This document shows, piece after piece, positions 1 to 33,441 of a stretch of 33,441 bases of DNA. Numbering within the stretch: the first letter of the stretch is position 1; each line of letters begins with the position of its first letter. The DNA is from Bacteroidia bacterium (GTDB lineage: Bacteria > Bacteroidota > Bacteroidia > DATLTG01): contig JBDTAC010000054.1 in the NCBI GenBank assembly GCA_039924845.1, forward strand, positions 105,308 through 138,748, given 5' to 3'. Below the pieces are notes generated by a model. That model was given only the letters and a program-made list of their open reading frames with translations, did not search any database and was not told where the DNA came from. Made by a program: the position numbers and the translations under genes.

Positions 1-185
1 CTTGCCCGAAAGAAGCCATTTTTCTAACAGATAGAATTATTCCCAGCAATTATGAACGCGGAGGATTTGTTTTCGGAAAAGATATTTTGGTAGAACCTGT
101 TAATGATAGAGTGGATGTATCTCTCAGACAGACCGAGGAAGTAAGAGAATTTAAAAAGAATAAAAACTACGCACACAATATATAA
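1..185 (+). CDS. nuoI: NADH-quinone oxidoreductase subunit I, 3' end only
   Basis: Only the last 60 codons are present, read in frame from base 3; the 5' part lies outside the window. NuoI is the ferredoxin-like peripheral-arm subunit that carries iron-sulfur clusters N6a and N6b and passes electrons towards the quinone site. The fragment opens with CPKEAI, which fits the last cysteine and the proline of the second 4Fe-4S motif, followed by a charged tail ending KNYAHNI. The stop overlaps the nuoJ start (TAATG), which suggests translational coupling. The gene order I-J-K-L-M-N that follows settles the assignment. Confidence 0.9.
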   Translation, partial: CPKEAIFLTDRIIPSNYERGGFVFGKDILVEPVNDRVDVSLRQTEEVREFKKNKNYAHNI

Positions 186-682
186 TGACGACTTATCTAT
201 TTTATTTTTTAGCTTTTGTTTCTATCTTCTGTGCGTTGATGGTTATTTTTGCTAAAAATCCTGTTCACAGCGTACTCTATTTAGTACTTACTTTTTTCGC
301 GATAGCCGGACAATATGTTTTATTGAATGCACAGTTTTTGGCAGCGGTTCATATCATCGTTTATGCCGGAGCGATAATGGTACTTTTCCTTTTCGTAATT
401 ATGTTGTTGAATTTGAATAAAGAAACAGAACCGCACAAAAATATATGGATAAAATTAGCCGCAGTTATTTCGGGAGGAGCATTAATGGTTGTGTTGGTTG
501 CAACGCTAAAAGGCTCAGAAACCATTCAAGCAGCAAGTCAATTTAGACCGAATATCGGATTGGTAAAAAATTTAGGACAAGTATTATTTTCTCAATTTTT
601 ATTACCGTTTGAACTATCATCTATTTTATTTTTAGCAGCCATGGTGGGTGCAGTAATGTTGGGTAAAAAAGAAATCAATTAA
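185..682 (+). CDS. nuoJ: NADH-quinone oxidoreductase subunit J
   Basis: A 165-residue membrane protein of complex I, homologous to mitochondrial ND6, which contributes to the proton-translocating membrane arm next to the quinone cavity. Five hydrophobic segments are visible, roughly at residues 1-22, 28-50, 54-76, 90-110 and 140-162. The family-typical stretches NPVHSVLYLVLTF (about residues 25-37) and VYAGAIMVLFLFVIMLLN (about 59-76) are intact. The ATG overlaps the nuoI stop and the stop lies 3 nt before the nuoK ATG, so the gene sits in a tight operon. Length is normal for the family. Confidence 0.96.
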   Translation: MTTYLFYFLAFVSIFCALMVIFAKNPVHSVLYLVLTFFAIAGQYVLLNAQFLAAVHIIVYAGAIMVLFLFVIMLLNLNKETEPHKNIWIKLAAVISGGALMVVLVATLKGSETIQAASQFRPNIGLVKNLGQVLFSQFLLPFELSSILFLAAMVGAVMLGKKEIN

Positions 683-685
683 AAA

Positions 686-1003
686 ATGAGTGCGATACAA
701 ATTATTCCGTTGAACTTTTATATTTTACTCAGTGCCATTTTATTTTCAATTGGCGTGATGGGCGTGTTACTACGCAGAAATGCGATTATTATTTTTATGT
801 CTATTGAGTTGATGTTGAATGCGGTTAATTTATTGCTCGTTTCTTTTTCATCGTATCATTCAGATGGCGCAGGACAAGTTTTTGTATTTTTCATTATGGC
901 AGTGGCAGCGGCGGAAGTATCAGTAGGATTAGCGATTTTGGTGATGATTTACAGAAATACCAAAACAACAGACATTGATTTTTTGAATAAATTAAAAGGA
1001 TAA
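686..1003 (+). CDS. nuoK: NADH-quinone oxidoreductase subunit K
   Basis: A 105-residue subunit homologous to ND4L, with three transmembrane helices. Membrane glutamates that take part in proton translocation are present in [15 protein letters not shown] (about residues 38-52) and [12 protein letters not shown] (about 75-86). ND4L packs against NuoJ and NuoN. It starts 3 nt after nuoJ, and 30 nt separate it from nuoL. Length is usual for the family, nothing is missing, and the assignment is secure. Confidence 0.96.
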
Positions 1004-1033
1004 ATTAAGATTACGCGTTTTTAAGTACGAAGT

Positions 1034-2935
1034 ATGATAAATTTTGTTTGGCTGATTCCTGTTTTTCCTTTAATCGGCTTTTTGATTATCGGATTATTCG
1101 GAAAAAAATTTTCCAAAGGTGTTGTCGCTGTTATCGGCTGCACCACAATTTTAGCTGCATTTATTATCTCTGCAATATTATTTTTTCAACTGATCTCTGG
1201 CAGCATAACAGCCACAACCGTTCCTCTTTTTGATTGGATTAGTGCTGGAAGTTTTTCTGCACCCTTTTCCTTTCTGGTAGACCCGCTTTCTTCTATATTT
1301 TTATTGATTATTACTGGAGTCGGATTTTTAATTCATTTGTATTCGGTCGGTTACATGCACGATGACGAAGCGTTTTACCGATTTTTTTCCTACTTAAATT
1401 TATTTATCTTTTTTATGTTGTTGTTGGTGCTCGGCTCCAATTACTTAATTCTTTTTGTAGGTTGGGAAGGCGTGGGATTGTGTTCTTATTTATTAATTGG
1501 ATTTTGGTTTAAAAACAACGATTACAATAACGCTGCGAAAAAAGCTTTTGTGATGAATCGAATAGGAGATTTAGGTTTTCTTCTTGGAATTATTTTAATT
1601 TATATCACTTTCGGAAGCACTTCTTATTCAGGTATTTTTAGTCAGGCAAAATTTTTTACCGCCGGAAGACCTGTCCTCACAGCAATTACATTATTGCTTT
1701 TTGTAGGCGCGATGGGAAAAAGCGCTCAAATTCCATTGTATACCTGGCTACCCGATGCGATGGCAGGACCAACGCCTGTTTCTGCGTTAATCCATGCTGC
1801 TACCATGGTAACTGCAGGTATTTACATGATTGCACGGTCTAACATATTATACACATTGTCTCCGTTTACGATGAGTTTGGTTGCTATCATTGGTGTTGTT
1901 ACGGCTGTATTTGCAGCAAGTATCGCTTTGGTGCAAAACGATATCAAAAAGGTATTAGCCTATTCCACGGTGAGTCAATTGGGATACATGTTTTTAGGAT
2001 TGGGCGTAGGCGCATTTACTGGAGCGGTTTTCCATGTGATGACACATGCCTTTTTTAAGGCATTACTTTTCTTAGGCGCTGGAAGTGTTATTCATGCGAT
2101 GGGCGGAGAACAAGACATTCGTAAAATGGGAGGGTTGAAAAAACATTTGCCCATAACAGCAATTACATTTCTCATTGCCACATTGGCTATTTCAGGAATT
2201 CCACCATTTGCAGGCTTTTTCTCGAAAGATGAAATTTTAGCGCATGCATTCGGAAGCAATGTTTGGTATTGGGTGTTGGGTTTGGGTGGATCCTTGATGA
2301 CGGCATTTTATATGTTTCGATTGCTGTACCTCACGTTTTATGGAAAATTCAGAGGGACAGAAAAACAAGAACATCATTTGCATGAATCACCAAGTATAAT
2401 GACGATTCCTTTGATTGTTTTAGCAGTTTTATCTGTTGTCGGAGGATTTGTCGGAATTCCGGAATCATTGGGAGGAACACATATTCTGAATAAATTCCTT
2501 TCTCCTGTTTTTGCAGATTCAACACTTAAAACCTTACCAGATATACTATCAGCTGGTACAGAACAAATGTTGATGGGAATAACGGTCGTTTTATTGCTGG
2601 GAGTTATTTATTTTGCAAGACATAAATACATCGTTAAACAAGAAATTCCAGTAGCGGAGGGACAAAAAATAGGTTTTGTGCACAAACTTCTATACCATAA
2701 ATACTTTGTGGATGAATTGTATAACAACGTTATCACAAAACCGCTCGATGCTTTATCAGAACAATTTGATAAAACGTTTGAAAATCGCTTAATTGGTGGA
2801 ACCGTAAACGGAATTGGAAAATTAGTTGTCCGTCTAAGCGATTTATTTCGAAGATTACAAACAGGAAGTATTGGCTTTTATATTTTCGCGATGGTAATAA
2901 GTATAATTTGTATTTTATTTTACAAGGTTTTATGA
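1034..2935 (+). CDS. nuoL: NADH-quinone oxidoreductase subunit L
   Basis: A 633-residue antiporter-like subunit (ND5), the most distal proton channel of the complex I membrane arm, with its lateral helix at the C-terminal end. Signature segments are present: GWEGVGLCSYLLIGFW (about residues 143-158), LPDAMAGPTPVSALIHAAT (about 236-254) and the broken-helix region AYSTVSQLGYMFLGLG (about 310-325). The C-terminal 100 residues hold the amphipathic stretch and a last membrane anchor. The stop codon overlaps the nuoM ATG (ATGA at 2932-2935). Length is normal for the family. Confidence 0.97.
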   Translation: MINFVWLIPVFPLIGFLIIGLFGKKFSKGVVAVIGCTTILAAFIISAILFFQLISGSITATTVPLFDWISAGSFSAPFSFLVDPLSSIFLLIITGVGFLIHLYSVGYMHDDEAFYRFFSYLNLFIFFMLLLVLGSNYLILFVGWEGVGLCSYLLIGFWFKNNDYNNAAKKAFVMNRIGDLGFLLGIILIYITFGSTSYSGIFSQAKFFTAGRPVLTAITLLLFVGAMGKSAQIPLYTWLPDAMAGPTPVSALIHAATMVTAGIYMIARSNILYTLSPFTMSLVAIIGVVTAVFAASIALVQNDIKKVLAYSTVSQLGYMFLGLGVGAFTGAVFHVMTHAFFKALLFLGAGSVIHAMGGEQDIRKMGGLKKHLPITAITFLIATLAISGIPPFAGFFSKDEILAHAFGSNVWYWVLGLGGSLMTAFYMFRLLYLTFYGKFRGTEKQEHHLHESPSIMTIPLIVLAVLSVVGGFVGIPESLGGTHILNKFLSPVFADSTLKTLPDILSAGTEQMLMGITVVLLLGVIYFARHKYIVKQEIPVAEGQKIGFVHKLLYHKYFVDELYNNVITKPLDALSEQFDKTFENRLIGGTVNGIGKLVVRLSDLFRRLQTGSIGFYIFAMVISIICILFYKVL

Positions 2936-4395
2936 TAACGGGCATTCTCATTTTATTTCCATTGTTGTCAGCTCTTTTACTTTTGATGGTAAAAAAAGAG
3001 CAAGCTAAAACCATTGCTCTTACTGCCACGTTAATTGAATTTGCCCTTTCATTGATAGCTGTTTTTCAATTTCAATACAATGCAAGCACTCAGTTTTTGA
3101 TTGATGTTCCTTGGATTGCATCGCTTGGTATTCATTTTAAAGTGGGCATGGACGGCATCAGTTTATTATTAGTGATGTTAACTACGTTTTTAATTCCGCT
3201 AATTATTCTTTCTTCCTTTAGCTCAAAATACGAAAAGCCCAATGCTTTTTACGCGCTTATTTTATTGATGCAAATGGCTTTGATTGGCGTTTTTACTTCT
3301 TTGGATGGATTTTTATTTTATGTTTTTTGGGAATTGGCACTTATTCCAATTTATTTTATTTGCTTGCGCTGGGGCGGAAAAAACAGAGAAAAAATTACAC
3401 TTAAATTTTTTATTTACACCTTGGCAGGAAGCTTATTAATGCTGCTTTCGCTGATTTATTTGTATTTACATACTGCCGGAAATCATTCGTTTGATATACA
3501 GGCGATTTATGCTGCAGGAGCTTCTTTAGATTTGCGTGCGCAAGAATTTGTTTTCTGGGGAATATTCATCGCATTTGCTGTTAAAATGCCCGTTTTTCCA
3601 TTTCATTCTTGGCAACCAGATACCTATACTAATGCGCCAACAGCAGGAACAATGCTACTTGCTGGAGTGATGTTGAAAATGGGAACGTACGGATTGATTC
3701 GTTGGTTGCTTCCAGTTGTTCCGCAAGGGGTTGCTGCTTGTTCGCACCTCGCGATTATTTTAGCGGTTATCGGAATTATTTATGCGTCGTGTATCGCCAT
3801 TGTACAAAAAGATTTGAAACGCTTAATTGCCTATTCTTCTTTCGCACACGTTGGTATGATTGCCGCAGGTATTATGGCTTTTAACGTTCAAGGATTACAA
3901 GGCGGAATGATACAAATGATTAGCCACGGAATTAACGCGGTGGGATTATTTTTCATCGTAGATATTATTTTTATGCGCACTAAAACGCACGAAATAAAAT
4001 TGCTGGGTGGTATCCGATTAGCAGAACCGCAATTTGCAGCGATTTATTTGATTATATTATTAGGCGCGGTGGCATTGCCTTTAACCAATGGCTTTATTGG
4101 CGAATTTTTATTGATAAATGGATTATTCCAATACAATGCTTGGATAGCTGGATTTGCTGCCACCACCATTATTTTAGCTGCGGTATATATGTTCCGTTCC
4201 TATCAACATGTGATGTTGGGCGATCGCATTGCGCTCACCGAAAATTTTACACCTTTAACTTTGAATGAAAAAGCAGTATTAATTCCGATTGTAATTATGG
4301 TAATTGCCATCGGAGTATATCCGAAACCATTGCTTGATATTGCGGAACCGGCAGTGAAATTATTGGTTCAAAAATATGCAATCAGTCCGATTTAA
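2932..4395 (+). CDS. nuoM: NADH-quinone oxidoreductase subunit M
   Basis: An antiporter-like subunit of complex I (ND4), 487 residues from the ATG at 2932. That ATG overlaps the nuoL stop as ATGA. An in-frame TTG at 2908 lies inside nuoL and adds eight residues unlike a NuoM start, so I prefer 2932. Visible family segments are FWELALIPIYFICLRWGG (glutamate of the proton channel), the PFHSWQPDTYTNAPTAGT loop and AYSSFAHVGMIAAGI of the discontinuous helix. The next gene, nuoN, starts 18 nt downstream. Confidence 0.96.
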   Translation: MITGILILFPLLSALLLLMVKKEQAKTIALTATLIEFALSLIAVFQFQYNASTQFLIDVPWIASLGIHFKVGMDGISLLLVMLTTFLIPLIILSSFSSKYEKPNAFYALILLMQMALIGVFTSLDGFLFYVFWELALIPIYFICLRWGGKNREKITLKFFIYTLAGSLLMLLSLIYLYLHTAGNHSFDIQAIYAAGASLDLRAQEFVFWGIFIAFAVKMPVFPFHSWQPDTYTNAPTAGTMLLAGVMLKMGTYGLIRWLLPVVPQGVAACSHLAIILAVIGIIYASCIAIVQKDLKRLIAYSSFAHVGMIAAGIMAFNVQGLQGGMIQMISHGINAVGLFFIVDIIFMRTKTHEIKLLGGIRLAEPQFAAIYLIILLGAVALPLTNGFIGEFLLINGLFQYNAWIAGFAATTIILAAVYMFRSYQHVMLGDRIALTENFTPLTLNEKAVLIPIVIMVIAIGVYPKPLLDIAEPAVKLLVQKYAISPI

Positions 4396-4413
4396 AAGAA
4401 GAAATAGTAGCAA

Positions 4414-5796
4414 ATGAAAGCAGTAGAATTACTTTCTTTATTAGGTGTTATCGCATTATTAGTCGAAATATTTAATTTCAAAAAATTATTATTTCCGATT
4501 GTTATCCTTGGTTTAATTGGAACCATTGCCGTTGCTGTGAAAGATTGGAATACCAATATTCATTATTACAACGACATGTTGAATTTCGATAATTACGCCA
4601 TTGTGTTCACTGTTTTAATTGTGGTGATTGCGCTATTTTGGTTTGGCATATTCAATAATTATTTTGAGGAAAGAACCAATTTGACGGATCATTTTGCTTT
4701 GGCTTTATTCTCGATTCTTGGAGCCGTTATTATGGTTTCTTATTCCAATATGACGATGTTATTTTTAGGAATAGAAATTCTTTCATTACCGCTGTATGTG
4801 CTTGCGGGAAGTAGAAAAACATCCACAGCATCCAACGAAGCATCGTTCAAATATTTTTTAATGGGATCGTTTGCAACTGGATTTTTATTGTTCGGAATCG
4901 CTTTAATTTATGGCGTAACAATGTCATTTGATTTACCAACTATCGGAATGTTTGTAGCCAATCATATCAACAATTTACCTGGACTTTTTTACGTAGGAAT
5001 GTTAATGATGTTGGTCGGATTGGCATTTAAAGTATCTGCAGTTCCTTTTCATTTTTGGGTTCCAGATGTTTATGATGGCGCGCCGACTGCAATTACTACA
5101 TTTATGGCTACAATTGTAAAAACGGCAGGATTTGCCGCCTTTTTCAGATTATTTTACGAATGTTTTTCATTGCTAGGCGTAACATGGCACGATTTACTTT
5201 GGATAATGATTGCACTGACTATTATACTTGGGAACATCACTGCGATTTATCAAAAAAGCGTTAAACGAATGCTCGCTTATTCGAGCATTGCACATGCAGG
5301 ATATATGCTTTTGGCAATTTTGGCAATGAACAAAATATCGGCAGGAGCCATTTTATATTACGCCGCAGCGTACTCTATGGCAACGATTATTGCATTCGCT
5401 GCTTTGCAAATTGTTTCTGAAAAACAAAATTCAGAAAATTATGATGCGTTCGATGGTTTGAATAAAAAGAATCCGCTTTTAGCATTTGTGCTGGCTATTT
5501 CCATGCTTTCCTTATCGGGAATTCCGCCAATGTCGGGCTTTTTCGGAAAATATTATTTATTTACCGCTGCATTTACCAGCAATTACAAATGGATTACGTT
5601 GATTGCCATCAGCGGATCATTAATTAGTATTGGCTATTATTTCCGACTGATTATTGCCGCTTATTTCAAAAAATCAAGCGACGATACCGTTATCGGAATT
5701 AGTACTCTTCAAAAAATCATTCTAATTGCCGCAACGCTTGTTGTCTTGTTGCTTGGAATATTTCCGGATTTAATCATCCGCTTACCGCTACTCTAA
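4414..5796 (+). CDS. nuoN: NADH-quinone oxidoreductase subunit N
   Basis: A 460-residue antiporter-like subunit (ND2), the last complex I gene of the operon. Typical features are GIEILSLPLYVLAG (about residues 118-131), the loop FWVPDVYDGAPTAITTFMAT (about 215-234) and AYSSIAHAGYMLLAI (about 288-302) in the discontinuous helix. ISMLSLSGIPPMSGFFGKYY (about 370-389) matches the conserved late-helix motif shared by the antiporter subunits. It follows nuoM by 18 nt. A DedA-family gene follows after 16 nt and may be read from the same transcript, although it has no known part in the complex. Confidence 0.96.
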   Translation: MKAVELLSLLGVIALLVEIFNFKKLLFPIVILGLIGTIAVAVKDWNTNIHYYNDMLNFDNYAIVFTVLIVVIALFWFGIFNNYFEERTNLTDHFALALFSILGAVIMVSYSNMTMLFLGIEILSLPLYVLAGSRKTSTASNEASFKYFLMGSFATGFLLFGIALIYGVTMSFDLPTIGMFVANHINNLPGLFYVGMLMMLVGLAFKVSAVPFHFWVPDVYDGAPTAITTFMATIVKTAGFAAFFRLFYECFSLLGVTWHDLLWIMIALTIILGNITAIYQKSVKRMLAYSSIAHAGYMLLAILAMNKISAGAILYYAAAYSMATIIAFAALQIVSEKQNSENYDAFDGLNKKNPLLAFVLAISMLSLSGIPPMSGFFGKYYLFTAAFTSNYKWITLIAISGSLISIGYYFRLIIAAYFKKSSDDTVIGISTLQKIILIAATLVVLLLGIFPDLIIRLPLL

Positions 5797-5812
5797 AAAA
5801 TAGTTTTTCATT

Positions 5813-6427
5813 TTGTCTGAAGTTTGGGAATTTTTAAAGCAATTAACCAATCCAGAATCCATCATTAATTACGGTGGATTACTGCTTTTATTATTTGTTG
5901 TTTTCGCCGAAACAGGCTTGTTTATCGGCTTTTTTCTTCCCGGAGATTCACTTTTATTTACTTCCGGATTGTTGTGTGGAATGCACATTTTCAATACATC
6001 TATTTTCCTGTTGATTTTTACTTTATGCTTGGCTGCGATTATCGGAAACATGACTGGTTTTATTTTTGGATACAAAGCCGGAGAAGCACTTTTCAGTAAA
6101 AAAGATTCACTTATTTTTAAGCAAAAATATTTGCAAATGACGCGTGATTTTTATGCTCGCCACGGTGGAAAGACAATAATTATCGGTCGTTTTTTGCCCA
6201 TTGTACGCACTTTTGCGCCTATTTTAGCAGGAGCTATAAAAATCGATTTCAAAAAATTTTTTTTCTACAACGTTGTCGGTAGTGTGTTGTGGGTTTTTTC
6301 GCTTACGCTGACAGGGTATTTTTTGGGAATGAAATATCCGCACGCAAAAAACTATTTAGGAACCATCGTTATCGCAATGATTTTAGTTACCTCAATTCCC
6401 ATATTGAAAAAGGCATTCAAAAAATAA
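5813..6427 (+). CDS. DedA family (VTT domain) membrane protein
   Basis: A 204-residue integral membrane protein of the DedA/SNARE-associated (VTT) family. Bacterial members are implicated in lipid carrier recycling and proton-dependent membrane homeostasis. I see about five hydrophobic segments, the loop GLFIGFFLPGDSLLFTSG (about residues 34-51) and the conserved GRFLPIVRTFAPILAGA (about 124-140), which carries the key arginines. The start is TTG at 5813; an upstream in-frame stop in AAATAG and the lack of an early ATG support it. It lies 16 nt after nuoN, so it is probably co-transcribed. No substrate can be inferred from sequence. Confidence 0.9.
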   Translation: MSEVWEFLKQLTNPESIINYGGLLLLLFVVFAETGLFIGFFLPGDSLLFTSGLLCGMHIFNTSIFLLIFTLCLAAIIGNMTGFIFGYKAGEALFSKKDSLIFKQKYLQMTRDFYARHGGKTIIIGRFLPIVRTFAPILAGAIKIDFKKFFFYNVVGSVLWVFSLTLTGYFLGMKYPHAKNYLGTIVIAMILVTSIPILKKAFKK

Positions 6428-6538
6428 TTAGCATTGTGAGCTTTCCCAAAATTAGTACCGATTAAAAACAATGCGTAAACTTAAAGGTGGCGAAGCTATA
6501 AATGAGGGTTGATTAACAATATAAGAGGTAGCGTAGAA

Positions 6539-8575
6539 TTATTTCAGTAAGGAAACATGCCCCAAATACAAATGTCCATTTCCCTTAAAATCCTTTATTG
6601 AGATTTTCCAAGCATATACATCCTCCTGGGCAATGACTTTTCCTCCATTTGCTCTTCCATCCCAACCTTGGTAGAAGTTATTTGTATGGAAAATTAAATT
6701 TCCCCAACGGTCGAAAATACTTAAATCGTAGCTGTTCATATTCAGATAAGATCCTGTTGGTTGAAATACATCGTTTAGCCCATCTCCGTTAGGTGTAAAA
6801 GCATTTGGGACATAAAACGTGTAATCGCCTTCCACGTAAATAATTTGGGAGATGCTATCTGTGCAACCTTTGTTGTTACTTACAATTAAATTTACATTGT
6901 AATATCCAGTATCCGAGTAGGTGTATTGCGGATTTTGTAGAGAAGAACTTGAACTGGTAACATCACCAAAATTCCATTCCCATTGATCAACTCCTCCTGA
7001 GGAATGATCAGTAAAATAAACGGTAGGTTCAACAATGGTAGCTGGTTGAGGAGTCATCGAAAATGATGCTACTGGTTGCGGATAGACGGTTATCAGATTA
7101 GATGCAATCATCGAATTAGAACAACCCAAACTGTCTGTTGCAATCAACTTTACCGTATAGGTTCCTGCGTTTGGATAACAATAGCTGGCTGTTGCGACGC
7201 TGTTACTTGTTTTTCCATCTCCAAATAACCAATCTGCAGTCTGGCTTCTTGGAGTACTTAGATTCTTGAATTTTACACAGAGCGGATCGCAACCTTTTGT
7301 AGTATCAGCAGAAAAAGCGACCGTCGGTAAAGGATTTACGATTACGGTAGCTATAGCTGATCCAGTACTTCCACAAATTCCGGTGCCGCCGCTACTCACA
7401 ACCGTGTAAGTGGTTGTGAGTAGCGGGTTTGCTGTTACTGAACTTCCAGTAGTAGAGCTTAACCCTGCTGCTGGAGACCAAGTATAAGTGGCACCTCCTC
7501 CTGATACGGTTAATACACTATTTCCTCCAGTGCAAATACTACTGTTGGCAGGATTGACAGTTAAAATTAAAGGAGGAGAGGAGGGAAGTACATTTATATT
7601 TATTGTATCCGTTACAGTATAAGTAGTTCCATCGCAATTAATGAGTTTCATAACTGATGCGTAAGAAGTATTTGTTGTTGGGCAAACAGTTAAACTTGTT
7701 GTTGTTCCAATGGAAGCTGGAGAGCCAACTTTAAACCAATTAAATGAGTAGGAAGGTGGACCTGTGGGACTGAACCGCCAAGCTTCTGGAGTACCGTTTA
7801 CTGAAAAGGTAGTGTGGTTTCTGCCGGGAGGGCAAACAGCTACAGTAGCCGCGGCATTTTGAATGCCAATGGTGCCGAAGCCTCCATTCCATACAGCACA
7901 AGAAAAACTATTTTCAACATATACATCAATATAATTCGTGTTTTCATATAAAACACATTGAAAAGTTGAATTAGGCGCGCCTCCACAATCAAAGGATGTA
8001 GTACTGGTGTTATCAAACAAAGGTGTATTATTCCAGCTCACTACCATTGCTCTGCAGGGTGTTGTGCCATACATTTGAAACGTTACACTTTCTCCTGGGG
8101 CTGGTATCGCAGGATCAATATCTCGGAAAGGACAACTTATAGTATTACCTGGCATATCTGTTGTACTTGGAAGAGGTACTGTATTTTGCCAATTGTCGTA
8201 GCCACTTGCATTGGTTAAATCAAAAGATATTTGCCCATTAGCACCTATAACTACTTGATTATAGGAATTTCCAAAATAACAAAAATTAAATCCGAGATTT
8301 TCAACCGTACTCCAAACATCATCTGTTGAAACAAGTATCGCCGAGCCCGCTGTGTAAGAATATGGAGCATAAGGAATACTTGCCACCGAATAATTTGTTG
8401 TTTGGTTATTTGTAATTAAAGTAGCGTTTAATGTAATACAAGTTCCAGCGCAAATGGTCGTGTCGCTACCTGCATTTACGGAAGCGCAGGCAGGCGCACC
8501 TTGCCCAAAAATAAAGTTTGTAAAAAACAGGTTGAAAAATAGGATAAAGAAAAGAATTTGTATTTTAGGTTTCAT
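6539..8575 (-). CDS. Secreted PKD-repeat protein with type B T9SS sorting domain
   Basis: A 678-residue exported protein. The ATG at 8575 begins a clear signal peptide (MKPKIQILFFILFFNLFF, ending near FGQG). A further upstream in-frame start would add 42 residues without a sensible signal, so it is rejected. After a Cys-rich N-terminal half (about residues 20-330) come Ig-like or PKD-like segments. Two PKD domains (about 415-498 and 499-586) carry the WLFGDGKT and WEWNFGD motifs. The last ~92 residues, starting near VPNAFTPNGDGLNDVF, form the gliding-motility-associated C-terminal domain that directs type IX secretion (type B, anchored by the CTD). The likely role is a cell-surface adhesin or structural protein; no catalytic domain is visible. 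Confidence 0.88.
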   Translation of the reverse strand: MKPKIQILFFILFFNLFFTNFIFGQGAPACASVNAGSDTTICAGTCITLNATLITNNQTTNYSVASIPYAPYSYTAGSAILVSTDDVWSTVENLGFNFCYFGNSYNQVVIGANGQISFDLTNASGYDNWQNTVPLPSTTDMPGNTISCPFRDIDPAIPAPGESVTFQMYGTTPCRAMVVSWNNTPLFDNTSTTSFDCGGAPNSTFQCVLYENTNYIDVYVENSFSCAVWNGGFGTIGIQNAAATVAVCPPGRNHTTFSVNGTPEAWRFSPTGPPSYSFNWFKVGSPASIGTTTSLTVCPTTNTSYASVMKLINCDGTTYTVTDTININVLPSSPPLILTVNPANSSICTGGNSVLTVSGGGATYTWSPAAGLSSTTGSSVTANPLLTTTYTVVSSGGTGICGSTGSAIATVIVNPLPTVAFSADTTKGCDPLCVKFKNLSTPRSQTADWLFGDGKTSNSVATASYCYPNAGTYTVKLIATDSLGCSNSMIASNLITVYPQPVASFSMTPQPATIVEPTVYFTDHSSGGVDQWEWNFGDVTSSSSSLQNPQYTYSDTGYYNVNLIVSNNKGCTDSISQIIYVEGDYTFYVPNAFTPNGDGLNDVFQPTGSYLNMNSYDLSIFDRWGNLIFHTNNFYQGWDGRANGGKVIAQEDVYAWKISIKDFKGNGHLYLGHVSLLK
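7389..7426. repeat. Perfect 15-bp inverted repeat inside the PKD gene
   Basis: CCGCTACTCACAACC at 7389-7403 and its exact reverse complement at 7412-7426 are separated by 8 nt. It lies in the coding region for the Ig-like segment, encoding PLLTTTYTVVSSGG. A stem this long and G+C-rich is unusual for this sequence and would form a stable mRNA hairpin in the middle of the gene. Confidence 0.8.
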
Positions 8576-8673
8576 TGCCGCTATCTTAAAAAAAGCAATC
8601 ACAAAGTCGTAAAATGCTCTAAAAGTATAAAGGTAAATAAAATATTTTTTAAATACAATTCGTAGAAAAGGCA

Positions 8674-8745
8674 TTTGAAAAAATAATTTTTCGAAGCACA
8701 AAAAACGCTGCTATAAAAGCCTTTCAAAAAAATAATTTTTCGAAA
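8674..8745. repeat. Two copies of the dispersed AAAAATAATTTTTCGAA element
   Basis: Two near-palindromic copies (8674-8695 and 8722-8745), each with an A-run, TAA, a T-run and CGAA, lie just after the stop of the porin gene, which ends at 8751 on the minus strand. They could serve as its terminator. The same element recurs at other gene ends in the window. Confidence 0.65.
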
Positions 8746-8750
8746 TAAAA

Positions 8751-10160
8751 TTACAAACGAAATTCAAACGCAACTACAATACGATTTTCGGATCTCACCA
8801 AATCGGGTGTCCAACCTGGAGGAATAGGAGTAGTGGAGTATCCGCTTGGAGATGTTACACCACCTTCGCCTGCAAAATAAGGAACACTTGATTGACGATG
8901 TACCCATTCCGTTTTAAATTCAATACTTTGGTTGGGCATCCAACTAATTCCTGTAGAGCAATCCCAGCCTACAAATTGATCACCCGGATTTTCAGAGAAA
9001 GGATGTGTGCCTAATGTTTGTGTAGGATTAGCAGGGTTTGGGAGCGGACTTGCATCGCCAGTAGGCGCAAGTACTAAATAACGACCAGGATTATCAACCC
9101 ATCCACCACCAGCGCACCAAGCCAATTTATTGTGATGAAACCAAACACGATTATACACCATAAAACTTAAAAAATATTGTGCTGGATTATTTATCGGATC
9201 GCTATTATTAAAACCATTTACGCCATCGCCTTTTTCAAAACCAATATCTCCCGTTGCAGAGAAAGCCATTTGTGTAATTCCTTTTTCTGATTTTGCTTTG
9301 TGATAATACCTCCACAAATAACTATTGTCGGAATGAAATCGGTGCCTTCCTAAAAATCCAGCATCATCTGTTCCCCAATAATCATTCGATAAAATTTTAC
9401 TGTTTTCGGTATGACACCAAGTTATATTGCCGCCAACGCCTGGCAATTGATTAAACATACCGTAACTCTGCCAACCATTTATCAGCCAAGCTTCCACTTT
9501 TAAACATTTGGTAGGAAACATTTGTATACGTATTCCATTAAAAAACCAAGGCGTATTGTCAGATGTAAAAGAAGCTTGATATTCCCAATTTTCTTCTTGA
9601 TAATAGGAGTTAAGTCCGATGTAGGACATAAAAAGACCAGCATCTACATTAATTCCATACCATTTGTCAAAGTGGTATCCGGCATACGCTTCATCGAGGT
9701 AGCGATAGGCGTTCGACATGTCGTATTGACCGCGATACGTGCTTAAATCGTTTCTGGGAACCACTTCGGAACGTTCTCCAAATTGTGTCATAATTCTGCC
9801 ACGCGCATTTCCGTAACTGAAATCGCCTCCAAAATTAACAGCAGAAATAACCATTTCGTCATCGCGCGAAAGTGCCGTAGATCCCACAACTGTTTGATCT
9901 ATCGGATTATTAAATGAATGCGTGAAATTATTATCAATTAATATGCTGGGCGTAAAATAGGGAATGTGAAAGATGGAAGAATCTCTCCGGTCGTTTCCAT
10001 TTATCCAAGTTTGATCAAATCCTTCTAAAGGGATTTTTGCCGAAGCAACTTTTAGTGTATCTTTTGTTGAGAGTGCAATAGAGCTTCCGGGCTGTGCCAT
10101 TACCTGTATTGAAACCATTAAAATGAGGATTGTAAATAATGTAAAGTTTAATTTTTTCAT
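8751..10160 (-). CDS. Outer-membrane beta-barrel protein, Bbp2/OmpL-like porin
   Basis: A 469-residue exported protein with a signal peptide (MKKLNFTLFTILILMVSIQVMA, cleavage near AQPG). The mature part is rich in alternating aromatic and polar residues and ends in a strand finishing with an aromatic residue (VVAFEFRL), as beta-barrels do. Blocks such as DDEMVISAVNFGGDFSYGNA and LDEAYAGYHFDKWYGINVDA (about residues 99-118 and 156-175) fit my memory of the putative beta-barrel porin-2 family (Bbp2). It would sit in the outer membrane and conduct small solutes; the substrate is unknown. It is flanked by terminator-like repeats, so it is probably monocistronic. CAAAAGTA at 10204-10211 reads as a TACTTTTG -7 box on its strand, 44 nt upstream, but I see no convincing -33 box. 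Confidence 0.75.
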   Translation of the reverse strand: MKKLNFTLFTILILMVSIQVMAQPGSSIALSTKDTLKVASAKIPLEGFDQTWINGNDRRDSSIFHIPYFTPSILIDNNFTHSFNNPIDQTVVGSTALSRDDEMVISAVNFGGDFSYGNARGRIMTQFGERSEVVPRNDLSTYRGQYDMSNAYRYLDEAYAGYHFDKWYGINVDAGLFMSYIGLNSYYQEENWEYQASFTSDNTPWFFNGIRIQMFPTKCLKVEAWLINGWQSYGMFNQLPGVGGNITWCHTENSKILSNDYWGTDDAGFLGRHRFHSDNSYLWRYYHKAKSEKGITQMAFSATGDIGFEKGDGVNGFNNSDPINNPAQYFLSFMVYNRVWFHHNKLAWCAGGGWVDNPGRYLVLAPTGDASPLPNPANPTQTLGTHPFSENPGDQFVGWDCSTGISWMPNQSIEFKTEWVHRQSSVPYFAGEGGVTSPSGYSTTPIPPGWTPDLVRSENRIVVAFEFRL

Positions 10161-10257
10161 GCTCTAATTTTTAGTGTTAAAAAAGACTTAAATAATTGGC
10201 GGTCAAAAGTAAAAAAAGAAATCTGAGAAAATTATTTTTTGAAAGGGAAATAAATAA

Positions 10258-10276
10258 CCCTTCCATTTTGGAAGGG
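10258..10276 (-). terminator. G+C-rich hairpin with T-rich tail
   Basis: CCCTTCC and GGAAGGG are perfect 7-nt arms around a 5-nt loop. Read on the minus strand, the stem is followed by TTATTTATTT, as in an intrinsic terminator. It lies downstream of the trans-sulfuration enzyme gene and upstream of the porin gene, both on the minus strand. Confidence 0.6.
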
Positions 10277-10286
10277 ATTGTAAGGA

Positions 10287-10332
10287 GCAAAAAAGGTATT
10301 TGAAAAATTAATTTTTCAAATACCTTTTTTGC
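10287..10332. repeat. Perfect 46-bp palindrome
   Basis: The left half, GCAAAAAAGGTATTTGAAAA followed by ATT, is exactly mirrored by the right half, with no spacer. Its centre, TTTGAAAAATTAATTTTTC plus AAA, belongs to the dispersed A/T element of this window. It lies 52 nt after the end of the minus-strand trans-sulfuration gene, so a terminator role is likely. A spacerless palindrome could also extrude as a cruciform. Confidence 0.85.
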
Positions 10333-10383
10333 ATTAGTGCTCAGAAATCGAAGAACTGAATTTAAAATTACAGGAATATAATT

Positions 10384-11637
10384 TTATGCTTTTTCCAAAG
10401 CTTGTTCAATATCCCAAATAATATCGTTGTAATTTTCGACACCGATGGAAAGTCGCACCAATTTTTCAGTAATGTGCATTTCTTTCCGGTGAACAGGATC
10501 AACGCCAATGTGCGTCATTGTTGCAGGATGTTCCGCTAAAGATTCTGTTCCGCCTAAACTTACTGCCAATTTTATCAATTTTAAATTATTCAGGAATTTA
10601 AAGGCTTCGGCTTCCCCGCCTTTTATATCAAAGGAAAGCATTGCTCCAGCAGAAGTATATTGCCGTTTATAAATTTGATATTCCTTCGAATCTTTTGGAA
10701 TCAATCCCAAAAAATAAACTTTTTCCACTTTCGGATGTGCGTTTAAAAACTCCGCTACTTTTTCAGCATTAATGGCTTGTTGTTCCATTCGTACTTTTAG
10801 TGTTTCCAAGCTGCGCATCAACAACCAACCAGTTTGTGGTGCTGCCATATTTCCCAAAAAAGTACGCAATGTTTTTACCCGTTTCATCACTTCTTTATTT
10901 CCGCAACAAGCTCCAGCAATTACATCGCTGTGTCCTCCAATATATTTGGTTGCAGAGTAAAGCGAAAAATCAGCTCCGTGTTTAAGCGGTTTTTGCCACA
11001 AAGGTCCCATATAGGTATTGTCCACTGCTACAAAAACTTTATTTTCCTTACTGCTGTATTTATCCGCAATCGCTTTGCAACATTCAATGTCTATCAAAGC
11101 ATTGGTAGGATTGGCAGGCGTTTCAATATAAATAAGTGCCAAACGATTTGCCATTCCTGTATTTTCGATCATTTTTTCCAACTCTTCTCTTTCTTGTCCT
11201 GGCTTAAATGCGATACTATGAATTCCGATTTTTTTTAGAAAATCGCGAATGAAATGATCGGTTCCACCGTATAAAGGTGTGCTGTAAAGCAATAAATCAC
11301 CCGGTTTTAAAAACTCCAATAAAACAGTTGAAATAGCTGACATGCCACTTTCAAAAACAGCGCAATCTTCGGATTCATCCCAAAGTGTTAAACGGTTTTC
11401 TAATATTTCTAAATCAGGATTATTTATTCGGCTGTAAATAAGTCCGAGTTCTTCATCTGCACCCTTTTCGCGCAAGCCATAAGCTACTTCGAAAAAAGCT
11501 TTTCCTTCTTCGGCATTTTTAAATACAAAAGTAGATGTTTGAAAAATAGGTGATTTGATAGACCCTTCTGAAAGTGCAGGTTTGTAACCGTACGACATCA
11601 TTAAGCTTTCTGGTTTAAATTTGTGTTCTATGCTCAT
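10384..11637 (-). CDS. PLP-dependent trans-sulfuration enzyme (cystathionine gamma-synthase family)
   Basis: A 417-residue cytosolic enzyme of the Cys/Met metabolism PLP family, which includes cystathionine gamma-synthases and lyases and methionine gamma-lyases. Recognisable motifs are YSRINNPDLEILENRLTLWD (about residues 69-88), SGMSAISTVLLEFLKPGD (about 96-113), YGGTDHF, and SATKYIGGHSDVIAG (about 228-242), whose lysine forms the Schiff base with PLP. The C-terminal SLGGTESLAEHPATMTH is also typical. The loop YGLREKGADEEL near residue 55 is a longer form seen in a subgroup, so I do not choose between synthase and lyase activity. A terminator-like region separates it from the porin gene. Confidence 0.85.
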   Translation of the reverse strand: MSIEHKFKPESLMMSYGYKPALSEGSIKSPIFQTSTFVFKNAEEGKAFFEVAYGLREKGADEELGLIYSRINNPDLEILENRLTLWDESEDCAVFESGMSAISTVLLEFLKPGDLLLYSTPLYGGTDHFIRDFLKKIGIHSIAFKPGQEREELEKMIENTGMANRLALIYIETPANPTNALIDIECCKAIADKYSSKENKVFVAVDNTYMGPLWQKPLKHGADFSLYSATKYIGGHSDVIAGACCGNKEVMKRVKTLRTFLGNMAAPQTGWLLMRSLETLKVRMEQQAINAEKVAEFLNAHPKVEKVYFLGLIPKDSKEYQIYKRQYTSAGAMLSFDIKGGEAEAFKFLNNLKLIKLAVSLGGTESLAEHPATMTHIGVDPVHRKEMHITEKLVRLSIGVENYNDIIWDIEQALEKA

Positions 11638-11930
11638 AATAAATTATTTTTTGAATAAGAGTCTTTGAAAAAGACTGTAAAATAAGGTTCTGCGAAGTTG
11701 CAGTTTTATTTCCGCAAAAAATATTTTTTTAAACCTTTTTTATAAAAAGAAAAAAGAGCGCAGGAGAAATTATTTTTGTGATATACTTCGGCAAGATGCC
11801 AATAAATAAAAACATCTCTAATAGAGAATAAATAAAATTTTAATTCATCACTAATCGAAAAAAAGAAAGTCATGTTCATACTATTTGAATTATACATACT
11901 TTAGTCCAGCAATTACCAAACACACTTTAC

Positions 11931-13175
11931 TTGAACCAAAGCGTTTCTCTTTCCGACAAAGTTGAGCAATCTCAGGTGCATCCCATCGTTTTTATGTTAT
12001 TGGTTTTGCCTTTTGGTGTAGTTGGCGGATATATTACAGTTGCTTATGCTTATCTTTTTTCTCAAGCCGGTATTTCTACCGATGTGATTGCCGCTTTAAT
12101 AGCAGCAAGTCTTTTTCCGCACGTTATTAAATTTTTATGGGCTCCTCTTGTTGATACCACGCTTTCGCTAAAGAAATGGTATATTATAGCAAGTATTGTA
12201 ACCGCGCTGGGTATTTTAGTTACCGGTATTTTACCAATTAAAGCATCCAGTATTCCGCTATTAACCATAATTGTAGTGGTTACCAATGTGGCAGTTTCTT
12301 TTTTAGATATTGCAGTAAACGGACTTGCTGCTCACGCTACTCCAGATGAAAAAAAGGGAAAAGCGGGCGGTTATTTACAAGCAGGGAATCTGGGTGGTGG
12401 AGGCGTGGGCGGTGGAGTTGGTCTTTGGCTGACACAACATATAAGCAATCTTTGGATGCCAGCTGCTATTCTTGCTGTTGCTTGTTTTCTTTGTTGTATA
12501 GGACTCTTTTTTGTTACAGAAGCTAAATCAACAGTGCGTGCAGAAAAGATTAAAACAACGTTCCAAAATCTCTTTAAAGATATTTGGGTTACTATAAAAG
12601 CAAAGCTTGGATTCTTGGCATTGTTTTTATGTTTTCTTCCACTCGGTACAGGCGCAGCTTCTAATTTGTTTGCAGCTATTGCAAAGGATTGGCAAGCCAG
12701 TGCGAATACTGTTGCCTTTGCAACGGGAATTATGAGCGGAATTATTACTGCCGTTGGTTGTTTGTTGGGCGGCTGGATATGTGATAAAACGGATCGTCAA
12801 ATTGCGTATATTGTTTTTGGTTTGATATCTGTTATAACGGCAGTTGCGATGGCATATTCTCCGCATACCGAACTTATGTATATCATCTGGACGTCCATCT
12901 ATTCCTTTGTAATAGGATTGTGTTATGCCGGATTTACTGCATTTGTTTTGGAAGCAATTGGCAAAGGAGCAGCTGCCACAAAATACACAGTTTACGCATC
13001 CATTTCTAATTTCCCCATAACGTATATGACCGTTGTAGATGGCTGGGCACACACAAAATACGGTCCAACAGGGATGCTTAATATAGAAGCCGTTTGCGGT
13101 ATTATCGGTATTGTTTTATTTTTTGTAGTGTTGAAAATAGTAAACGCGAGGAAAATAGTTGTCAGCAAACTTTAA
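11931..13175 (+). CDS. MFS transporter, AmpG-like
   Basis: A 414-residue inner-membrane transporter with about 12 hydrophobic segments. HVIKFLWAPLVDTTLSLKKW (about residues 64-83) resembles the first cytoplasmic loop of the AmpG family, which imports muropeptides (anhydro-N-acetylglucosaminyl peptides) for cell-wall recycling. A charged loop near residues 200-220 separates the two six-helix halves. The substrate here is an inference: the AmpG-like group also contains other permeases. The start is TTG at 11931; the next in-frame ATG would cut into the first helix. The 293-nt gap before it holds no convincing gene. Confidence 0.75.
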   Translation: MNQSVSLSDKVEQSQVHPIVFMLLVLPFGVVGGYITVAYAYLFSQAGISTDVIAALIAASLFPHVIKFLWAPLVDTTLSLKKWYIIASIVTALGILVTGILPIKASSIPLLTIIVVVTNVAVSFLDIAVNGLAAHATPDEKKGKAGGYLQAGNLGGGGVGGGVGLWLTQHISNLWMPAAILAVACFLCCIGLFFVTEAKSTVRAEKIKTTFQNLFKDIWVTIKAKLGFLALFLCFLPLGTGAASNLFAAIAKDWQASANTVAFATGIMSGIITAVGCLLGGWICDKTDRQIAYIVFGLISVITAVAMAYSPHTELMYIIWTSIYSFVIGLCYAGFTAFVLEAIGKGAAATKYTVYASISNFPITYMTVVDGWAHTKYGPTGMLNIEAVCGIIGIVLFFVVLKIVNARKIVVSKL

Positions 13176-13192
13176 AAATGCAGATAAAAAGG

Positions 13193-13293
13193 TGCTTGAA
13201 AAATTATTTTTTTGAAGTGTTTTTTTAGTTTGAAAAAATATTTTTTGGAGCCAAGAAATATTGCTCTAAAAAAGCATTCGGAAAATTATTTTT
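13193..13293. repeat. Three degenerate copies of the dispersed A/T element
   Basis: Copies at about 13193-13216, 13229-13248 and 13275-13293 lie between two convergent genes (the MFS gene ending at 13175 and the thioesterase ending at 13286). The first and third carry the ATTATTTTTT core in the same orientation; the second has only a TATTTTTT core. The position suits transcription termination from both sides. Confidence 0.6.
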
Positions 13294-13710
13294 TATTGTT
13301 TTCGATTATCGCAACGGTAAGGCGACTAATACAAACGAGTTTATTTTGTTCGTTAGAAATTCGGATGTCCCATACGTGAGTTTTACTCCCGATATGAATT
13401 GGACTACATACTGCTCTAACTTCTCCCGAAACTACAGGTCTCAGATGATTCGCATTGACCTCTAAACCCACTGCAATAAATTTAGCTGTATCAATTATTA
13501 AATTGCTGGCATAACTTCCCACCGTTTCTGCAAGTACAACCGATATTCCTCCGTGTAAAATACCCCGAGGTTGGTGTGTTTTTTGGTTACAGGCATTGTT
13601 GCTGTAAGTGAATTTTCAGTCCATTCCGTAAACCGTATTTCTAAATAAGTACCAATATATTCAGGTACCTTATTTAAGTTCTCTAAGTCAATTTTATTTT
13701 TCCAAATCAT
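13286..13710 (-). pseudogene. Hotdog-fold thioesterase (MenI/EntH-like), frameshifted
   Basis: Two reading frames together encode one hotdog thioesterase. Frame 1 starts at ATG 13710 and reads well through ENSLTATMPVTKK. Adding one A to the six-A run (T6 on the + strand, 13579-13584) restores the family sequence: TKKTHQPRGILHGG, then ISVVLAETVGSYASN and on to the stop at 13286. That would give about 141 residues, the normal length, with the HGG motif and the catalytic glutamate of LAE. Relatives hydrolyse acyl-CoA thioesters such as 1,4-dihydroxy-2-naphthoyl-CoA. It is a real mutation, an assembly error in a homopolymer, or slippage. The gene starts 20 nt from an attC-like site. mqnE in this window suggests menaquinone is made by another route. 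Confidence 0.8.
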
Positions 13711-13729
13711 TTTATTGTGTTTGTTTTAT

Positions 13730-13860
13730 TGCTAACGTTTTGCGCACTGGCGCAGTAGCGGTTTTGAAACACTAAACTGTCTGTATGCACGAAGTAAATT
13801 TAGTGAAATAATGTTTATATCCGCACTTCACCCGCTATTGCTGCCAGTGCGCTGTTATAA
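13730..13860. repeat. attC-like site 1
   Basis: TGCTAAC at 13730-13736 and GTTATAA at 13854-13860 are the outer ends. Arms GCGCACTGGCGCAGTAGCGG (13742-13761) and 13832-13852 pair along their length except for one bulged base and one mismatch. Inside, CACTAAA (13770-13776) pairs with TTTAGTG (13799-13805). The block GGTTTTGAAACACTAAACTG continues to 13783 and recurs at site 2. Confidence 0.6.
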
Positions 13861-13874
13861 GTTGGGCGGTTGTA

Positions 13875-14063
13875 TTGGCTTTCGGATATAGCGGTCGTTG
13901 CATGAGCGGTCGCGGTTTAAATTTTACAGAAGCGAAAGGAAATTTTCTTTTTACTACGCTACGCATACACAGGTGGGCGGGAGAATGGCAAGCTTATTTG
14001 CAGCCAAATACTTTCATTCCTTATTCTAAAGCTGCAAATGTGCTTGACATTGTGGGTTTGTGA
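13875..14063 (+). CDS. Possible small ORF next to attC-like site 1
   Basis: A 62-codon frame beginning 15 nt after the attC-like site, with WAGEWQAYLQPNTFIPYSKA near its end. The segment 13861-14145, between the site and the promoter of the antitoxin gene, holds no other candidate. I have a vague sense that similar peptides occur beside such repeats in other Bacteroidota, which would make it either a conserved small protein or a conserved non-coding repeat that happens to stay open. There is no recognisable domain, signal or membrane segment. Treat it as unproven. Confidence 0.25.
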   Translation: MAFGYSGRCMSGRGLNFTEAKGNFLFTTLRIHRWAGEWQAYLQPNTFIPYSKAANVLDIVGL

Positions 14064-14145
14064 GTCTACTGTATATAATATTTCAACACAATATCAAATA
14101 GGCGAATAATTGGCTAAATGTTTTTGTACGAATATTGAACAATAA

Positions 14146-14177
14146 TTTGTTTTGAATTGAAACAATGCTTATCTTTG
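14146..14177 (+). promoter_or_regulatory. Bacteroidota-type promoter with candidate operator
   Basis: TTTG at 14146-14149, a 20-nt spacer and TATCTTTG at 14170-14177 match the TTTG/TAnnTTTG consensus. TTGTTTTGAATTGAAACAA (14147-14165), paired at 7 of 9 positions, lies between the boxes and could bind the XRE domain of the next gene. Transcription would begin near 14183, so the translation start is ATG 14207 and not the upstream ATG at 14165. Confidence 0.7.
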
Positions 14178-14206
14178 TCACATTGAATCGAAATAAACAA
14201 ATTGAT

Positions 14207-15010
14207 ATGAACATAAAACTCTCACAAAAACAAATTGGTCAGCGAATAACTGAACTTCGTAAAATGAAGGGGTTGTCGCAGGAAGATTTGGCAAAAAGTG
14301 TCAAAATATCCCGACCGTCTTTGGCTCAAATAGAGTTGGGTAACAGAGGTGTAAATGTTTTTGAATTGCAACGGTTGTCTTTGGTCTTGGGTTTTTCATT
14401 GGATGATTTTATGTCTAAAAGTTTTTCAGTGAGCCAAGATATTGAAGGCAAAGTCGAAGCAAAGTCAAAGAAAACAGATGAACGAATTTCTGTCCCAACT
14501 CTGCAAGTCAACAAGTTCAAAAATGTTTTGCTATACATTTTAGAAAGATGTGCAGGCAAGCCTAATGTTGGCGAAACTGTGCTTTACAAATTGCTGTATT
14601 TTTCGGATTTCAATTACTACGAATTGTATGAGGAACATTTAACGGGTGCAAAATATCGCAAGTTGCCTTATGGACCTGTTCCGCAAAAGTTAGACACCAT
14701 CATTGGGCAAATGATGGAAAAGGGAATGATACAACGAATTAAAACAGAGTATTACGACAAAATGCAAACCCGTTATATTCCACTTGCGAAAGCTGATTTG
14801 ACAGAATTGAAAGCAAGCGAAAAAGAAGTGATTGACAAAGTCATTGAACAAATGAGTGATTGGTCGGCTTCTGCTATTAGTAGCTATTCTCATAAGGATA
14901 TGCCTTGGCTTGCCTCAAAAGAAGGAGAAGAAATAAATTACGAATTAGCTTTTTACAGAGATGCTCCTTTCTCTGTAAGAAACTATGGAGACGAAATTGA
15001 AGAACAATGA
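14207..15010 (+). CDS. Antitoxin: XRE-type HTH plus DUF4065 (Panacea/SocA-like)
   Basis: A 267-residue protein. Residues about 7-62 are an XRE helix-turn-helix (IGQRITELRKMKGLSQEDLA, then SRPSLAQIELGNRGV). Residues about 100-240 match the DUF4065 or Panacea domain (KLLYFSDFNYYELYEEHLTG, YGPVPQKLD). Panacea proteins are established antitoxins that neutralise many unrelated toxin types (PanAT systems). The stop overlaps the downstream start as ATGA, typical of toxin-antitoxin operons. The start is set by the promoter position. The DNA-binding domain and the palindrome in the promoter point to autoregulation. Its location between attC-like sites fits the frequent carriage of toxin-antitoxin pairs by integron cassettes. 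Confidence 0.85.
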   Translation: MNIKLSQKQIGQRITELRKMKGLSQEDLAKSVKISRPSLAQIELGNRGVNVFELQRLSLVLGFSLDDFMSKSFSVSQDIEGKVEAKSKKTDERISVPTLQVNKFKNVLLYILERCAGKPNVGETVLYKLLYFSDFNYYELYEEHLTGAKYRKLPYGPVPQKLDTIIGQMMEKGMIQRIKTEYYDKMQTRYIPLAKADLTELKASEKEVIDKVIEQMSDWSASAISSYSHKDMPWLASKEGEEINYELAFYRDAPFSVRNYGDEIEEQ

Positions 15011-15351
15011 CCTTTGAAGAATTAACTGAATTTAAAAAGGATTTGAAAAATCTTTTGAAAAAATACAGAACACTGAATGATGATTTGGATGTAGTGAAAC
15101 AAGTGTTGACTACTACACCGGAAGCAAGACCACCGTTCAGTTTTCGTATTGATAATTTGAAATTAGAAACGTGTGTAATCAAAGTGAAAAAGATTGCTTG
15201 TAAAGCATTAAAAGGTCGTGGTGTAAATTCGGGATTGCGATTAATTTATGCATACTTCAAAGAGGAAGGAAAAATAATTTTCATTGAAATATACCACAAG
15301 AATGACAAGGAAAATGAGGACAAACAAAGAATAATGGACAACTTTAAATAA
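15007..15351 (+). CDS. RelE/ParE-like toxin
   Basis: A 114-residue protein translated from an ATG that overlaps the antitoxin stop (ATGA). The layout is that of the RelE/ParE fold: an N-terminal helical part (EELTEFKKDLKNLLKKYRTL) followed by strands with basic and aromatic residues (VIKVKKIACKALKGRG, GLRLIYAYFKEEGKIIFIEI) and a short tail (YHKNDKENEDKQRI). RelE members cleave mRNA on the ribosome and ParE members inhibit gyrase; I cannot tell which applies. Pairing with a DUF4065 antitoxin is known for PanAT systems. Expression should follow the shared promoter upstream of the antitoxin. Confidence 0.8.
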   Translation: MTFEELTEFKKDLKNLLKKYRTLNDDLDVVKQVLTTTPEARPPFSFRIDNLKLETCVIKVKKIACKALKGRGVNSGLRLIYAYFKEEGKIIFIEIYHKNDKENEDKQRIMDNFK

Positions 15352-15381
15352 TAAATACTAAGATGAAAAATTTACAAAACT

Positions 15382-15500
15382 CAGCTACAAGAAGTTGGCG
15401 ATTTCGAAGCACTAAACTGTCTGCCACCACAAAATTTGATACGAAGCACAAAGCTTCATTTAACCACTGAACCGCCAATTTCTTGTAGCTGCTGTTAGCG
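15382..15500. repeat. attC-like site 2
   Basis: CAGCTACAAGAAGTTGGCG (15382-15400) and 15473-15491 form a 19-bp stem with a single G-T mismatch. The inner block at 15400-15423 (GATTTCGAAGCACTAAACTG then TCTG) is almost that of site 1. The right end is GCTGTTAGCG (15491-15500); the left outer end is degenerate. It separates two convergent genes and could also stop transcription. Confidence 0.6.
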
Positions 15501-15531
15501 GATGCCGTTCTTCCTTCGTTTCTACCGACAA

Positions 15532-16341
15532 CTAATTGCTTGTCCATAAAAAATTCAATTTTAGTTCGTCTTGTGTTATACTTACAAGCGTAAATGTCGC
15601 ACCGAATTCATACCAAGTATTATATTCCTTTTCTAACGTTACTTTTCCCCAATCTAAAGTAATTACCGTTTCATTCCATCCGTCACTTAATTCTGTTTTA
15701 TATCGTTTCAAATTTTTCATTTTAAGTAAGTCTGTACAATTTCCCGTTAAAGTGTTTTTGTCGCCAAACACAATAAAATTGTTTGTCATTTTACTTCTCG
15801 AAAACGTTAGAATGTCGTCTCGTTTTAAATCTTGATTTGAGGGTTGTAAGAACCATTTTCCAGCAATTTTTTTATCAAGGTCTTTTAGAAAACTTTTCTT
15901 TTTCTCTTCAATTTCCGAATGCTTTGTCTTGAATAATTGTTGGTCTAAAAAGTGAAAGTCTAGATTGTTCCAGTCGCAATCACCGTTTATGTCTATCGTG
16001 TCTTTATTGATAATAATTATGTAATGATTTTCAGAGGAACTAAGTCGGTCACATTTTCTTGGAAGTGATTTTGCTTTGTCTAGAAATTTAATGCAGGCGC
16101 CTATTTGTTTAGTATTGAGTTCAACAGTCCACAAACTGTCAATATTATTTCCGTCAAAATAGGTCGGAGAAGTGTGGTCTGCAAAGTATTTGTCGTCTTT
16201 GTAGTAAATGTTAATTTTAGAATGTGTTATTGTATTACATCCTGAAATATAAGTCAAGTTAAAAGCTGGTAGTTTATTATTTGGCTGTCTTGTGCCACAA
16301 GAAAACAAAAGGAATAATAAAATTGTCGGAATATATTTTAT
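15532..16341 (-). CDS. Cassette-borne lipoprotein of unknown function, ATA in place of the start
   Basis: I do not recognise this protein. Reading upstream of the first usual start (TTG 16308), the frame continues through IKYIPTILLFLLFSCGTRQ, a textbook lipoprotein signal with lipobox LFSC, to a stop at 16345-16347. The codon where ATG is expected, before KYIPT, is ATA (16339-16341). Translation from TTG 16308 would destroy the signal. Either ATA is used or the start has been lost. The mature ~255 residues are hydrophilic, with WNNLDFHFLD, a KKKSFLKDLDKKIAGKW segment and a C-terminal region of beta-rich look. It lies between attC-like sites 2 and 3, ending 32 nt from site 2. Confidence 0.6.
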   Translation of the reverse strand: MKYIPTILLFLLFSCGTRQPNNKLPAFNLTYISGCNTITHSKINIYYKDDKYFADHTSPTYFDGNNIDSLWTVELNTKQIGACIKFLDKAKSLPRKCDRLSSSENHYIIIINKDTIDINGDCDWNNLDFHFLDQQLFKTKHSEIEEKKKSFLKDLDKKIAGKWFLQPSNQDLKRDDILTFSRSKMTNNFIVFGDKNTLTGNCTDLLKMKNLKRYKTELSDGWNETVITLDWGKVTLEKEYNTWYEFGATFTLVSITQDELKLNFLWTSN

Positions 16342-16373
16342 TGATTATTTTCTTCTGTTTTATTAATTTCTGT

Positions 16374-16453
16374 CAGTTAATCGTTGCACTGTCGTTTTTT
16401 TACGGTTTCCGCTACCGTTCCGCCCACCTTGCGCTTAGCCGCTGTTACCAGTA
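16374..16453. repeat. Degenerate attC-like site 3
   Basis: The right end GCTGTTACCAGTA (16441-16453) matches the other sites, and the left part (TTAATCGTTGCAC) resembles TAACGTTTTGCGC of site 1. I cannot pair a full stem, so one half is altered or lost. GTTACCAGTA at 16444-16453 is the exact reverse complement of 16999-17008 at the other end of the next gene unit. Confidence 0.4.
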
Positions 16454-16469
16454 TGGTGGCGGCACACAG

Positions 16470-16955
16470 TTATTTTGTCATTTTAGCTTTGATTTCTTCT
16501 AAGTATTTGTCGGCCTGTGATTTTGTCAAGCCACCTCGATTAATTGCTGTCACGGGTGCTGTTATTTGCGCATTTACTTTGGCAACTTGAACAAGTTCAT
16601 TATTTACAATAATAGCAAGACTGTCACCAATTGTTTTACCAATAGCTTCGCTCCATTTTTGTCCACCTGCTTCATCAAGGTTAATGCCGATATAGTAGCC
16701 ACCAAGTTTATTTTGGTCGATGGAAGCACTTGTAAAGTTGTCGACCGTTATGATTGGAGCTGGGTTTAAATAATATTTTCTTGTCGTGCCGTAAAGTTGT
16801 CTTTGAAACTTGTTAGAGTCTTTGGATAAATAATAATAGCCGGTCACCAAATAGTTTGGGTCGGTTGATTTAGATTTGTCAGCCGTTGTGTTTTTTGTCG
16901 AACAGCAATTGGTTAAAAAAAGAATGAAGATTACTTGGATTATTTGTCTTGTCAT
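16470..16955 (-). CDS. Lipoprotein with a SecD P1-head-like domain
   Basis: 161 residues from ATG 16955, which begins a lipoprotein signal (MTRQIIQVIFILFLTNC, lipobox LTNC); an in-frame start at 16997 adds 14 polar residues and is rejected. Residues about 60-150 resemble the head subdomain of the SecD periplasmic P1 domain: ITVDNFTSASIDQ, INLDEAGGQKWSEAIGKTIG, DSLAIIVNNELVQVAKV. The SecDF membrane helices are absent, so a stand-alone periplasmic or outer-membrane lipoprotein is more likely than a secretion subunit; its role is unknown. The gene fills one cassette between attC-like sites 3 and 4, and its stop is about 17 nt from site 3. Confidence 0.65.
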   Translation of the reverse strand: MTRQIIQVIFILFLTNCCSTKNTTADKSKSTDPNYLVTGYYYLSKDSNKFQRQLYGTTRKYYLNPAPIITVDNFTSASIDQNKLGGYYIGINLDEAGGQKWSEAIGKTIGDSLAIIVNNELVQVAKVNAQITAPVTAINRGGLTKSQADKYLEEIKAKMTK

Positions 16956-17001
16956 AGATGATGTTAATTTTTGTCCTTGTGGGATTTGTCCCGCCACTTA
17001 C

Positions 17002-17175
17002 TGGTAACGTTTTGCAGCTAAAAGAAGTGCGGTTTGAAACACTTTCTACCGAAACGTTTAAATAAAGATACTATGTTTCTATGTATTTGCAATGCAAAAT
17101 GATTGTCTTTCGCGAAGCGGCATTTATTACAAATACTTTGATGTCCGCCCGCATTTCTTTTAGGTGCTGTTACCA
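17002..17175. repeat. attC-like site 4
   Basis: TGGTAAC (17002-17008) and GTTACCA (17169-17175) are exact complements at the two ends. CAGCTAAAAGAAGTGCGG (17015-17032) pairs with 17149-17169 except for a 3-nt bulge and one mismatch. The inner block GGTTTGAAACACTTTCTACC (17031-17050) is a variant of that in sites 1 and 2. The minus-strand gene stop at 17160-17162 lies within the right arm. Confidence 0.65.
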
Positions 17176-17987
17176 CCAGTTGTTTCGTCATTTTTTTTGC
17201 TTCGCTTTTTCGGTTTTACTTTTGCAGATAGTGTACTCAATGATTTATGAAACTCACTAGCGGTGTCTCTCGTTGGCTTATATCCAAAAGTTTTGTCGAA
17301 TTTATCAAACATTTTATCTACATATTTAATAGTCAATTCGACATAATACAATGTAGGTGTTAAATGCATTATTACAGGGTGTCTCAAATATTTGTGTAAT
17401 GGGTCAGACGAAGTTTGCATATTATATCTCCCAATATGGTTCCACATATTATGTGCGACAGAACTGAAGGGTTGGTAAGCATGATTGTACAAGTCAGTAC
17501 ATCCAGCTTCCTCAGCCATTTGTCTTACGGGAACTTCAGGCCAACTTTTTAAGTTTACGTCCGTCAAAAATGTATAGCGTTGTGAATCAATCCATCCTTC
17601 TATGGCGTCCATTTGCATACGAATTTGATCTGGAACCTCGACTTCAGAAAATTGATTTTTAAAATGTTCAAGGTGAAGTTTTTCTTGTCCCAGTCCGAAG
17701 TATATAAAGCGTTGACTTCGTTTCAAAGGATCAATTAGAATCCACGCAAAATTTATATAGTTATCAATTAAACTTCTCATCAATACTGGTCCAACATGGC
17801 TGTTCCAAAGAGAATTGTTACCGACTATGTTAATTGCCAAACAAATTTGTCGAGAAATTATGCCACTTATTACTTCATAAAGCTCGGGAGTAGAAACATC
17901 TTTTTGCCACCAATTCCAGCGATCTATTAAATCTTGTTCTAGATTTGCAATATAAGTCTTAAATATTTTTTCTATTTCATTTTTCAT
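17160..17987 (-). CDS. Uncharacterised helical protein, DUF5677-like
   Basis: 275 residues from ATG 17987. A longer frame to 18089 would add 34 residues inside the preceding gene and is rejected. I see a mainly helical protein with WNWWQKDVS near residue 26, LMRSLIDNYINFAWILIDP near 70-88 and HAYQPFSSVAHNMWNHIGRY near 168-187. This pattern reminds me of DUF5677, a family of unknown function, but I hold that loosely. The C-terminus is a basic tail (KVKPKKRSKK). No signal peptide or membrane helix is visible. The start overlaps the upstream gene by 11 nt, so the two are translationally coupled, and the stop lies inside attC-like site 4. Confidence 0.65.
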   Translation of the reverse strand: MKNEIEKIFKTYIANLEQDLIDRWNWWQKDVSTPELYEVISGIISRQICLAINIVGNNSLWNSHVGPVLMRSLIDNYINFAWILIDPLKRSQRFIYFGLGQEKLHLEHFKNQFSEVEVPDQIRMQMDAIEGWIDSQRYTFLTDVNLKSWPEVPVRQMAEEAGCTDLYNHAYQPFSSVAHNMWNHIGRYNMQTSSDPLHKYLRHPVIMHLTPTLYYVELTIKYVDKMFDKFDKTFGYKPTRDTASEFHKSLSTLSAKVKPKKRSKKNDETTGGNST

Positions 17988-18693
17988 CAAAATGTAGTGT
18001 TGTAAGAGTGCAAGGTGAATGTAAGTAAAGTGTATTCCAGAAATTTGCTGGCCACAGTGAATTTGTATTTGAGAACTCGCTGTTACCAATAAATATATTC
18101 AAAACAGAACGTATAGAGCTTGCAACCGCTCGAGATACATCTGTTTCAGGGTATTTTATTATTTCGCTAATATTTGCAATATGGCTACCTGCAGGAAGGT
18201 GAAATTTATTAGTCAGCATTAGATAATGCACTGTGCAAGTCAATGACTGAACCGCCAAAACTGAGCGCTTGTCAAGCAACTTATTTACAATATCTCTGAA
18301 ATATTCAATGTCTTCTTTTGTAGCAGGACCACAATCATAATCGAATATTTTTTTCATTGGCCAGTCAGGAAATAATCTAACAAGAATTTCACTTTTGGAA
18401 AGAATAGTTGAAAACTTAGTTCTGTCAAAGTCAATTTGATTGAATGAAATAAAATTACTAGCGAAACATAATGGCTTTACTTCAGAATTTGCCTTTAAGC
18501 TTACAAGAAATTCATTTAGGAGCGCACATGTATTTACGAAACCTAATGAGTCAATAAGTATTGCTTGCCAAGAAATTTCGGGAATAATTTTATTTATATG
18601 AGATATTTCTGACAAGCCGCCCAGCATGTGATTGAAGGGAGCGATTAACTTTCCTTTTTGAGGTTTATGGTCAGTTAAAACTTTCTTTGCCAT
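17977..18693 (-). CDS. Unknown protein, first gene of an overlapping pair
   Basis: 238 residues that I do not recognise. The N-terminus is polar and basic (MAKKVLTDHKPQKGKLIAPF), followed by helical-looking segments such as EISWQAILIDSLGFVNTCAL (about residues 40-59) and a VLAVQSLTCTVHYLMLTN stretch near 143-160. There is no signal peptide or obvious catalytic motif. It ends within the start of the DUF5677-like gene (11-nt overlap), which suggests that the products act together. A promoter lies at 18851-18880, leaving a leader of about 150 nt. The pair forms the last unit of the cassette-like region. Confidence 0.65.
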   Translation of the reverse strand: MAKKVLTDHKPQKGKLIAPFNHMLGGLSEISHINKIIPEISWQAILIDSLGFVNTCALLNEFLVSLKANSEVKPLCFASNFISFNQIDFDRTKFSTILSKSEILVRLFPDWPMKKIFDYDCGPATKEDIEYFRDIVNKLLDKRSVLAVQSLTCTVHYLMLTNKFHLPAGSHIANISEIIKYPETDVSRAVASSIRSVLNIFIGNSEFSNTNSLWPANFWNTLYLHSPCTLTTLHFDEK

Positions 18694-18720
18694 TCAGAGT
18701 TTTGGTATTTGGTTAACTAT

Positions 18721-18748
18721 GTAGTTATGTCCGCAATTGGTGGTACAT
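18721..18748. repeat. Possible attC-like remnant
   Basis: TTATGTCCGCAATTGGTGGT followed by AC resembles part of site 4 (ATGTCCGC at 17141-17148), and CAATTGGTGGTAC is close to the CAACTGGTGGTAAC expected as complement of the start of the neighbouring unit (GTTACCACCAGTTG at 17169-17182). It is too short to be sure. Confidence 0.25.
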
Positions 18749-18850
18749 CTTTCAAATAGACGCAACTAAAAAAACTATTTATTGCGTCAATCCTACCTCT
18801 TAGCTTATGAAAAGCGAAATAAATAATAAAAAAAAATTCTCTTTACGTTT

Positions 18851-18880
18851 CAAAAATAAGGTATATTTTTTGTTGCCAAA
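18851..18880 (-). promoter_or_regulatory. Promoter of the overlapping unknown pair (repeat copy 1)
   Basis: On the minus strand TTTG (18877-18880), an 18-nt spacer and TATTTTTG (18851-18858) fit the Bacteroidota consensus. It lies in a 33-bp stretch (18843-18875) that recurs with one mismatch at 20241-20273. Confidence 0.55.
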
Positions 18881-18901
18881 AGAACGCAAGAAAATAATTT
18901 C

Positions 18902-19342
18902 TTAGGGCTTATAAATCATTTTGGTAGAAATGGCAATTCTGTTCCACGAATTAATGACAACAATTAGCATGATAAGTTGAGCTGTAACTTTTTCACCAAA
19001 ATGGCGAAGAACATTGTTATACGTCTCATCTGTTACACCATTCTCCGAAATATGAGTTACTTCTTCCGTTAATTGCAAAACAGCTTTTTCTTCATCCGAA
19101 AAAAGAGGTGATTCTTTCCAAGCAGATAATAAATAAATTCTTCGTGCATTTTCACCAAGTTTTATCGCATCTTCCGTATGCATATCCAAACAATAAGCAC
19201 ATTTATTAATTTGAGAAGCTCTTATTTTAATTAGCTCTTTCAGTTGCGCTGTTACCTCCGTATTCTTGGCGTAATTTTCTAAAGTCAGCATCGCTTTGTA
19301 TGCTTCCGGCTCAATATCTTTAATTGAAATTCTTTTTGTCAT
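18902..19342 (-). CDS. Carboxymuconolactone decarboxylase / AhpD-family protein
   Basis: A 146-residue helical protein of the AhpD-like superfamily. The CxxC...H signature is present as NKCAYCLDMHTEDA (about residues 46-59), with the two cysteines and the histidine that in peroxidase members relay protons and electrons. Preceding LKELIKIRASQIN is also typical. Members act as alkylhydroperoxidases or decarboxylases; here the intact CxxC favours a redox role. It starts 9 nt after the stop of the upstream PEP-mutase-like gene, so the two form an operon driven from about 20250. Length is normal for the family. Confidence 0.85.
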   Translation of the reverse strand: MTKRISIKDIEPEAYKAMLTLENYAKNTEVTAQLKELIKIRASQINKCAYCLDMHTEDAIKLGENARRIYLLSAWKESPLFSDEEKAVLQLTEEVTHISENGVTDETYNNVLRHFGEKVTAQLIMLIVVINSWNRIAISTKMIYKP

Positions 19343-19351
19343 GGCGTATTA

Positions 19352-20197
19352 CTAATTTTTATTCACTAAGTTTTTTAAATAATCACTTGTAATTTCATTG
19401 CTTGTAATGTCTGATAAACCTTCGTAGTTCTTTAGTTTTATTGCTAAATCCTTCATCGCTTTTATTGCAATTTTTAAAAAGCCAGGACCCAAACTAACTC
19501 TTGCTACACCCATTTCATTAAGTGTTTTCAATTCGGGAACACCCTGAATAGCCAAAATATTGATAGGCATCTGAAGTTGTTCAACTGTTTTTTTGATGTC
19601 TTGTTCTTGTCGCATAACAATTGGATAAAAACAATCCGCTCCCGCGCTTTTGTATGCCAATCCTCTTTTTAAAACTTCTTCCAACTTCGCTTCTGCTGTT
19701 TCAAATTCTTGTCCATGAATATAAACATCTGTTCGGGCATTGATGAACAATGAAATTCCCATTTCTGCGGAAACATTTTTTATAATCCGAATTCTATTGC
19801 ATTGTATTTCGATAGGAATTAGCGCATTCGTTTCCTTGTAACTATCTTCTATATTAATACCTACAATACCTGTAGAAATAAGTTGTTTTATGTTTTCCTG
19901 AAGTTGCTTATCTGTAGCAGCATAAGCACTTTCAATATCGGCTGAAACAGGAATACTTACACTGTTTACGATTTTAGTTAATAATGTAAGTAAATCGGTA
20001 AAGGGGATATGCTCACCATCATTGTATCCATTTGTATAAGCAATAGATGCACTTGCCGTTGCAATAGCTGGGTATTGCAGACTTTCCAATAAAATAGCAC
20101 TTAATGAGTCCCAAACATTAGGCAATACAAGCATTTTCTCGGAATGATGTAATTGATGAAATTGTTTTGCTTTTATTTGCTGTTGATTATTTGTCAT
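19352..20197 (-). CDS. Isocitrate lyase / PEP mutase superfamily protein
   Basis: A 281-residue TIM-barrel protein of the ICL/PEP mutase superfamily, whose members make or break C-C or C-P bonds of 2-oxo acids with Mg2+. Supporting motifs are LVLPNVWDSLSAILLE (about residues 23-38), ATASASIAYTNGYNDGE (about 46-62), PVSADIESAYA, with the metal-binding aspartate, GINIEDSY (about 114-121) and INARTDVY (about 150-157). The lyase-specific KKCGH sequence is missing, so it is unlikely to be a true isocitrate lyase; the substrate is open. It forms an operon with the AhpD-like gene. Confidence 0.8.
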   Translation of the reverse strand: MTNNQQQIKAKQFHQLHHSEKMLVLPNVWDSLSAILLESLQYPAIATASASIAYTNGYNDGEHIPFTDLLTLLTKIVNSVSIPVSADIESAYAATDKQLQENIKQLISTGIVGINIEDSYKETNALIPIEIQCNRIRIIKNVSAEMGISLFINARTDVYIHGQEFETAEAKLEEVLKRGLAYKSAGADCFYPIVMRQEQDIKKTVEQLQMPINILAIQGVPELKTLNEMGVARVSLGPGFLKIAIKAMKDLAIKLKNYEGLSDITSNEITSDYLKNLVNKN

Positions 20198-20248
20198 TTT
20201 CTTAATTATTAATTTTATTAGAATTAAAAAACTTTATTCATTACGTTT

Positions 20249-20281
20249 CAAAAATAACGTATATTTTTTGTTGTCACCAAA
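20249..20281 (-). promoter_or_regulatory. Promoter of the PEP-mutase/AhpD operon (repeat copy 2)
   Basis: On the minus strand TTTG (20278-20281), a 21-nt spacer and TATTTTTG (20249-20256) precede the ATG at 20197 by about 50 nt. The 33-bp context (20241-20273) is almost identical to the promoter at 18851. Confidence 0.55.
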
Positions 20282-20316
20282 TAGGTTAATAAGTTAAGTT
20301 ATTAGTTCAAAACAAT

Positions 20317-20455
20317 GGCATCTGATTTCGAATAAAGAACTCCTCCTAAATCCTCTCCAAAGGAAAGGACTTTAATACGTGCTCCCTTCTCCTTTGGAGA
20401 AGGGTTGGGGGATGTGAGGTTGGAAGCTAAAATAAAATGAGAAAGCAAAGCCTTG
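20317..20455. repeat. REP-like repeat, copy 1
   Basis: About 140 bp, nearly the same as 20674-20810. It holds two small palindromes, CCTCTCCAAAGGAAAGG and CCCTTCTCCTTTGGAGAAGGG-like arms on each side of ACTTTAATACGTG. Sequences of this type are, to my recollection, common between genes in Bacteroidota. It is non-coding. Confidence 0.75.
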
Positions 20456-20673
20456 ATGTTTTGGTTGCTAACACACCTACTGGCTCAAACAAACACTGTT
20501 TGTTTGCCCTTATCAAGAAAAACGAACGTAAGAAGTTTATTCTTTTATTATCTTTTTGGCTTGATCCAAAAAGAAACAAAAAACTCAAGAAAACGTTATC
20601 GGCTCACACACAAGCTGGCTCAACCTCCGCTACCTTTTCCGGCTCGCGCCACGCTTTGAAAAAATATTTTCCT
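20456..20673. other. Non-coding spacer between the two REP-like copies
   Basis: No gene is supported. TTTTTGGCTTGATCCAAAAA (20551-20570), palindromic at its core, looks like another dispersed repeat. The end (GCTTTGAAAAAATATTTTCC) is a distant match to the A/T element. Short open frames here follow repeats and are not convincing. Confidence 0.5.
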
Positions 20674-20810
20674 GGCATCTGATTTCGAATAAAGAACCTC
20701 TCCTAAACCCTCTCCAAAGGAGAGGACTTTAATACGTGCTCCCTTCTCTTTTGGAGAAGGGTTGGAGATGAGGTTGAAAGCTAAAATGAAATGAGAAAGC
20801 AAAGCATTGA
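20674..20810. repeat. REP-like repeat, copy 2
   Basis: A direct repeat of 20317-20455 with scattered substitutions. The palindromic parts are better kept here (CCCTCTCCAAAGGAGAGG). The remaining stretch to the next gene (20811-20940) shows only T-rich sequence and no gene. Confidence 0.75.
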
Positions 20811-20941
20811 ATTTTTCTTTGCTTCTTTCATTTGTTTGTAAGACAAAAGAAAGAAGAAGTAAATAATTCTATCAGATATTTCCTTTAACATTCTTTTGAA
20901 ATGAATCAGAAGAAGCAGGCTCACGCTCCGCTTTGAACGAA

Positions 20942-21673
20942 CTATTTATTATTCATTGAAAGCGTAAGTAGGAAAAAACTTTCTGTTAATGCGATTACAC
21001 TATGCGTATTGTTCTCTTGTAAAGCAATCATTTGACCTTTTTCTATTAAAGAACTTTGTTGTTCTGTAATAAAATTTATTTTCCCCTCTAACACCTGAAC
21101 ACTTATTACTCCGTTCGCTTTGTGTGGTTTTAATTCTGCATTTTCGTGTAGTCCCATAAGCACAATTCTCATCGTTTCAGATTTAAAAATTGTAACTGAA
21201 TTTCGGTCGCTGTTTGTCCAAGTAGTCTCCGCCTTTATTTGCTCAATGAATTTATACAAGTTCATTTCTACTAATTGAGCATTTAAAACCCGATTTCCTT
21301 CCGGTCTTTGCGAGGTTGCGTCATTTGATTTGTTTTCCATTGTGGTATGTGCTTTATGTGTCTGTAATTTTTCTATCAATTTTTGATTTGTTGCATCCGC
21401 TGAAATACCATACCCATTTACCAAGGTTCCCTTAATGTTAAATTTCGCAGAAGAAATTGCATAAAGTATTGACTCGTCATCTGGATTAGAAGTACCTTCA
21501 AAACGATACACTTTGTCTATTTGAAAATCGTTTGGAGATAGTGTCATATTGGTTTGGTGGCATACTAAACATTCTTCGTGAATATTAAAGTCGTGGATAT
21601 AACCTAATTTAATTAATCCGTTTATCGTTTCTGATAAAGTTCCAAAACTTTCTTTTAAATCGTCTGTTTTCAT
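20942..21673 (-). CDS. Two-domain fusion: PRPP-synthetase-like small domain plus cupin
   Basis: 243 residues in two parts. Residues about 1-110 (ETINGLIKLGYIHDFN, ECLVCHQTNMTLSPNDFQID, FEGTSNPDDESILYAISS, GTLVNGYGISADAT) match a small protein family that in Bacteroidota is often labelled phosphoribosylpyrophosphate synthetase, although it lacks that enzyme's motifs. Residues about 112-243 start with MENKSNDATSQRPEGNRVL, which looks like a native start, and form a cupin (MGLHENAELKPHKANGVISV, VLEGKINFI, KGQMIALQENNTHSVIALTE). The junction ATG is at 21340. A lost stop between two adjacent genes is the simplest history. A regulatory or sensing role is likely; I cannot name a ligand. Confidence 0.75.
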   Translation of the reverse strand: MKTDDLKESFGTLSETINGLIKLGYIHDFNIHEECLVCHQTNMTLSPNDFQIDKVYRFEGTSNPDDESILYAISSAKFNIKGTLVNGYGISADATNQKLIEKLQTHKAHTTMENKSNDATSQRPEGNRVLNAQLVEMNLYKFIEQIKAETTWTNSDRNSVTIFKSETMRIVLMGLHENAELKPHKANGVISVQVLEGKINFITEQQSSLIEKGQMIALQENNTHSVIALTESFFLLTLSMNNK

Positions 21674-21717
21674 TTTTGTAAGGTAGTTATTTATTTAAGA
21701 TGTTTATATAAAATGTC

Positions 21718-22053
21718 AATCTGATTGAACAAATAAGCAATCTTATTGAGCGTTTAGTCAATCTCACTGAACAACTAAGCAATCTCATTGAGTGTTTAGT
21801 CAATCTCACTGAGCATATAGGCACCCGCAAGTATTCGACAGACACCTGCAAGTATTCGACAACGACCTGCACCGAACATTTACGCACCTGCTTCGAGCAA
21901 TTAAGCAAATGCACCGAACGATGATGCTCCTGCAAGTATTCGACAGGCACCTGCAAGTATTCGACAACGACCTGCACCGAACGATGACGCTCCTGCAAGT
22001 ATTCGACAGGCACCTGCAAGTATCAAATAACGACCTGCACCGAATTATGACGC
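21718..22053. repeat. Array of 16 contiguous 21-bp repeats
   Basis: The period is exactly 21 bp over 336 bp. Units 1-5 (21718-21822) are of the AATCTCATTGAG type, units 6-16 (21823-22053) of the ACCTGCAAGTATTCGACA or ACCTGCACCGAACGATGA type. Units 11-13 and 14-16 form a 63-bp higher-order repeat. The array continues into a partial unit that contains the ATG at 22064. On the + strand the first frame reads NLIEQIS, NLIERLV, NLTEQLS, NLIECLV, NLTEHIG, a heptad pattern, until TGA near 21921, but a stop sits just before and no ATG follows it. There is no spacer, so it is not a CRISPR. Confidence 0.9.
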
Positions 22054-22162
22054 ACCTGCATATATGGAACTTAAAACCTTCGCCTCATTTTTAGCACTTC
22101 CGACTAATAAATGTGTGCATTATTTTTCGTTCTTTTGCTCTGCTATAAAAAAGAATAAAAAA

Positions 22163-23635
22163 TTGTCTTTAGATAACACACAAGCAAACGATTCCCAAAC
22201 GCCCGAACTAAAGCGATCGCTCGGATTGTTTGATGCCACCATGTTGGTAGCGGGTTCCATGATTGGTTCCGGAATATTTATTGTAACCACTTATATGGCA
22301 CGCGACATTGGCGCAGCCGGTTGGTTAATTGTATTGTGGATTATTACAGGATTGATTACCGTTTCTGCTGCTCTTAGTTATGGAGAACTGGCAGGAATGA
22401 TGCCCAAAGCTGGCGGACAATATGTTTACCTGCAACGTGCTTACGGAAAAATGATTTCCTTTTTATACGGTTGGACTGTCTTTACCGTTATTCAAACAGG
22501 CGTAATTGCGGCAGTAGCCGTAGCGTTCTCGAAATACACTGCCGTTTTTTTTCCTTCTTTAAACAACGTTGTTTTTAGTTATGGAATCACATTCGTCATC
22601 TCGTATTCGCAATTGCTTGCCATCGCCAGTATCATGGTGCTTGCCTTTATCAACAGCCGCGGAATACAAAGCGGAAAAATAGTTCAAATTGTTTTCACCT
22701 CTGCTAAATTATTCGCCTTATTTGCCTTAATTGTGTTGGGACTTGCCATCGGTTTAAAAGGAAATGTATTAGCACATAATTTCGAGAATATGTGGGCAGC
22801 AACTAAAACAACGATGGAAAACGGAAAAATAAGTATGATTCCTTTAACCGGATTTGCTTTGCTTGGCGCGATGGGCGCAACCATTATTAATTCTTTGTTT
22901 TCGAGCGATGCCTGGAACAACGTAACGTTTATTGCAGGCGAAATAAAAGATCCGAAAAGAAATATTCCGCGTAGCTTATTTTTGGGAACTTTAATCGTAA
23001 CCATCATTTACATTTTAGCAAACGTAGCCTATTTGGCATTGCTTCCCATACAAGGAAGTCCGACAGCTACAACGGCTTTAGGGCAAGGAATTTTATTTGC
23101 AAGCAATGATCGTGTTGGAACAGCAGCCGCTTCCATGATTTTCGGTTATTCCGCAGCATTTATAATGGCTGCATTGATTATGATTTCTACGTTCGGTTGC
23201 AACAACGGAATTATTTTATCCGGCAGCCGTTTGTTTTATGCGATGTCGAAAGATGGTTTGTTTTTTAAACAAGCAGGTGATTTGAATAAAAACCAAGTGC
23301 CAGAAAAAGCGCTTTGGTTGCAATGTATTTGGGCAAGTGTTCTTTGTTTATCGGGTAAATACAGTGATTTACTCACTTATGCCACGTTTGCTTCTTTACT
23401 ATTTTATATTTTTACCATTGCCGGAATTTTTATTCTCCGAAAAAAAGAACCGAACGCAGAACGTCCTTACAAAGCCTTTGGTTACCCCGTCATTCCTGCT
23501 TTGTACATTTTAGTAGCTACCGGCATTTGTGTTGATTTATTAATTTACGATACTAAAAACACTGGATTTGGGTTATTGCTTGTAATACTGGGTATTCCCT
23601 TTTATTACTTGCAAAAGAAAACTCATGAAAATTGA
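22163..23635 (+). CDS. APC-family amino acid permease
   Basis: A 490-residue inner-membrane transporter with 12 or more hydrophobic helices. LFDATMLVAGSMIGSGIFIV holds the GSGIF substrate-binding loop of helix 1, and AGGQYVYLQRAYG (about residues 76-88) is the familiar helix 3 region. It probably takes up or exchanges amino acids; specificity is unknown. I take TTG 22163 as start because the sequence that follows (SLDNTQANDSQTPELKRSLG) is a plausible cytoplasmic N-terminus. ATG 22064 lies in the 21-bp array and would add 33 residues, including a doubtful hydrophobic, Cys-containing stretch; it cannot be excluded. The stop overlaps the next gene by 11 nt. Confidence 0.85.
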   Translation: MSLDNTQANDSQTPELKRSLGLFDATMLVAGSMIGSGIFIVTTYMARDIGAAGWLIVLWIITGLITVSAALSYGELAGMMPKAGGQYVYLQRAYGKMISFLYGWTVFTVIQTGVIAAVAVAFSKYTAVFFPSLNNVVFSYGITFVISYSQLLAIASIMVLAFINSRGIQSGKIVQIVFTSAKLFALFALIVLGLAIGLKGNVLAHNFENMWAATKTTMENGKISMIPLTGFALLGAMGATIINSLFSSDAWNNVTFIAGEIKDPKRNIPRSLFLGTLIVTIIYILANVAYLALLPIQGSPTATTALGQGILFASNDRVGTAAASMIFGYSAAFIMAALIMISTFGCNNGIILSGSRLFYAMSKDGLFFKQAGDLNKNQVPEKALWLQCIWASVLCLSGKYSDLLTYATFASLLFYIFTIAGIFILRKKEPNAERPYKAFGYPVIPALYILVATGICVDLLIYDTKNTGFGLLLVILGIPFYYLQKKTHEN

Positions 23636-24542
23636 TTTCAAAGATTTTTTTACTTACAACAAACGCGAGCGCAACGGAATTTTTATTTTACTTTCCATTA
23701 TCGCGCTATTGCTGATTTATCTCGCTTTTTCAGATCGTTTTATTGATGCTCCCAAAAATAATTTTTCAGCCTTCGATAAAGAGATAAATGAATTTCAATT
23801 GGCACAAAAAAATGATTCTGATACGACAAAAGAAATTCAATTGAGTTCTCATCAACAAGAAAAAAAGAGCATTCAAAAATTATTTTTCTTCGACCCGAAT
23901 TCCGCAACTGATAATGATTGGAAAGATTTAGGACTATCTGATAAACAATTAAAAATCATTCGAAATTATGTAGCAAAAGGTGGACATTTCTATAAAAAGG
24001 AAGACTTAAAAAAGATCTACGGAATTTCCGAAAAACAATATCTCGCTTTAGCGGATTACATTGAAATTACTGTTCCAAAAAATAATTTTCCGAAACGAGA
24101 TTCCATTCACTTTCAAAAAAATAATTTCCAGAAACAAAAAAATAATTTTGTGGAATTAAATTCTGCTGATTCTCTACAACTATTGAGCTTAAAAGGAATT
24201 GGTCCTTATTTCGCACATAAAATTATTGAATATCGAAATCGTTTAGGAGGATTTTATAACACGCAACAATTGTTGGAAATTTACCATTTCGACAGCGCTC
24301 GTTTTTCAGAAATAGAAAAAAACATTTCTGCAGATGCGAATTTAATTCAGAAAATAAATCTCAATCATTGTACCGCAAAAGAATTAAAAAAATTGCCTTA
24401 TCTCAATTATAATATTGCCAATTCGATTGTCAATTACCGTTTAAAACACGGTGATTACAAACAAATCGCAGACATTCAACAATCCGCCTTAGTGAATGGA
24501 GAAGTGTTTGAAAAAATTAAACCGTACTTGAGTATTGATTGA
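23625..24542 (+). CDS. Membrane-anchored helix-hairpin-helix (ComEA-like) protein
   Basis: 305 residues. An N-terminal membrane helix (about residues 18-35, GIFILLSIIALLLIYLAF) is followed by a linker and HhH units: residues about 85-150 (degenerate, LGLSDKQLKIIRNYVAKGGH), about 172-220 (FVELNSADSLQLLSLKGIGP, then YRNRLGGF) and about 240-305 (INLNHCTAKELKKLPYLN, YRLKHGDY). This matches ComEA-like proteins, which bind DNA non-specifically; a role in DNA uptake is possible but not shown. Four copies of KNNF (SAF, PKR, QKQ and VEL following) are encoded by copies of the dispersed A/T element, clustered in the linkers between folded parts. It overlaps the permease gene by 11 nt. Confidence 0.8.
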   Translation: MKIDFKDFFTYNKRERNGIFILLSIIALLLIYLAFSDRFIDAPKNNFSAFDKEINEFQLAQKNDSDTTKEIQLSSHQQEKKSIQKLFFFDPNSATDNDWKDLGLSDKQLKIIRNYVAKGGHFYKKEDLKKIYGISEKQYLALADYIEITVPKNNFPKRDSIHFQKNNFQKQKNNFVELNSADSLQLLSLKGIGPYFAHKIIEYRNRLGGFYNTQQLLEIYHFDSARFSEIEKNISADANLIQKINLNHCTAKELKKLPYLNYNIANSIVNYRLKHGDYKQIADIQQSALVNGEVFEKIKPYLSID

Positions 24543-24604
24543 AAATTGAAGAAATAGCTGAAACGACTATTAAAATGGAATTAAATTCTTTTGGATATTC
24601 AAGG

Positions 24605-24628
24605 CTTTGAAAAATTATTTTTTCGAAG
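24605..24628. terminator. Near-palindromic A/T element between convergent genes
   Basis: CTTTGAAAAA pairs with TTTTTCGAAG apart from one G-T pair, with T-runs on both strands. It lies between the ends of the HhH gene (24542) and pyrG (24656), as a bidirectional terminator would. Confidence 0.6.
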
Positions 24629-24655
24629 ACCTAAAAAAATCAAGTTTCAAAAAAA

Positions 24656-26365
<1,710 letters not shown>

Positions 26366-26417
26366 TCAGAAGTTATTGGTTCTATTTAAAGGAAGATTCA
26401 GAAATACATTCCGAAAA

Positions 26418-26951
26418 TTATTTTTGCAAACGGTCAAAAATGGTTAAGTAAAGATCTTGCAAACGTTCGCTGACAGCAAATTTTCCAGAAGCTGATTTTT
26501 CTATAAGTTGCTCGAGGTATTGCTCATACTTGTTCCAATTCTCATTTGCATTTATTGTTTCAATAGCTTCTTTAAAACTGGAAACAATGCACTTGTAAAA
26601 TGTTTCTGAACGCTTGTTATCGCGCGAAAAAGCATCAATTCCACAAGCTACTCGATGCAACAAAAGCGAGGTTAAATCATCCGCATAAATAGTTGTTTTT
26701 TTGAAATCGCGAATCAATTTATTGACATTCATATTTGTTCTTCGTTCGCTTGGATGAGCGGATGAATAGGCATTTGTAATCCTTTTCTTGTAAATTTCCA
26801 ATATCGGATTTTCATCTTCGGAAAGTTCTGCTTTGTAAAATTCTTGTACGTTTTTAAACCGGTCAAACAGACGAATTATTTCCTGGATAATATCTTCCTT
26901 ATCCGATTTTTGAAGGTGTTTGAGCAATGCTTTTTTCGTTAATTTTTTCAT
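26418..26951 (-). CDS. Uncharacterised protein, DUF6155-like
   Basis: 177 residues, mainly helical and charged, without signal peptide or membrane segment. The start MKKLTKKALLKHLQKSDKED followed by IIRLFDRFKNVQEFYKAEL agrees with what I remember of DUF6155 proteins, small cytosolic proteins of unknown function in Bacteroidota. It overlaps the preceding GIY-YIG gene by 53 nt. Such an overlap is long; the N-terminus nevertheless looks native. A copy of the A/T element overlaps its last codons (26408-26427). Confidence 0.6.
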   Translation of the reverse strand: MKKLTKKALLKHLQKSDKEDIIQEIIRLFDRFKNVQEFYKAELSEDENPILEIYKKRITNAYSSAHPSERRTNMNVNKLIRDFKKTTIYADDLTSLLLHRVACGIDAFSRDNKRSETFYKCIVSSFKEAIETINANENWNKYEQYLEQLIEKSASGKFAVSERLQDLYLTIFDRLQK

Positions 26952-27213
26952 GCTGAAACAAATAGGCTAATTTTATTTTTTCTCCTTTTGAAAGGCGTTT
27001 TAATTGGTATTCTTGCTGGCAAGCTTCCTCTCTGGAAGCGTAAGCTTGCACGTATTTTAATTCCAATGGTGCTCTGCCTTTTGTGTATTTCGCGCCTTTT
27101 CCTTGGTTGTGTTTTTCGATTCTTTTCGCTACGTTATTGCTGGTGCCAATATAAAATGTAGAATCAGCGCATTCTGCCATGTAAACATACCAAATTTCAT
27201 TTTTTTGGAGCAT
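26899..27213 (-). CDS. GIY-YIG nuclease family protein
   Basis: A 104-residue small protein with the GIY-YIG nuclease fold of the UvrC/YhbQ type. WYVYMAECADSTFYIGTSNN (about residues 8-27) holds the paired tyrosines; the YIG is kept as YIGTSN, and KRIEKHNQGKGAKYTKGRAP (about 31-50) contains the catalytic arginine region and the typical KYT. Stand-alone members are thought to cut branched or damaged DNA, but a role here is not established. The 3' end overlaps the DUF6155-like gene, so the two are probably co-transcribed. Confidence 0.85.
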   Translation of the reverse strand: MLQKNEIWYVYMAECADSTFYIGTSNNVAKRIEKHNQGKGAKYTKGRAPLELKYVQAYASREEACQQEYQLKRLSKGEKIKLAYLFQHEKINEKSIAQTPSKIG

Positions 27214-27222
27214 TTTTTATGG

Positions 27223-27283
27223 TGTCAAAAAAATAATTTTTCGAACGATATTTTTTGTTCGATTTTTCTCCAAAAAAATAATT
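27223..27283. repeat. Two copies of the dispersed A/T element after mqnE
   Basis: A full copy at 27223-27246 (TCAAAAAAATAATTTTTCGA core) and a partial one at 27270-27283 lie between the end of mqnE and the GIY-YIG gene, both minus strand. CGAACGATATTTTTTGTTCG (27242-27261) is an additional 5-bp-armed hairpin. Termination of mqnE is the likely role. Confidence 0.55.
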
Positions 27284-28435
27284 CTAAGCGGAAGCATTTT
27301 CAAAATCATATTCCAAATAATCTGTAACCACATTGTACAACGTGTCGCGTTCTATCGGATGTCTGCCGACTTGTTTGATGAGTTCCACCAATTCTTTCGT
27401 ACTCAACTTCGGACTTTGTTCTTCGGCTCCTGCCATCGAATAAATTTTTGTAGAATCATCAATCGTTCCGTCAATATCATTCGAGCCAAACGACAATGAT
27501 AATTGCGCTGTTTGTCTGCCAATCATGGGCCAATACGATTTCACATTGGAAATATTATCCATAAAAATGCGCGCAACAGCATAATTTTTCAAATCTTCCA
27601 TCACACTAACTTCTGGCACATTCGACATTTGATTGCCTTTGTTGCGAAACTTCAAAGGAATAAACGCATTGAAACCTTTTGTACGATCTTGCAAATCACG
27701 AATCCGGCTCATGTGATCCACGCGATGTTTGTACGATTCAATGTGTCCGTAAAGCATCGTTACATTGGACGGGATACCTAATTTATGTGCTGTTTCATGA
27801 ATTTCGAGCCACACTTCAGAGGAACATTTATCCTCGCAAATCTGAGCGCGAATTTCTTCGTCAAAAATTTCTGCTCCGCCACCCGGCAAAGAGTTTAAAC
27901 CATTATCTTTCAGTAATTGTAATCCTTCCGCACTGGACATTTTCGCTTTGCGGAACATATAATCCAACTCCACAGCGGTAAATGCTTTGATATGAATTTC
28001 AGGTCGAATTTCTTTTATTTTTTTGAGTAGACCAGCGAAATAATGCAAACCCATTTTCGGGTGAACTCCGCCAACAATATGGATTTCCGTAACTGGTTTT
28101 CCGTTGTACGCTTTCACCAAATTCAAAATTTCTTCTTCCGATAATTCCCAACCTTCTTCTTTTTGTTTCGTCAAACGAGAATACGAACAAAATTTACAAT
28201 CGAACACGCAAATATTCGTAGGCTCTACGTGAAAATTCCGATTGAAATACGTATAATTTCCGTGCTTTTTTTCACGGATATAATTTGCCAACATTCCAAC
28301 GTATGACAAACTTCCTTGTTCATACAACACCAGACATTCCTCAGAAGTAATGCGCTCTTCATGAAGAACTTTTTCTCCAATTTTTTTTAATTCAGAAGAT
28401 ATATTTTGAGCTTGAATCATTTTTTCTGCCAACAT
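27284..28435 (-). CDS. mqnE: Aminofutalosine synthase
   Basis: A radical-SAM enzyme, 383 residues from ATG 28435 (a frame to 28501 exists but adds 22 residues that overlap the likely promoter). MqnE joins 3-[(1-carboxyvinyl)oxy]benzoate to a SAM-derived radical, giving aminofutalosine in the futalosine route to menaquinone. The cluster motif CVFDCKFCSYSR (CxxxCxxC, about residues 74-85) is intact, followed by IHIVGGVHPKMGLHYF and LPGGGAEIFDEEIR (about 183-196), which is characteristic of this family rather than MqnC. Its presence tells that the quinone reduced by complex I is menaquinone. Confidence 0.9.
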   Translation of the reverse strand: MLAEKMIQAQNISSELKKIGEKVLHEERITSEECLVLYEQGSLSYVGMLANYIREKKHGNYTYFNRNFHVEPTNICVFDCKFCSYSRLTKQKEEGWELSEEEILNLVKAYNGKPVTEIHIVGGVHPKMGLHYFAGLLKKIKEIRPEIHIKAFTAVELDYMFRKAKMSSAEGLQLLKDNGLNSLPGGGAEIFDEEIRAQICEDKCSSEVWLEIHETAHKLGIPSNVTMLYGHIESYKHRVDHMSRIRDLQDRTKGFNAFIPLKFRNKGNQMSNVPEVSVMEDLKNYAVARIFMDNISNVKSYWPMIGRQTAQLSLSFGSNDIDGTIDDSTKIYSMAGAEEQSPKLSTKELVELIKQVGRHPIERDTLYNVVTDYLEYDFENASA

Positions 28436-28542
28436 AATTTTGCCTCTTATTTTTGTGAAATCGAATGCAAATTTAGCACTCTTTTCAGAAAGCGGTTTCA
28501 AATACGGTATCTTATCTTATTTTTGTGGGCGATTCAATTCCA

Positions 28543-29880
28543 ATGCTCCAAAAATTTCAACAATTTATTTCTGAAAAAAAACTTTTTGACGCACATCAAA
28601 AAATACTTCTTGCCGTAAGCGGAGGTGTTGATTCTGTTGTGATGTGTGAATTATTTTACCGTTCAAAAATTAATTTTTCAATTGCACATTGTAATTTTAA
28701 TTTGAGAGGAAAAGAATCGGAAGGAGATGCGCAATTTGTGAAAAAGTTAGCGGCAACTTACAAAGTTCCTTTTTTTGTAAAATTATTCGACACGAAAAAA
28801 TACGCACACGAAAAAAAAATTTCCACTCAAATGGCTGCGCGTGATTTACGTTATTCTTGGTTTTCAGAAATCTTACAAAAAGAAAAATTAGATGGCATTG
28901 CCATCGCACAACACAAAAGCGATGAAATAGAAACCTTATTTATTAATTTAGTAAGAGGTACTGGAATTGCTGGATTACACGGAATTTTACCAAAAAAAGA
29001 AAAAATAATTCGCCCTTTATTATTTGCTACCCGCGACGAAATTGAAGTATTTGCGAAAAATGAAAAAATAAAATTTAGAGAAGACAGCAGCAATAATTCC
29101 GACAAATATGTGCGAAATAAAATTCGTCATAAAATAATTCCTATTTTGAAAGAAATCAATCCGGCTGCTGAAAATTCAATTGTGGAAAGCATCGAAAAAA
29201 TAAGAGATACAGAACTAATTTTTCAAAAATACATCGCGCAAAAGCGAAATGAATTGCTTCAATATAAAAAAGAAATAACAACCATTTCCATTGAAAAATT
29301 GCGAAAAGAAAATCCGCTGAAAACGATTGTGTATGAACTTTTAAAGGAATTTCATTTTAATTCAGAAACGATTTCAGGAATTATTTTTTCGTTCGATTCT
29401 TCGTCTGGCAAAACTTTTTTTTCAAGCACACATCGTTTGCTGAAAGACAGAAATACACTCATTATCGAGCCTATTGCTTCCCAAAAAAAAGCGCTTCAAA
29501 AAAATATTTTTTCAATTGGTAAAAATCAGAAAACGCATTCGGCGGATAAAATAAAATTGGTTTTTTCGAAACATGAAAATAAAAATTTTGAGATGGATAA
29601 ATCTTCTCGAATTGCTTGTTTGGATTACGATTTATTGGAATTTCCACTTCAATTACGGAAATGGGAAAAAGGAGATTTTTTTTATCCATTGGGAATGAAA
29701 TCGAAGAAAAAGTTGAGTGATTATTTTATCGATAAAAAAATTTCTATTCAAGAAAAAGAAAAAATAGAGGTGTTGCTTTCTGGAAACGGAGACATTGTTT
29801 GGCTGGTGGGACAACGGATTGACGAGCGATATAAAATTACCGCAACTACTAAAAAAAATTATATTGTGAATTGTATGTAA
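28543..29880 (+). CDS. tilS: tRNA(Ile)-lysidine synthase
   Basis: 445 residues. TilS attaches lysine to C34 of the tRNA-Ile with anticodon CAU, so that it reads AUA. The PP-loop ATPase motif LLAVSGGVDSVVM is at about residues 22-34, with IAHCNFNLRGKESEGDA (about 53-69), TQMAARDLRYSWF and IAIAQHKSDEIETLFINLVR downstream. The last ~70 residues are the C-terminal domain (LRKWEKGDFFYPLGMKSKKK). TATTTTTG at 28518-28525 looks like a -7 box. It overlaps an in-frame GTG at 28525, so I take ATG 28543. Two A/T elements lie in frame (about 28662 and 29495), read as KINFS and KNIFS. Confidence 0.95.
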   Translation: MLQKFQQFISEKKLFDAHQKILLAVSGGVDSVVMCELFYRSKINFSIAHCNFNLRGKESEGDAQFVKKLAATYKVPFFVKLFDTKKYAHEKKISTQMAARDLRYSWFSEILQKEKLDGIAIAQHKSDEIETLFINLVRGTGIAGLHGILPKKEKIIRPLLFATRDEIEVFAKNEKIKFREDSSNNSDKYVRNKIRHKIIPILKEINPAAENSIVESIEKIRDTELIFQKYIAQKRNELLQYKKEITTISIEKLRKENPLKTIVYELLKEFHFNSETISGIIFSFDSSSGKTFFSSTHRLLKDRNTLIIEPIASQKKALQKNIFSIGKNQKTHSADKIKLVFSKHENKNFEMDKSSRIACLDYDLLEFPLQLRKWEKGDFFYPLGMKSKKKLSDYFIDKKISIQEKEKIEVLLSGNGDIVWLVGQRIDERYKITATTKKNYIVNCM

Positions 29881-29893
29881 TATCGTATTTTTG
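29864..29893 (+). promoter_or_regulatory. Promoter at the tilS end, close to the next start codon
   Basis: TTG (29864-29866), a 19-nt spacer and TATTTTTG (29886-29893) match the Bacteroidota consensus. The ATG at 29899 begins only 5 nt after the -7 box, so the transcript would be leaderless or nearly so. It overlaps the last codons of tilS. Confidence 0.6.
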
Positions 29894-29898
29894 AAAAC

Positions 29899-30438
29899 AT
29901 GAGTGAGAAAATTTTATTTCAGGAAAAGCAATATTTGGGCATCAATAAGTCTTCCTTGGTTCCGAGATTGGCACTTGCTATATTTTGTTTTGTGGCGTAT
30001 TATTGGTCGGAAAATCCTAAGCCTGTAGATGTTTCAGGAATTGTGATTGGCGCATATCCTGCAGAAAATATTGCAGCTTCTGGTACTTTATTTTTTTTAA
30101 TGGGAATGGTTATTTTGGTTATTTCCGTAGCACTTATTTTTGTGTTGCACATCCATACAAAAGTAACGGAAACCAGCATTGTATTGGATGGTTTGTGGAC
30201 TTCACGCAAAGTGAAAATTGATTTTTCGAGCATCGTTTCCGTGAAAAAAATATTTTACGGGAAATACAATTTAAAACTTCCGGCGTACAATTTACATTCG
30301 AAAGGAAAAATTCGTTTTTATACTGGAGGTTATGAAGCCGTTGAATTGACAGATAAAGACGGATTGCGTTATCGCATCGGATCGCAAAAAGCAGATGAAT
30401 TACTAAGTGTGATAGAAAATTGTATTGAACATAAATAG
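29899..30438 (+). CDS. Small membrane protein with PH-like domain
   Basis: 179 residues that I cannot place in a named family. Two membrane segments, about residues 22-38 (LALAIFCFVAYYWSE) and 62-84 (FFLMGMVILVISVALIFVLH), are followed by a soluble C-terminal part of alternating beta strands (VTETSIVLDGLWTSRKVKID, ELTDKDGLRYRIGSQKADEL) resembling bacterial PH-like domains. The likely location is the inner membrane with the domain in the cytosol. It lies 18 nt after tilS and 15 nt before the SDR gene, with its own promoter at 29864. Confidence 0.7.
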   Translation: MSEKILFQEKQYLGINKSSLVPRLALAIFCFVAYYWSENPKPVDVSGIVIGAYPAENIAASGTLFFLMGMVILVISVALIFVLHIHTKVTETSIVLDGLWTSRKVKIDFSSIVSVKKIFYGKYNLKLPAYNLHSKGKIRFYTGGYEAVELTDKDGLRYRIGSQKADELLSVIENCIEHK

Positions 30439-30453
30439 AAATTATATTTTAAA

Positions 30454-31239
30454 ATGAATTTAGATTTAACAAATAAAAATGCGCTTGTTTGCGGCAGTAC
30501 GCAAGGAATCGGGAAAGCTGCTGCTATTCAATTAGCGAAATTAGGAGCTAACGTTACGCTTGTTGCGCGGAACGAAACGACATTGAAATCTGTTTTGGCA
30601 GAACTCGATACAAGCGCTAATCAGAAACACCAATTTTTGTGTATTGACTTTACAAATCCGAATGATTTGAAAGATAAAATTGCAGCTTTTGCAGCTAAAA
30701 ATATTGTACATATTTTAGTAAATAATACTGCCGGACCTGCTGGGGGAGCTGCTATAAATGCGAAACTAGAAGAATTTATTCAGGCATTTTCCAACCATTT
30801 AATTTGCAATCAATTGTTGGTGCAAGCAGTTGCGGAAGGAATGAAAAAAGTGAATTACGGTAGAATCATCAATATTATTTCTACTTCGGTAAAGCAACCT
30901 ATTAAAGGTTTGGGTGTTTCCAATACTATTCGCGGAGCTGTCGCCAATTGGTCGAAAACACTTTCGGTGGAATTGGCTCCTTTCGGAATTACAGTAAACA
31001 ATGTGCTTCCAGGCGCTACCAAAACAATTCGCCTGACTTCTATTTTGGAAAATAAATCGAAAAAAACAGGTGAATCCATCGAAAAAGTAGAAGCAGAAAT
31101 GTTGGCTGAAATTCCTGCTGGACGTTTTGCTGAAGCTGCCGAAATTGCCAATGCTGTTGCCTTTTTGGCTTCTCCGGCGGCTGCATATATCAACGGAATT
31201 AATCTTCCAGTTGATGGTGGAAGAACGAGTTGTTTGTAA
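30454..31239 (+). CDS. SDR-family protein lacking the YxxxK catalytic pair
   Basis: 261 residues with the Rossmann fold of short-chain dehydrogenases. The NAD(P)-binding motif is CGSTQGIGKAAA (about residues 13-24) and the following strand is VTLVARNE (about 34-41). Where the family has NNAG the sequence is NNTAG (about 89-93), and IINIISTS carries the serine. At the place of YxxxK I read SNTIR, so the tyrosine and lysine are both replaced (Ser, Arg). The C-terminal NGINLPVDGGRTS is normal. It may use other residues, or may no longer be an oxidoreductase; a subgroup of FabG-like proteins shows similar changes. It probably shares a transcript with the membrane gene upstream. Confidence 0.8.
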   Translation: MNLDLTNKNALVCGSTQGIGKAAAIQLAKLGANVTLVARNETTLKSVLAELDTSANQKHQFLCIDFTNPNDLKDKIAAFAAKNIVHILVNNTAGPAGGAAINAKLEEFIQAFSNHLICNQLLVQAVAEGMKKVNYGRIINIISTSVKQPIKGLGVSNTIRGAVANWSKTLSVELAPFGITVNNVLPGATKTIRLTSILENKSKKTGESIEKVEAEMLAEIPAGRFAEAAEIANAVAFLASPAAAYINGINLPVDGGRTSCL

Positions 31240-31249
31240 AATGCCCGTC

Positions 31250-31270
31250 ATTCTGAACTTGATTCAGAAT
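31250..31270. repeat. Hairpin ATTCTGAA-CTTGA-TTCAGAAT, dispersed-repeat type
   Basis: Perfect 8-bp arms with a 5-nt loop, 10 nt after the SDR stop. GTCATTCTGAACTTGATTCA is, to my recollection, a widespread intergenic repeat. It may also end the transcript. Confidence 0.6.
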
Positions 31271-31371
31271 CTGCGCGAAGGAACAAACTTCATCATCGTT
31301 CCTTTTGTCGTTTCGCAAAATTTTTTTTTCAAACTGTTGTCTTAATTTCTTTTTGTTGAAAGGAAAACTAT

Positions 31372-32190
31372 TTACCAGTATTTAGAAGTATCTTCTACTG
31401 CTTTAAGTAAACCATGCGAATCATAATCATATTCAATTTTATCTGAAAAATTAATTTTTGATGATATAATTTTGCCTTTTATAAATTCAGTCTTAACGTC
31501 TGATAATGTGCCATGTTGATTTGAATATATTTTTGTTTCTTCTTCAATCATTTTATTTTGTTTGTTGTACTTTTTTGTATCAATACAAAATACATCTCCA
31601 AATAAATGCGTATTAGTTACCTTTTCTACCACATGACTTAATGAAGGATTGTAAATGAAATATGTTCCAACTATCATTGAAAAATACAAACCATTTTTTT
31701 GCTGATATATTTTAAAATAATGAGTTTTTGCAGAGTCTATACTTCCATCTGTTTTATATACTATATTAATACTATCATGTAATAAATTATAAAAATCGTA
31801 TCCCAAGAGGTCGGAAGTATCCTTAAATAAGCATTTCGGATCAAAGAATTTATAATCTTCCGATAAAATAGAAAGACCACATACACAATTACAATAATGG
31901 AAGTCATTGTCATCGAGATCGTATAAATTATATTTTAACCGATTCAAATAACCTTTTGATTTAAGCTGCATGGTACTATCGTATGTTTTGTATAATAACA
32001 TAGATTTATTCTGGTAATCTATTTCTAAATAAAAAGAGACAACACTATCCCCAGTTGATCCTCCATAATTATAGGAAATTTTTGAGATTAATTTTCCCTT
32101 TCGTTCTACTTGTGAAAATCCATTTACTGAATAAAGACTAAAGCAAACTGCCATTAACAAGCATAATAATATCTCTTTCTTTTTTATCAT
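31372..32190 (-). CDS. Exported protein of unknown function
   Basis: 272 residues that I do not recognise. The signal peptide is clear (MIKKKEILLCLLMAVCFSLY, cleavage near GFSQ). The mature part is beta-rich and Tyr-rich (SKISYNYGGSTGDSVVSFYL, DDNDFHYCNCVCGL) with four or five cysteines in the middle third and a final DYDSHGLLKAVED like the start of an RHS/YD-type repeat. It would be periplasmic or at the surface; no sorting domain is present. A TATATTTG -7 box at 32219-32226 (minus strand) is suitably placed. The base composition is more A+T-rich than that of the neighbours. Confidence 0.6.
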   Translation of the reverse strand: MIKKKEILLCLLMAVCFSLYSVNGFSQVERKGKLISKISYNYGGSTGDSVVSFYLEIDYQNKSMLLYKTYDSTMQLKSKGYLNRLKYNLYDLDDNDFHYCNCVCGLSILSEDYKFFDPKCLFKDTSDLLGYDFYNLLHDSINIVYKTDGSIDSAKTHYFKIYQQKNGLYFSMIVGTYFIYNPSLSHVVEKVTNTHLFGDVFCIDTKKYNKQNKMIEEETKIYSNQHGTLSDVKTEFIKGKIISSKINFSDKIEYDYDSHGLLKAVEDTSKYW

Positions 32191-32305
32191 TAGACTGTTA
32201 AGTTAAAACATTTCTCATCAAATATAATAAAAATAGAATTTTAATAAAGATTAGCATTAGTTCGTTTGAAAAAAAAGGAAAAAGAATATTTGATGTAAAT
32301 TAGTG

Positions 32306-32329
32306 CCTTCAAAAAAATAATTTTTCAAA
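32306..32329. repeat. Dispersed A/T element upstream of the Nif3 gene
   Basis: CTTCAAAAAAATAATTTTTC followed by AAAA, 16 nt before the ATG at 32345. It lies between two divergent genes and so is one of the few intergenic copies that cannot be a simple terminator. Confidence 0.6.
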
Positions 32330-32344
32330 ACGATTTTTCTAAAA

Positions 32345-33130
32345 ATGAAATTAAAAGAAATTACAGATTGTATCGAAACTGTTGCGCCTTTGGCTTTTCA
32401 GGAATCGTACGACAATTCGGGTTTGCTTATCGGAAATAAAAATACAGACATCAAAGGCATTTTAATTTGCATTGATTGTACGGAAGAAATTGTGGACGAA
32501 GCAATTCAGAGAAAATGCAATTTAATTGTGGCGCATCATCCCATTATTTTTGATGGACTGAAACAAATTACGGGCAAAAATTATGTGGAACGTACCGTTT
32601 TAAAAGCCATTAAAAACGACATTGCGATTTACGCAGCGCACACTAATTTAGACAATGTGTCGAATGGCGTGAACAAAAAAATAGCAAATAAAATTGGATT
32701 AAAGAACACGGAAATTTTAGTTCCGAAAAATAATTTTTCGAATGTAGGTTCGGGAATGATAGGCGAAATCTCGAAAAAAGAAAAAGCGAATCTTTTTCTC
32801 AAAAAACTAAAGCAAACGATGCAAACGGATTGTATTCGACATACTTCTTTTTCGGAAAATATTTTTATTAAAAAAGTCGCAATTTGTGGCGGTTCTGGAA
32901 GTTTTTTGTTGGATGATGCAATTTCTGCGAGAGCGGATATTTTTATAACTGCCGACTTTAAATATCACCAGTTTTTTGATGCCGAAAACAAGCTGATTAT
33001 CGCTGATATCGGGCATTACGAAAGCGAACAATTCACGAAAGAATTATTTTATGATATTCTTATCGAAAAATTTCCTAAATCAGTTCTTCATTTATCAAAA
33101 ATAAATACCAATCCAATAAATTATCTATAA
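32345..33130 (+). CDS. Nif3-like dinuclear metal-binding protein, short form
   Basis: 261 residues of the Nif3/YbgI family (annotated as GTP cyclohydrolase I type 2 homologs). Metal-binding positions are visible: VAHHPIIFDGLK (about residues 62-73), AAHTNLDN near 99-106 and IADIGHYESEQF (about 219-230). Many Bacteroidota members are about 360 residues because a PII/CutA-like domain is inserted in the middle; here the insert is missing. At the point where I would expect it, the sequence is LVPKNNFSNVGSGMIGE, and KNNF is encoded by a copy of the A/T element. The biochemical role is unsettled for the family. Confidence 0.85.
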   Translation: MKLKEITDCIETVAPLAFQESYDNSGLLIGNKNTDIKGILICIDCTEEIVDEAIQRKCNLIVAHHPIIFDGLKQITGKNYVERTVLKAIKNDIAIYAAHTNLDNVSNGVNKKIANKIGLKNTEILVPKNNFSNVGSGMIGEISKKEKANLFLKKLKQTMQTDCIRHTSFSENIFIKKVAICGGSGSFLLDDAISARADIFITADFKYHQFFDAENKLIIADIGHYESEQFTKELFYDILIEKFPKSVLHLSKINTNPINYL

Positions 33131-33187
33131 AGTTGGTAAAAACGAAAAGTCAGACGAGTAACAAAGCAGAAATTACTTTGTGAAAAT

Positions 33188-33441
33188 TTATGGCTCATCG
33201 TAAGAAACAATTACTTCCGGACTTGCAGGATGCGATTGACACGTTAAAATATATCCATCTTCTACTTCTTCATCGCTGAGTGCGTAATTCATATCCATCG
33301 TTACTTTTCCTTTCATCACTTTGGCTTTGCAAGTACAGCAAACCGCGCCTTTGCAAGAAAATGGAGCATCAATTCCAGCATCCATCGCGGCGTCTAAAAT
33401 TACTTTTCCGTTGGCATTTAATTGCAAAACGGTTTCTCTAC
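33188..33441 (-). CDS. 2Fe-2S ferredoxin domain, C-terminal end of a reductase (partial)
   Basis: The frame stays open to the end of the window, so the gene is cut at its 5' side. About 84 residues are present. Cluster ligands FSCKGAVCCTCKAKV (CxxxxCxxC) and the later ILTCQSHP cysteine form a plant-type 2Fe-2S site. DAAMDAGIDAPFSCKGA and the C-terminal VIVSYDEP resemble the ferredoxin domain at the end of PaaE-like flavin reductases, which transfer electrons from NADPH to oxygenases. A stand-alone ferredoxin cannot be excluded without the rest. The internal TTG at 33427 is not a likely start. Confidence 0.8.
   Translation of the reverse strand, partial: RETVLQLNANGKVILDAAMDAGIDAPFSCKGAVCCTCKAKVMKGKVTMDMNYALSDEEVEDGYILTCQSHPASPEVIVSYDEP

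Follow-up and report, generated by a model that had tools for sequence, protein, structure and literature searches.

The locus analyzed here raises the question of whether a lipoprotein gene and the complementary sequences that enclose it form a mobile unit and, if so, of what kind. The window, by which we mean the whole 33,441-nt stretch of contig JBDTAC010000054.1 from a Bacteroidia bacterium (assembly GCA_039924845.1, positions 105,308 to 138,748), had been predicted from sequence alone to contain an integron-type cassette between positions 16444 and 17008, with a transposon-like element as the alternative. We conclude that the unit is very likely a cassette in an array of four, which belongs to an integron-type system typical of Bacteroidota. 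It is also likely that this system, which has a site family and probably an integrase of its own, is not an IntI integron.

The sequence GTTACCAGTA at positions 16444–16453 is the exact reverse complement of TACTGGTAAC at 16999–17008, and inward of this 10-nt match, after a shift of 1 nt, another seven nucleotides are paired (GTGGCGG/CCGCCAC). Both parts of the match were claimed in the original prediction and are confirmed. Exact inverted repeats of 10 nt are by themselves unremarkable, with 101 pairs spaced by at most 600 nt in the window. The full end match has a local score of 16, and the runner-up among the 402 GTTA..TAAC pairs of the window scores 11. Comparison of the start of the unit, hereafter cassette 2, with approximately 514 cassette ends from other loci gave a top score of 11 and none equal to 16, and no shuffled end pair from 210 cassettes scored 13 or more. 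The end match is far above chance, although its 10-nt part alone is not rare.

The array contains three recombination sites and one site remnant (Table 1), and no recombinase is encoded among the listed open reading frames of the window. It meets the CALIN criterion of at least two attC-like sites with none near an integrase gene, as judged without running the standard integron software. Because the minus strand is the one on which the array is read, cassette 2 starts at 17008 and has its R''-type end at 16444; the orientation originally assumed is amended accordingly. For each site, an unbiased search was made for the upstream position that best complements its R'' end, covering approximately 2,050 positions per site. 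The best positions were 18749–18753 for E4 (within 2.3 kb upstream), 17008 for E3 and approximately 16416 for E2. Cassette 1 starts with GATGTACCACC, where GTTACCACC is expected from the R'' end of E4, and cassette 3 starts with GGTAGCGGAAACCGT, as compared to GTTAGCGGATGCCGT for the complement of the R'' end of E2, which only one of 514 other ends matched equally well. No convincing complement to the R'' end of E1 was found among its upstream positions, and the start of cassette 4 fails the own-end test. Site E1 itself was recovered in the search of its own genome with an E-value of 1.1e-18, but is one of the seeds of covariance model R1.

Table 1. Features of the cassette array, in the order in which the array is read.
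Feature	Positions	Strand	Basis
attI-like site TTGCGTCTATTTGAAA, head of the array	18750–18765	-	weight-matrix match at predicted start of first cassette
Cassette 1: two genes and site E4	17009–18749	-	end matching, Pfam
Cassette 1 gene, no family	17977–18693	-	Pfam
Cassette 1 gene, DUF5677	17160–17987	-	Pfam
Recombination site E4, attC-like, long loop	16997–17180	-	covariance model R1, 51.5 bits
Cassette 2 (the unit in question)	16417–17008	-	complementary ends, score 16
Cassette 2 start (R' half), GTTACCAGTA on minus strand	16999–17008	-	exact complement of 16444–16453
Lipoprotein gene, SecDF_P1_head domain, 161 aa	16470–16955	-	PF22599, E 3.7e-12
R'' end of cassette 2's own site, TACTGGTAAC on minus strand	16444–16453	-	end matching
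E3, remnant of cassette 2's site	16411–16443	-	sequence and end matching; no covariance-model match
Cassette 3: lipoprotein-like gene (15532–16308) and site E2	15376–16416	-	end matching
Recombination site E2, right R' end eroded	15371–15505	-	R1, 92.0 bits
Cassette 4: two genes and site E1	13731–15375	-	Pfam; end test negative
Cassette 4 gene, HTH and SocA/Panacea antitoxin-like	14210–15010	+	PF13274 E 3.8e-23, HTH_3
Cassette 4 small gene	15007–15351	+	weak RelE match
Recombination site E1, nearest to family consensus in window	13725–13865	-	R1, 97.4 bits

Several genes in or beside the array show features of their own. In cassette 3, the lipoprotein-like gene encodes a good signal peptide (IKYIPTILLFLLFSC) yet lacks an ATG (16308–16352, minus strand), and its reading frame apparently starts at ATA, which is either a rare start or a decayed one. 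In cassette 4, the HTH-SocA/Panacea gene overlaps the small gene (14210–15351, plus strand), and the two form a probable toxin-antitoxin pair opposed to the direction of the array. A thioesterase-like protein adjoining E1 (13286–13710, minus strand) is split across two frames, representing either a frameshifted pseudogene or an assembly error.

Cassette 2 differs from its neighbours in the state of its own site. Only 27 nt, namely the left arm AGCGGCTAAGCGCAAGGTGGGCGG plus AAC, separate its R'' end from the GGTAGC start of cassette 3. This remnant, E3, has neither loop nor right arm, which is why the covariance model does not report it, and the deletion suggests that cassette 2 can probably no longer be excised. 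Thus, cassette 2 is likely to be a captured integron-type cassette that is probably fixed today, its immobility being inferred. The original claim of a mobile unit holds in part, in that the cassette origin is supported, but the internal deletion of its site has probably left it immobile. No close relatives of its lipoprotein were found across 84,980 species genomes, nor any match in the plasmid search. Class-level homologues with 31–44% identity were present in four genomes, none of them flanked by sites or located in cassettes. At the family and order levels, the search covered only the genome itself. A sequence search for the unit elsewhere had been proposed as a check; no second copy of cassette 2 was found in the species-genome, class-level or plasmid searches, nor did an empty site for it come to light in the genomes covered.

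The sites belong to a family of folded hairpins of approximately 127 nt, with 113 of 242 being exactly 127 nt long. Their common layout combines a left-hand TAACAGC with a right-hand GCAAAACGTTA, the spacers measuring 1 nt versus 5 nt. Both sides of the stem have changed in 15 of 17 pairs, and the folding z-scores of E1 and E2 range from -3.8 to -4.4. By covariation and folding z-scores, the single-strand hairpin criterion of integron attC sites is met, while the use of the folded strand is inferred. A search pattern built from seeds of this genome matched at least 119 stretches in the species-genome collection, nearly all from Bacteroidota, and another 115 stretches of viral contigs. Family sites were detected in 243 of 395 sampled Bacteroidia genomes (E <= 1e-7). 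This search scored only eight candidates per genome and therefore gives presence rather than per-genome numbers, and the E-values of R1 are rough since the calibration was short.

Is the pairing of cassette ends a property of the family? The end test was applied to 210 different cassettes located between consecutive sites, drawn from 520 sites in the fetched loci. The start and end of the same cassette were complementary at positions 5–10 and 12–15 in 40–88% of cases, as compared to 27–67% for shuffled pairs, an excess corresponding to z-scores of 5 to 14, whereas position 11 was a fixed mismatch. At least seven contiguous complementary bases were present in 65% of the cassettes but in only 8% of the shuffled pairs. 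Pairing of R'' with R' within one physical site was at the shuffled background only. Such own-end pairing is expected if, in the circular state, the start of the cassette completes the cassette's site by serving as its other half. The pattern is that of integrons and extends the end match of cassette 2 to the whole family, supporting the original reading, in which the R'' end of a cassette's attC is paired with the first bases of that cassette. In 150 cassettes the largest reading frame was oriented like the site and in 42 it was opposed, while no frame was found in 18.

These results also bear on the alternative that the lipoprotein gene is the cargo of a small transposon-like element, with the matching sequences as its terminal inverted repeats. 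In its favour, the complementary ends, of 10 plus 7 nt, enclose a single gene. However, the unit encodes no transposase, its ends are located in recombination sites of a type that neighbouring cassettes also have, and junctions at other loci fall at G|TTA. The same pairing rule holds for 210 cassettes with unrelated ends, so that there is no fixed repeat. A transposon, which we consider very unlikely, was rejected for want of an internal transposase and for ends that vary between cassettes.

Comparisons between genomes confirmed that cassettes of this family are present or absent as precise units. Similarity between genomes tends to break off at the G of GTT. The two 10-nt bins around this base contain 52 of the 268 internal breakpoints, as compared to 4 for random positions. 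An 811-bp cassette with 96% identity is common to two genomes, both of its ends being exact. Two phage contigs, L161 and L179, differ by a 794-bp insert (8860–9653) present in L161 alone, with flanks that are 99.9% and 100% identical. The junctions in L161 read GAGTA|GTTACC and CATAC|GTTAGCC, and the empty site in L179 reads GAGTA|GTTAGCC. The ends of the insert are complementary to each other at 14 of 15 positions, position 11 being the mismatch (a count made by reading the sequence). A DNA-methyltransferase-like frame lies within the insert, and a difference of this kind between near-identical phages is possibly relevant to restriction. An empty/filled difference at AAAAC|GTT was also observed between loci of Flavobacterium celericrescens and F. 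aquaticum. The criterion for integron cassettes, namely attC-like bounds, a G|TT crossover and complementary R'' and R' of the same cassette, is thus met.

A further explanation takes the palindromes to be transcription terminators or structured RNAs and the end match to have arisen by chance. The elements do fold strongly and are intergenic. However, neither own-end complementarity nor GTT breakpoints nor the clean presence or absence of single units would be expected, the end match is far above chance, and no Rfam family matches. We regard this explanation as all but excluded.

The best integron-integrase-like protein of the present genome is a 355-aa tyrosine recombinase encoded on another contig, C21. 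It scores 195 of 220 bits against NF040815 and 184 of 265 bits against TIGR02249, not reaching the cut-off of the latter, and no IntIA-type integrase above the cut-off was found in this genome. Relatives of the C21 protein with 50–57% identity are encoded beside arrays. Wherever the examined loci have clear sites, the array and the recombinase gene are on different strands, L380 being the only exception. In L380, which is of the C21 type, and in a more distant group, the array lies downstream in the same direction as the integrase. Some of the examined integrase loci had been chosen because arrays were present. For the distant group, 20 loci were picked blind to sites. Sites lie within 8 kb of the recombinase gene in nine of these, in every case downstream of it and in the same direction. 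The chance of nine in 20 is approximately 2e-6 if 60 sites per genome are assumed, and approximately 7e-14 for 8 per genome.

Near the integrase genes, the start of the first cassette is preceded by a common motif, TTGCGTATATTNNNGA|GTTA. A weight matrix for attI was derived from six integrase-adjacent sites at other loci. Its top match in the window, at 18765 on the minus strand, scores 16.8 bits, followed by 12.4 bits for the next (66,852 positions), and coincides with the predicted head of cassette 1. The primary-site criterion of a recombinase beside an attI-like site is met in related genomes, whereas the window has the attI-like site but no integrase. Contig C21 stops approximately 400 nt upstream of its integrase gene, where GTTGCCTGCTACC resembles a cassette start. 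The attI matrix gives this upstream sequence 1.7 bits, rank 173 on the contig, which suggests that the C21 enzyme may not have built the array in the window. Close to the C21 integrase gene there is also a run of near-identical repeats (CATCAAACAAATAACATGCGC...; locus L025, 7680–7940), and a repetitive frame of similar style is found at 21687–22019 of the window. Many contigs end a few hundred bases from the recombinase gene, on the side of the array, suggesting that assemblies probably under-report arrays.

The system is not confined to chromosomal contigs. In Chryseobacterium sp. SNU WT5, an integrase gene with four sites downstream is located on a circular plasmid whose sequence is complete, which excludes assembly artefacts as a general cause. 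On seven viral contigs from IMG/VR (L175, L239, L252, L231, L210, L195 and L249), a short integrase of approximately 270 aa, a divergent relative, is encoded beside arrays of same-family sites and oriented divergently from them. Phage-borne systems of the integron type are inferred on these contigs from sequence alone. The cultured phages Freya and Ingeline encode a related integrase, but no family sites were found in the stretches examined.

Bacterial recombinases of this kind (A3, A4) have a conserved alpha/beta N-terminal domain of approximately 80 aa (WSxSxKxWY), which is apparently missing from the shorter phage forms. In a structure model (pLDDT 81, 13 sequences) the closest folds were XerA and then IntI4 (2a3v). 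The spacing between box I and box II is 94–97 aa in the array-side recombinases as compared to 136 aa in IntI1, and in the alignment with IntI4, 25 recombinase residues stand opposite 68 of IntI4. The tree places IntI1 and the IntI of the Bacteroidia genome G141 in a group of their own (100/99). Support for the deep fork is weak (76/89), however, with a meeting of long branches and only two IntI proteins included. NCBI labels some of these recombinases 'site-specific tyrosine recombinase/integron integrase', a family name without functional evidence. The enzyme is most likely an XerA/IntI-like tyrosine recombinase encoded beside the arrays; its catalysis is inferred, there being no recombination data.

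Could these nevertheless be ordinary attC sites in a classical integron or CALIN, moved by an IntI encoded elsewhere? The overall logic is the same, with attI, attC and GTT cassette starts, the IntI4 structure is the second-best fold match, and cassettes without a nearby integrase, as in the window, are known as CALINs (PMC8618304). The IntI-specific additional domain has been described as a defining characteristic (PMC9668308), used as a selection criterion for IntI genes (PMC2426708) and reported as essential for integron function yet not fully conserved (PMC8138268). Against this explanation, the array-side recombinases lack the IntI insertion and appear to branch apart from IntI, in a tree with a weak deep fork. 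TIGR02249 (cut-off 265 bits) was passed in only one of the 395 Bacteroidia genomes, as compared to the 243 with sites, and this sole IntI locus of the sample is without family sites. IntI was ruled out as the enzyme by its distribution and the absent insertion, and the classical explanation as a whole is unlikely. The classical frame of the original prediction is thus amended, in that neither the site family nor the associated recombinase is that of IntI integrons.

The likeness to integrons, including sedentary chromosomal integrons and CALINs, lies in GTT cassette starts, a folded site at the cassette end, complementary R'' and R' of the same cassette, a tyrosine recombinase gene adjoining the primary site, arrays whose genes are unrelated, and the occurrence of orphan arrays. 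The differences from IntI integrons are the lack of the additional domain in a recombinase that branches apart (a placement weakened by the deep fork), the conserved site length and layout given above, and own-end pairing that reaches 15 positions with its fixed mismatch. The VCR attC sites of Vibrio cholerae are likewise long and homogeneous, of approximately 120–130 nt, in chromosomal arrays. They differ from the present family in sequence, spacer layout and phylum, and the present genome has no IntIA-type integrase over the cut-off. XerA, XerC and XerD (NF040815; PDB 5hxy, 4a8e) give the closest family score, the top fold match and a similar box I–box II spacing. Unlike these, the present recombinase adjoins cassette arrays and an attI-like site, its bacterial forms carry the extra N-terminal domain, and some genomes have several copies. 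Integron criteria are met at the level of the system and IntI criteria are not met at the level of the enzyme, and we therefore call the system integron-type rather than an IntI integron.

The sequence match, the site family, the cassette logic, the precise presence or absence of other cassettes, and the proximity and orientation of integrase genes are shown; the scheme of excision and re-entry given below is inferred. A cassette consists of a GTTA start, usually one or two genes, and a folded site body of approximately 127 nt at its far end. Excision would occur at AAAAC|GTTA, followed by closure of the circle, in which the cassette start would become R', the right half of its own site, and pair with R'', the left half. 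The circle would then re-enter at attI or at another site. The substrate is predicted to be a site folded from a single strand, with strand use, synapsis and regulation proposed by analogy. Catalysis is attributed to the XerA/IntI-like tyrosine recombinase encoded beside arrays, the putative enzyme of the present genome being that on C21. On this scheme, the complementary ends at 16444–17008 would be a trace of the circular form, and the array in the window has kept an attI-like site (18765–18750) without an adjacent integrase. Cassette 2 would have been captured by integron-type recombination and later fixed as E3 lost its loop and right arm. Against the main reading stand the lack of a second copy of cassette 2, the failure of cassette 4 in the end test, the attI score on C21 and the direction of the L380 array.

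Surveys have rated integrons in Bacteroidota as rare, the reported cases being integrases on their own and, later, a single complete integron from Salinibacter ruber (PMC9024848). Taxon-specific attC models include none for this phylum (PMC8352920). Family sites are present here in 61% of the 395 Bacteroidia genomes. The open-access literature searched, which did not extend to preprints or most subscription papers, contained no earlier description of the site family or the system, and the core of the site was not found in any paper by full-text search. Standard integron surveys appear to miss these arrays, although the standard software was not run on the genomes.

A bolder reading, towards which we lean only slightly, is that Bacteroidota have an integron-type system of their own, in which the attC family is a separate one and folded sites are recombined by a XerA-like enzyme without the IntI domain. 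It would be present in most sampled Bacteroidia genomes as well as in phages and plasmids, would represent an independent invention or a very early branch, and would have been overlooked by tools trained on IntI and on attC sites of other phyla. The phage-borne arrays suggest a route for cassette transfer. If the recombinase works as inferred, a major bacterial phylum has a large system of gene exchange that is invisible to current software, and the necessity of the additional IntI domain for recombining folded cassette sites becomes directly testable.
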